From positions 1 to 44,098 of IMG/VR virus record IMGVR_UViG_3300027418_000016: a stretch of 44,098 bases of DNA; one strand, written 5' to 3'. Source of the DNA: a virus. The position numbers were made by a program, and so were the translations under genes. Under the pieces are notes generated by a model. The model saw only the letters and a program-made list of their open reading frames with translations. It searched no databases and was not told the DNA's origin. This document shows positions 1-44,098 of this stretch, piece after piece (the first letter of the stretch is position 1; every line of letters starts with the position of its first letter).

Positions 1-182
1 AAATAAGTCTTGTTGTTAATGTTGTAGTGAAAGTAAAGTTCAATGAAAGGAATGTCTTTGTTGAACTTGTAAGGAACGATTCTCACTTGAGATTTTCCGT
101 TTGCCGGTTTAAAGATTGAATCCGACTTTTTAGTGTTGTTTTGTAAAGAGCTAAATCTCTTTAGTGCCAATGAAATGTCCAT
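1..182 (-). CDS. gp32-like single-stranded DNA binding protein, N-terminal part (cut by window edge)
   Basis: About 60 codons are visible, from an ATG at 180-182 to the window edge with no stop, so the 3' end lies outside. The protein begins MDISLALKRFSSLQ, then has an FKPANGKSQVRIVPYKF segment and PFIELYFHYN. This order (basic helix, then F/W-K-P-x-x-G-x-x-x-V-R-I-V-P-Y, then P-F-x-E-L-x-F-H-Y) is the pattern I know from the N-terminus of T4 gp32-type proteins of distant T4-like phages. Such proteins coat single-stranded DNA in replication and recombination. The gene has a 130-base leader with an upstream ATATTTATA box and a 12-base palindrome, unlike the tightly packed neighbours. The family call rests on about 60 residues, so the zinc and core OB-fold region is not seen. 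Confidence 0.72.
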   Translation of the reverse strand, partial: MDISLALKRFSSLQNNTKKSDSIFKPANGKSQVRIVPYKFNKDIPFIELYFHYNINNKTY

Positions 183-230
183 TGTTTTGTTGTTTTTAAG
201 GTTTAAAATTTGTTTTTAAAGTTGAGGTTT

Positions 231-242
231 ATATCGCGATAT
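231..242. promoter_or_regulatory. 12-base perfect palindrome in the leader of the SSB gene
   Basis: ATATCGCGATAT is a perfect inverted repeat about 50 bases before the start codon of the gp32-like gene. CGCG is rare in this AT-rich window. It could be a protein-binding site or form a small hairpin in the leader RNA. T4 gene 32 is autoregulated through its leader, but I cannot show a pseudoknot here. Confidence 0.3.
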
Positions 243-279
243 TCCTATATCTAAATATAACTTTTTCATCTTTTATTAC

Positions 280-288
280 TATAAATAT
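280..288 (-). promoter_or_regulatory. ATATTTATA box (putative phage late promoter element)
   Basis: Sense-strand ATATTTATA lies 97 bases before the start codon of the gp32-like gene, with no gene between. It is an exact match to the motif found upstream of many genes in this window. Confidence 0.4.
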
Positions 289-314
289 ACGACTATTTTT
301 CCACATTACCAAAT

Positions 315-554
315 TTATTTTTGGAGGTTTTCAACCTTGCGATTTAGGTAAAATATAGCTTTTTTTAGGTCTTCCAGTTCTTTTTTAGGGTCTTTTTTAC
401 CTGCTCTTGCAACATATTTGACTACATTGAATAGGTATGCATCTTTGTCTAATCCCCATGCTTCACATACTTTAATTACTTCGTATGGATTGTCTACTCC
501 CCCGTAATGTTGAGGGCCGTTTACCATTTCTTTTATTTCCATATTTGATACCAT
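315..554 (-). CDS. DUF3310 family protein
   Basis: A 79-residue protein with the DUF3310 pattern: NGPQHYGG near residues 13-20, NPYEVIKV, a W in the next helix, then FNVVKYVARAGKKD and a C-terminal helix with LEDLKKAIFYL. DUF3310 proteins are common in phages. Some database entries call them nucleotide kinases, but I see no P-loop, so no enzyme activity is claimed. Of the possible starts, the ATG at 552-554 overlaps the stop of the preceding gene by 22 bases, while Met5 (540-542) and Met10 give shorter overlaps. None has a Shine-Dalgarno sequence. It is the last gene of a compact run of small genes before the long leader of the SSB gene. Confidence 0.75.
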   Translation of the reverse strand: MVSNMEIKEMVNGPQHYGGVDNPYEVIKVCEAWGLDKDAYLFNVVKYVARAGKKDPKKELEDLKKAIFYLNRKVENLQK

Positions 555-826
555 TTTCTTTTAGGTGCAGGTTTGCATAAACTAAATGGATTGTCTCCAA
601 ATGATGTTGTTCCTACATATTTTGATGAAAACATATTTAAAAATACTTCGTGATATTTTTCAGGTATCTTACTAAAATCAGCTTTTATTTCTACATTTAA
701 TTCAATTGCTCCGTCTGTAACTGTTATCAATTTTAATGAATTGTAAGTTTCAACATATTGTGATGATTGAATGTTTAAGTGTCCTCCACCTAAAAATAAC
801 TCCGAATCTTTTTTCTTTTCTGCCAT
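533..826 (-). CDS. Hypothetical protein, 97 aa
   Basis: I do not recognise this protein. It starts MAEKKKDSELFLGGGHLNIQ and has alternating hydrophobic residues (LKLITVTDGAIELNVEI) that suggest beta strands. It then has a short helical stretch (FSKIPEKYHEVFLNMF) and ends in a basic, aromatic tail (PKRKWYQIWK). There is no signal peptide or membrane segment. It lies 3 bases after the four-cysteine protein and overlaps the DUF3310 gene, so the three are probably co-transcribed and translationally coupled. Tight packing and an uninterrupted frame support it as a real gene. Confidence 0.6.
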   Translation of the reverse strand: MAEKKKDSELFLGGGHLNIQSSQYVETYNSLKLITVTDGAIELNVEIKADFSKIPEKYHEVFLNMFSSKYVGTTSFGDNPFSLCKPAPKRKWYQIWK

Positions 827-829
827 ATC

Positions 830-1138
830 TTATTTTTTACTTTCCCAATATAATTCTCTAACCTTTGCTCCCAATTCGGCATCGTTGGGTGTATCTAAAA
901 TTGTTCTACCTTCTACTGTTATTAAGTTTCTATTTTCACCCATATAACATTGTCTACATAATTGTCCTGCTCCCTCTACATAACCATATCTAAAATCGAC
1001 ATGAGTAGTTTTTAATGTAGTAGTTTCTTCACCACACATAACACAGGTTTCATAAATGTCAAATTCGTCTTTTTGTTTTCCTACTGATGTAACTAATCCG
1101 TTTTCATCAATTGTAAGTGGTACATGTTGTTCACCCAT
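830..1138 (-). CDS. Small four-cysteine, probably zinc-binding, protein
   Basis: A 102-residue protein with two CxxC pairs: Cys32-V-M-Cys35 and Cys61-R-Q-Cys64. The 25-residue spacing is typical of a structural zinc knuckle or ribbon, and the second pair lies in LCRQCYMGENRN. The rest is acidic and ends in a helix (DAELGAKVRELYWESKK). I cannot assign a function. Small zinc-ribbon proteins in phages often bind nucleic acid or host polymerase, but nothing here shows which. It sits in a run of small genes with 3-base gaps on both sides. Confidence 0.6.
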   Translation of the reverse strand: MGEQHVPLTIDENGLVTSVGKQKDEFDIYETCVMCGEETTTLKTTHVDFRYGYVEGAGQLCRQCYMGENRNLITVEGRTILDTPNDAELGAKVRELYWESKK

Positions 1139-1141
1139 AAT

Positions 1142-1456
1142 TTATTTTTTAATTGTTTCTAATTTGTTTTTCAATTTTACTGCAAGTGCACAAGCTTCAT
1201 ACTCTTCAAAATCGATGAGTATTTGTAATTGTTCGTCTAATAATTCTGTAAATTCTCTACTATCAATGGATAATGTAATAACTATAACCTCTTTAATTAA
1301 GACTTTTGCGAAATCAACTCTCTTCTTTTTATTTCTTATTCCGAATGCAATACCATCTACGATTGCTTTTGCAAGTTCTATTTTGTTAAGTTCAAAAATG
1401 TCCGAAGGGTCGTTTGCGTGAATTAGGATTGGAGTGTATCTATTTCTCTTTATCAT
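1142..1456 (-). CDS. Hypothetical protein, 104 aa, mostly helical
   Basis: Unrecognised. The sequence is predicted helical by eye: LNKIELAKAIVDGIAFGIRNK, a hydrophobic strand-like VLIKEVIVITLSI, then a C-terminal helix pair. The last 30 residues, with FEEYEACALAVKLKNKL, weakly recall the UVR/McsA coiled-coil motif (FE-x-A-A-x-x-L-R-D), but the match is too loose to name a function. The gene is preceded by a 36-base gap containing a TTATATTTAA sequence, a poor version of the ATATTTATA box, and is followed 3 bases later by the four-cysteine protein. Confidence 0.55.
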   Translation of the reverse strand: MIKRNRYTPILIHANDPSDIFELNKIELAKAIVDGIAFGIRNKKKRVDFAKVLIKEVIVITLSIDSREFTELLDEQLQILIDFEEYEACALAVKLKNKLETIKK

Positions 1457-1492
1457 AAATTAAATATAAGAAAAATATTTTAAATCTCCAAA

Positions 1493-2362
1493 TTATTTTT
1501 GATTCTTATTTTTTAATAAATCAATATGTCCGTCACCGACAGGTGCAATTACTTTGTATCCCTTTGATTCCAACTCTTTTGTTTTACGAATTAAATTTTC
1601 ATCTCTAATATCGTTAAATGTATCTGCTAATTTACCAACTGATGTTTTTTTGTCATTATAATCTGCAGGAAATGATAATCTGTATAATATATCATAATCC
1701 CCTTTCTTTGGTTTTTCAAAATTTTGTATTGGTGGAAATCCAGCTTCTTTTGCTGACTTTTGTAAATATTGTTTTCCCTTTTTATCCAAATAATCAACCG
1801 ATGAGAAATCGTTTGTATTTTTGTTTTGACCAACCATACTTGCCCAATTTCCCGCTTTTACAATATTGAGAGGGAGACCGGTTCTTTTCATTTGTTCTTT
1901 ATATAAACGTGATTGGTCTTTCATTACATTTAAGTCTTTTCCATCCCAACTATCATTTATAAAATTTGGATAATGTTCTTTTAATTTATTATGAATATAT
2001 TCTTGTTCAGACCCTTTTACATAAACATTATCATCATCCCCACCTTCACCTAAAAATGCGATTTTACTATCCTGTGGGTATATATTTTTAATATCATCAA
2101 CAACTTCCTGTGCTCCTTTTAAATTATAGTGTTCCATTCCAAAAAATGTTGAACCATTTTTAGTTTGAATATTCCCAAGTTCATTTCCCTTTGAGTCTTT
2201 TCGTTTAGATGGTTTTAATTTAGAATTGATAGGTTTTTTTGTTGGTATAACATGTTTAATCGGGTCCATTTTTTTAACCATATAAACATTGCCTGTTTTT
2301 TTGTTTTTAACAATGTCATCGTCTTTTAATATATCTTCAAGTATATTAGAAAGTTTAAGCAT
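1493..2362 (-). CDS. Putative TraB/ChaN/EreA-fold protein with possible capsid-targeting N-terminus
   Basis: A 289-residue protein. The N-terminus (MLKLSNILEDIL) is a short amphipathic helix with an I-L-E site, like T4 head proteins cut by the prohead protease. A second stretch (TGNVYMVKKMDPIKHVIPT, about residues 24-42) looks like a small separate module. The rest resembles the TraB/ChaN/erythromycin-esterase superfamily: a strand ending in FLGEGG near residue 105, like the family GE-x-H motif, and near the end RDENLIRKTKELESKGYKV followed by APVGDGHIDLL, like the family pattern R-N, then G-x-G-H. The Gly-Glu and Gly-x-Gly-His positions are those that carry active-site residues in that superfamily. 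This is a remote pattern match. It overlaps the preceding gene by 8 bases. Confidence 0.5.
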   Translation of the reverse strand: MLKLSNILEDILKDDDIVKNKKTGNVYMVKKMDPIKHVIPTKKPINSKLKPSKRKDSKGNELGNIQTKNGSTFFGMEHYNLKGAQEVVDDIKNIYPQDSKIAFLGEGGDDDNVYVKGSEQEYIHNKLKEHYPNFINDSWDGKDLNVMKDQSRLYKEQMKRTGLPLNIVKAGNWASMVGQNKNTNDFSSVDYLDKKGKQYLQKSAKEAGFPPIQNFEKPKKGDYDILYRLSFPADYNDKKTSVGKLADTFNDIRDENLIRKTKELESKGYKVIAPVGDGHIDLLKNKNQK

Positions 2363-2759
2363 TATTATTTGTATTAAAAGATTTGAATACTTTTGTAGGT
2401 ATCATTTTATAACCTGTATTAGATGTAGTTAAGATACAATTTCTAAACTCTTCCCAATCAATCATATAAGAATTATCCAACATACCACCCGTTTTTGACT
2501 TAACTACTTCATTTAAAGCATTAATAGTGTATATTGAATTAGATTGTTTCTTTCTATGTACTAAAATAGTTTTCCATTCCGAAGGGATTGCATTGGAACC
2601 CTTTTCGACATTAAAAGTAATAAATGCTTCTTCAGGTCTCACTTTACTTTCTAAAATGAAAACATTTGGATTAGTTAGAGTATAATTTGTTAATATAAAA
2701 TTAACCGATTTATCCAATTCTTCCTTTGTCGTAAAAAGGCAAAGTAGTTGTGTATTCAT
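2355..2759 (-). CDS. Hypothetical conserved phage protein, 134 aa
   Basis: I cannot name the function. The N-terminus (LLCLFTTKEELDKSVNFILTNY) reads as strand-helix, followed by NVFILESK and EAFITFNVEK. A middle part has TILVHRKKQSNSIYTINALNEV and a C-terminal part has WEEFRNCILTT and KMIPTKVFKSF. The layout of alternating strands and helices with few charged loops suggests a compact globular protein. I have an impression of similar small proteins in T4-like phages but cannot verify it. It starts one base after the stop of the 781-residue protein and overlaps the TraB-like gene by 8 bases, so the three are probably translated together. Confidence 0.6.
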   Translation of the reverse strand: MNTQLLCLFTTKEELDKSVNFILTNYTLTNPNVFILESKVRPEEAFITFNVEKGSNAIPSEWKTILVHRKKQSNSIYTINALNEVVKSKTGGMLDNSYMIDWEEFRNCILTTSNTGYKMIPTKVFKSFNTNNNA

Positions 2760-2760
2760 T

Positions 2761-5106
2761 TTAATAATGTTCTTTTTTTCTTCTATTATCCGCTTCTCTT
2801 ATAAGAACATATTTCATTTGCTCTCCTATTTTCTTTTCCACTTTTTGTGATGTTCCTGCGGTTCTCCAAGTATCTTCAACTATACTATAAGATTTATCAC
2901 CATCTTTAATAACAATTGCTCTACTTTGTGGGTCTAATTTACAATTCTCTACTAAATGTTTATTTAATAGTTTTCTTCCTTCTTCGGTTTTTACTTCTCC
3001 CTTAAATTTAGATACAACTGCCAATGCATTTCTAAAGTCTCCAGATGTAGTTCCTCTTATACCCGTTACTATTCCTAAATTTTTATCATAATTGGTAACC
3101 ATCAAATCAAAGTGCATAGATTTCATAATAGTAGTAAGATATGCTTGAGTATGAGGGCCGTTTTTACCATTTTTCTTTGGATATCCTAATTCTGCATCTG
3201 CTTTTGCTATTGAACTAACAACATCGGTGTGAATTGCTTCTAAAAGATTTTTTTCATTATTTTTATTTTTAATTGCAGATTGTATAGATAATGAATTATA
3301 ATCTATTCCTGGATTTTCTTTTCTAAACTTATCTATCTTACTATTTTCTCCAATTTTTGTAAATATTTTTCCAAACTTATCATAAGCAACATCACCATCT
3401 GCTTGTCTTACATAATCTTGTGCAGCTTTTAACCAGTCTCCTGTTTTTTTAGGTGCAATATCATTTTCGTCTAACCATTTATTAAATGCTGCACTACCTT
3501 TCATTGTATCCATATATTTTTCCATATCAGGAAGTTCACACATTGCAATCATCCCACTATCTAATCTAGCATTAGCAAATGCCATATTCGTTCCTTTCTT
3601 ACTATCGGTGGCAGCTATTACACCAGCTTGTAAGATATCAACGACTTTATTGGAAACTTTAGGGCCGAAAGAATTTTTAATCAAATTTAATGCAGCTGCG
3701 GGACTACTATTATTCCACATATCTTCTAAATAATTTCCTTTTTTATTTGAAATACTAAACACAGTTGTTCTGCCCTTTTTATCATGTCCAATTGCGTATG
3801 TATCATGGAATCCCAAATGTTCAAATGCGTCAATTTCATGCTCATAGTGTTGCTTGTCCGCACCCTTTGCATATTTTAATTGAGTTTTTAAATGTTGTAA
3901 AACCGCTTGGTCATGTTCTTTTGGTTCTGATTGTAATACCTTAAATGGTTTTGATGTATCTATATTACTATTAGTTTTAACTAATATATTTGTTGCTATT
4001 GCACCATCAAATTGTGCGTCCGTCCAAGCTTTAAGTGCTTCTCTATTTTTGCCAAATCCTTTTGAACCACCATTTATCCAAACTTTAGCTTTTTCATCTT
4101 TTAATCTATTATATTCAAAATCACCATAATGATTTCTAGTTGCAATATAACTAACAATTTTTTGATAATCCTTATTTCTATCTAATCCCAATGCATCTGC
4201 TGTTTCTTGTGTAAGTTTTTCTTTTTGCTTTCTTTCAACGGCATTTACCGGTGCTTGTAAAAACTCATCTCTATATGGTTTAATATTTTTTTCATTATCC
4301 ATATAATATTGTTCATATCCACCCGCATCATTCAATTCATTTGAAAAATTAGTAAGTTCGTTTTCACCATAAGATGCAACTGCACCACCCATACCCGCAA
4401 TACCATTATCTCTTCTATATGATAAATCTTCTATTGTATTATCCAACACACTTAAATCTCCATCATTTAAACCTTCCCAAATTTCTCTTTGTTCTGCACT
4501 TGTAAATTGTATACCTGCAGCTTTAGCTTGTTGACCATCTTTTTCAGCTGCTGCTCTTTTTTCCGCATTGTTTCTAAATTCTGCAGAAGGGATATTTGGT
4601 TTTGGTGCTTCTGGTTTATTACCACCACTTTTTGTATTATTACCACCATCACCGCCCCCAGCTTTTTCTTTTTCAGGTGCATTTTGACTTGCATTATACG
4701 ACGGGGCCTCACCTGGTTTGATTTTAATTAGTTTTGTTCCACTATCATCTCGTTTGTATGTAGCAGGTTTACCTTTTGATGGGCCGTAATACCCTTTACC
4801 CAAATGTATAACACGCTTTGCGGTTGCGTCAGCTGCTAATCCACTTTTCTTTTTACCACCAATAGTTGTTGGTTTTACAATTTTATTTGATTTCGGTTTG
4901 GTAATACCTTTTTCTATAATTGAAGCTTCATTAATATAACTGAAATATACTCTTACCTTTTGCGCCATTTGGTTGGCATTAGGAATACCATTTTCTCTTA
5001 ATATTTCTGCTAATGTTGTAACTTGTTCCTCTCTGGTCAAATCAATAATACCATGTTCTACACGATATTCTAATTCTTTAAGGATTTCTTGGAAATTTAT
5101 TGACAT
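2761..5106 (-). CDS. Large hypothetical protein, 781 aa, possible internal head protein
   Basis: I do not recognise this protein. Residues 1-60 are helical (INFQEILKELEYRVEHGI, then LAEILRENGIPNANQMAQKV). Residues about 70-200 are a low-complexity linker rich in K, G, P and N, including a GGGDGGNN stretch. The remaining 580 residues look globular and mixed alpha/beta, with segments such as VWINGGSKGFGKNREALKAW and DTYAIGHDKKGRTTVFSISN. The protein ends with a basic tail. No signal peptide or membrane segment is visible. The start includes an L-K-E site that a T4-type prohead protease could cut. Position next to other proteins with that type of N-terminus suggests a packaged internal protein; this is inference only. 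The gap to the preceding gene is 18 bases. Confidence 0.6.
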   Translation of the reverse strand: MSINFQEILKELEYRVEHGIIDLTREEQVTTLAEILRENGIPNANQMAQKVRVYFSYINEASIIEKGITKPKSNKIVKPTTIGGKKKSGLAADATAKRVIHLGKGYYGPSKGKPATYKRDDSGTKLIKIKPGEAPSYNASQNAPEKEKAGGGDGGNNTKSGGNKPEAPKPNIPSAEFRNNAEKRAAAEKDGQQAKAAGIQFTSAEQREIWEGLNDGDLSVLDNTIEDLSYRRDNGIAGMGGAVASYGENELTNFSNELNDAGGYEQYYMDNEKNIKPYRDEFLQAPVNAVERKQKEKLTQETADALGLDRNKDYQKIVSYIATRNHYGDFEYNRLKDEKAKVWINGGSKGFGKNREALKAWTDAQFDGAIATNILVKTNSNIDTSKPFKVLQSEPKEHDQAVLQHLKTQLKYAKGADKQHYEHEIDAFEHLGFHDTYAIGHDKKGRTTVFSISNKKGNYLEDMWNNSSPAAALNLIKNSFGPKVSNKVVDILQAGVIAATDSKKGTNMAFANARLDSGMIAMCELPDMEKYMDTMKGSAAFNKWLDENDIAPKKTGDWLKAAQDYVRQADGDVAYDKFGKIFTKIGENSKIDKFRKENPGIDYNSLSIQSAIKNKNNEKNLLEAIHTDVVSSIAKADAELGYPKKNGKNGPHTQAYLTTIMKSMHFDLMVTNYDKNLGIVTGIRGTTSGDFRNALAVVSKFKGEVKTEEGRKLLNKHLVENCKLDPQSRAIVIKDGDKSYSIVEDTWRTAGTSQKVEKKIGEQMKYVLIREADNRRKKEHY

Positions 5107-5124
5107 CTTCTATTGTTGTTTTTA

Positions 5125-5982
5125 TTAAAATGCACTACTAACCAAATCAAAATCTTTCTTTGGAAGTTCTTTTTGAGCTCTTTGTAAAAGGGTATTAACC
5201 ATCTCACCTCTTTCTTTTGCTTCCGATGGTCTTAAATATCCTCTATTATCACGTAGTTTTTTAATTTGCTGTAATTTTTGTACGGCTTCTTTATCATCCA
5301 TATAAATTGCCAGTTCAACTGCTGCGGCTGAATGGTCGTTATTATCCGTCATTTTACTTACTTTTTGATTGAAAGCAGTTGCTGGGTCGTATTTTTGAGT
5401 TGCTTTATTTGGTATCATTGAAGATAAAGATGTATCTGATTTTTTATTGTCATCCATTTCTAATTCTTTCCTATATTTCTTTGCAACATCACCCATAAAC
5501 TTTATAGCATCTTGAACTTTATCAAAACTTTTATCAATTTTACCTTGTAGTTTTTTAGGGTCGTTACCATAAGTAGGTTCCAATGAAACACGATGTTTAT
5601 TACCTTCTTTTCCCATATATAAAGTATAGGTTGGCATATCTCCATCACCCATATTATATACAATTGCACCACTACCATCATCTATTTGTGCATATCCTTC
5701 ACCACCGGATACTTTATTCAAATGATTTTCAACGGATGGTACTAAATCTTCTGGTTTTGCTTTATTCAATGTAGATATTCCGTTCAAACTTGCATCTGGT
5801 TTTTTATCACCACCAAATACCGATGTACCTTTAACTTGTGATGCTTGACCTGCAGTTGTATTTTTACCTGCAATATTAACTTTTGTATCAGGTCTTAACT
5901 TATGTTGTTTGTTATAAGTGTCAAATGCTGCCTGAGATGGAAAATCAATCTCATGTAATGGGATAAGGTTTATTAATTTCAT
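5125..5982 (-). CDS. Hypothetical head-associated protein A, paralogue of the next gene upstream
   Basis: 285 residues. Residues 1-65 are nearly identical to the N-terminus of the neighbour at 5991-6749: a leader MKLINLIPLHEIDF, then QAAFDTYNKQHKLRPDTKV, AGKNTTAGQA and KGTSVFGG. A second shared element, KKSDTSLSSMIP, lies after the middle. Between and after these the two proteins differ. The unique part here has a beta-rich domain (GAIVYNMGDGDMPTYTLYMG, about residues 110-150) and a helical C-terminus. The leader resembles the T4 capsid-targeting sequence, with Leu-x-Glu at residues 9-11 matching the T4 prohead protease rule (L/I-x-E). I infer an internal virion protein of unknown role. It starts 8 bases after the preceding stop. 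Confidence 0.6.
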   Translation of the reverse strand: MKLINLIPLHEIDFPSQAAFDTYNKQHKLRPDTKVNIAGKNTTAGQASQVKGTSVFGGDKKPDASLNGISTLNKAKPEDLVPSVENHLNKVSGGEGYAQIDDGSGAIVYNMGDGDMPTYTLYMGKEGNKHRVSLEPTYGNDPKKLQGKIDKSFDKVQDAIKFMGDVAKKYRKELEMDDNKKSDTSLSSMIPNKATQKYDPATAFNQKVSKMTDNNDHSAAAVELAIYMDDKEAVQKLQQIKKLRDNRGYLRPSEAKERGEMVNTLLQRAQKELPKKDFDLVSSAF

Positions 5983-5990
5983 ACTATTTA

Positions 5991-6749
5991 TTATAAATTT
6001 GCTCTTAATTTATCTGCTATTTCACTACTACTATATCCTGCTTTTTTCATTGCAATAGATTTTTTATATAGATTTATCCAATCTTCTTTATCATCTGAAT
6101 TTTTCATCATTGGAATATCTTTTTCATCATCCATATAAGGTAAGTTATCACCTATGCGTTTAGCTATATCATCAGGCTTCCATCCCATTTGTCTAAGTGT
6201 TTCCCCTGCATTGTAAAAATCATCTTTTGTTGCATCTCCAGTTGGTATGATTGAAGATAATGATGTATCTGATTTTTTATCACCACCTCCATCTTTATTG
6301 GTAAACATATTAGCCATTTTAGATAAAAATCCTTGTTTCTTTGGTTCTTCTTCTTTCTTTTTTTGTAGATATTTGTACATATCTTTATGTGTGTCAAATA
6401 CTTCTATTCCATCTTTTGTATTAAGTGTAAGTTCATCGGTATTAATATTATATCTATAATCTGCTACTTTTTTACCTTTGTACAAAACTTTACCTTCACC
6501 ATCAGTTTTATAATCAGATACATCCACATCATCATTACTTCCTTTTTTGGTAGATGGAGCTTTACCACCAAATACCGATGTGCCTTTAACTGTAGTAGAT
6601 GATTGTACAGCTTGACCTGCAGTTGTATTTTTACCTGCAATATTAACTTTTGTATCAGGTCTTAACTTATGTTGTTTATTATAAGTGTCAAATGCAGCTT
6701 GATTTCTAAAATCAATCTCTTTTAGTGGGATAAGGTCTATTAAACGCAT
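5991..6749 (-). CDS. Hypothetical head-associated protein B, paralogue of protein A
   Basis: 252 residues, beginning MRLIDLIPLKEIDF. It shares the first 65 residues and a KKSDTSLSSIIP element with protein A at 5125-5982. The unique middle has DYKTDGEGKVLYKGKKVADY followed by DELTLNTKDGIEVFD, a likely beta hairpin domain, then a Lys/Glu-rich helix. The C-terminus is helical (DKEDWINLYKKSIAMKKAGY, then SSEIADKLRANL). Leu-x-Glu at residues 9-11 again fits a prohead protease site. It is the first gene after the DNA polymerase gene and has its own ATATTTATA box 33 bases upstream. Function unknown. Confidence 0.6.
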   Translation of the reverse strand: MRLIDLIPLKEIDFRNQAAFDTYNKQHKLRPDTKVNIAGKNTTAGQAVQSSTTVKGTSVFGGKAPSTKKGSNDDVDVSDYKTDGEGKVLYKGKKVADYRYNINTDELTLNTKDGIEVFDTHKDMYKYLQKKKEEEPKKQGFLSKMANMFTNKDGGGDKKSDTSLSSIIPTGDATKDDFYNAGETLRQMGWKPDDIAKRIGDNLPYMDDEKDIPMMKNSDDKEDWINLYKKSIAMKKAGYSSSEIADKLRANL

Positions 6750-6782
6750 ATTATTGTTTATTAATTGGATATAATTATATGA

Positions 6783-6791
6783 TATAAATAT
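6783..6791 (-). promoter_or_regulatory. ATATTTATA box (putative phage late promoter element)
   Basis: Exact sense-strand match, 33 bases before the start codon of head-associated protein B, in a 48-base gap after the polymerase gene. Confidence 0.45.
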
Positions 6792-6797
6792 AAAATT

Positions 6798-8066
6798 TTA
6801 ACTTATAACCTCCAAATCGTTATAATTCTTACCTTCATAAGCTCTAACTGGAAAATTACCTTTTTCTAATATAGTCGTTAGAGAATTTAAAATCTCACTT
6901 TTCTCCATTGGATGAGTATCAATTAAGAACGCATCGTAGGTATAAAGTATCAATTTCGACCTTCTCCCATCCAACCATTGCATCAACTCTCTTAATTTCT
7001 TATAATTGATTTCAGTCTCCAAAGCTTGTAATAGATAGTTAAATACCTTTTGTTCGTTTGCTCCTTCAATTCTACTAAATGGAATTTCTCTTCCAAAGAT
7101 AGGTGTTATTAACTTTCCGGAGATGATGAACTTTTTGTATAGGTCTTTAACATACACATCTACCTTTTGAAAGAATGGTATTTGACGAGCTACATCATCT
7201 AATCCTCCATAAAGATACTTAAAGGTTTGTCCCTTAGATTCATTATAGTCCTCTATCCCATACCACTTTGCAAGATGTTGGTGAGCAGTCTCTCCCAAAG
7301 GAAATTCATATCCAACCAACTTACCAATTAAACGAATGTGATAAGACTCATAGTCAAATTGAATTAGAGTACCCTTATCGAACCTGCTAACGAAATTAGA
7401 CCTACTACCATCCGATTTGTTTAAAGCAGAGTAATTGATGTTTAAATGACGATTGGAGGGTCTACCTGTTGTGGTATACGGGTTGTATTGCGTGAACACA
7501 AAACCATTACGAAGATATTTGGGATTGAACGCAAAACTATCAATAAAATTTTCCTCTACGACTTTTACCCCAGCCCCTTCCAACCTTCCTAATAAACTGA
7601 TAGATTGTGAATATTGTCTATTCCATTTATTGTCCGATTTGATAATTTCTATTTTAGAAAGTAATTCATACCATTTCAATAATGGAACACAATCATTCAA
7701 TTCTTTAAAGTCTACTCTATACCCTCTATAAACCTCTTCTGCGAACTCATTGAATACAAATGGAATACCTTTCTCTTCAAAATATGCCCACTCATAATCA
7801 ATCCCTATGCTACCTATATAACGATTTCCTAAAACCAATGTATTTGGATTTGCTAATCTATCAATCTTAACAGTTTTACATTGTTGTGCGTCTATGTGGT
7901 TGAAATTAATAATATACTCCTCATCCTCCGTTCTTAAATATAAAAACGATATGCTACAATCAAATTGATGTGCTCTAGGTGAACTCCATACTGGAACCAT
8001 TAACTGAATTGGTTTATGGTTTTGGCAAAAAGAAAGAAGGATATGATTATTTTCTATTATCTTCAT
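6798..8066 (-). CDS. Family A DNA polymerase, polymerase domain only
   Basis: 422 residues, much shorter than Pol I (about 930), with the polymerase motifs in order. TTTGRPSNRHLNIN (198-211) matches the T-x-T-G-R-L-S motif. Motif A is FDYESYHIRL (237-246), with the metal ligand Asp238. Motif B is reduced to KGQTFKYLYGG (278-288), with Lys278 and Tyr286-Gly287. Motif C is YTYDAFLID (375-383), with Asp378 but Tyr-Asp-Ala in place of the usual His-Asp-Glu. QALETEINYKKLRE (347-360) fits the helix before motif C. No 5' nuclease or 3'-5' exonuclease motifs are visible in the first 190 residues, so proofreading must be absent or encoded elsewhere. It lies inside a block of structural genes, after a 170-base gap with a host-like promoter. 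Polymerase fold is likely; replicative role is inferred. Confidence 0.82.
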   Translation of the reverse strand: MKIIENNHILLSFCQNHKPIQLMVPVWSSPRAHQFDCSISFLYLRTEDEEYIINFNHIDAQQCKTVKIDRLANPNTLVLGNRYIGSIGIDYEWAYFEEKGIPFVFNEFAEEVYRGYRVDFKELNDCVPLLKWYELLSKIEIIKSDNKWNRQYSQSISLLGRLEGAGVKVVEENFIDSFAFNPKYLRNGFVFTQYNPYTTTGRPSNRHLNINYSALNKSDGSRSNFVSRFDKGTLIQFDYESYHIRLIGKLVGYEFPLGETAHQHLAKWYGIEDYNESKGQTFKYLYGGLDDVARQIPFFQKVDVYVKDLYKKFIISGKLITPIFGREIPFSRIEGANEQKVFNYLLQALETEINYKKLRELMQWLDGRRSKLILYTYDAFLIDTHPMEKSEILNSLTTILEKGNFPVRAYEGKNYNDLEVIS

Positions 8067-8181
8067 ATTCTTCTAATTTACGATTTTTTTATGACTTTAC
8101 CAAATTTATTCCGACCAATGTTTTTGTCTTAATGAATAAATATGAATTGGTTCTCTTTTCATTTGATTTATTGGGTTAAAA

Positions 8182-8213
8182 CAAATATAATCAAAATTAT
8201 TTTAATTATCAAA
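8182..8213 (-). promoter_or_regulatory. Bacteroidota-type promoter upstream of the DNA polymerase gene
   Basis: On the sense strand TTTG (8210-8213) is followed after 20 bases by TATATTTG (8182-8189). This fits the known Bacteroidota vegetative promoter, TTTG at -33 and TAnnTTTG at -7. It lies in the longest gap between two complete genes (8067-8236), about 115 bases before the polymerase start codon, giving a long leader. Confidence 0.5.
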
Positions 8214-8236
8214 TTTTTATATGATTTTTGTTCAAC

Positions 8237-8611
8237 CTATTTATAAAATTGTAAAAGATTAGGAAGATATAATCCTATATTTTTAATTTTTGAAGATGCA
8301 AGTCCGATTGCCGCTTTATTTGAATTTCTAACACCTTTATCCAATTCTAAACCATTTAAATCGTAGGTCGTTTCAATCGGACCAGATATTCTCCATTTTA
8401 TACTAACCACTTTCCATAATGGATTTTCACTATATTTTGTATGGGTTTCTTCATCTATTTCAAATAAATGCCCGTTACTATCATTTTCGATTTGGATAAA
8501 ATATCTTCTTATAAATCCCAATTCATAGTCTTTAGTCGTTGGTGATGGTACTATTGTTTTGGGAATATCCATTTTAAATGCATTCAAATTACTTACAATA
8601 TCAGTATACAT
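8237..8611 (-). CDS. Hypothetical structural protein next to the hub gene, 124 aa
   Basis: I do not recognise the family. I choose the ATG at 8609-8611 (MYTDIVSNLNAFKMDIP), 10 bases after the stop of the hub-like gene. An in-frame ATG at 8644 would add 11 residues inside that gene. The sequence is beta-rich (YELGFIRRYFIQIEND, then LWKVVSIKWRISGPIETTYD) and ends with a shorter segment (SNKAAIGLASSKIKNIGLYL, then PNLLQFYK). Position at the end of the tail and baseplate operon suggests a baseplate or neck protein. It is the last gene before the 170-base gap with the polymerase promoter. Confidence 0.6.
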   Translation of the reverse strand: MYTDIVSNLNAFKMDIPKTIVPSPTTKDYELGFIRRYFIQIENDSNGHLFEIDEETHTKYSENPLWKVVSIKWRISGPIETTYDLNGLELDKGVRNSNKAAIGLASSKIKNIGLYLPNLLQFYK

Positions 8612-8621
8612 AGTTTTTATT

Positions 8622-10886
8622 TTAAACCCATTGCCAAAAAGCATCTATTGTTGTTACCCAACCATCCGTTAAATTTATATCATGAATTATATTTTGAATT
8701 CTAAATCTACCCAATTCATTATATAATTCCGAAACACCATCAACTTGTATCAATTCACCACAATTTATACCACTAATTCCATCTATTTTTAAACTTATTT
8801 TAATGTTTGTTGGCACTTGCTGTTTTTTTAAAGTATATTCTTCTCTAGCAAGTCCCATAAAAGAATATACCCAATCCGGATTTTTAACAACCATTGTTTT
8901 TGGTTCAGTATATTTTGGTAATACAAATTTAATTAAATCTTTTATTGACGCTTTGTTAATATCATCTTCCTTTTGACTGCCAGATTCTTTTTCATTATCT
9001 TTATCTTTATTATTATTTGATATGGGTTGTGTCAAATTTTGATACATAATTTGGTCTAAAACATAATATCCTTCAGTTGTAGTATGATTTGCCATTGAAG
9101 TATATAATGAAACCCTATCTTGTGATGTCAATTGATAAGTTTTAACATCGTATTTTTTAGCTGCAAGGAATGCGTTATAATTCCAAAGTGACATAGCTGC
9201 TATATAATCTGTGTTATCAAAATCAAATGCAAAATCTCTAACTATGGAATTTACCGACAATGGTTTAAATCTATAATCTTCTCTATCTTCCAATATTTCT
9301 TTTATATGTTCCGATTTTATATATAATTTACTATCCATAATAGTTGCTTTACTATCGGTCATTAAATTTGCATATATTAATTTATATTGGCCAAAACTTT
9401 TTCCATTTATTAATTCTAATATGTTTGCTATAAAATCTATTCTACTATACGAACTATACCAGGCAGTTTTTACCACATTATAACTAATAAAAATATTTAA
9501 TGCATTACCTATTCTATTGTCACCAGATGCTTCTAATGGTACTTCATTTCCATTTGGTTCTATAAATTTTATTTTTCGTTTTTCTATAACCGATTTTCCA
9601 TTTATTCTCGCATCTATTGTATTTTTAATATCTCCTACAATTTTTCCCTTTTTATCTATACTAAAATTTGGTAATTCTTCATTTGGAAATAATACATCTT
9701 CATCAAACGCAACTCTATATTTGTGTATAGTAATTGGTATTATAGTTTCTGATGTGGTATCATCTATTTTAAAAAATTTTGCACCCGTTGGGTCACCATT
9801 TGGTGAATAAAAGGTAAGCTTTGGGTCAGTACCACCCCATGCAACCACATTATTTAATAAAACTTCTAATACAAATTTTAAAGATAGATATGGTACCGCA
9901 CTTGCAGTTCTTTTTAAACTTGCATCACCCGTTTTATACCAGTTAAAAAATTCTTTTTCCCATTCTGCCGGATTTAATTTTAATAAATAATCCAATTCAA
10001 CACCTTGTAAACCTAAGCTTGGATTGGAAATGGTATAACAAAGTTCCTGAAATTTGGTTGGTTTGGGGTCAGTTGGCATTTCAGGTGGTGTATATTGTTG
10101 CGCATTAAACGATTTTGGTAATAAATAAGATATTTCGTTACCTTGTGTTATTGTTAATTGTGCTATATATGTTCCATCAGGTTCTATTTTATATGAATAC
10201 GCCGAAACTCTACCGACCATTCTATCATAACTTCCTTTTGAATCTTCACATTTTTTTAAATATTTTTGAAAAGATGGTATTGATGGATTTGAATAATCAA
10301 TCCAATTAGTTACAAATTTTTCATAATTATTTTTATTTTCAATTATACCAGATTTAATCAAATCATTTCCCATTAAATTATCACCAAATTCTATCATAAT
10401 TGGTGCCACACCTTTACAAAAAAATAATTCAAACATTTCAAGTTGTTTGATGGAAAATAAACGAATATGGACACTTGCAATTTTCATAGTATTACCAGTA
10501 CCATCCGTATTTATATTTAAAGATTCAATTATTGGGTGTGATATAACTCTACCGGTTTCATTTAATGTAGTAATTTTTTTGCCATTAAAATCATAACCAA
10601 CAAATGATTTATCGGATTGATAATTTATTTCATGTAATAATACCGTATTCACTCGATTAGTTATAACGCACCCATTATAATCAGCGGAACTACCAATTTC
10701 ACCCTTTGCTATTTTTCCAATTTTTTCTAATATCTCTTGTTGGTCTGCAGATGGTGAATCTTTTATAACTCGTGAAGCGGAAGACATTATAAAAAATGGC
10801 ATTTTGGTATTTGAACCCCATGGATATTTTTCTCTTTCTTTAAATACCTCAACCATCCATTTTTTCAATGGGTAAGTATTATTCAT
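8622..10886 (-). CDS. Baseplate hub-like structural protein (gp27/late-control-D-like role)
   Basis: 754 residues. Residues about 130-170 contain IASVHIRLFSIKQLEMFELF followed by VAPIMIEFGDNLMG, a pattern of beta strands around an EFGD turn seen in hub proteins. Residues about 215-250 (GRVSAYSYKIEPDGTYIAQL) look like the strand pattern of hub domains. The C-terminus has GELIQVDGVSELYNELGRFR, then IQNIIHDINLTDGWVTTIDA, typical of the last domain of gp27 and gpD type hub proteins. A low-complexity linker (NNNKDKDNEKESGS) near residue 640 separates the C-terminal domain. The neighbours (tape measure, gp48/54-like, gp53-like) support a hub role. The exact T4 counterpart, gp27 or a gp5/gp27 mix, is not settled; no lysozyme motif is seen. 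Confidence 0.6.
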   Translation of the reverse strand: MNNTYPLKKWMVEVFKEREKYPWGSNTKMPFFIMSSASRVIKDSPSADQQEILEKIGKIAKGEIGSSADYNGCVITNRVNTVLLHEINYQSDKSFVGYDFNGKKITTLNETGRVISHPIIESLNINTDGTGNTMKIASVHIRLFSIKQLEMFELFFCKGVAPIMIEFGDNLMGNDLIKSGIIENKNNYEKFVTNWIDYSNPSIPSFQKYLKKCEDSKGSYDRMVGRVSAYSYKIEPDGTYIAQLTITQGNEISYLLPKSFNAQQYTPPEMPTDPKPTKFQELCYTISNPSLGLQGVELDYLLKLNPAEWEKEFFNWYKTGDASLKRTASAVPYLSLKFVLEVLLNNVVAWGGTDPKLTFYSPNGDPTGAKFFKIDDTTSETIIPITIHKYRVAFDEDVLFPNEELPNFSIDKKGKIVGDIKNTIDARINGKSVIEKRKIKFIEPNGNEVPLEASGDNRIGNALNIFISYNVVKTAWYSSYSRIDFIANILELINGKSFGQYKLIYANLMTDSKATIMDSKLYIKSEHIKEILEDREDYRFKPLSVNSIVRDFAFDFDNTDYIAAMSLWNYNAFLAAKKYDVKTYQLTSQDRVSLYTSMANHTTTEGYYVLDQIMYQNLTQPISNNNKDKDNEKESGSQKEDDINKASIKDLIKFVLPKYTEPKTMVVKNPDWVYSFMGLAREEYTLKKQQVPTNIKISLKIDGISGINCGELIQVDGVSELYNELGRFRIQNIIHDINLTDGWVTTIDAFWQWV

Positions 10887-10891
10887 ATAAC

Positions 10892-11194
10892 TTATTTATT
10901 TATTTTTTGTAAATCTGCAATTATGGTTGAAACATCGGATGGTATTCTTAATTGTTTACCGGTTTCTATCGATAAAGTTGCATCGTTTAAATTATTTGCA
11001 GTTGCAATAATCCACCATAGATTTTTATCTCCATAATATTTGTGAGCCAATAAATCCAATCTATCTGATAAATCTGTTATAATATAAATATCGTTGTCCG
11101 TTGGTTTTATTTTTGGATAAATTATTGATTCTAAATATTTCTTTTTGGTTTCTTCGGTTGTTAGTGTTTTACTATATGTGTATCTATTTGCCAT
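10892..11194 (-). CDS. gp53-like baseplate wedge protein with LysM domain
   Basis: 100 residues when started at MANRYTYSKT (ATG at 11192-11194), 5 bases after the stop of the preceding gene. An upstream in-frame ATG at 11230 would overlap that gene by 31 bases and is less likely. Residues 34-86 form a LysM-like domain: DNDIYIITDLSDRLDLLAHK, then YYGDKNLWWIIATANNL and IETGKQLRIPSD. T4 gp53 carries a LysM fold and joins neighbouring wedges of the baseplate, and the D-R-L-D-L-L-A and L-W-W-I-I-A strings are common in gp53-type proteins of distant T4-like phages. Here LysM probably makes protein contacts rather than binding peptidoglycan. The position between tube initiator and hub genes fits. 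Confidence 0.78.
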   Translation of the reverse strand: MANRYTYSKTLTTEETKKKYLESIIYPKIKPTDNDIYIITDLSDRLDLLAHKYYGDKNLWWIIATANNLNDATLSIETGKQLRIPSDVSTIIADLQKINK

Positions 11195-11199
11195 TTTTA

Positions 11200-12696
11200 T
11201 TATGATTTTGAAGAATGGTTTTTTGTCCATTTTGCTAAGTCTTCTGCGGTAGAAGATGTTTTATAGTCAGTATTCGTTGCTTGTGTTTTGGACAATGTAT
11301 CCATATTATAAGTTATCGTTGCATCTGTTCCATTTATCATATGCGTTTCCAAAATTGTTAAACCCATAGACACATTAACCACCGTTGGATATGTAATTGT
11401 TTCCGAACCAGCCGTTGCAAAAAATGGGTCATCGGATGCCCAAGATACATCATTATCAATTTGCATATCCATCGATGTTATTATGCAATTTAAATTTTTA
11501 TATAAATTACCCAAACTAAATTTAATTATATTTGGTGTAAATGCAAGTGGTGCATAATTTGATACACCGCCCAATTGAATTACAGCTAATTTTTCTTGTG
11601 GGAAGGCCAGTTTTTTCAATTCTTGTAATTTTTTACTCATCACATACATTTGGTTTGTACCACCACTATTAGTATCTAACCAATATACTTTAAAATCAAA
11701 TTTAAGTTCTCTTTGAACACCTAGATACCTATAAACTTTAAATGGTGAACCAACGTATCTATAATTACCCCATTCAGGTTGTATATTTTCTGTTATATCA
11801 CCAATGGCAGCTGGAAATACTAAATATTTATCTGCATTATTGGCTTGAAATTGAATGTATGCTACCGATGTTTTTAAATTTTTTTCAATAACTTTATCAA
11901 GTTCTGTTTTTGTAAATGTTACTTTATTTAATAATTCATCATTTATATCATCCCAATTACTAATTTTACCATCCGTTCTTTTTAAAAATCCTTCGGCTTT
12001 TAAAGGTGTTTTAAAATATTCGGAATTTTGTTTTTTATAGGTATTTGGAATTAATTCTGCATTGGATTGGTAGGTACTTTTACCTTTTTTTCTTTTACCA
12101 GTTAATAATTTAACTGCACCTTTTCTTACTGCACTTGCCAACGCATCTGCGGTTTTACCTACGACATTTTGTGCAATATCGGTTGTATTTCCTTTTAGTA
12201 ATCCAGTTAAAAAGTTAGAATCCATTGGGGCCTGTGATACAAAATAATCCTTGCCTTCTTCAACTGCATATTTTAAACCACTATAATCACCATTTACAGG
12301 TTGTGTACCTTTTGAAATTGGTGCACCTAATTTACTTTCAAAAATAGTATCGGATGGTCTATTTGCCGACCCGCCAAATAAATTTCCCAAATTGAAACCC
12401 ATTTTTCCTTTCTTATCTGGGTCATTATATCTAGTACCTCTAACTGCCATCGTTCTAGCGAGGTCAATAGAGCCTCCTGATTCAATTCTTATTAAATCGG
12501 TATTATATAATTTTGGAAGATTTTTATATAAGAGAATTCTTGGGCCGTTTGGATTTGTTTCTGCAGTAAATAAATCTTGTACAACTTGATATGGGCCGTT
12601 GAAAAGTTTAGAATCTATTCTATCTTTAGTAGGTGCTTCTATCTTTTCTACTCCTTTAAATCCGTCTAAATATAAATTTCTAAGAAATTGGGGCAT
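11200..12696 (-). CDS. gp48/gp54-like baseplate tail-tube initiator
   Basis: 498 residues. Residues 292-340 carry the diagnostic pattern of the gp48/gp54 group: VFPAAIGDITENIQPEW, then RYVGSPFKVYRYLGVQRELK and FDFKVYWL. After it come FSLGNLYKNLNCIITSMDMQ and a late PTVVNVSMGLTILETH. In T4, gp48 and gp54 cap the baseplate hub and start polymerisation of the gp19 tube. The first 270 residues are longer than in T4 and contain a Gly/Ser/Lys-rich linker (about 95-115) and a basic stretch TGKRKKGKS near 199-207. It lies directly after the tape measure gene, as expected. An ATATTTATA box is 15 bases before the start. Whether it is gp48 or gp54 cannot be decided; only one copy is in this window. Confidence 0.82.
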   Translation of the reverse strand: MPQFLRNLYLDGFKGVEKIEAPTKDRIDSKLFNGPYQVVQDLFTAETNPNGPRILLYKNLPKLYNTDLIRIESGGSIDLARTMAVRGTRYNDPDKKGKMGFNLGNLFGGSANRPSDTIFESKLGAPISKGTQPVNGDYSGLKYAVEEGKDYFVSQAPMDSNFLTGLLKGNTTDIAQNVVGKTADALASAVRKGAVKLLTGKRKKGKSTYQSNAELIPNTYKKQNSEYFKTPLKAEGFLKRTDGKISNWDDINDELLNKVTFTKTELDKVIEKNLKTSVAYIQFQANNADKYLVFPAAIGDITENIQPEWGNYRYVGSPFKVYRYLGVQRELKFDFKVYWLDTNSGGTNQMYVMSKKLQELKKLAFPQEKLAVIQLGGVSNYAPLAFTPNIIKFSLGNLYKNLNCIITSMDMQIDNDVSWASDDPFFATAGSETITYPTVVNVSMGLTILETHMINGTDATITYNMDTLSKTQATNTDYKTSSTAEDLAKWTKNHSSKS

Positions 12697-12711
12697 TTAT
12701 AATTTATTTAT

Positions 12712-12720
12712 TATAAATAT
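12712..12720 (-). promoter_or_regulatory. ATATTTATA box (putative phage late promoter element)
   Basis: Exact match in the extended form AGATATTTATAATAAATAAA, 15 bases before the start codon of the tube initiator gene. The same extended form precedes the tail tube gene. Confidence 0.5.
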
Positions 12721-12742
12721 CTAATAAGATTATTTTGTAGTA

Positions 12743-15700
12743 TTATTTGCCTATGGCTGCTTTGAATGCCTGACCTTGTTCTGTTGTTTTATTATTATTC
12801 ATGTAAGTTTTTACCGAATTTGTAATATCTTTACCATCCAATATCAATTTGGTTGTACCTGCACCTGCACCTGCAATACTTGCAACCATTGCTTCTATGT
12901 TTTCAATTGCAATTAATAGTGGGTCTCCTGCTGGAACTGACATTGGCATCGGTGGTGCGGTGTTTCGGTTATAGGCCTCTTGTTCTGCTATTTCTTGAGG
13001 AGTCATTGGGGTGGTATCTAGCGCATCGAAGTAACTATTGGGTTTGGTCGCTTCAAATATTTTATCTGCACCATACGAGCCGGCCATATATCCCACTCCA
13101 CCTGCTATTAAATCCAATGCAAAACCTACACCATAAAAACCTTTTAATGGTGCAGTTAGAGGTTGTACTGCGGCAACCGTTGCAGCTGCAGTTCCCCAAC
13201 CGGTTGCCGGTGATACTACCGATTGTAGACCACTTTGTCCACTTTGGTATCTATTATACATATCATATCCTGTCATGCCCACTCCCAGCATTGAACCGAA
13301 ATTCATTTTTGGTTTTATTCCTGAAACAAAGTTTTGATTAAATCCACCATTTGTAAAATAATTTCCATATGCTTTGGCGTTAGGAAACCCTGCACCAATT
13401 CCTTCTCCTATGATTGGTTTTCCTGCTGCATCTACAAATGTTGGATTTTTCCCCAAATTTTTAACCATATTAAATTGAGGACTGGCTGCTCCCGTTGCAG
13501 TAAACTCTGGAACAATTGGGGAACCTGGTTTACCATTACGAATGTATCTTTGTACACCAGTTTGACCTGCAGGTGCGTTTGTCAAAGCGGGGCCCTTTAG
13601 TCCTTTGAAAATACCATTTGCAAACAATAATCCAGCTCCAGATAAAACGGCTGTTAATATGTTTTTAAATAAATTTTCCATATAAGACTGATGTGCTTCA
13701 AGTCTTTGTATACGAAAAAATAATCTTCTATATGTTTCATCTGTTGTTTTTGCAACATCTATATATTGGTCAAATTTTGCGTCCGTAATTGCTTTAGTCA
13801 TTGCAATTGTTGCGTCCGTTTGTTGTTTACTTAACTCTGCTGCAGAAGTTCTACCCAAAAATCCAGCGTTTTGGCCTGTTAATGTACTAGCTAATGATGA
13901 CCTATTTGATGTTTCATATTGCCTATTACTCAGTTCATCAATACTCATACCAAATATTTTACTAAATTGGTCTTGTACAAATAGTCCACCATTTCTAACT
14001 GCTTCTAATGTTCCTGATTCTTGTATATTTTTATATGCTGCAGCATAATTTCCGCCCGCTGCCAATGCCAATGCTTCTGTGAAATCTACTCTTTGATTTA
14101 ACATAGCAGATAACTTTTGTTGGGCCATTATAGTTTCTCTATAATTTAAAACAGCACCTTTAGCTCCTTCTGCAAATTTAAAACTAGTACCCATCTTTCT
14201 TAATTCCAAAACTTGTCTACTAAATGATGCTTCATTTCTAATATTAAAAGAATATAGTTTACTTGAAGCTTCCGCCATATCATTTAAAATATCATTTGGA
14301 TTAACTCCGGCTTTATCTGCTTTTAGTGCTGCTGCATATGTCATACTTAATGCATCTTTTGCATTTGTACCTGTCAATCTTCTGTATGCATTTACTATAT
14401 TAGCTAAATTACCTTCACTCACTCCAGACCATTTTGCAAATACTGCCATTCTTGCACCTATACTTTTATCACCGGTATTTGCTCCAGATGATAACGTATT
14501 CATAGCACCTGCAATAGTTTGTGCATTTACACCGGCCAATTCCAATTGACCTGCATTATATTCCACACTACCAAGTCCTCCACCCATAAATGCCGTTTGA
14601 GAAGCTGCATTAAATGCTGCCGTTAAACCTTGCATTTGATAATTAAAATCGGATGTTGCTCTCGCCATATAGACCAATCCCTTTCCGTATTTTTTTAGTT
14701 CTTGAGATTGTGTTCCGTCAAACTTTAAATTTTTTCCAAACTCAGCTTCAAATACTTTTAAATCCGCTTGAGCTTTTGCAATATCGGTCATATACATACT
14801 CTGACCTAAAAATGCATATTCGTCTGGAACAAATTCTGGCTTATAACCTGTGATTAATTGTGCAATACCTGCACCAACCGCTGCCCCTGCAGCAGCTGCT
14901 TGTAATCTATTTTTTGAACCGAACAACTCTTTCATATCATTAGCTACAGGTATTGCATCTAATAAAGTAGATTGAGCCATATCTCTCAATTCTTTTTTTT
15001 CATCTGCGTCTTTTCTAGATTTAGATGATGCATTTGATGCCGCTGCTTCTGACATTGTAAATGTTCCCATTGATTTAATGGTTCTCTTTAATCCTTTTAA
15101 TTTTTTATCACTAAAATTGATTTGAGAGGAAACATCTTCCCAATGTTCTGCTAATTTAACTACACTTTCATTTAATTCATCTTCCGTTATTTTACCTCTA
15201 TCTTTTTGTTTTTGTAATTTATTTAAAGTAGCTGGGAATTTTTTATATGCATTTAAAGTAGACAATATTGCTTCTCGTTGGTCTCCTTCTATATCCAAAT
15301 TTTCTTTTAAGAACTCACCAATCGAAGAAGTCATAACTTTTGTTTGGTCTATAACCGCATTCATTCTTTTGGCCTCATTACTTTGTTTACCATATTGATT
15401 GGTAATACTATGTTGTAGACCTTCTAATTCTTTGAAATTTTCGGTAACAGCCTCTATTGATTCAACTTCTTTGTCAAATTCTTTTCTTAATTTTGCAGTT
15501 TCTTTCGACATAGATACCAATGTACCTCTTGCTTCCTGTAATTGCTCATTTACTTTATCAACATTTCTGTTTACTTCTTTCCAAGCATTGATTTGTCCAT
15601 TTATATCACTTATGGCACGAGAATCATATAAAGATGTTTCTTCTTTTAGTTGTTTTAATCTTTGATACTCTTGTACTGCCGATTGTAATTGTTTTACTAT

Positions 15701-15763
15701 ATCGGCCTGAGTTCTTAATTCTTGTGCGGCTTCCGTTAAACGTCTTTGTGAATTATCTGCCAT
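12743..15763 (-). CDS. Tail tape measure protein
   Basis: 1006 residues. The first 250 residues are long charged coiled coils (LTEAAQELRTQADIVKQLQS and many Glu/Lys/Gln heptads). Hydrophobic Gly/Ala-rich stretches follow: AAAAGAAVGAGIAQLITGY near 290, ILTAVLSGAGLLFANGIF near 700 and VGFALDLIAGGVGYMAG near 890. This mix of coils and membrane-active segments, the large size and the position after the tail assembly pair identify a tape measure (T4 gp29 role). It sets tail length and is delivered with DNA. At roughly 1.5 angstrom per residue the tail would be near 150 nm, an upper estimate if the C-terminus is not part of the ruler. It overlaps the preceding gene by one base (TAATG). Confidence 0.88.
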   Translation of the reverse strand: MADNSQRRLTEAAQELRTQADIVKQLQSAVQEYQRLKQLKEETSLYDSRAISDINGQINAWKEVNRNVDKVNEQLQEARGTLVSMSKETAKLRKEFDKEVESIEAVTENFKELEGLQHSITNQYGKQSNEAKRMNAVIDQTKVMTSSIGEFLKENLDIEGDQREAILSTLNAYKKFPATLNKLQKQKDRGKITEDELNESVVKLAEHWEDVSSQINFSDKKLKGLKRTIKSMGTFTMSEAAASNASSKSRKDADEKKELRDMAQSTLLDAIPVANDMKELFGSKNRLQAAAAGAAVGAGIAQLITGYKPEFVPDEYAFLGQSMYMTDIAKAQADLKVFEAEFGKNLKFDGTQSQELKKYGKGLVYMARATSDFNYQMQGLTAAFNAASQTAFMGGGLGSVEYNAGQLELAGVNAQTIAGAMNTLSSGANTGDKSIGARMAVFAKWSGVSEGNLANIVNAYRRLTGTNAKDALSMTYAAALKADKAGVNPNDILNDMAEASSKLYSFNIRNEASFSRQVLELRKMGTSFKFAEGAKGAVLNYRETIMAQQKLSAMLNQRVDFTEALALAAGGNYAAAYKNIQESGTLEAVRNGGLFVQDQFSKIFGMSIDELSNRQYETSNRSSLASTLTGQNAGFLGRTSAAELSKQQTDATIAMTKAITDAKFDQYIDVAKTTDETYRRLFFRIQRLEAHQSYMENLFKNILTAVLSGAGLLFANGIFKGLKGPALTNAPAGQTGVQRYIRNGKPGSPIVPEFTATGAASPQFNMVKNLGKNPTFVDAAGKPIIGEGIGAGFPNAKAYGNYFTNGGFNQNFVSGIKPKMNFGSMLGVGMTGYDMYNRYQSGQSGLQSVVSPATGWGTAAATVAAVQPLTAPLKGFYGVGFALDLIAGGVGYMAGSYGADKIFEATKPNSYFDALDTTPMTPQEIAEQEAYNRNTAPPMPMSVPAGDPLLIAIENIEAMVASIAGAGAGTTKLILDGKDITNSVKTYMNNNKTTEQGQAFKAAIGK

Positions 15764-16011
15764 TAATATTGTTTATTAAGAACTTTGTCTATATTAGAAC
15801 TATCTATATTATGTCTATCTAAAAACTTCTTCATGGTTTGTAAAGAATTTACTCTATCTTTATCCCATTGAGAATATACTTTACCCAATTTAGGGTCAGT
15901 TTGTTTTAGTTTAATAATAAAATCTTGTTCTTTTTGTCTTGATTTTGGTCTCAAAAACAAATCTAACAATCTCTTAATTGCACTAATTTCTACTAATACT
16001 TTTTTAGACAT
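15763..16011 (-). CDS. Small hypothetical protein before the tape measure, 82 aa
   Basis: Unrecognised. It is basic and helical (VEISAIKRLLDLFLRPKSRQ, then KVYSQWDKDRVNSLQTMKKF and a C-terminal IDKVLNKQY). It sits between the gp51-like frame and the tape measure and shares its stop with the tape measure start (TAATG), so the two are probably translationally coupled. A role in tape measure folding or assembly is suggested by place only. An ATATTTATA box lies 13 bases before its start. Confidence 0.6.
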   Translation of the reverse strand: MSKKVLVEISAIKRLLDLFLRPKSRQKEQDFIIKLKQTDPKLGKVYSQWDKDRVNSLQTMKKFLDRHNIDSSNIDKVLNKQY

Positions 16012-16024
16012 GGGGATAGTTTAG

Positions 16025-16033
16025 TATAAATAT
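16025..16033 (-). promoter_or_regulatory. ATATTTATA box (putative phage late promoter element)
   Basis: Exact sense-strand match, 13 bases before the start of the 82-residue gene. Its first base overlaps the last base of the stop codon of the gp51-like frame. Confidence 0.45.
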
Positions 16034-16311
16034 CATCTTCTCGATGTTTTTGATGGTGCAGGTGTGTTTTTATTTCTGGCAGACGCCATTGCTTTGTCAT
16101 GTCTATCTCTTTCACCATCTTTAATTTTTAATAATTCTCTCCAATAAAATTCTCTCAACTTTGTAGGCATAAAATATAAATCACTCCAATTAAATCCACC
16201 ATTTGAATTGTAGACCATTTGGAATAGTTTCTCATGTAATGCTACTGAATAGTTAGTCGGCAGGGTAAAAAAAGTCAGTCCCGAATGGGATACGAAGTGC
16301 CTCCATTTCAC
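16033..16311 (-). CDS. gp51-like tail assembly frame, probably made by frameshifting from the gp26-like gene
   Basis: The open frame covers 92 codons, but its only start is a GTG at 16309-16311 inside the upstream gene. The next Met is 32 codons in, after the conserved part, so independent translation is doubtful. The conserved part is LPTNYSVALHEKLFQMVY, then GGFNWSDLYFMPTKLREFYW, the pattern of gp51-type hub assembly proteins in T4-like phages (L-P-T, L-H-E, F-x-W-x-D-x-Y-x-M-P-x-x-L-R-x-F-Y). The C-terminus is basic and disordered (TPAPSKTSRR). It overlaps the gp26-like gene by 59 bases in the +1 frame. The overlap contains a run of seven T, and a +1 slip there would give a 345-residue fusion, FGTDFF joined to TLPTNYS. 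Placement between tube and tape measure is where other phages encode G/GT chaperones. Confidence 0.72.
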   Translation of the reverse strand: MKWRHFVSHSGLTFFTLPTNYSVALHEKLFQMVYNSNGGFNWSDLYFMPTKLREFYWRELLKIKDGERDRHDKAMASARNKNTPAPSKTSRR

Positions 16312-17071
16312 CGCTTACAGGATAAGTGTAATCAAATGTTAAATCTAAATCAGGAGTAATTTTTGACATATGTGCTCTTAAAGCTTTTGAATCTCCTGCT
16401 CTTAATTGATTGACAACAAAATTACTAATAGTTCCAACATCTTTATTTCCATTAACTTCTGTAATTATTTTTCTATATCTAGCCGTTATTTCATTACTTT
16501 GTTTTAATGTTTTTTCTGCAGCTTCTATATCTTTATTAATTACAATTTCATCACCATGTGTAAGTAATTTAAATTTAATTGGAGTTTTTGAAATTGGAAG
16601 AATAAAATCATATTCATTATTTCTATTCAATAATGTTTCATCAATTTCTTTTATCTTTATTTTAGATAAATCAACCGTAATATCTTCATTTAATCCTGTT
16701 TCTTTATCGTAAAATCCAATTACATAATCCGGTCCAAATGCTAACACTCTAGAAGTAATAAGAATTGCGTTCTTGTCACCAATTAATAAATCATTTATAT
16801 TAACTCCAGGTTCTATTACTACTGATTCTAATAACTTATCCAAATGCAATCCTTTACGAATTAAATTGGTAGAAGTAAGAATATCTTCTTCTTTTGCAGT
16901 CATTAATTTGATTGTAATTTCACCTTTTGATAATGGACTACTTTCAGGATATACTAATCCTTTTGATGGTAAACTAATAATTTCCGTTGGGAAAGGATAA
17001 TTTTTACTTGTTTGAGGTTGGATGTTTGGGCCTAAACCTCTTGAAAAATTTGGTTCAATGTTTTCACTCAT
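16253..17071 (-). CDS. gp26-like baseplate hub/tail assembly protein
   Basis: 272 residues of the T4 gp26 type: an N-terminal disordered arm, then PTEIISLPSKGLVYP and ITIKLMTAKEEDILTS, followed by GLHLDKLLESVV and NDLLIGDKNAILITSRVLAF. This order (LPS-x-G-x-x-Y-P, a T/A-x-E-E-D-x-L motif, then D-x-x-L-x-R with G) is that of the T4 baseplate protein family. The C-terminus ends RIPFGTDFFYPAD, a natural-looking end. T4 gp26 acts in hub assembly with gp51. The gene is the first after a strong terminator, with a variant box TATATATAT 20 bases upstream. The next frame overlaps its 3' end in the +1 frame at a T-run, so a part of the product is probably extended by frameshift. The gp26 identification is from motif memory, without a search. 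Confidence 0.78.
   Translation of the reverse strand: MSENIEPNFSRGLGPNIQPQTSKNYPFPTEIISLPSKGLVYPESSPLSKGEITIKLMTAKEEDILTSTNLIRKGLHLDKLLESVVIEPGVNINDLLIGDKNAILITSRVLAFGPDYVIGFYDKETGLNEDITVDLSKIKIKEIDETLLNRNNEYDFILPISKTPIKFKLLTHGDEIVINKDIEAAEKTLKQSNEITARYRKIITEVNGNKDVGTISNFVVNQLRAGDSKALRAHMSKITPDLDLTFDYTYPVSGEMEALRIPFGTDFFYPAD
16267..16273 (-). promoter_or_regulatory. Seven-T run, candidate programmed frameshift site
   Basis: The zero frame reads GAC TTT TTT TAC CCT GCC GAC TAA and the downstream frame reads ACT TTT TTT ACC CTG CCG ACT AAC. Sliding forward one base (or back two) on the T-run moves a ribosome from the gp26-like frame into the gp51-like frame five codons before the zero-frame stop. 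A one-base deletion in the run would also fuse the frames, so a homopolymer sequencing error must be excluded. Confidence 0.5.
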
Positions 17072-17091
17072 AATATAACTTTTGTGTTTAT

Positions 17092-17100
17092 TATATATAT
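17092..17100 (-). promoter_or_regulatory. Variant box ATATATATA (putative phage late promoter element)
   Basis: A one-base variant of the ATATTTATA box in the context AGATATATATAATAAA, 20 bases before the gp26-like start and just after the strong terminator at 17109-17148. This is the expected place for the promoter of a new transcription unit. Confidence 0.4.
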
Positions 17101-17108
17101 CTGCTTTT

Positions 17109-17148
17109 AAAAAAAATAAAAAGGGGATAACATTTCTGCATCCCCTTT
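17109..17148 (-). terminator. Rho-independent terminator after the tail tube gene
   Basis: Sense strand AAAGGGGAT, an 11-base loop, then ATCCCCTTT (17120-17148), followed by TTATTTTTTTT. The 9-base perfect stem with a T-tract lies 23 bases after the tail tube stop codon. It would end sheath and tube transcripts, as expected for very highly expressed genes. Confidence 0.88.
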
Positions 17149-17170
17149 CTTTATATAATTTTTAATTAGA

Positions 17171-17662
17171 TTAGTATTCTAATATAGCTTGGTCGAATGT
17201 TAAAGTCAATTCAATTGAAACTGGGTCAGTTGCGTTACTCCAATCCATTTCACCAAAGTTTGCTGATGTGATAAATGCACCTTCTAATGTCCATTTTTCA
17301 ACTTTATCACCTACTGGTCCTAAAGTATAGAAAGAAATAGTTTTCTTGTAGAATGCTGCGTAACCATCTCTACCTGTGATTGACTCATGTGATAATCTAA
17401 TCCAATCCATAACTTGCTGTGCACCACTTGGTACAATTGGGTCATAAAGAGTGATAGTGATATCATCCCAGTTTGATTTACCTTTAATCTTTCTTTTAAC
17501 ATTGATGTGGTCTAATTCTACCGTTTCTGATGTAAAAGTTGGTCTGTTAGCCGTTTTAATCATATAGGTTTCGATACCACCGATTTCCATTATGAATCTG
17601 TTTGCTAATTTTGGTTCCCAATTCTTATAAAATATCTTGTCGTATTCGTAAATTTCTGGCAT
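17171..17662 (-). CDS. Tail tube protein (gp19 type)
   Basis: 163 residues, the usual size of T4 gp19 (163). It begins with an acidic/aromatic arm, then NWEPKLANRFIMEIGGIETY, followed by VELDHINVKRKIKGKSNWDD and ITITLYDPIVPSGAQQVMDW. The late part has WTLEGAFITSANFGEMDWSN and a final strand ELTLTFDQAILEY. These are the conserved features of the T4 gp19 family, which stacks as hexamer rings into the inner tube. It follows the sheath gene, as in all T4-like phages, and precedes a strong terminator. The start is preceded by the extended box AGATATTTATAATAAATAAA, 19 bases away. Confidence 0.95.
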   Translation of the reverse strand: MPEIYEYDKIFYKNWEPKLANRFIMEIGGIETYMIKTANRPTFTSETVELDHINVKRKIKGKSNWDDITITLYDPIVPSGAQQVMDWIRLSHESITGRDGYAAFYKKTISFYTLGPVGDKVEKWTLEGAFITSANFGEMDWSNATDPVSIELTLTFDQAILEY

Positions 17663-17681
17663 TGTTCTCTGATTTATTTAT

Positions 17682-17690
17682 TATAAATAT
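17682..17690 (-). promoter_or_regulatory. ATATTTATA box (putative phage late promoter element)
   Basis: Exact match in the 40-base gap between sheath and tube, 19 bases before the tube start. With a short gap and a terminator after the tube gene, this would allow a monocistronic tube message. Confidence 0.5.
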
Positions 17691-17702
17691 CTGTTTTTTA
17701 AA

Positions 17703-20207
17703 TTATCCGTTAAAAGCTGCTCCAGTTGGTAAAATGTTGAAATCAATTTGAATGAATTCAGCCGTTTTAGTTGGTTGTAAAAAGATAGCACCTTTCATAA
17801 TGTTTCTATCAATTACATCTGGAGTATTATTAGTGTCATCCATTACAACTCTGAAAGCGTATAAACCTTGGTTTTGTTGTATTGATGATAAATAAGGATT
17901 TACAATGTTTAAGAATGCGTTTCTAGTAGTAGATGTATTTTGTTCGAATACTAAATATCTTGAAGTAGAAGCTATGTACTTTCTAACTGTTAATAATAAT
18001 CTTCTTACATTAATTCTATCTAATGCAGATGCTTTATCTTGTAATGTCTTTTGGCCAAATACTACGATACCTTGTCCTGGGAATTGTACGATTGGATTTA
18101 CTTTACCTTCGTATAAATCATCTTTTTCAGTTTGAGTTAATCTATTCAATACACTAACTGCGCCTGTCAAACCACCTCTATTCAAACCTGCTGGTGCGAA
18201 CCATTCTGCTGCTACTCTATCATTATTTGCAAATACACCTGGTAATAATACCGATGGTGGAACTGTAATTAATTTGTTTGTGTTAGCATCAACTGTTTTA
18301 ATCCAAGGATAATAAGTTGCAACCATATTTGAATCAACTGCGTCAGCTTGTGTTGTAGCTTGTAAAACTGAATCAGCTGCTGCCGTTGTATCCATAATAT
18401 AGAAACAATCATCTCTTTGTTCAACCATATCTAAAACTGAAGTTATTACTGAAGTATGTAATCTTCTAATAACACCCGGAGTTACAACCATATTGATATC
18501 AAATTCGTCAGCGTTAGATAATGCAGATATGTGTTTAGCGTATGCTACTGAACCACTTTTTAAAGATGTTGATAAATCAAATCCTTGTGAATTAGTTGCA
18601 GTTATATTTGTTCCAGTATAAATTGGAGTTGCCGGTGACATACCATCAAAACCTTCTTGAAATGCTACAACAAATTGTGCAGCTGCATCACCTACTGATA
18701 ATGTACCACCATTTGTTGCGTCTAAACCAAATACTGAATTTGAACCTACACTTACTCCTGTTGGGATTGGTTTTAGGTAAATTGAGTTGTCGGTATTAAA
18801 ATCTAAATCAATACCACCATATTGTGTCACCGATGCGGTTAAGAATGATACTGCAGGTATTTTTGAACCAACTGCTGCGGATGCAGAAACTGGTAATTGA
18901 TACGCTGTATGTCCAAACGGAACTGCTTGAACCGGTGCCGATTCATTTAAGTTTTTAATTCTAACATATTTTGAATTATTAACCCAATCACCTGTTTCAG
19001 AAATTTTACCATCTGATGCGATTGTTATTTTTCTGTCACCAATTACTCTACTAATATAGTTTGGAGAGTTGGGGTCTAAGTTTACATTTGAATATGTCTC
19101 TAATACTATTTTCTTTTTATTGGTATCATTAAAATCTCTTATAACAATAGTAAATGTACCATAATCGGTACCATTTATAGAACCTGCTGCTTTTATATTT
19201 GTAATTCCAACTTTTATTTTTGTATTAGATGTGTTACCTGCTCCGATTGTTTCAAAACGGAATAAATCTTCTCTTATACCACTAATAGTTTGTGATTTAA
19301 TAATTGGTGTTTGAGCTTCTTGTGCATCAAAATTAAATAATTGGTTGCCCAATACATTTATACTTGCAGATGCATGAGAATCAAAATTAATACCACTATT
19401 TTTGAAATATCCATGTACATATGCTGCTTTTGAACCCATTGCAGATGTTCCGAATACCGCTTCAACATCGTTTGTATCTGTTAACTTTAAAGATGCCGAT
19501 GTGTTTAATCCATTACTTAAGTAAAAATCACCATTACCATTGTTATCTGCTAAAGTTGAACCTGAAAAACCTGCGTTTGCTCCTACTGCGGTATTAAATA
19601 AAATTGCTGCAGTTGAACCAGATACATCATATGTGATATCAAAACTAGCAGTAACTATATCACTTGCAAGTCTTGCAGCTGATTGTGATACGAATATTGA
19701 AGTAGGTGCTACTGTCAATCCACTTCCTTTTTGAGATATAGTAATTGCACTAATTGTACCATTTGTAATAGTTGCCGATGCAGATGGGTTTGTTGCAAAT
19801 GTACCACCCTGAAAATATATAGGGGCTGTACCATTTGAAGTACCATCTGATGCTGAATAATTTGTTCCTGCTGATGATGTTAATAACGAATCAATCTGTC
19901 CTAAGTTAACTGCACTTATTAATAAAGGAGCGGTTTCGGTATATCCACCAACACCAGCTACTCTACAAATAGTTGCAGTTCCTGCTTCTCTTAAATAATT
20001 TTGTACTGCTAATGGAGTATAATATGTGTCATCTACTGTTCCAAATAATGTTTCAAATTCAGTTTGTGAATTTACGATTGTTGGTACTAACGGGCCTTCT
20101 TTGAAAGGGCCTATGAAAGCTGCACCGATGTTTGCAACACCTTGTTGCAAGAATGAAAGGTCATTTTCTCTCGTAAATACACCTGGTGATACGATTTTTT
20201 CTGCCAT
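17703..20207 (-). CDS. Contractile tail sheath protein (gp18 type)
   Basis: 834 residues, against 659 in T4. The N-terminus (IVSPGVFTRENDLSF, then GAAFIGPFKEGPLVPTIVNS) and the C-terminal domain (SALDRINVRRLLLTVRKYIA, RNAFLNIVNPYL, and GAIFLQPTKTAEFIQIDFNI) are clear sheath motifs. The extra length is in the middle, roughly residues 105-600, in Ser/Thr-rich beta segments that should face outward. Residues 142-172 (ASATITNGTISAITISQKGS, then GLTVAPTSIFVS) match a small repeat also found in the tail fibre at 25826-29779. The sheath contracts to drive the tube through the envelope. It is followed after 40 bases by the tube gene. An ATATTTATA box is 32 bases upstream of the start. Confidence 0.95.
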   Translation of the reverse strand: MAEKIVSPGVFTRENDLSFLQQGVANIGAAFIGPFKEGPLVPTIVNSQTEFETLFGTVDDTYYTPLAVQNYLREAGTATICRVAGVGGYTETAPLLISAVNLGQIDSLLTSSAGTNYSASDGTSNGTAPIYFQGGTFATNPSASATITNGTISAITISQKGSGLTVAPTSIFVSQSAARLASDIVTASFDITYDVSGSTAAILFNTAVGANAGFSGSTLADNNGNGDFYLSNGLNTSASLKLTDTNDVEAVFGTSAMGSKAAYVHGYFKNSGINFDSHASASINVLGNQLFNFDAQEAQTPIIKSQTISGIREDLFRFETIGAGNTSNTKIKVGITNIKAAGSINGTDYGTFTIVIRDFNDTNKKKIVLETYSNVNLDPNSPNYISRVIGDRKITIASDGKISETGDWVNNSKYVRIKNLNESAPVQAVPFGHTAYQLPVSASAAVGSKIPAVSFLTASVTQYGGIDLDFNTDNSIYLKPIPTGVSVGSNSVFGLDATNGGTLSVGDAAAQFVVAFQEGFDGMSPATPIYTGTNITATNSQGFDLSTSLKSGSVAYAKHISALSNADEFDINMVVTPGVIRRLHTSVITSVLDMVEQRDDCFYIMDTTAAADSVLQATTQADAVDSNMVATYYPWIKTVDANTNKLITVPPSVLLPGVFANNDRVAAEWFAPAGLNRGGLTGAVSVLNRLTQTEKDDLYEGKVNPIVQFPGQGIVVFGQKTLQDKASALDRINVRRLLLTVRKYIASTSRYLVFEQNTSTTRNAFLNIVNPYLSSIQQNQGLYAFRVVMDDTNNTPDVIDRNIMKGAIFLQPTKTAEFIQIDFNILPTGAAFNG

Positions 20208-20239
20208 GTTATCTTTAATTTAAATTTATTAGTTCTCAA

Positions 20240-20248
20240 TATAAATAT
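20240..20248 (-). promoter_or_regulatory. ATATTTATA box (putative phage late promoter element)
   Basis: Exact match 32 bases before the sheath start. Here a TTTG lies 19 bases before TATATTTA, so this copy also resembles the Bacteroidota TTTG-N19-TAnnTTTG promoter with a final G to A change. Confidence 0.5.
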
Positions 20249-20275
20249 AAAATTTTCAATCAAAACAACAAAATG

Positions 20276-22009
20276 TTATTTGTATGTTGGAGAGAAATAA
20301 TTATATGTTTCTGTTACTTTTGTCGAATTTTGTAATACATTATAGAACAATACTGGTCCTATTTGTCCATTCCAAAACGTTGTTCTTGCACTATTACTAC
20401 CAATTGTTAAATAGTTAGTAGATGCAGGTGCCGTAAATGCTGCTGCCGTAAATGTTCCTACCGATGTTCCGTCTACATAAACTGTTACAGTTCCTGATGG
20501 TTGGAATGTTGCTGAAATCATATACCAAACATTTGCTGATAATGATGTCGTTAATTGTGCACTATTTCCTAATGTACTACCATAGAATTTTACTCTATTT
20601 AAAGTAGAACTATCTGACGATTCAATTGCTAAACCATAAAAACCCGCGTAGTCAAAAATGTGTCTTGTAGTTGTACCCAATGTTGTAGTAGGTCTTACCC
20701 ACATATGGATTGTACCAGTATTAGTATTGAATTGAGATAAGCCACCATTTATATTTGATGCAGTATCTTTATAAAATAAGTCACCACCATCAAAAGAATA
20801 ATATCTTTCTTTTCTAGTTGCACCATTATTGTATGCCGGATTTGAACTCGCTCTCTCTAAAGGTGATTGTGCTCCAGGTCTAATACCTGTACCATATCCT
20901 GTCAAGTCTAATAAATCTACAGTTGGAGTTCCAGTTGCTGGCAATGTACCAGCTCCAAATGATGAGGTTTTTGATGGGTCAACATACATTCTTAAACCGG
21001 CTGCAGGGATAGATGGTTGTGTTGTTGTACCTTTATTATGTGAAATATATCCGTTTGAAATATAAACGTCAGCACTTTCAACATTCACAGTTACAATTTC
21101 AATATCTGCTTCTATTATTGCTATATCATAAACCAATTCTTCGGTTTCATCTTCTTTTACCAATTTATCACCAGGAAGAATATCTTCTACATTCTTAAAT
21201 TTATATTTTCCAATCTCATTATCCCATACAAATAATGGGTGAGTACCTGTTGCTTTTATTGCACCATTATTTATTGAAAAATAACCAGATGCAAAGTTAA
21301 AAGTCAAATCGGAAACTATTACATCTTGTGATACACCTTCTAATGAATCTAATTGATGAAAACGCCATTCTATTTGGTCAGATTCTGCATCTAAATTCTC
21401 ATCGGGTAATCCTGCTGGCACCCATGCTTTAATGGTATCACCAACATTTAAATCTTCAACATTAATTTCGGTATTGTTTGATAATTTTACTTTTGTACCA
21501 AATAATAAACAAAAATCAGGTTGATTGATTGTATTATAAACATCTACTGCGTATAATGTTTTTGTAGATGTAGTATTATACCCCGTTGCATTTAAATTAT
21601 ATCCATCTGCATATGTCATTGATAAAACTGATTCAGCTTCAGAATAGTTTGCAGCTGCAATTGATGCAGGTGTAATTGGAAACGATGGTGATGCACCTAA
21701 TGTTGCAGTACCTACCGAAAAATTTGCATTATTAAATGATACTGTGTAATTTGCTGCTACACTACCAACTCGTGTTCCATGTAAAGAACCCTGTGAACCA
21801 AAAGAAAACGTTGCCGTTTCTGATGTGCTTTCTACTATATAAGTGTATGTTGGTTGATTTGCAGTTATAGTATCGACTGCAAATGAGCTAAATGCTGCGG
21901 CTGTACCAGCTGCTGCGTTCATAGCGTTCATTGAAACTTGCTGAGTAGTTCTCGTCGAACCCTGCGTTGCTCTGTATAAATTACCTAACGATAAATTTGT
22001 TCTTGCCAT
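20276..22009 (-). CDS. Virion protein with internal intein-like Hint domain and C-terminal LamG domain
   Basis: 577 residues in three parts. Residues 1-166 are a Ser/Thr/Ala-rich beta region (MARTNLSLGNLYRATQGS at the start), probably the virion-bound part. Residues 167-325 are a Hint domain. Block A starts at Cys167 (CLLFGTKVKLSNNTEINVED, then LNVGD), block B is TGTHPLFV with Thr254 and His257, block F is IVTVNVESADVYISNGY, and block G is His324-Asn325. Residue 326 is Lys, not Cys, Ser or Thr, so standard splicing is not expected; this matches bacterial intein-like (BIL) domains, which mainly cleave. There is no room for a homing endonuclease. Residues about 335-577 are a LamG-like jelly roll (TIHMWVRPTTT, VWYMISATFQPSGTVTVYVD, then WNGQIGPVLFYNVL). 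It lies between the glycosyltransferase and the sheath gene, and an ATATTTATA box is 22 bases upstream. Confidence 0.85.
   Translation of the reverse strand: MARTNLSLGNLYRATQGSTRTTQQVSMNAMNAAAGTAAAFSSFAVDTITANQPTYTYIVESTSETATFSFGSQGSLHGTRVGSVAANYTVSFNNANFSVGTATLGASPSFPITPASIAAANYSEAESVLSMTYADGYNLNATGYNTTSTKTLYAVDVYNTINQPDFCLLFGTKVKLSNNTEINVEDLNVGDTIKAWVPAGLPDENLDAESDQIEWRFHQLDSLEGVSQDVIVSDLTFNFASGYFSINNGAIKATGTHPLFVWDNEIGKYKFKNVEDILPGDKLVKEDETEELVYDIAIIEADIEIVTVNVESADVYISNGYISHNKGTTTQPSIPAAGLRMYVDPSKTSSFGAGTLPATGTPTVDLLDLTGYGTGIRPGAQSPLERASSNPAYNNGATRKERYYSFDGGDLFYKDTASNINGGLSQFNTNTGTIHMWVRPTTTLGTTTRHIFDYAGFYGLAIESSDSSTLNRVKFYGSTLGNSAQLTTSLSANVWYMISATFQPSGTVTVYVDGTSVGTFTAAAFTAPASTNYLTIGSNSARTTFWNGQIGPVLFYNVLQNSTKVTETYNYFSPTYK
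21035..21511 (-). other. Region encoding the Hint (intein-like) domain
   Basis: This covers codons for Cys167 to Asn325 of the protein at 20276-22009. At 159 residues it is the size of a minimal Hint domain without an endonuclease. All splicing-side residues except the downstream nucleophile are present. Confidence 0.8.
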
Positions 22010-22020
22010 AGTATAAAGTG

Positions 22021-23019
22021 TTATTCTCCGTTATAAATATCTAAAAGTTTTTCTTTCCAATCATCTTTATTAGAAAAGTTTTTAATCATCCAATTCTTAA
22101 GTTTTTCAAATTCTGCTTTACGGGTTTCGTAATCATCCTGACAAATTGTTTGGTAGGTTTTTTTAAATGTTTCCTCATCAATCGCTTTGTACTTATAGTC
22201 AAGTGGAACATGCCATGTTTCATGTAATATTGGTAATTTACCCCAATCGACTGCTTCAAATATTCCATATCCAAATGGTTCATGTTGAAAGCAAGAATGA
22301 GATATTCCCCAATCAAGTCCATAGAACCTTTCTTTATATTTGTAATCAAACTTGTAAATTTTTGATTTCTCAAATTTGTATCCATATTTCTTTTTATAAT
22401 ATTTGTTAAATGTTTCTGAATTAGTCGAAATAAATCCACCCAATCCATCCATATATTCAACATTTTTTCTACCTTCAACTCTTGCTGCGTATCCCAATTC
22501 TACCGATGTTGAAAGTTCTTTGTTTTGTGTAAATGTATAATTATTTGGAATATGATGTAAGTTTTCCGTTTCATATGGAAAATGATACAATCCTACCCAA
22601 ACTTTATTTTTAATTTTGTTTATTAATTCGTTTTCGTATTCCCAATTACCATACCAGTGCAAATATTCATCTTTATTTTGTTGTGCCATTAAAGACACTT
22701 TGGTTAAATTATGGAATACAATTGAGTCAATCTTTTCCAGGTTTTGATGAATAGCTCTGGTTGGAGTATAATGACCATGTAATATATGTATCTTTCTTGC
22801 ACCTTCAAAGATTTCAATAATTTTATCTTCGGATGTTTCCCAAATATGGTCTATATCGATTGGAAATTCTTCGTAATTTGTAGGTTTGTGCCTATGGAAA
22901 AGAAGAAGTGGCTTGACTTCTAAATCAGGAGCCACTTCTTCTATCCAATTAGTTACCCATATATCAGCTCCGCTATTGAACCAGGGTCCTCCTGCGGTAG
23001 TGTAATAAACATCATACAT
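22021..23019 (-). CDS. GT-B glycosyltransferase (family 4-like)
   Basis: 332 residues. The N-terminal half has the features of a GT-B acceptor domain (AGGPWFNSGADIWVTNWIEE, then IHILHGHYTPTRAI at 77-90, a His-containing loop). The C-terminal half has YAARVEGRKNVEYMDG (residues 178-193), the usual R-x-E-x-R-K-N donor-site strand, and HEPFGYGIFEAVDWGKLPIL (246-265), with the E-x7-E pair Glu247 and Glu255 that contacts the nucleotide sugar. It should transfer a sugar from a nucleotide donor; the donor is unknown. It sits among adhesin and fibre genes, so the most natural substrate is a virion protein such as the Ser/Thr-rich fibres or the Hint-LamG protein. Modification of host surface sugar is the alternative. 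Confidence 0.78.
   Translation of the reverse strand: MYDVYYTTAGGPWFNSGADIWVTNWIEEVAPDLEVKPLLLFHRHKPTNYEEFPIDIDHIWETSEDKIIEIFEGARKIHILHGHYTPTRAIHQNLEKIDSIVFHNLTKVSLMAQQNKDEYLHWYGNWEYENELINKIKNKVWVGLYHFPYETENLHHIPNNYTFTQNKELSTSVELGYAARVEGRKNVEYMDGLGGFISTNSETFNKYYKKKYGYKFEKSKIYKFDYKYKERFYGLDWGISHSCFQHEPFGYGIFEAVDWGKLPILHETWHVPLDYKYKAIDEETFKKTYQTICQDDYETRKAEFEKLKNWMIKNFSNKDDWKEKLLDIYNGE
22032..22040 (-). promoter_or_regulatory. ATATTTATA box embedded in the end of the glycosyltransferase gene
   Basis: Exact match 22 bases before the Hint-LamG start. It lies within the last codons (D-I-Y) of the glycosyltransferase, so the motif is also compatible with coding sequence. Confidence 0.4.
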
Positions 23020-23039
23020 TTATTATAAACCTTTTGAAT

Positions 23040-25766
23040 TTATTTAGATTTGCAATTATCGCATTTACATTCGTAATTATCTAAATCCATTCTTAATTTT
23101 TCGATTTGTGTTTGTTGTTCTTTAATACCTTCAATTAATAATGCTACTAATTTATCGTATTTAACGGCTTTGAAACCATTTTCTCTCGTTTGAACTAATT
23201 GAGGTAATACTGCTTCAATTTCTTGTGCGATTACACCCACATCGTTTCCTTCGTATCCATGCTCAATTTTATTCTCAGCTTTCCAATCATAAGTGTTACC
23301 ACTAATCTTAGAAATCTTATCCAATGCGTTTTCAATTGGAGTAATATTTTCTTTGAAACGAATATCTGAAGATGAGAATGCTACGATATCGTTTGCTGCA
23401 TCAATTCTACCAGATGTTCCACTTGCTGCCATACCAATTCCTAATGAAGCGTGTTGAACATTTGAAGTAGTTAATAAGTTTTGGTTGATAACTGTACCAT
23501 ATCCAGTTGTTGAACTTAAAGTTACTTGAGATGAACCAGAAACAACTGTGTTAGAGTTCAATTGAGTTTTTACATCAGTTGCAAAATTTGTAGTTGAACC
23601 TGCAGTAATTTGTGATGAACCACTTACTGTACCTGTTGGTAAGTTTGCGATTGTTTGTGATGAACCAGAAACAATTCCTGCAGGTATAGAAGAAATATTT
23701 GCATATGTAATTTGAGATGAACCCGAAACTACTCCTGCTGGTAATTGTGCTTGCAATGAACCAGATAATACTCCGTTATTAGCGTTAATTGTACCATTAA
23801 ATGAAGTTCCTGTTACTGAACCTGATATAGTTGTTGCTGCATTGATAGATAATGTTCTGCTATTATTTGCCATATTACCAAGCATAAATGCTTGTGACTC
23901 ATAATCACCATTACTTACATAGAATTTATAACTTTCCGTAGTAGATGAAATAGGGCCTGCATTTGCACCTAATAAAAGGTTGTTTGTACTATTACCTGAT
24001 AAATATGCACCTGCTCCATATCCTAATGCTGTACTTTTAATAAATACATCATTGGTATCGACAACACCATTCAATGCATTGTCACCAATTCCGACATTGT
24101 AATATCCATTATTTAATTTACCCGCTGCATTAGTTCCGATAAATATGTTATTAGAAACACTTGAACCGGTCATAGTCATAGCCGTAGCATAACCTATGGT
24201 AATATTATTACTATTACTACCACTTATACCAAATCCAGCCTGGTCACCAATTGCTATGTTTTCAGACCCAGTTGTTAATTTATATAATGAGCTTCTACCA
24301 ATTCCCACATTGCCTTCACCCGATGTTAAAGATGGCATTATATCAATACCTAAAACAACATTCATATCAGGATTAGTACCTCTTCTACCAATTTGGTATT
24401 GGCCAACATTTACATAAGAACCAGTTCCAATTACTATATTTGCTTGAGAGTATAAACCATTAGGGAAAGTTTGAGAACCATCTGCATTTGTAGATAATGT
24501 TGATACAACTGTACCATTTGCCACAACTTTAATTGAACCAGTTGAAATATATAAATCTCTCCATATATTAGTTGCAGAACCTAAATCATATGTACTTGTT
24601 GTACCAGGTATAATTGAACCGGTTACATTTACATTACCATAAAGATTATTATTAGTTCCATCCCAACGATATTTAATATTACCTTGTCCATCTGCTAAAA
24701 CTATATTATTAGATAAGGATGCTTCACCTGTATATTTACCAATTATTGTATTGTAAGAACCCGTAGTAATTAAATATCCTGCAGTATCCCCAATTGCAAT
24801 ATTGCTTTGACCTGTGGTATGCCATTCTAAAGCAGCATGTCCAATAGCTATATTACTACTACCACTTACATTTAGTCTTAATGCAAGTGTACCTAAAGCC
24901 GTATTATAATTACCAACATTGTCAGCTAAAGTATTTGTACCTAAAGCCGTATTATTAACACCTGTTGTATTGGTTGCTAGAGATGCATTTCCTACTGCAG
25001 TATTACCATTACCTGTTGTATTATTTTGCATGGCACCTGAACCTACTGCTGTATTACCATTAGCACCAGTATTATATCGTAAAGCACCCCAACCAACTGC
25101 AGTATTAGCATTTGTTGTTGTATTAGCTTGTAAAGTATCTGCACCAATTGCAGTATTACCAACACCTGTTGTATTAACTTTCAATGCATTAGAACCAATA
25201 GCTGTATTTATATAACCACTTGTATTTGTAGACAATGCAGTTACACCGACCGCAGTATTACTAGCTACTGAATTTAATCCTTTACCTACTGTTAATCCAT
25301 TAACGACTAAATCATTTGGAAAATTTTGAGAACCAGCTGCAGTAATAGATAGTGTCGATACAATATTACCACCGGCTCCAATAAATTTGATTGAACCTGT
25401 TGAGATGTATAAATCTCTCCAAATTTTAGTCGCAGAACCTAAATCAAATGCGTTTGTTGTTTGAGGAATAAGTGATGAACTTAAAGATGCTATAACATTT
25501 ACAGTATCAGCAGATGCATCACCTATTGTGATTGCTCCACCTAATGTTAAGTTACCATCAATTTTTGCGTTTCCTGTGATGTCTAATGATGAACCTGAAA
25601 TGCCAGCGAATGAACCCTGACTTCCTGTTCCTGATGCTCCTAATGTAATATCACCGGTTTCTCCTCCAATTTGTAATGTTCCTAATGTAGTATTTACATA
25701 GGGTTCTCCGAATGCTAACGAACCGGATTTCTGTGCGGTAGTACCGCGTCTAAATTTAAGTCCCAT
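23040..25766 (-). CDS. Tail fibre with YadA-like head repeats and peptidase S74 chaperone
   Basis: 908 residues. The N-terminal module (LKFRRGTTAQKSGSLAFGEP, then YVNT) is shared with other fibres here. Residues 170-347 are eleven copies of N-T/I-x-x-G-x-x-x-L/G with a 17-residue period, as in YadA-type trimeric heads; a second, weaker set follows a repeat of the linker TYDLGSATNIWRDLYIST. Residues about 670-770 carry several VSGSSQ repeats. The C-terminus is an intramolecular chaperone of the S74 type: SSSDIRFKENITPIENAL, GNTYDWKAENK, then DVGVIAQEIEAVLPQLV and a terminal coiled coil. Family knowledge puts self-cleavage between Ser800 and Asp801, after trimer folding. Unusually the chaperone ends CKCDNCKSK, which could bind metal or form disulfides. 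Likely a receptor-binding fibre. Confidence 0.88.
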   Translation of the reverse strand: MGLKFRRGTTAQKSGSLAFGEPYVNTTLGTLQIGGETGDITLGASGTGSQGSFAGISGSSLDITGNAKIDGNLTLGGAITIGDASADTVNVIASLSSSLIPQTTNAFDLGSATKIWRDLYISTGSIKFIGAGGNIVSTLSITAAGSQNFPNDLVVNGLTVGKGLNSVASNTAVGVTALSTNTSGYINTAIGSNALKVNTTGVGNTAIGADTLQANTTTNANTAVGWGALRYNTGANGNTAVGSGAMQNNTTGNGNTAVGNASLATNTTGVNNTALGTNTLADNVGNYNTALGTLALRLNVSGSSNIAIGHAALEWHTTGQSNIAIGDTAGYLITTGSYNTIIGKYTGEASLSNNIVLADGQGNIKYRWDGTNNNLYGNVNVTGSIIPGTTSTYDLGSATNIWRDLYISTGSIKVVANGTVVSTLSTNADGSQTFPNGLYSQANIVIGTGSYVNVGQYQIGRRGTNPDMNVVLGIDIMPSLTSGEGNVGIGRSSLYKLTTGSENIAIGDQAGFGISGSNSNNITIGYATAMTMTGSSVSNNIFIGTNAAGKLNNGYYNVGIGDNALNGVVDTNDVFIKSTALGYGAGAYLSGNSTNNLLLGANAGPISSTTESYKFYVSNGDYESQAFMLGNMANNSRTLSINAATTISGSVTGTSFNGTINANNGVLSGSLQAQLPAGVVSGSSQITYANISSIPAGIVSGSSQTIANLPTGTVSGSSQITAGSTTNFATDVKTQLNSNTVVSGSSQVTLSSTTGYGTVINQNLLTTSNVQHASLGIGMAASGTSGRIDAANDIVAFSSSDIRFKENITPIENALDKISKISGNTYDWKAENKIEHGYEGNDVGVIAQEIEAVLPQLVQTRENGFKAVKYDKLVALLIEGIKEQQTQIEKLRMDLDNYECKCDNCKSK
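23520..23745 (-). repeat. VSGSSQ repeats in the S74 fibre
   Basis: Four close copies of P-A/T-G-x-V-S-G-S-S-Q-x and relatives, at roughly 20-residue spacing. The same coding repeat occurs in at least three other fibre genes of the window. Confidence 0.7.
24726..25259 (-). repeat. Eleven 17-residue YadA-head-like repeats
   Basis: NTAVGVTAL, NTAIGSNAL, NTAIGADTL and so on at residues 170, 187, 204, 221, 238, 255, 272, 288, 305, 322 and 339. The period is 17 except one step of 16. At DNA level this is a 51-base degenerate repeat. Confidence 0.85.
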
Positions 25767-25816
25767 TTTAGTTTACTCTTTTTTTTAGTTAAATTATAAG
25801 AAATTCCTTATACGAT

Positions 25817-25825
25817 TATAAATAT
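25817..25825 (-). promoter_or_regulatory. ATATTTATA box (putative phage late promoter element)
   Basis: Exact match immediately after the stop of the 1317-residue fibre and 50 bases before the start of the S74 fibre at 25766. Confidence 0.45.
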
Positions 25826-28800
25826 CTATTTGTTTTCCAAATCTTTTATTTTTGCAGATAATTCTTTTATAGCTTCAATTAAAAGTGGAATTATTTTTTC
25901 ATATTGAACCGCTTTATATCCATTATCTCTATTTGTTACAATTTGTGGAAGTATTTCTTCAATTTCTTGTGCAATTACTCCTACATCGTTTCCTTTATGA
26001 GAATGTATTTCTTCATATCCCGCTTTCCAATCGTATGTGTTACCACTAATTTGATTTACCTTTTCTAAAGCGTTTACAATTGGAACTATATTTTCTTTTA
26101 ATCGTATATCAGATGAATAATATGCAGTAATATCGCCAATTGCTCTAATTTCACCTGTGGTTGTTGATGCAGCAGCTCCAACTCCAATTGAATTAAATTG
26201 ATAATCACCAATAGAACCACTATGAATAGTAGAGCCACCTAATATTTGTGAAGAACCACTAATTACTCCCGTAGGTAAGTTTGCGATTGTTTGTGATGAA
26301 CCACTAATTACTCCAGTTGGTAATAAAGAAACAACTTGAGATGAACCCGATACCAATGTGTGAGTTGCTGATGCAACTTTTTCAAATGAACCAGTTTCAC
26401 TTTCAGTAATCCAACTACCACTTACGGAATTTACAACCGCCAATGATGCTGAAACTGATTGTAAGTCAACTCCACCAAATGCTTGTAATTCTATATAATC
26501 TATTCTTCCTTCGTGATTTGATGCTGTCCAATATAATTCTACAATACTCATCGTTGCTGATGAACTAAATTGATTTAATGAAACAATTGATGCTGTCATT
26601 AAAGATGTTGAAATATATAAACTTGCAGTTGCACTATTTAAACTTCCGGTTGATGTTTCTAATAGTGTTAATCTACTTAAAGTTGAACTACTAAATTGAT
26701 TTAAACTTCCTGTTGATGTTTCTAACAATCCTAATCTAGTATTAGTAGACTGAGTAAATTGATTTATATTCGAAACTGCAGTATTTAAACTTGCAGTAGT
26801 TGAATTTATATTTGTAATTGATGTATTTAAACTAGCCGTTGTGTTATTTATAGAAACTAATGATGTAGTTACACTTGCACTAAATAAATTCAATGATGCG
26901 GTACTTTCTTCAATTCTACTTAATCTTGTTGTAGATGTAGTTGATGTGGTTGATAAACTTACAATTCTACTATCTACTGATGTCGAATATGCTGTTACAC
27001 TTACACCATTTAAACCAACAATAGTTGATGAACTTATTGAACCTAATGCTGCAATATTTGTATTAAAGTATAATCTTTGATTGGAATCTTCCCAACTCAT
27101 TGATACATTTGCTCCTGCAATATTAAATCCTGCTCCATCTGCAATTCCAGATGTAGTCGAACCACTAGCTAATGTTATACTCTTATCTTCAATAAAAGTT
27201 TCAGTTGTATTTAATGATGTTTGTGTACCATCTACAATTAAGTTTCCTAAAATTCTAGTATTGCCACCGGTTACATCGATTGCCGTTTTTAGTGAAGCAG
27301 TATATGTGTTTAATGAAGATGTTGCAACATTCAAACTTGCAGATGTTGTTTCTAAATTATTTAATCTACCATCTCTAATGTCAATATATCCTTTTACTGC
27401 AAATTGTGTTGGAACAGTATCTTCACCTGTAATTCCTTGTGCGTTTAATAAAGTTGTATTATTACTTACTTCATTCAATATAACACCTACCCCTACTCCG
27501 TTTCTTTTGAATGGCCCTATTGCACTTAAACCTGATAAATTGAATTGGTTTGCGTCAATTGTAACTTCTCCAGTCAATTGATTTACTGCAAAGAAATCAC
27601 CAATTTTTAAATTACCTATATTGTCAACTGTTGAATAAAATACTCTACCCGGAGCATATTCAACAATTTCTTTTGTTCTATTTGGAACTCCACCGAATTT
27701 TGGAAGTGCGTTATATGTAACACCACTACCACCATATTCCATAACCAATCCACCCGTTGAGATGTTTGATAATTGATGAAAATAAACATTATTTCCCGTT
27801 GTAATTGAAGGTGGTGCAGGATAAACTGTTACATATCTTTGATTTGCAGAACTACCGGTTGCAACATTTGTTACTAAATAATCAGTTCCATTTAAAATCA
27901 TATTTGAAGAAACATCAACACCCCTACTCCCACTTTGTAATTGGAATAATATTGCATTAATACCACTAATTTGAGCTTTTCCGGCAACCGTTGTAGCTTG
28001 AATTGCACCTGGACCAGTTGGTGCTGCAATTACAAGATTTGGTTGTGATGTATATCCACTACCAGGAGTTAAAATTACAATTTGGTCAATTGAACCATTT
28101 GCACTAACATTTGCTTCTGCAGTTGCTTGAACACTTGCTCCTCCACCACTAATAGTCACACTTGCAACTGAACCCGTATAACCTGCTCCATCTTGTAGAA
28201 TAACTGCACCAACTACTGTTGATGTCAATGTTTGTAATGAAGAACCCGTATTATATGTTTGAGGGAAATATGTTTTAGATACTAATCCTTCTTTACCAAA
28301 ATCTATTACTGAATTTGAAATATTTGCAAAACCACCATTTGCTACTTTGAAACCATAGGTACAAAATGTAGTAAAACAAGATACGAATTGTGCATATCCT
28401 TTGTTGATTACTAAGTGACCAGGTCCACCCTGATTAACTTGAGTAAATGCATCTGCTACAAATGATTCTAATGGTGATGACCCACTTACTAAATTGCCAT
28501 CAATTTTAATACCACCCCCCGCTCCTTGCTCATCAATTATGCCTGAACCAATTATTGCATTTGATTGATTTCTTACATCATTTATATTATATGGTAATGC
28601 TGCGTAATTTACATTTCCAGGTATAAGAGATAATAAAGTACCATCAGTTGTAAATGGTCCTGTAATTGAGGAACAATTTTGAATATATGGTGATGTCCCA
28701 ATTACTGGTCTTTTTGATGATGGTGCTTGAATTGATACATGTGGTTTTTCACCTGCAACATATCCACTACCATTATTTACCATAGTGATAGAAAGTGTTC

Positions 28801-29779
28801 CACCACTTACACTCGCCGTCGCCGTTGCTACGGTTCCGCCGGCATCAGGACCTTCTATAATAACATTTACACTTTCACCATTAACATAACCACTTTCAGT
28901 ATGAACCAATGTTATTGTACTAACACCACCTGCATTTATTGTTGCATTTGCGGTAGAACATGGAAATGAAAATGCGAATGCTGGATTTTGTAAATTTAAA
29001 AATCTCAATCCATAAAAATAGTTTCCATCATGACAATGGAAGTAATCTTTTGTAGGATTTGATGCCGTTAATCTAACTGTTCTTAATGTATCACCAACAA
29101 TTGCAACTCCCGGTGGAACTGCTATTGGATTGTTTTCCGTATAATTACCACTACCAATAAAAATTGTAGTTCTTTGTATATTTGATGCAATAGCCGAACC
29201 TAAAGATGCAACTGCCGCTTTGATTGTTTTGAAAGGTTTGTGAGGTTCCGTACCATCATTAGTATCAATACCTTCGGGTGAAACATAAAGTCTCTTAGAA
29301 CCACTCATAGCAGTCTCTAATAAATCCATTCTACCTTCATGATTAGAACCAGTCCATTCTAAATCTCCAATTCTAGTATTAAGTGAAGTGACATTGCCCA
29401 AACCTACTAAATTTGTAAATGAACCGGAGGTTGCATAAACATTTCTATATAATTTATTTGATGCTCCTAAATCATATGTATTAGTTGCATCGGGTATAAT
29501 TGAAGAACTTAAATCTGCATTAAAAACAACACTGTCATTTGTAGTATCACCAATTGTAATTGTTCCACCCAATACAACATTACCACTAATATATGCACTA
29601 CCTGTTAATATGATATCTCCAAATGAAGCAGTGTTTAATGATAACATTTTAATTGGAACACCGGCCGCCGCTGTGCCTACTTGGAATGCACTTTCTGCTG
29701 TATTTAAATATAATTCACCATTTTCTAATGATGATGTATTCGAACTATTACCTCTTCTTATTTGAAATATTGCTGCCAT
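25826..29779 (-). CDS. Tail fibre/tailspike-like protein with pectate-lyase-like helix and S74 chaperone
   Basis: 1317 residues. N-terminal fibre module (IFQIRRGNSSNTSSLENGEL, then YLNT), then IIPDATNTYDLGASNKLYRN. Residues 163-560 resemble the parallel beta-helix fibres of T4-like cyanophages: RLYVSPEGIDTNDGTEPHKP, FKTIKAAVASL, then TIFIGSGNYTENNPIAVPPG and VAIVGDTLRTV. Segments with NGSGYVAGEKPHVSI and PGSGYTSQPNLVI are small repeats also seen in the sheath insertion. Residues about 970-1130 are LNxFSxS/TASLN helical repeats, followed by VSGSSQ repeats. The S74 chaperone begins at Asp1224 (SSDIRLKENIVPIVNALEKV), with predicted cleavage after Ser1223. Whether the beta helix has depolymerase activity or only a structural role cannot be told; no catalytic Asp/Glu cluster is identified. 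Confidence 0.85.
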   Translation of the reverse strand: MAAIFQIRRGNSSNTSSLENGELYLNTAESAFQVGTAAAGVPIKMLSLNTASFGDIILTGSAYISGNVVLGGTITIGDTTNDSVVFNADLSSSIIPDATNTYDLGASNKLYRNVYATSGSFTNLVGLGNVTSLNTRIGDLEWTGSNHEGRMDLLETAMSGSKRLYVSPEGIDTNDGTEPHKPFKTIKAAVASLGSAIASNIQRTTIFIGSGNYTENNPIAVPPGVAIVGDTLRTVRLTASNPTKDYFHCHDGNYFYGLRFLNLQNPAFAFSFPCSTANATINAGGVSTITLVHTESGYVNGESVNVIIEGPDAGGTVATATASVSGGTLSITMVNNGSGYVAGEKPHVSIQAPSSKRPVIGTSPYIQNCSSITGPFTTDGTLLSLIPGNVNYAALPYNINDVRNQSNAIIGSGIIDEQGAGGGIKIDGNLVSGSSPLESFVADAFTQVNQGGPGHLVINKGYAQFVSCFTTFCTYGFKVANGGFANISNSVIDFGKEGLVSKTYFPQTYNTGSSLQTLTSTVVGAVILQDGAGYTGSVASVTISGGGASVQATAEANVSANGSIDQIVILTPGSGYTSQPNLVIAAPTGPGAIQATTVAGKAQISGINAILFQLQSGSRGVDVSSNMILNGTDYLVTNVATGSSANQRYVTVYPAPPSITTGNNVYFHQLSNISTGGLVMEYGGSGVTYNALPKFGGVPNRTKEIVEYAPGRVFYSTVDNIGNLKIGDFFAVNQLTGEVTIDANQFNLSGLSAIGPFKRNGVGVGVILNEVSNNTTLLNAQGITGEDTVPTQFAVKGYIDIRDGRLNNLETTSASLNVATSSLNTYTASLKTAIDVTGGNTRILGNLIVDGTQTSLNTTETFIEDKSITLASGSTTSGIADGAGFNIAGANVSMSWEDSNQRLYFNTNIAALGSISSSTIVGLNGVSVTAYSTSVDSRIVSLSTTSTTSTTRLSRIEESTASLNLFSASVTTSLVSINNTTASLNTSITNINSTTASLNTAVSNINQFTQSTNTRLGLLETSTGSLNQFSSSTLSRLTLLETSTGSLNSATASLYISTSLMTASIVSLNQFSSSATMSIVELYWTASNHEGRIDYIELQAFGGVDLQSVSASLAVVNSVSGSWITESETGSFEKVASATHTLVSGSSQVVSLLPTGVISGSSQTIANLPTGVISGSSQILGGSTIHSGSIGDYQFNSIGVGAAASTTTGEIRAIGDITAYYSSDIRLKENIVPIVNALEKVNQISGNTYDWKAGYEEIHSHKGNDVGVIAQEIEEILPQIVTNRDNGYKAVQYEKIIPLLIEAIKELSAKIKDLENK

Positions 29780-29798
29780 TTAATTCTTTTATGTTTCT

Positions 29799-29807
29799 TA
29801 TAAATAT
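29799..29807 (-). promoter_or_regulatory. ATATTTATA box (putative phage late promoter element)
   Basis: Exact match 19 bases before the start of the 1317-residue fibre, in the 44-base gap after the small gene at 29824-30063. Confidence 0.45.
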
Positions 29808-29823
29808 AATAATATCTTTTTTC

Positions 29824-30063
29824 TTATTCCGTTGGATATAATTCGTTTATCACTTCTACAATCTTCCAACCAGATAATCCTTTCATCTGTTCTATCAATT
29901 CTAATAAATGAGTAGATGTCATTACCACCAATCCATCATAGATATAATATTGTTCACCACCATTCCAAATTTCATTACCATCAAAATCTTCAATAATTCT
30001 TTTATATTTTGTATCGTTTAACTTAATTATTTTAAGTTTCATTTCTTTTAATCTTGTTTCCAT
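29824..30063 (-). CDS. Small hypothetical protein, 79 aa
   Basis: I choose the ATG at 30061-30063 (METRLKEMKLKIIKLND), four bases after the stop of the fibrinogen-like gene. Longer in-frame starts would lie inside that gene and give unlikely sequence. The protein is KIIKLNDTKYKRIIEDFDGN, then EQYYIYDGLVVMTSTHLLEL and a C-terminal GWKIVEVINELYPTE. Strand-strand-helix-strand order suggests a small globular protein. No family recognised. A small protein after an adhesin gene could be a fibre assembly chaperone (compare T4 gp57A and gp38 roles), but this is only positional. Confidence 0.55.
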   Translation of the reverse strand: METRLKEMKLKIIKLNDTKYKRIIEDFDGNEIWNGGEQYYIYDGLVVMTSTHLLELIEQMKGLSGWKIVEVINELYPTE

Positions 30064-30067
30064 AATA

Positions 30068-30844
30068 TTATAAATCTGTAAATGATAAAAATGCTGCTCC
30101 ATAATTGTGATAATCACCACCCGAACCTGACCAATAGGGCCCGTCTTGATATCCGCTACCACCTGCAAAATAATTTCCATCCCAACATGCACCATACCAC
30201 CAAGGTTGATTATTATAAAGAACTGAACAATTTGCACCGTATGCATCTTGGTCATTATTATATGTCGAAAAGGAAAAATTGTTTACCGCGTGATATGCAT
30301 ACCAACCAGGATTATCCGCTCCAACATCAACCGTTATACTTCTTGGGTAAATAAATGCATATGTTGAGGTAAACCCATTAAATTTCCATCTTGCTCTTTT
30401 TGTGTGACTTCCCGATATACTTACATTGGATGTTGCGACATATTGGCAAATCGTATCTCCTAAATATTTCCAATAAGGTAATCCAACTAATAAATTAAAT
30501 CCTAAAGATGAATTATATGTTCCGGCAGTATTAATTTGTGCACCCGTTGCGGCCGCATATGTCAATCCACTCAAACCACCTGTATTTAATCTATTTGCTA
30601 CAACCATTACCCACACTCTCTGATTATCAAATGTGAAATCACAATAAAATTGATTTGCACCCAATCCTCCTGGGTTTAACCAATATATACCATTTGTGTT
30701 TATTCCACACTTATTTCTTAACCAATTTGCAGATGGTGCAGCTTTTGCAGAACTAGAACCATCTAATGTAACTGGATTAGTTGAAACTCCGGTTATTCCA
30801 AATGTTCTATTATTAATTACACTACTTTGAATATTAATTGCCAT
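30068..30844 (-). CDS. Phage adhesin with fibrinogen-related (ficolin-like) domain
   Basis: 258 residues. Residues 1-40 are a short attachment arm. From residue 46 the order of motifs follows the fibrinogen-related domain (FReD) of ficolins, tachylectins and fibrinogen: Cys46 then GIYWLNP, YCDFTFDNQRVWVMVV with Cys68, then FSFSTYNNDQDAYGANC (190-206), matching the calcium-site FST-x-D-x-D and Cys, and PWWYGACWDGNYFAG (214-228) with Cys220, matching A-W-W-Y-x-x-C-x-x-x-N-L-N-G, then DGPYWSGSGGDYHNYGAAFL. In animal FReDs this region binds acetylated sugars. I infer a host-glycan-binding adhesin. It sits with two LamG-like adhesin genes and overlaps none; its ATG directly follows the stop of the next upstream gene. 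The match is by motif order, not by search. Confidence 0.78.
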   Translation of the reverse strand: MAINIQSSVINNRTFGITGVSTNPVTLDGSSSAKAAPSANWLRNKCGINTNGIYWLNPGGLGANQFYCDFTFDNQRVWVMVVANRLNTGGLSGLTYAAATGAQINTAGTYNSSLGFNLLVGLPYWKYLGDTICQYVATSNVSISGSHTKRARWKFNGFTSTYAFIYPRSITVDVGADNPGWYAYHAVNNFSFSTYNNDQDAYGANCSVLYNNQPWWYGACWDGNYFAGGSGYQDGPYWSGSGGDYHNYGAAFLSFTDL

Positions 30845-30845
30845 A

Positions 30846-31601
30846 CTATCTATATAATGTTACTCCTAATAATCCAAAAATATTTGAATAATAGTTGTAT
30901 ACTTGATTAATTTTATCCGTGCTTAATTCCGAACCATAAACCATACATGCATGCAAATATCCAGCTTGTACCGTTCCGGCATATCCACTACCCACTCTTA
31001 TTGCACCACTTCTCAATATATTTCCTTCTTGTCTATTTGTGTAACCAGCCGTCCATACACCATTATTATAGTAAAATCCAGTAGTAGCCGATGCATTTCC
31101 ATTTATTGCAATCATGTTCCATGCACCCGTTGTGTATGATTTAGATTCCGCATAATCATAATCTGGATATTGCCTATACCAACTTATGGTATTAGCAACT
31201 TCCATTGTACACGCTAACTCTTGTTGATATGATGCATAAGATGTTCCTGCTTTTTCAAATATTGTCCTTCTAGCTGCAAACCCTTCATGATAATAAATTA
31301 ATATTAAAGTATACGCTCCTCTCATATCAACTTTATTTGCGTTTGCATCTGATGATTGAAAGTATCCAGAATCATTAAAGTCTGCACAGGGTATACCATT
31401 CAGTGATGTTTTCGGTGGTGCAGTATTAATAACACTCATTGGTATTCCTTGTGCGGAATCATACCAAGTTCCGCCATTATAATTTGTTGCATTTAGATTT
31501 AACAATAGTGTATCATCCGGAAGATGAAACTTATTTAGAGTTTCTCCCGAAGAATTAAAGTTTGTACTTTGTAATGTTTTATCTGCTAAATATATTGCCA
31601 T
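30846..31601 (-). CDS. LamG/concanavalin-like adhesin 1
   Basis: 251 residues. It shares its N-terminal arm with the next gene upstream (YLADKTLQSTNFNSSGETL against IVATNTLSSTDVNSSGVF). A jelly-roll-like domain follows: LLNLNATNYNGGTWYDSAQG, FNDSGYFQSSDAN, AYTLILIYYHEG, GAWNMIAINGNASATTGFYY and a final LHACMVYGSELSTDKINQVY. These are the usual steps of LamG-type phage proteins (aromatic strand, N/D turn, terminal operculum helix). Four Cys are present (about residues 72, 130, 219). It overlaps the preceding gene by one base (TAATG) and abuts the fibrinogen-like gene. Role: probable carbohydrate-binding tip or side fibre. Confidence 0.68.
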   Translation of the reverse strand: MAIYLADKTLQSTNFNSSGETLNKFHLPDDTLLLNLNATNYNGGTWYDSAQGIPMSVINTAPPKTSLNGIPCADFNDSGYFQSSDANANKVDMRGAYTLILIYYHEGFAARRTIFEKAGTSYASYQQELACTMEVANTISWYRQYPDYDYAESKSYTTGAWNMIAINGNASATTGFYYNNGVWTAGYTNRQEGNILRSGAIRVGSGYAGTVQAGYLHACMVYGSELSTDKINQVYNYYSNIFGLLGVTLYR

Positions 31602-32338
31602 TATATACCAAATCTGCTTTTTTCTGCTGTGAAATTTTGAAATACTTCATCACCTGATAGAGCTCTATTATAAATTCTAACAACTGCGATGCCTCCACTA
31701 AATTGTCTGCCCACACTTTCTCTTCCTATATTTATATTTTGTCCAGGAGTTGCATCACCTTGTGAAGCTCCGTTACCCGAATTCACTCCGTTTGTATATT
31801 GAAATACTCTACCACTTTGATAATCCCAAGCAGAACACCAATGATGCCATGCACTACGAGCAGAGGGGCCCACTGTTTCGTGGTATCCTTCGGTTGGATG
31901 TGAATACCAATATGTTGACAAGTAACTATTATCTTTGTTCCAACTCATATATTGTCCACTTCCACCATTTACCAATATTACCGTACCTCTATCACCTGAT
32001 GTTAATTCGGATGCACCTGGATATATCCAAACTTCAAATGTTGCCGATTTTGTTCCAAATGTTGCCGATGTCCCTGCTTTATACGCATATTTACCATCAG
32101 CATTAAAATTCATTGCAGTTCTACCTCCAACCGTTGCAGTTGTTAAACTTCCTAATAAATCTAAATCACTCCCACTACCAACCATATTATACCAAGTTGC
32201 TCCAGAGCCTGGATATGAATAAAAATTTGCAGCATCGTAATATGTAACCAATCCTTCATCTACAATTGCTCTTGTAAATACACCCGATGAGTTTACATCT
32301 GTCGAACTTAATGTATTTGTTGCAACTATAATAGACAT
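31601..32338 (-). CDS. LamG/concanavalin-like adhesin 2
   Basis: 245 residues with a clear LamG-type pattern: GLVTYYDAANFYSYPGSGAT, AMNFNADGKYAYK, SATFEVWIYPGASE, GTVILVNGGSGQYMSWN, AWHHWCSAWDYQSGRVFQYT and the typical end GGIAVVRIYNRALSGDEVFQ followed by NFTAEKSRFGI. The N-terminal arm (residues 1-22) is like that of adhesin 1, so both probably dock to the same virion site. It follows the 916-residue fibre with a one-base gap and overlaps adhesin 1 by one base, so the set is one translational unit. Confidence 0.78.
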   Translation of the reverse strand: MSIIVATNTLSSTDVNSSGVFTRAIVDEGLVTYYDAANFYSYPGSGATWYNMVGSGSDLDLLGSLTTATVGGRTAMNFNADGKYAYKAGTSATFGTKSATFEVWIYPGASELTSGDRGTVILVNGGSGQYMSWNKDNSYLSTYWYSHPTEGYHETVGPSARSAWHHWCSAWDYQSGRVFQYTNGVNSGNGASQGDATPGQNINIGRESVGRQFSGGIAVVRIYNRALSGDEVFQNFTAEKSRFGI

Positions 32339-32339
32339 A

Positions 32340-35090
32340 TTATTGTATTTCTTCTAATGAAAACTTAAATTTCTTACCTGTCTTATTATTTATGATGTAT
32401 AAATGTTCTGCTCCTTCTTGTATTGTCCAATTTCCGGTTGTTCCATCTATATCATTTCCTTCTGGTTTTCCTTCATTACTCAAATGTAAGTCGTTTGTAT
32501 ATACATTTGCCCAACCAAGTGATGCCGAACCCAAATTGTAACTATTATTTGCATTTGGTAATAAATCACCTTTAACTCTCAATTGACCCCCAATCCAAAC
32601 ATTTCCAGTATTACCATGTATTGACATATTTGTTTGACCATTACCAACAAACACATATTCATTTGGGTTACCAGAGTTTGACCATATATCACCTGGTCCA
32701 CCCGTTCCGTTTGTTCCATATCGTGCACCACTATTACCTGCCCAAAATATACCCCAACCATCATTATTTCCAGGAGTTCCGGCCACATTAGACATCCAAC
32801 CACTATAATCCGCACTAAATCTAAAAGGTGCATTACTATCACCATTTCCGGATTGTGTTATTGTTCCTGTAACTGATGTAAATGTTGGAGATGATGTTGT
32901 TAATACCGCTTGATTTAATACTGAACCATATCCAGTTGTCGATGATAATGTTATTTGAGAACTACCACTAACTAATGTAGGAAGAGAACTTATACCACTA
33001 AAAGTGATTTGTGAAGAGCCACTAACAATTCCTCTACCTTTTGTTTCATAAGATGATGTTGCTGCGTTTAAATTGCTTACCGAAGTGTTTAAACTTGCAG
33101 TTGTTGTATTTAAATTTGTAATTGAAGTAGCTTGTGTATTATTTGTAGATAATGCAGTTGATGCAGATGCTTCTAATGCAGTTAATCTTATATTACTTGA
33201 GCCGGTTTGTGTATTTATATTATTTATTGAAATATTTACACTTCCGGATGTCGTTTCTAAATTGTTTAATCTATTAACACTTGCAGTATAAAAAGATGCA
33301 AAGGTACTATCGTTTGAAGTATCAACTGAATTAATTAATGTTACTATTTCTACAAATGTATCTTTGTCTGCATCTGCTGCTAATAAGATTGCATCAACTC
33401 TACCTTTTTCAGTTGTAATTCTACTATCTACTGATGTTGAATATGTTGAAAATCCGGTTGTAGATGAAATCGTTATTTGTGAACTCCCACTTACTATGCC
33501 TGATGGAATAGAACTAATATCTGCATATGTTATTTGTGAAGAACCACTAACCAATCCTCTACCTTTTGTTTCGTATGAAGATGTTGCTGTATTTTGGTTT
33601 AGAAAAGTAGATGCAATTGACGAACTAAGTGTAGTCAAATTTATACCATTAATATTTCCGGTACTTTCAAATGAACCACTCACTACTATATTATTACCAA
33701 AAACAATACCATTTCCACCTGATGATGTTATTTTATTTCCATCTTGTATTTGTAAAGTTCCTCTAACATCTATTAAACCAGTCGTTGGGTCAAATAATAA
33801 GTTACCACCGCCCGAAGATTTTAATTCAATATTTCCGTCTGCAGATTGTAAAATAATACTATCACTACCTGCTTCTAAAATCTTAATTGATTGACCTACA
33901 TCGGTTGTTATTTGTAATTCATTTCCTGTTGAACCCAATACCTTTGTTCCATCTATATAAAGTGAACCAGAGGAAACATATATGTCTCTCCATTGGTAAG
34001 TTACCGAACCTAAGTCGTATGTATTATCTATCGCTGGTATAATTGAACCGCTCAATGTTTGTGTTCCTCTAAACGTATTAGAACCTGTTGTTGCCAATAC
34101 CGATGATGTCAATTGTGAAGAACCACTTATTGTACCGGTTGGTAAGTTTGCAATTATTTGTGAAGAACCACTTACAATTCCGGAAGGTTTAGATGCAATA
34201 TTATCCCAAGTTGTTTGAGTAATACTTCCACTTAAAACATATCGTGCATCGTATGATGATGTTAATTGAGACGAACCACTTACAGTTCCTGCAGGTGCAG
34301 TTGCTACTATACCACCTACTCCAATTGATGCCACTAAATTATCTCTAACTATAAAATCAATACTATCCAATGTAGGTAATATTTGTGTACTACCTGATAC
34401 ATTTGTCAAAAATCCTTTAAAACCTACCGGTGTACCTACTGCGGTTGATTGTGATTGTTCGAAATCTATATAATATTTATCCGATACACTATTAAAATCA
34501 CTTATAGATGCTGAACTATTTGCATTATAATCCCAACCATCTCTTGGTATATCATCACTAACTACTCCTCTTAATCCACTACCATCTCCGGTAAATGAAC
34601 CAGTAAATGAACCGGTAGTTGTACCACCACCCACTTCTTGTCCGTTCAATAAAAACGAACCTGTAATATTTACCGAACCTGTGAATGAATGAATATCATC
34701 GGATGTATTACCAAATTTAGAACTACCACTTTCAAATAATGTGGAAGAAGATATGATTGCAATATTAAATTGTCTTGCGTTAATCGAACCTAAAACCGTT
34801 AAGTCCGAAGTGATTCCCAATGAACCACTTATTACACTAACACCATGATTGACTGTAAGTGTATCGTTTACTTTTAAAGAACCAAAAGAAGCAGTTCCCT
34901 CTAATCTAATAGACCCAGTTATTACTGAATTTGTTGTTACTACACTTTCAACCGATTCAATTGAACCCGATTTTTTAAAGTAAATCTTACCATCGTAAGT
35001 ATTTACAGCTAATTCTCCTAAATTAAGTGAACCCGTATCAGGTACCTTTCCTGATAACGCAGAGCGTTTCAGTTGAACAATTGATGCCAT
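32340..35090 (-). CDS. Tail fibre with VSGSSQ repeats
   Basis: 916 residues. N-terminal module SIVQLKRSALSGKVPDTGSL, then NLGELAVNTYDGKIYFKKSG, shared with the short protein at 35204. Residues about 150-170 have GSFTGSFTGDGSGLRGV, a frequent phage fibre turn. VSGSSQ(I/L) repeats occur at several places, with NTYDLGSVTYQWRDIYVSSG in between and LNxxT-ASLN helical repeats later. The C-terminus lacks an S74 domain and ends with NSYNLGSASLGWANVYTNDL, HLSNEGKPEGNDIDG, and LYIINNKTGKKFKFSLEEIQ, an ending I associate with fibres that do not self-cleave. It starts a transcription unit after a strong terminator. Likely a structural or receptor-binding fibre. Confidence 0.8.
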   Translation of the reverse strand: MASIVQLKRSALSGKVPDTGSLNLGELAVNTYDGKIYFKKSGSIESVESVVTTNSVITGSIRLEGTASFGSLKVNDTLTVNHGVSVISGSLGITSDLTVLGSINARQFNIAIISSSTLFESGSSKFGNTSDDIHSFTGSVNITGSFLLNGQEVGGGTTTGSFTGSFTGDGSGLRGVVSDDIPRDGWDYNANSSASISDFNSVSDKYYIDFEQSQSTAVGTPVGFKGFLTNVSGSTQILPTLDSIDFIVRDNLVASIGVGGIVATAPAGTVSGSSQLTSSYDARYVLSGSITQTTWDNIASKPSGIVSGSSQIIANLPTGTISGSSQLTSSVLATTGSNTFRGTQTLSGSIIPAIDNTYDLGSVTYQWRDIYVSSGSLYIDGTKVLGSTGNELQITTDVGQSIKILEAGSDSIILQSADGNIELKSSGGGNLLFDPTTGLIDVRGTLQIQDGNKITSSGGNGIVFGNNIVVSGSFESTGNINGINLTTLSSSIASTFLNQNTATSSYETKGRGLVSGSSQITYADISSIPSGIVSGSSQITISSTTGFSTYSTSVDSRITTEKGRVDAILLAADADKDTFVEIVTLINSVDTSNDSTFASFYTASVNRLNNLETTSGSVNISINNINTQTGSSNIRLTALEASASTALSTNNTQATSITNLNTTTASLNTSVSNLNAATSSYETKGRGIVSGSSQITFSGISSLPTLVSGSSQITLSSTTGYGSVLNQAVLTTSSPTFTSVTGTITQSGNGDSNAPFRFSADYSGWMSNVAGTPGNNDGWGIFWAGNSGARYGTNGTGGPGDIWSNSGNPNEYVFVGNGQTNMSIHGNTGNVWIGGQLRVKGDLLPNANNSYNLGSASLGWANVYTNDLHLSNEGKPEGNDIDGTTGNWTIQEGAEHLYIINNKTGKKFKFSLEEIQ

Positions 35091-35121
35091 ATGGCGTATT
35101 TTAAGTTATTTAACAACAAAT

Positions 35122-35135
35122 GTAGTATATACTAC
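35122..35135. promoter_or_regulatory. 14-base perfect palindrome upstream of the 916-residue fibre gene
   Basis: GTAGTATATACTAC is a perfect inverted repeat between the putative promoter box (35139-35147) and the start codon, so it would lie at the very start of the message or overlap the initiation region. An operator is possible; no regulator is known. Confidence 0.3.
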
Positions 35136-35138
35136 GAA

Positions 35139-35147
35139 CATAAATAT
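35139..35147 (-). promoter_or_regulatory. Variant box ATATTTATG (putative phage late promoter element)
   Basis: A one-base variant 48 bases before the start of the 916-residue fibre and directly after the terminator at 35152-35182. Confidence 0.4.
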
Positions 35148-35151
35148 ATTA

Positions 35152-35182
35152 TAAAATAAAAAACCCCTACTAAGAGGGGTTT
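35152..35182 (-). terminator. Rho-independent terminator after the 187-residue fibre protein gene
   Basis: Sense strand AAACCCCT, 6-base loop, AGGGGTTT (stem 35161-35168 with 35175-35182), followed by TTTATTTTAT. It lies 21 bases after the stop codon of the gene at 35204. Confidence 0.85.
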
Positions 35183-35203
35183 CTATTATAATTTTATTTA
35201 ATC

Positions 35204-35767
35204 TTAAATCTCTCCACCATCTGGACCAAATGATGCTGATATTTCTAAGTTGAATAATCGAGTATGAACTGAACCACTAAATGCTAATACATCACCAATT
35301 CCGTAAAGAGAACCACTAAATCCTTGTGCAGTTGTGATAGTTGCGATTGTTACATCGTTATATCTAAAATCAACCGAACTTGTTGTAGTTGCTACTTTGT
35401 AAAGAGAACCACTACCTTGTATGTATCCAATTGTTCCTGCAAACGGGTCGGAGTTGAAATCAAAGTCATCAGGTCTCATTGATGCGGTAACGCCAGTCAA
35501 TTGAGCACCATTACCCACAAATGTAGATGCTGATACTATCGATGCACTAACTGCTCCGGTAAGACTAATTGAACCGGTTACCTTTGCTCCGGTAACTACT
35601 ATTTCTACTACCGAATCAGTTGAACCTGATTTGTGTAAAAACGCTTTACCATCGTAGGTATTTAACGCTATTTCACCTACTTGTAACGATGTTGTGGTAG
35701 GTACTGAACCTGCGACGCCTGAACGTTTTAATAAAATTGATGAAGTTGGGTTTGTTGGTACTGACAT
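35204..35767 (-). CDS. Short fibre-like protein, 187 aa
   Basis: Begins SVPTNPTSSILLKRSGVAGS, then LQVGEIALNTYDGKAFLHKS, closely related to the N-terminus of the 916-residue fibre. Residues 60-110 have GSISLTGAVSASIVSASTFV and GNGAQLTGVTASMRPDDFDF, and the C-terminus is a short domain with YKVATTTSSVDFRYNDVTIA, ending FGPDGGEI. It lacks any long repeat region, so it may be a short fibre, an adaptor, or the N-terminal anchor for another fibre. It ends at a strong terminator. No long insertion or frameshift is visible, so it is not obviously a truncated gene. Confidence 0.72.
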   Translation of the reverse strand: MSVPTNPTSSILLKRSGVAGSVPTTTSLQVGEIALNTYDGKAFLHKSGSTDSVVEIVVTGAKVTGSISLTGAVSASIVSASTFVGNGAQLTGVTASMRPDDFDFNSDPFAGTIGYIQGSGSLYKVATTTSSVDFRYNDVTIATITTAQGFSGSLYGIGDVLAFSGSVHTRLFNLEISASFGPDGGEI

Positions 35768-35796
35768 ATATTTTTATTTATTCTTTCTATTTGTTA

Positions 35797-38700
35797 TTAA
35801 TAAGTTCCTCCGTCTATTAATGAAATTCTTGTTTCAATTGATGAACTAAATGTACTAAATCCGGTAGTTGCTGTAATATCAACTTGTATTGAACCACTTA
35901 CAATTCCAGCTGGTTTACCAACTAAATTATTCCAAGTTGCTCCTGCTACCGATGCACTTATTGAAGTTGCAATTGAACCACTAAATGTTGAATATCCAGT
36001 TGTGTTTGTGATATCAACTTGTGATGAACCACTTACTGTACCTGTTGGTAATAATGATGTTACTTGTGAAGAACCACTTACTATTCCTGCTGGTATAGAT
36101 GAGATACTTGCGTATGTAATTTGAGATGAACCACTTACTACACCTTCAACATTTAATTTAGTTTTAATAGTAGTATCAATCGAAGAAGTAAATGAATTTA
36201 AACTTCCAGTCGATGTTTCTAATAAACCTAATCTAGTGTTTTGTGCGGTTTGTGAAGATGCGAATGAAGAACTCAATGATGTTTGAGATGCTGCACTTGC
36301 ACTAAACGAAGTTGCTACTGAACCACTAAAATCTCCGGTTACACTTGCTACACTTGCTGATAATGAAGTGATATTTGCGTTACTTGCTGAGAATGAAGTT
36401 ACAATTGAACCACTAAATGTATCAAATCCGGTTGTTGATGAAATTGTAATTTGTGATGAACCACTCACTACTGAATCACCACCTGCTCTTAATAATTTAC
36501 TTTCAGCTCCTGCTGCTCCTGCCTTCCAGTAGTCGTTTGTAGAATCCCAAAGTAAAGAACCACTTACCGTATTAGGTGCAGTTGGGTCTTTAACCAATAA
36601 TCCTGCATTTGCTGCTCCGGTACCATTCAATTCAATGATGTTATCACCCAACTGAACTACATTTGATTCTACTGCGGTTGTTGTACCTTTAACAGTTAAG
36701 TTGCCTAATATTACTACATTAGAACTCGTAAATTCAAATGCCGTTTTTAATGCGGATGAATATGAATTTAATGCGTCTACTGAAGTATTTAAACTTGCAG
36801 TTGTACTATTAATATTAGTTATTGATACATTTACACTTGCAGAAGTCGCTTCAATATTTGTTAATCTACCTAATGTAGAAGAACTAAATGAATTTAAGTT
36901 TGTAACTGAAATATTAACACTTGCAGATGTAGATTCTAAACTTGTCAATCTAAGTCCTTGTGAATCATTTGTTGTTTTAGCTGCTGATGCTGATGCTATT
37001 AAACTACCACTAACTACACCAATTTCAGTAAATCTAGTTTCTGCTGATTGTGTAAATAAATTTTGATTTGCGTTTGCAACTGCTGCTGCCGATGCTGAAC
37101 TAATCAATGAGCCACTTACTACACCAATTTCAGTAAATCTCTCATTCGCAGATGCAGTATGTGCATTTAATGCGGTTGTAGAAGTATTAGAAGAAGTGTA
37201 AGAATTTAAAGCATCTATACTAATTTGTTGAGATGCGGATGAACTATTTAAAGCCGTTACTGAAGTATTTACACTTCCAGAAGTTAATTCTAAATTTGTT
37301 AATCTAGTTAAATTTGAACCACTTACAACATTTAATGCATCAATACTAATTTGTTGTGATGCAGAAGAACTATTTAAAGCCGTTACTGAAGTGTTTACAC
37401 TTGCACTAAATGAGTTTAAATTTGTTATTGAAACTCCTTGTGAATCGTTTGTTGTCTTAGCTGCAGATGCTGATGCTATTAAACTTCCACTTACAACACC
37501 AATTTCAGTTAATTGTGTTAATACTGAAGAACTAAATGAGTTTAAATTTGTTATTGAAACTCCTTGTGAGTCATTTGTAGTTTTAGCTGCAGATGCCGAT
37601 GCTATTAAACTTCCACTAACAACTCCAATTTCAGTAAATCTTTCATTTGCGGATGCAGTATGTGCATTTAATGCGGTTGTAGAAGTATTGGAAGATGTAT
37701 AAGAATTTAAAGCTGCAACTGATATATCAACACTTGAAGATTTACTTTCTAAATTTGTTAATCTACTATCTTGTGTATCATTTGTAGTTTTAGCTGCAGA
37801 TGCTGAAGTGATTAAACTTCCACTTACAACACCAATTTCAGTTAATCTTGATAATACAGATGTACTGAATGAGTTAATATTAGTTACTGAAGTATTTACA
37901 CTTGCAGATGTACTTTCTAAATTAGTTAATCTAGTTAAGTTTGAACCACTTACAACATTTAATGCATCAATTGATATTTGTTGAGATGCAGATGAACTAT
38001 TTAATGCTGTTACTGAAGTATTAACACTTGCACTAAATGAATTTAAGTTTGTAATACTTACACCCTGTGCGTCATTTGTAGTTTTAGCTGCTGATGCTGA
38101 TGTAATCAATGAACCACTTACAACTCCAATTTCAATTAATTTTGTTTCAACCGAAGAACTAAATAATTCAATGTTAGATAATCTACCTAATGTAGAAGAA
38201 CTGAATGAGTTTAAGTTTGTTATTGAAACTCCAACACCAGAACCTACGTTTGCAATTACTGATGCGAATGATGCAGATACTGAACCACTATAATCGGTAA
38301 ATCCGGTTGTTGATGATAATGTTATTTGAGATGAACCACTTACTACACTATCTCCACCTGCTAATAATACTTTAGTTTCAGAACCTACCTTACCGGCTTT
38401 CCAGTAATCGGTAGTTACATCCCAAAGTAAAGAACCTGATACAGTTGAACCACCTATTGCATCTCTTACTATTAAACCACCATCAGATGTTCCTGCTGCG
38501 TTTAATGTTAATATATTATCTCCTAAATTGATTGTTGTCGAATCAACTGTTGTTTGTGTACCTTGTACAAATAAATTACCTTTAACGGTCGTATCACCAT
38601 TGAATGTTACATTAATACCACTTGCAGTAAATGCAGTTTTTAATGAAGATGAATATGAGTTTAATTCTGTAAGTGAAGTGAGTGTACTTGCACTAAATGA

Positions 38701-39558
38701 ATTTAAGTTTGTTATTGAAACACCTTGTGAGTCATTTGTTGTCTTAGCAGTCGATGCTGAAGCAATTAAACTACCACTAACAACTCCAATTTCAGTAAAC
38801 TTTTCTGCTGCTGATGCAGTAAATGAGTTTAATGCGGTTGTAGATGTATTTGAAGAAGTATAACTATTTAATGCATCTATACTTGTTTGTTGAGATGCAG
38901 ATGATGTATTTAATGCTGCGATTGATATATCAACACTTGAAGATTTACTTTCTAAGTTTGTCAATCTACCTAAAGTAGAACCACTAAATGTATTTAAAGA
39001 TGCAGATGTAACATTTAATGCATCAATACTTATTTGTTGAGATGCAGATGATGTATTTAAAGCTGCAACCGATGTATCAACACTTGAAGATTTGGATTCT
39101 AAATTGGTTAATCTAGTAAGTGTAGAACCACTAAATGTATTTAATGCTGCTACTGCTACTCCAATACTACCGCCACCAATTGATGCAGATAATGCACTTA
39201 TTGATGCTGAAACCGATGAACTAAAGTTACTAATGTTGCCCGTTAAATCTGGGATATCATTTTTGTCAGAACCAAGTAAGTATAAAGTTGAACTACCACT
39301 TGCGTAGTAAGGAACACCTTGAAGTAAACCATTATAGATAGATGAACTAAATATATTTGGTGCGTTGGTTCCTAATAAGAACCTATTGACTGCCTGTACT
39401 GAACCACTTTCAGTTGCTGCGAATAGAATAGATGAACCATTGGTTGTCGTTAAATTTGACGAACCTGAGGTTATTATTAATTCACCTTTCTGGAAAGATG
39501 AGGTTGCTGCCGATAATCGTTCTAACGAACCACGTCTGTTTTTAATGATTTGTGCCAT
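35797..39558 (-). CDS. Giant repetitive tail fibre, 1253 aa
   Basis: N-terminal 130 residues (IIKNRRGSLERLSAATSSFQ, KGELIITSGSSN, AATESGSVQAVNRFLLGT, then YYASGSSTLYLLGSD) match the start of the 959-residue fibre at 40452. The remainder is mostly repeats: seven copies of EIGVVSGSLI with following SAS-x-AKTTND, many SxxxLNSFSxS and SSASQQISIDALN units, and VSGSSQ units near the end. A cassette of about 110 residues (VKGNLFVQGTQTTVDST through DSVVSGSSQITLSSTTGF) occurs twice, first near residues 320-420 and again near 950-1045. Such low-complexity heptad-like repeats should form a long trimeric shaft. There is no S74 domain, and the protein ends SSSIETRISLIDGGTY. Fibre assignment is by composition, N-terminal module and neighbours. 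Confidence 0.78.
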   Translation of the reverse strand: MAQIIKNRRGSLERLSAATSSFQKGELIITSGSSNLTTTNGSSILFAATESGSVQAVNRFLLGTNAPNIFSSSIYNGLLQGVPYYASGSSTLYLLGSDKNDIPDLTGNISNFSSSVSASISALSASIGGGSIGVAVAALNTFSGSTLTRLTNLESKSSSVDTSVAALNTSSASQQISIDALNVTSASLNTFSGSTLGRLTNLESKSSSVDISIAALNTSSASQQTSIDALNSYTSSNTSTTALNSFTASAAEKFTEIGVVSGSLIASASTAKTTNDSQGVSITNLNSFSASTLTSLTELNSYSSSLKTAFTASGINVTFNGDTTVKGNLFVQGTQTTVDSTTINLGDNILTLNAAGTSDGGLIVRDAIGGSTVSGSLLWDVTTDYWKAGKVGSETKVLLAGGDSVVSGSSQITLSSTTGFTDYSGSVSASFASVIANVGSGVGVSITNLNSFSSSTLGRLSNIELFSSSVETKLIEIGVVSGSLITSASAAKTTNDAQGVSITNLNSFSASVNTSVTALNSSSASQQISIDALNVVSGSNLTRLTNLESTSASVNTSVTNINSFSTSVLSRLTEIGVVSGSLITSASAAKTTNDTQDSRLTNLESKSSSVDISVAALNSYTSSNTSTTALNAHTASANERFTEIGVVSGSLIASASAAKTTNDSQGVSITNLNSFSSSVLTQLTEIGVVSGSLIASASAAKTTNDSQGVSITNLNSFSASVNTSVTALNSSSASQQISIDALNVVSGSNLTRLTNLELTSGSVNTSVTALNSSSASQQISIDALNSYTSSNTSTTALNAHTASANERFTEIGVVSGSLISSASAAAVANANQNLFTQSAETRFTEIGVVSGSLIASASAAKTTNDSQGLRLTSLESTSASVNISVTNLNSFSSSTLGRLTNIEATSASVNVSITNINSTTASLNTSVDALNSYSSALKTAFEFTSSNVVILGNLTVKGTTTAVESNVVQLGDNIIELNGTGAANAGLLVKDPTAPNTVSGSLLWDSTNDYWKAGAAGAESKLLRAGGDSVVSGSSQITISSTTGFDTFSGSIVTSFSASNANITSLSASVASVTGDFSGSVATSFSASAASQTSLSSSFASSQTAQNTRLGLLETSTGSLNSFTSSIDTTIKTKLNVEGVVSGSSQITYASISSIPAGIVSGSSQVTSLLPTGTVSGSSQVDITNTTGYSTFSGSIATSISASVAGATWNNLVGKPAGIVSGSIQVDITATTGFSTFSSSIETRISLIDGGTY
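36940..38800 (-). repeat. Long interspersed coding repeats in the giant fibre
   Basis: Repeats of about 100 bases coding for TEIGVVSGSLI-x-SASAAKTTND and SITNLNSFSAS recur seven times at irregular spacing. Several stretches are nearly identical at DNA level, which would favour slippage and recombination. On the plus strand they also create open frames, which are shadows. Confidence 0.8.
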
Positions 39559-39601
39559 ATTTTTTTGGGGTTATTCTCTTTACTTTATGTTAGTATTCCG
39601 A

Positions 39602-39610
39602 TATAAATAT
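39602..39610 (-). promoter_or_regulatory. ATATTTATA box (putative phage late promoter element)
   Basis: Exact match 43 bases before the start of the 1253-residue fibre, in a 126-base gap. Just upstream (39616-39636) is an 8-base stem hairpin TTCTTACA-AACAA-TGTAAGAA of unclear role. Confidence 0.45.
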
Positions 39611-39615
39611 TCATT

Positions 39616-39636
39616 TTCTTACAAACAATGTAAGAA
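39616..39636. terminator. Weak hairpin in the gap before the giant fibre gene
   Basis: An 8-base stem with a 5-base loop lies about 50 bases after the stop of the 253-residue gene. The T-rich flank is on the plus-strand side (TTTTTATTT), so as a minus-strand terminator it is poor. It may act as a weak terminator or an mRNA end. Confidence 0.3.
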
Positions 39637-39684
39637 TTTTTATTTAATTCTATATTTTTTTATTTTTAATGTCCGATGTAACTA

Positions 39685-40446
39685 TTAAAACTCTCCTGCG
39701 TCCAAATTCGAAGATGTAACAAATAACTCTGCATCGGTTGCGAATGTAGTATCCACCGTTGTGGCCATTGTAGAACCTGATGTGAAGTTTGCGTTAAATA
39801 TTGCTATTACCTGTGCAGAACTACTAATTAATCCAGAAGGTAAACTACCTGCTGGGTTTGCAATATAATCTGATAATTTTCTACCCACATATTGATATGC
39901 CGTAATGGTTACAACTTGTCCGTTTGATGGTGCCACTGCCGTTGTTGCAAACTGTACTACTCCTGTTTTATAATCAAAGGTGTAGTTATTTGTTGAAACT
40001 TGTGTTCCTGCTACAATTACTTTTGCACCATAACCTGGAGTTGCATCTTCCGTATTTGCGTTTGCTAATGCAGGTACAGAATATTTCGGTGATACAAAGT
40101 TTGTTTGTTGAGTTGCATCTATGATTTGTGCACCTATACCACTATTTGAACCGGATGGATTTAAGAAAAACCAAACCTCATTATTAAGGTCGGATTTAGT
40201 TAATGGTTGTCTATACCAATATTTTACAACATCTTGCCCAGCTAAAGAATATATGTTTCCATTTTGTCCACTACCACTAAAAGGTAATGATGCGGTTGGA
40301 ATTAAATTGGCATCTATATAAATTTCACTAGCATTAATGTCCAATGTAGATGTAAACGCTTCCTGTGCATCCGTATAGGTGTCATGCGTATATCTTCTAC
40401 TTTGAAGTAATCTAGCCGATTTATATGTATTATTTATTGCTGCCAT
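39685..40446 (-). CDS. Hypothetical virion structural protein, 253 aa
   Basis: I do not recognise it. It starts AAINNTYKSARLLQSRRYTH and has a beta-rich body (QDVVKYWYRQPLTKSDLNNE, then VWFFLNPSGSNSG, YGAKVIVAGTQVSTNNYTFD, VVTITAYQYVG). The last 20 residues (TFATDAELFVTSSNLDAGEF) resemble the end of the 119-residue protein at 43374 (IFATDVEVYQTASAIIDQGEF), suggesting a shared C-terminal docking motif. It also has a LISSSAQVIAIF element near 215 with a counterpart LISSSAQVLLIS in that protein. It lies between two related fibres, so it may be a fibre adaptor or baseplate-fibre joint. Its start is 5 bases after the preceding stop. Confidence 0.62.
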   Translation of the reverse strand: MAAINNTYKSARLLQSRRYTHDTYTDAQEAFTSTLDINASEIYIDANLIPTASLPFSGSGQNGNIYSLAGQDVVKYWYRQPLTKSDLNNEVWFFLNPSGSNSGIGAQIIDATQQTNFVSPKYSVPALANANTEDATPGYGAKVIVAGTQVSTNNYTFDYKTGVVQFATTAVAPSNGQVVTITAYQYVGRKLSDYIANPAGSLPSGLISSSAQVIAIFNANFTSGSTMATTVDTTFATDAELFVTSSNLDAGEF

Positions 40447-40451
40447 TTCTA

Positions 40452-43331
40452 TTAACTAAATGTTGTTGTTATTGATGTAACCGGTGATGGGTCTCCTTTG
40501 TATCTTACGATTACATATATGTTAGTATAAGTTGCGTTCAATGTCATACCATCACCATTTCTCAAAGGTAGTGTGTAAGTCGTTGTTGATAATGAACCAC
40601 CGGTATTACCATATAAGTCAAAATTTGCACCGAATGGGTTTTGGCCATCTGTGTTTGCAGTTTTGGTTGCTGTAAAGTTATCCGTTAAGTTGGATGGGTC
40701 ATATATTCTTGCAGGTGTATAAATTGTATTCTTAGATGACTCAAATAAGATACCTACTGCTACCGAATTGTCCGTTGTTGCTCCCCAATTTACTAATGTT
40801 TTTCCTAAATTTAAAGTCATAGAAGTTTTAGTTCCTGATGTTGTAAATTTACGAATATAATATTTGTAAGTTTTAGTTGCATCTGGGTCACCTAACCAAT
40901 ATCCATAAGTTCCACCTGGTTTTACTAAATATCCTGGTTTCACTTGTAAGTCATTTCCGGTTAAGTTATAATACGCTACTGAAGTTGTTGTTGCAGTTCC
41001 GTTGAATGCTAATACATTATCTGCTAATTGTATTCTATAACTTTCTCCTGTAAATGACTCTATTAATGTAGTCGAACTATCTCCACCTTGTGTTCTTGTA
41101 TAATATGCTAATGAACCACTACCTACGGGATGTCCAAAATCTCCTGCAGTATGATAATTAAATGTATTTACTTTTGTAACCGCAGTACCATTATTATAGT
41201 TTTGTCCGTTGACTGTTGCAGTCCAAGTTGTTGGAGTAAATGAAGTTTGACCTATGTTTGTAATATTTGCCGTACCACCAAATGTATATAATCCGTTCAA
41301 TCTAACTACATCCGTTTCAAATGGAATTGTAGAAGTTGTTCTAACTGTTGTGTTTGTAGTATCAAAAACACCATTTGCAGTTGATATTGTTCCTCCCGAT
41401 GTTGCAACTGAGTTTACACCTGATGTTGCTGCTACACCTGTACCACTTAATGCAATTGAACCAACTGTTCCGTTATAGAATAGTGGGTTAAATAAATTTG
41501 TTACTGATGATGATATAGTATAAGTAGAAGTTAATAAATAAGGTGCTCCACTTAATGAACGAGATGTTGCTGATACACTAACTAATGTTGTACTACCCGT
41601 TAGTGATGTTTGAACAGGAACGTTTGTTGAGATTGTAGTTAATGGTGCCCAAAATACTTCCGTACCATTTGCTACTATTGCAGTTGAATATCCACTACTA
41701 CCACTTGCTATTTGAATAGATGATGATATATGATAATATCCACTTGCACTTACTGCTGTTGCTGAACCACTATAAAGAGATTGACCTAATGCCGACGCAA
41801 ATTTTCCATCTTGATATCCAGGAGGAATAACCGCAGGATTTACAGTATTAATTAATGCCAATGTTACACCACTCGTTGTACCTGCTCCTGTTTGTGTTAT
41901 ATTTACAATTGAAGATGAGGTTGCAGTAGATGTTTTGGTACTATTATCCATAAAACGGAAAGTAAATGAACCACTTACTTTAAAGTTTGTAGCTACTCCA
42001 CTACTTAATACACCTAATCCAAATAATTGTGAGTCTAATGATGAGGTTGCAGTGGTTGTACCAGCTGCTACCGATGTATAATTATATCCGTAATTTGCTG
42101 TATAAATTGGAGTAACTCCACTAAAAATTGTAGAACCTGCAGTTGCAAATCCTTTACCATTTAAATATGTAATTGTTGTATTGGTAGAAGTTTGTGGAAT
42201 TCTACCTGTCAATGCCGTGCCTGTTGTTGTGTTTTGTGCAGTTGCCGTTACTGAACTTAATGTTCTTGTATTTGGTGATGCGTCCGGTGCTGACGATGAT
42301 AATAAACCTGCAACAAATCTTAAAATCTCAGATACATTTGTTTCTGATGTGAAATTATTAAAATAAGAACCATTCAAATTACTTTGCCATGCATTTGCCG
42401 TAGGAATACCAACTGTTACATTATCTGGGTCGATTGTTCCACTTACTTTTAAACTACCTGTAATTTCTATATTATTAGTTGTTGCAAAAACTGAACCTGT
42501 TTGAAGGAATATACCTGTATTAGCTTCTATACTTTGATTTATAGATGATAAACTTGCACTAACTGATGAACTTAAACTTGTAATCGATGCTACACTTCCA
42601 CTTAAAGTTTCTGCAATTGATGTACTAATTGAAGATGATATTAAAGCTTGTGATGATGATAATGATGCACTAACTATTGCAACTTCTATATCCGTTGCTA
42701 TTACTGATAATGAACTACTTAACGATGCACTTACAATATTAACGATGGATTGAGAAATTGAAGAACTTAATGATGTTATACTTGCGTTACTTGCAGATAT
42801 TGATGTTGCAATTGATGAACTTAATATCGTTTCGGCTGCTTGACTTGCACTAAATGAAGTTGCTACCGAAGAACTTAATGTAATTTGTGATGCATTACTT
42901 GCACTAAATGATGTTGCAACTGACGAACTAAAATCTCCCGTTACACTTGCTATACTTGCATTACTTGCACTAAATGAAGTTGCAACTGACGAACTAAATG
43001 CACTAATGTTACCTGTTAAGTTGATTGCAGTATTACCATCACTACCTAACAAATATAAAGTTCCACTACCACTATCGTAATAAGGAACTCCATTTACTAA
43101 ACCACCATAAGTCGATGCCGGGAATACATTTGGTGCCGAACTACCTATTATAAATCTATTGGTAGCTTGAACCGAACCACTTTCAGTTGCTGCAAATAGA
43201 ATAGCTGAACCATTTGAAGATGTAATATTTGACGAACCGGTTACAATTAAAATTTCACCCTTTTTGAGTGAACCCGTAATATTGGATAACCTTTCTAACG
43301 CACCCCTTTTATGTTGTATTAATTGAGCCAT
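40452..43331 (-). CDS. Tail fibre/baseplate-associated protein, 959 aa
   Basis: N-terminal 130 residues (LIQHKRGALERLSNITGSLK, KGEILIVTGSSN, AATESGSVQATNRFIIGS, YYDSGSGTLYLLGSDGNTA) match the 1253-residue fibre. Residues about 115-300 are repeats of SSSVATSFSASNAS type, a probable helical shaft. From about 330 to the end the sequence is non-repetitive and beta-rich, with VFWAPLTTISTNVPVQ, GDFGHPVGSGSLAYYTRTQG, YKYYIRKFTTSGTK, and a final YTLPLRNGDGMTLNATYTNI and VIVRYKGDPSP. The globular C-terminal 600 residues are too large and unlike S74 or LamG; they may form a baseplate-proximal or receptor-binding domain. An ATATTTATA box lies 21 bases before the start. Confidence 0.75.
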   Translation of the reverse strand: MAQLIQHKRGALERLSNITGSLKKGEILIVTGSSNITSSNGSAILFAATESGSVQATNRFIIGSSAPNVFPASTYGGLVNGVPYYDSGSGTLYLLGSDGNTAINLTGNISAFSSSVATSFSASNASIASVTGDFSSSVATSFSASNASQITLSSSVATSFSASQAAETILSSSIATSISASNASITSLSSSISQSIVNIVSASLSSSLSVIATDIEVAIVSASLSSSQALISSSISTSIAETLSGSVASITSLSSSVSASLSSINQSIEANTGIFLQTGSVFATTNNIEITGSLKVSGTIDPDNVTVGIPTANAWQSNLNGSYFNNFTSETNVSEILRFVAGLLSSSAPDASPNTRTLSSVTATAQNTTTGTALTGRIPQTSTNTTITYLNGKGFATAGSTIFSGVTPIYTANYGYNYTSVAAGTTTATSSLDSQLFGLGVLSSGVATNFKVSGSFTFRFMDNSTKTSTATSSSIVNITQTGAGTTSGVTLALINTVNPAVIPPGYQDGKFASALGQSLYSGSATAVSASGYYHISSSIQIASGSSGYSTAIVANGTEVFWAPLTTISTNVPVQTSLTGSTTLVSVSATSRSLSGAPYLLTSTYTISSSVTNLFNPLFYNGTVGSIALSGTGVAATSGVNSVATSGGTISTANGVFDTTNTTVRTTSTIPFETDVVRLNGLYTFGGTANITNIGQTSFTPTTWTATVNGQNYNNGTAVTKVNTFNYHTAGDFGHPVGSGSLAYYTRTQGGDSSTTLIESFTGESYRIQLADNVLAFNGTATTTSVAYYNLTGNDLQVKPGYLVKPGGTYGYWLGDPDATKTYKYYIRKFTTSGTKTSMTLNLGKTLVNWGATTDNSVAVGILFESSKNTIYTPARIYDPSNLTDNFTATKTANTDGQNPFGANFDLYGNTGGSLSTTTYTLPLRNGDGMTLNATYTNIYVIVRYKGDPSPVTSITTTFS

Positions 43332-43352
43332 CTATTTATTCGTAATATTGTT

Positions 43353-43361
43353 TATAAATAT
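43353..43361 (-). promoter_or_regulatory. ATATTTATA box (putative phage late promoter element)
   Basis: Exact match 21 bases before the start of the 959-residue fibre. Confidence 0.45.
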
Positions 43362-43373
43362 GAATTTTTATTA

Positions 43374-43733
43374 TTAAAACTCACCCTGGTCAATAATAGC
43401 AGATGCCGTTTGATAAACCTCCACATCGGTTGCAAATATATCTGCCAATGATGCGGTGTAAGAATGGAATGAACCGGTTGTTACAAATCCAGTTCCTGCT
43501 GCAACTACACTAATGGTTGCCGCAATTGAAGAACTTATTACTGACACTTCTAAGTCTGTTGCTAATTGATTATATCCTGATGCTGATATTAATAAAACTT
43601 GTGCAGATGATGAAATAAGTCCTGCTGCATCTATAATTTCATATACCGATGCACTAAAGTCTTGTCCAACTGATGCTGCGGTACTCAATGCAGAACCACT
43701 CTCTATTTGTTTTAATCTTATTAAACTTGCCAT
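43374..43733 (-). CDS. Small fibre-associated protein, 119 aa
   Basis: Starts ASLIRLKQIESGSALSTAAS, a short version of the I/L-K/R-R module of the fibres. It then has LISSSAQVLLISASGYNQLA and ends FATDVEVYQTASAIIDQGEF. The last motif is shared with the 253-residue protein at 39685. Ser/Ala-rich and probably helical. It could be a connector between fibre proteins. The start codon lies only 4 bases after an ATATTTATA box, so if that is a promoter the message is nearly leaderless. Confidence 0.62.
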   Translation of the reverse strand: MASLIRLKQIESGSALSTAASVGQDFSASVYEIIDAAGLISSSAQVLLISASGYNQLATDLEVSVISSSIAATISVVAAGTGFVTTGSFHSYTASLADIFATDVEVYQTASAIIDQGEF

Positions 43734-43737
43734 ATCC

Positions 43738-43746
43738 TATAAATAT
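43738..43746 (-). promoter_or_regulatory. ATATTTATA box four bases before a start codon
   Basis: Exact match, in the 16-base gap before the 119-residue gene. If a -10-like element, transcription would begin about at the ATG and give a leaderless message. Otherwise the motif acts at another level. Confidence 0.4.
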
Positions 43747-43749
43747 CTT

Positions 43750-44098
43750 TTATTCTTTTAACTTACCCATAACATAAATATCATTTATAGTTACATTATC
43801 GTAATCTATGTATTGTTCATTTAAAGTTATTACTACATTATTTCCAACTTCTTCAATTTTATAATTTCCTGGAATATGTAAACCAAATACCAATACTTCA
43901 AAATTATTAGGTGATGCACCTTCCGTTCCGTAATCCAAACTGGCACTATATATCGTTAATGTATTTGCATTATTGTCAAACACATCAACATTTCTTTGTA
44001 CATATCTTGCACTATTTTCTAATATTTCTTGGTGGAAATCCGATATAGTTGTTTTATTATTTACTAATTTAATTGGATTTGGATTAGATTTTGTTTTA
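43750..44098 (-). CDS. Hypothetical virion protein, 5' end cut by window edge
   Basis: The frame is open from the window edge to a stop at 43750, so the GTG at 43981-43983 is not the true start. The extra 38 codons read KTKSNPNPIKLVNNKTTISD, then FHQEILENSARYVQRNVDV, which continue naturally into FDNNANTLTIYSASLDYG. The C-terminal part is beta-rich (NNFEVLVFGLHIPGNYKIEE, VGNNVVITLNEQYIDYDNVT) and ends YVMGKLKE. At least 115 residues are present. I do not recognise the family; the position next to fibre and connector genes suggests a structural protein. Confidence 0.65.
   Translation of the reverse strand, partial: KTKSNPNPIKLVNNKTTISDFHQEILENSARYVQRNVDVFDNNANTLTIYSASLDYGTEGASPNNFEVLVFGLHIPGNYKIEEVGNNVVITLNEQYIDYDNVTINDIYVMGKLKE

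Follow-up and report, generated by a model that had tools for sequence, protein, structure and literature searches.

The 577-residue product of the gene at 20276-22009 (minus strand) is probably a structural protein associated with the tail and capable of self-processing by a Hint domain that resembles the A-type bacterial intein-like domains (BILs), as judged from sequence comparison and structural modelling. This hypothesis rests on the Hint fold, a strictly conserved catalytic set and a constant position beside the tail sheath gene. The gene lies in a viral stretch of 44,098 nucleotides, referred to here as the window. The residue following the Hint domain is lysine, and what that lysine would do determines which products would be expected.

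Gene anatomy and tail gene context

The open reading frame encodes 577 amino acids plus stop, in the order N-domain, Hint and LamG, all on the minus strand. The N-domain (residues 1-166; 21512-22009) would become the thioester-linked acyl group during processing. Its Ser plus Thr content is 27%, in agreement with the Ser/Thr-rich region described in an earlier note on this DNA, and PHROGs and PDB searches identified no known relative of it. The Hint domain (residues 167-325; 21035-21511) is 159 residues long, which leaves no room for an endonuclease. Cys167 (21509-21511), the block A nucleophile, is the only cysteine of the protein. Block B is T254-G-T-H257 (21239-21250), with T254 and H257 invariant, and block G is H324-N325 (21035-21040), the Asn cyclisation site, which is invariant in the alignment. 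Lys326 (21032-21034), the invariant +1 residue and a candidate acceptor amine, begins the C-terminal part (residues 326-577; 20279-21034), in which a LamG domain was significant (PF13385, E = 8.9e-17; residues 425-561; 20327-20737). Both T254-G-T-H257 and H324-N325-K326-G327 were found where the earlier note had placed them, and its anatomy of a complete Hint domain interrupting an N-terminal region and a LamG domain was upheld by the open reading frame, the alignment and the fold match. Many inteins carry Asp and His in block F. The 577-residue protein has T307 and D314 at these positions, so processing rates could be low.

The tail sheath gene (17703-20207, minus strand; phrog_23, E = 5.7e-65) is directly downstream, at a distance of about 74 bases, and this arrangement was present in 184 of 184 loci. 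Directly upstream is a 332-residue gene (22021-23019, minus strand), located about 15 bases from the Hint gene in 154 of 155 loci. Pfam and PDB searches with the 332-residue product returned no match; a GT4-like glycosyltransferase motif, EPFGYGIFEAVDWGKLPIL, was recognised by eye, and the product might glycosylate the Ser/Thr-rich N-domain. Further genes in the window encode tail tube, baseplate-wedge and hub-like products, as well as two fibres that carry S74 chaperone domains; these indicate a phage with a contractile tail. From its position, we infer that the 577-residue product is a virion protein associated with the tail. Judged by the loci sampled, the Hint gene family is that of a large, uncultured group of aquatic phages and is always beside the tail sheath gene.

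Assignment of the Hint domain

Sequence searches with the 577-residue protein gave a weak Hint signal in Pfam (Intein_splicing, E = 0.079; AXH, E = 0.003), no match in PHROGs and NCBIfam scans, and no match in a single-sequence PDB search. A profile searched against PDB matched BIL2 and Prp8 inteins best, at E = 0.02-0.8. The AlphaFold2 model of the Hint domain was of moderate confidence (mean pLDDT 66.7) and matched BIL2 best among solved structures (6y75 and 6tmm, E = 2.7e-8 to 1.7e-7), followed by the Clostridium BIL 2lwy (E = 1e-6); further matches were the Prp8, gp41-1 and DnaB inteins and Hedgehog (1at0). There were 52 structure matches at E <= 0.001, and the listed ones were all Hint structures. 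The earlier note had proposed a profile search as the check for Hint similarity; that search gave the weak Pfam matches and an AXH cross-match with blanks in PHROGs and NCBIfam, and the fold comparison was decisive. The full-length model was poor (pLDDT 48.8).

An identity as an AXH domain was rejected, because the AXH model (PF08517) scores the Hint stretch of a relative with a strong Hint signal (phage Hint domain at residues 619-723 of L221, E = 3.7e-19). Phage domains annotated as AXH may thus be Hints.

The domain has the Hint fold, Cys1 and TxxH that define the Hint superfamily. With the A-type BIL of Clostridium thermocellum (2lwy) it also shares the terminal His-Asn, the lack of Cys, Ser or Thr at +1, a residue that is not obligatory in A-type BILs, and a setting within the variable part of a protein that is itself not conserved, evident here from mosaic alleles. 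It differs in its place in a phage tail cluster, in a +1 residue fixed as Lys, and in its weak response to Pfam models. Class 1 inteins likewise have the fold, Cys1, TxxH and His-Asn; however, the phage domain has Lys in place of the +1 Cys, Ser or Thr, has no homing endonuclease, and is carried by a protein that is not a conserved enzyme, and no intein-free allele was seen among the complete open reading frames within a limited sampling. An ordinary intein was rejected on the +1 residue, the domain size and the lack of empty alleles among those found. We read the domain as an A-type BIL-like domain that is predicted to be active in autoprocessing.

BIL2 of Tetrahymena thermophila BUBL1 (6y75, 6tmm), the best match by both fold and profile, is likewise an intein-like domain flanked by another domain on each side, and the lysine isopeptide product reported for it is a further point in common with what is considered for the phage domain. 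In contrast to the phage domain, it belongs to a eukaryotic ubiquitin-like locus, its acceptor lysine is in the next domain, and it is zinc-activated.

Hint domains also occur in tail-region proteins of the cultured phages Erwinia Alexandra (gp112), Yoloswag (gp103), Phage NCTB and Alcaligenes Afa-NA1. Some of these tail-cluster proteins are annotated as intein domain proteins, with their function unremarked. Their Hints are C-terminal with a short tail, the N-terminal parts are collagen-like or other, and the +1 residue is T, A, M or K. The earlier view that such maturation would be unusual for a tail adhesin must accordingly be narrowed: tail-cluster Hints are already present in cultured phages, but a full LamG domain after the Hint together with an invariant HNKG marks a distinct variant. 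What stands of the earlier description is an intein-like, autoprocessing-type Hint that is encoded in a tail gene cluster, has another domain on either side and lacks Cys, Ser or Thr at +1.

Other arrangements were observed in large viral contigs. Three open reading frames (L221, 2150-4453; L230, 1676-4450; L236, 2129-4903) carry two to four head-to-tail Hints, the first of them Cys-less, and end in LVHNK followed by a stop. On one 80.8-kb contig, two nearby open reading frames (L396, 1918-3510; L391, 883-2025) are each Hint-terminal, with the tails KGTDSDPG and VHGK.

Conservation and exchange of the Hint region

Each IMG/VR scan for relatives returned between 171 and 312 matching stretches, and the fetched loci contained 191 distinct relatives. 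C167, T254, H257, H324, N325 and K326 were invariant in 82 aligned close sequences, confirming the +1 residue as Lys in all close relatives aligned, and K326 was kept in 152 of 152 distinct open reading frames of one cluster. L279 and L371, two divergent orthologs that occupy the same place in the gene order, have a different LamG; their identity to the 577-residue protein is 44-45% in the N-domain, 36-37% in the Hint and 19-22% in the C-terminal part. Both keep C167, T254, H257, H324, N325, K326 and G327.

Every complete family open reading frame contained an N-domain, a Hint and a C-terminal domain. The incomplete ones were accounted for by contig edges, splits by frameshifts or stops, or a different C-terminal domain. 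Neither an N-domain profile nor a DNA motif from the N-terminal end found a Hint-less or Cys-less allele, in a sampling weighted to close relatives in which Hint-less alleles could be missed. A search of bacterial and archaeal genomes with the family profile found no relative. One natural contig (L283, 8333-10075) has an in-frame stop a few codons ahead of the Hint HN.

The Hint was more variable than its flanks, and the junction segments 151-166 and 326-340 were conserved. The N-domains of L020 and L021 are 98% identical in amino acids, their Hints 62% and their C-terminal parts 85%; a comparison codon by codon groups L020 with L021 until about 168 and then mostly with L069 through the Hint. 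The similarity of the two junction segments is as expected from exchange through conserved junctions. By these alignments, the Hint region acts like a cassette that is swapped separately from its flanks, with a conserved junction on either side. These mosaic alleles fit the published view that BILs lie in hypervariable regions (PMC7765530, PMC5874633).

Lysine at +1 and the expected products

In Hint chemistry, the Cys1 thioester carries the carboxyl of the preceding residue, and cyclisation of the terminal Asn gives C-terminal cleavage. In the 577-residue protein, the F166-C167 bond would rearrange so that F166 is linked to C167 as a thioester, and N325 would cyclise and cut before K326, so that the Hint would leave. 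For the N-domain end there would then be two possible fates: hydrolysis, which would leave the mature proteins as two separate chains, or capture by a K326 amine, which would rejoin N-domain and LamG. The earlier note had LamG attached elsewhere through the C167 thioester. This must be turned around, since the thioester activates the F166 C-terminus and the N-domain, not LamG, would be the transferable part; LamG would only gain a new amino terminus, K326.

The +1 residue was surveyed in Hints sampled from viral contigs and genomes by a DNA pattern for the N-terminal motif CFxAGTx[VIM]xM, which is blind to the C-terminal end. Among the matches listed, Lys followed in 49 of 66 viral Hints ending in HN. 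In 60% clusters of the listed matches, Lys was at +1 in 20 of 34 viral clusters against a 5% Lys background of these proteins (P about 7e-18, with clusters treated as independent), and in 9 of 27 clusters from bacterial and archaeal genomes. Single linkage at 40% merges the sampled Hints into one large cluster and takes the mean K per cluster down to 0.26. Lysine at +1 went with Cys1, being present in 32 of 61 listed clusters with Cys1 and in 1 of 11 without (Fisher P = 0.009), the Cys-less Hints being few and related. Hints flanked by ribonucleotide reductase-like or other conserved-enzyme sequence mostly ended in HNC or HNS, which serves as a positive control for the survey. The part following Lys ranged from 1 to about 2000 residues of unrelated sequence, with +2 onward much less conserved; inheritance of Lys with a homologous flank was rejected because these sequences differ in length and letters. 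N-terminal Lys or Arg can act as an N-degron, a role that would be possible for long C-terminal parts and was rejected for proteins ending in HNK. Among the matches listed, 6 of the 14 viral clusters lacking Lys at +1 had Lys at +2. On these counts, Lys at +1 is more than a neutral absence of a nucleophile. We regard this as new here; no mention of such a rule was found in the open-access literature searched, subscription literature being outside the scope.

These results are compatible with more than one outcome. Cleavage without religation, which we place somewhat ahead of ligation through K326, is plausible though short of probable: C167 hydrolysis and N325 cyclisation would free N-domain, Hint and LamG as separate chains, and Lys would merely favour C-terminal cleavage or suit the released end. 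The family lacks Cys, Ser or Thr at +1, and BILs lacking a +1 nucleophile have been found predominantly to yield cleaved products (PMC7664689, PMC7765530). However, cleavage itself does not explain why the residue is Lys rather than any non-nucleophile. Alternatively, a K326 amine could attack the C167 thioester, leaving a virion protein of N-domain joined to LamG with no Hint, an outcome we consider possible but doubtful. The side chain would give an isopeptide link, and the alpha-amine freed by Asn cyclisation a normal peptide bond. K326 is invariant even where LamG is replaced, and the enrichment of Lys in viral clusters and its association with Cys1 point the same way. Splicing of BIL2, the best structural match, has been reported to leave an isopeptide link with a lysine in its downstream domain (PMC8616854), which gives a lysine acceptor a precedent in the Hint fold. 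Yet that lysine lies in a ubiquitin-like domain and is not described as +1, the sampled Hints are related enough to merge at 40%, and the Cys-less Hints in the Cys1 comparison come from few families. The earlier step from Lys at +1 to cleavage was right as to a BIL-like autoprocessing Hint lacking Cys, Ser or Thr, but too quick, given the lysine enrichment, the lysine reportedly used by BIL2, and reports that some A-type BILs splice despite lacking the +1 nucleophile (PMC5874633).

Several phage Hints end their proteins 1-12 residues after HN (HNK, HNKH, HNKGTDSDPG and HNTDIVAKAEKK, each followed by a stop), so that in those phages processing would be worthwhile only for the N-terminal part. 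Such ends would suit capture of the N-domain thioester by an amine of another virion protein, producing a cross-linked tail surface; for the 577-residue protein family, in which the C-terminal side is a full domain, this transfer is improbable. Least credible, and very unlikely in our judgement, is a selfish intein or inactive relic with no virion role. Mosaic exchange of the Hint would agree with it, but 159 residues leave no space for an endonuclease, Hint-less alleles were not found, the +1 residue is not Cys, Ser or Thr, and all catalytic residues are kept at 37% Hint identity. A broader and rather unlikely proposal is that HN-Lys Hints of phages and some bacteria constitute a class of their own by mechanism, one that moves the N-terminal part from the Cys1 thioester to the junction lysine amine.

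The Lys signature offers a direct, one-residue test of what nucleophile-free BILs produce, and a lysine-accepting Hint, if true, would be a compact protein ligation tool. If the domain is active, these phages would use an intein-like domain to mature a tail protein that is widespread and occurs in natural mosaic forms; if the HN-Lys class is real, their tails would include (iso)peptide-joined proteins built from exchangeable modules.

Follow-up and report, generated by a model that had tools for sequence, protein, structure and literature searches.

The window analysed here, a viral record of 44,098 bp, encodes among its contractile-tail genes a 258-aa protein that, as judged from predicted structures, almost certainly has the fold of a fibrinogen-related domain (FReD). 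We consider it quite probable that this gene encodes a phage tail adhesin with one FReD as its body and a receptor-binding role. The FReD gene almost always precedes a gene from one of two small partner families, which suggests that the two constitute a two-gene host-recognition unit.

The FReD gene (30068..30844) is a genuine open reading frame with an ATG start, on the minus strand, which the first-pass annotation had left unstated; it was identified by ORF, Pfam, PDB profile, AlphaFold, and conservation evidence. Its product consists of an N-terminal segment of roughly 30 residues and a single FReD at about residues 34-258. The motif order from which a ficolin-like lectin had been proposed is present as KC46GINTNGIYWLNP, FYC68DFTF, FST-x5-D198-Q-D200, NC206, and PWWYGAC220, and the four cysteines assigned to FReD disulfide positions are confirmed among the five of the protein (46, 68, 133, 206, and 220). 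The YCDM..xGGGW motif is typical of the FReD family, without being required in every member. It is absent from the window protein, which carries YCDFTFDNQRVW at this place, while most relatives have YDGGGW; distant members retain SG-[FWY]-Y ... YDGGGW, the textbook motif having been lost in the window protein.

Searches with the fibrinogen C-terminal model, the check suggested previously, gave a divided outcome. The window protein matched Pfam Fibrinogen_C (PF00147) with partial coverage at 20.6 bits (E=4.4e-4), just below the gathering score of 22 bits, whereas 24 of 35 family members matched it at E<=0.01 and one relative (L031) exceeded the cut-off with 29.7 bits over model positions 17-184 of 221. 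In a phmmer search of the PDB, the best match of the window protein was ANGPTL6 (1.9e-5), and ficolin-2 was also detected (0.0021). Homologues were gathered from IMG/VR, where a single-sequence search recovered 17 loci and an alignment-based search 56 viral contigs, and 35 members were combined into a family profile (A2). Compared with the PDB, this profile matched FReDs from E 1e-10, mainly those of animals, including tenascin, ficolins, angiopoietin-likes, FIBCD1, fibrinogen gamma, and tachylectin-5A; intelectin-type chains matched over the N-terminal half only. As to the presumed rarity of such proteins in phages, tblastn with the window protein gave a single weak match among isolate records, but IMG/VR yielded the 56 viral contigs. 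Other full-FReD members searched against isolate phages returned nothing, or just partial matches to cyanophage proteins. At one locus (L016:7621-8195) the FReD looks broken, with only an in-frame C-terminal piece of 73 aa and an intact downstream partner ORF, representing a degraded gene, a frameshift, or an assembly error.

Two AlphaFold models of the protein had pLDDT values of 81 and 86 and pTM values of 0.82 and 0.84, with low confidence in both for a loop at about residues 200-220. All 50 of the 50 PDB matches listed by Foldseek were FReDs. The fold comparison with ficolin and tachylectin, proposed earlier as a check, was extended to many FReDs, fibrinogen among them, and gave Z-scores of 17-19.6 over about 200 residues. 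The highest values obtained with VIA-align, over 198-200 residues, were those of ANGPTL2 (19.6), tachylectin-5A (19.3, over 198 residues), M-ficolin (18.9), and FIBCD1 (18.7). The FReD assignment is thus borne out by both sequence profile and predicted structure, and a chance or low-complexity likeness, as in other Trp/Tyr/Gly/Asn-rich phage tail domains, was rejected as extremely improbable, since the aromatic, Gly-rich composition and the sub-threshold Pfam score of the window protein stand against an independent profile E near 1e-10, a fold Z near 19, and a relative above the Pfam cut-off.

The phage family is wide, with identities to the window protein down to 29%, and its origin was weighed against the two routes considered in the first-pass annotation, transfer or retention of an old bacterial version. 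A search of 84,980 bacterial and archaeal species genomes with one conserved pattern yielded two relatives, both in Myxococcales MAGs and 33-34% identical over about 200 residues. These proteins, the closest cellular relatives found, are larger (>700 aa), and the partner ORF was not found at the two loci. The same MAGs (L059 and L060) contain nine and at least 15 matches to the phage-FReD profile, mostly to the GGGW half and in proteins mostly longer than 550 aa. Transfer from animals is not supported, because the nearest cellular relatives found, in a search that covered bacterial and archaeal genomes, are these Myxococcales proteins. A recent uptake of an animal ficolin-like gene by a phage might be expected from the fact that FReDs are mostly known from animals, as are the top PDB matches, although the PDB FReDs listed are all animal. 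However, identity to animal FReDs in the PDB is 12-21% by structural alignment, well below that to the Myxococcales proteins, the gene differs little in GC content (0.358) from the genes around it, and the phage family is broad and has its own partner gene. On these grounds a recent acquisition was rejected as very improbable, and recent exchange with animals in general is unlikely; an ancient exchange, in either direction, may have taken place. An old prokaryotic or phage lineage is the better of the two origins.

In FIBCD1, calcium is bound by D393, D395, and the main-chain carbonyls of S397 and N399, and the acetyl pocket formed by Y405, H415, Y431, A432, and W443 adjoins the C401-C414 disulfide (PMC3908420). 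Equivalent phage residues were assigned by alignment with ficolin-2 and PDB FReDs and by spacing, with conservation counted over the 35 members; they are D198, D200, C206, Y210, C220, W221, Y232, Q233, and probably Y245 or D244. The calcium motif postulated previously is kept at the sequence level: the putative calcium ligands D198 and D200 each occur in 32/35 members, and the 8-residue spacing from D-x-D to Cys, common to ficolins, tachylectin-5A, and FIBCD1, is that of D393/D395/C401. The phage protein also shares with these lectins the pocket-flanking Cys pair, the WWY core, and tyrosines at the Y405 and Y431 positions. C206, C220, P214, W216, Y217, G218, and W221 are invariant (35/35), so that C206-C220, present as a pair in every sequence, is a candidate disulfide and counterpart of C401-C414, with a C-C spacing of 14 in the phage and 13 in FIBCD1. 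In contrast, the N-terminal pair C46/C68 is found in three members only, the window protein and its closest relatives. Three members that are divergent or paralogous (L014, L015, and L019) do not have the D-x-D, and in L014 and L015 a FReD copy without it lies beside a copy that retains it.

The proposed glycan pocket is retained in part. Y210 is present in 32 members and replaced by Phe in the other three, and Y232 is present in 30/35. On the other hand, the position of the pocket histidine (His415) is occupied by Trp221 in all 35 members, and that of the pocket-base alanine (Ala432) by Gln233 in the window protein, with Ala kept in 15 members; the last pocket position (Trp/Tyr443; W443 in FIBCD1) probably corresponds to D244 or Y245. 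Since the calcium motif and the two tyrosines are kept, the pocket is, by residue conservation, probably a binding site. Because the histidine is uniformly Trp, acetyl specificity cannot be transferred from animal FReDs, and with the change from Ala to Gln the ligand specificity may differ or acetyl groups may not bind. An acetylated glycan is a tentative candidate for the ligand. When the window protein is compared with its relative in L004, many substitutions fall in the N-terminal segment and in the calcium and ligand subdomain (residues 183-242).

The window carries sheath, tube, and baseplate genes and several fibres; the sheath is nearest to that of Microcystis phage Mel-JY01 (44%), followed by Flavobacterium phages (33%). 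The FReD gene lies within a minus-strand cassette ordered as fibre, LamG, LamG-like, FReD, 79-aa ORF, and S74 fibre, with internal gaps of 1-4 bases or an overlap of one base. At its head is a 916-aa tail-fibre-like protein (32340..35090) with repetitive fibre-like sequence and a match to phrog_13518 (7.7e-14), three genes upstream of the FReD. It is followed by a 245-aa small tail protein of LamG-fold lectin type (31601..32338; Laminin_G_3 4.5e-17, PHROG virion structural 1.6e-15) and a 251-aa LamG-like small tail protein (30846..31601), one base upstream of the FReD gene, which was assigned to the concanavalin type by inspection and had a weak PHROG match and none in Pfam. This LamG-like protein, which shares its type of N-terminal segment with the FReD protein, is a conserved FReD neighbour in six other loci (L003, L004, L005, L019, L020, and L021). 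The next gene after the partner ORF encodes a 1317-aa tail fibre (25826..29779; PHROG tail fibre) with a C-terminal Peptidase_S74 chaperone (Pfam S74 2.4e-16). A 908-aa fibre encoded at 23040-25766 also ends in a Peptidase_S74 domain and has an Mtd_N-like match at its N-terminus (Pfam).

Comparison across loci showed that the order LamG, LamG-like, FReD, and partner is retained in L003 and L004 at 80-97% identity, and that the flanking fibres are far more diverged (about 40% identity to L004). Elsewhere, the gene immediately before the FReD encodes a long fibre-like protein or, in L095, an S74-type fibre, and in most loci the gap from the upstream same-strand fibre, lectin, or other gene is -23 to 31 bp. 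Tandem FReD copies occur in L007, L014, and L015, and fusions to other tail domains in L020, L021, and L053. A profile built from the first 36 residues of the LamG-type neighbours found the FReD N-termini of L004, L019, and L005 (E 8.5e-6 to 5.5e-5, 18-21 bits, against a maximum of 12.4 bits among 9,500 shuffled controls); the significant matches were confined to these orthologues and did not include the window FReD. As this profile finds FReD N-termini, the sequences suggest a common docking segment with interchangeable lectin heads. The N-terminal segment of roughly 30 residues would dock the FReD protein on the end of the tail fibre, where the FReD, at the tip, would bind a glycan on the host surface by means of a calcium-ordered loop beside the aromatic pocket. 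The LamG-type proteins encoded nearby, which have this segment in common in relatives, could act as alternative or additional lectin heads.

It is the gene context that supports the receptor-binding tip envisaged in the first-pass annotation; fold and gene linkage were computed, and ligand, virion position, and chaperone role are our inferences. Alternatively, the protein could be a structural or decoration component of the tail in which the FReD serves as a scaffold without receptor contact, with host recognition left to the S74 fibres or the LamG proteins. The two large adjacent S74 fibres, the incomplete conservation of the acetyl pocket, and the loss of D-x-D in three divergent or paralogous members are in line with such a role. 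However, FReDs, where studied, are mostly recognition or binding domains; the nearby lectin folds, tandem copies, and fusions resemble an adhesin set; and many of the changes between the window and L004 proteins fall in the N-terminal segment and the ligand subdomain. We regard a purely structural role as rather unlikely and prefer the tail adhesin.

The partner ORF of the window (29824..30063, minus strand, 79 aa; family A3, c1) starts 4 bp past the FReD stop and was recovered by independent scans; a listed ORF at 29824-30255, which overlaps the FReD gene, is this frame read from a start further upstream. Of the 33 FReD genes whose downstream sequence was inspected, the window's included, 31 have a short ORF, mostly of 66-85 aa, about -35 to +11 bp behind them, which belongs to family c1 (24, including that of the window) or c2 (7). 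The two exceptions are the second copy of L015, without such an ORF, and L055, whose short ORF was not assigned to either family. The linkage was tested free of FReD ascertainment by scanning IMG/VR with c1 alone, which yielded 45 loci on 41 contigs, five of them new relative to the FReD scans. A FReD ORF ends directly upstream in 44 of the 45; the remaining locus (L076) is truncated by the end of its contig, and the bases preceding the partner there encode SGADNHQYGAIYIK-stop, which is the C-terminus of the FReD. Single-sequence scans with c2 returned known loci only. The identities among FReDs and those among c1 partners are correlated (Mantel r 0.73, 0/5000 permutations), a result that shared ancestry alone could yield. 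The relatedness of c1 and c2 was examined with hhalign, which detected none, and Pfam, PDB, and PHROG gave no support for a known chaperone or other domain in either; c2 weakly matches phrog_14793, a PHROG of no known function. A suspected resemblance between XkdW and the C-terminal extension of c2 found no support.

Fibre chaperones or tip proteins are encoded directly downstream of their client in T4, Mu, R-pyocins, and V22 (PMC7289586; for further comparison, PMC9608196). Because of this arrangement, the 79-aa product would, by analogy and with slightly better than even probability, act as a dedicated assembly chaperone or co-subunit. It could also be functionally separate from the FReD, their linkage reflecting only an inherited conserved operon, as gene order is passed down in related phages and the partner shares no domain with known chaperones. 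Nevertheless, the link persists behind varied upstream genes, extends over the 41 contigs of the partner-only search and over FReDs about 40% identical, and at none of the loci examined does the partner stand behind a LamG or fibre gene. Mere operon inheritance therefore appears a minority possibility beside a chaperone or co-subunit.

In gene order, the FReD and its partner resemble the gp38 tip adhesins of T-even type (S16 and PP01) and the fibre chaperones (T4 gp38, Mu Tfa, Pam3 gp25, and V22 gp27), likewise small post-fibre genes, with roles in tip recognition or assembly, and a gp38-like layout, with a separate small adhesin-type gene close behind a fibre, lectin, or other same-strand gene, occurs in most loci. 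No sequence or fold relation to these proteins was found, PDB, Pfam, and PHROG searches giving no gp38 match for the FReD, which would replace the Gly-rich tip of gp38; the partner is also shorter than Pam3 gp25 (162 aa) and the other chaperones (about 20-22 kDa). Unlike the animal FReD lectins, the phage protein is encoded in a tail operon alongside a small partner gene and, compared with ficolins, tachylectin-5A, and FIBCD1, lacks a stalk of collagen or coiled-coil type.

That a phage encodes a FReD is in itself no novelty, since automatic annotation already names phage-encoded FReDs, as in BFVD A0A6J5KYC4, a fold match, and the 'fibrinogen protein' among the tail-related genes of the roseophage CRP-822 group (PMC12629253). 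NCBIfam likewise already holds a bacterial motif model, GGGWT_bact (NF040941), whose SG-Y...GGGW motif occurs in most phage members, the GGGW being absent from that of the window. Cyanophage P-HM2 E3SSV2 and its relatives are phage-encoded FReDs or half-FReDs. A related neighbour in L012 (8880-9803, 307 aa) is a half-FReD protein that matches the profile in its N-terminal half only and has a different C-terminal half; its relatives occur in 32 records, nearly all of cyanophages (S-H9-2, ACG-2014h, and P-HM2 among them), and are mostly annotated as hypothetical. Its assignment as an intelectin relative was discarded, the C-terminal likeness having been seen by eye only and the PDB search having given no match. 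PHROGs families matching phage FReDs are labelled 'unknown function', and no functional study of a phage FReD was found in the open-access literature searched. The collections and literature searched appear to contain no description of the wide phage family with Trp in the pocket, of the exchangeable lectin cassette, or of the partner gene tied to the FReD.

FReDs are central to microbe recognition by animal innate immunity. A possible, though rather speculative, reading is that the phage genes form an exchangeable unit, composed of a calcium-dependent head of ficolin type and an obligatory FReD-only partner, whose pocket with Trp in place of His reads acetylated or otherwise modified bacterial glycans, as animal FReDs do. 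A broad phage family of this fold, placed like receptor-binding proteins, would imply that phages and animals read bacterial surfaces with one calcium-pocket scaffold. The phage family offers small lectins for testing, and the linked small gene provides both a concrete clue to their production by co-expression and a marker for finding further phage FReDs in viral dark matter.
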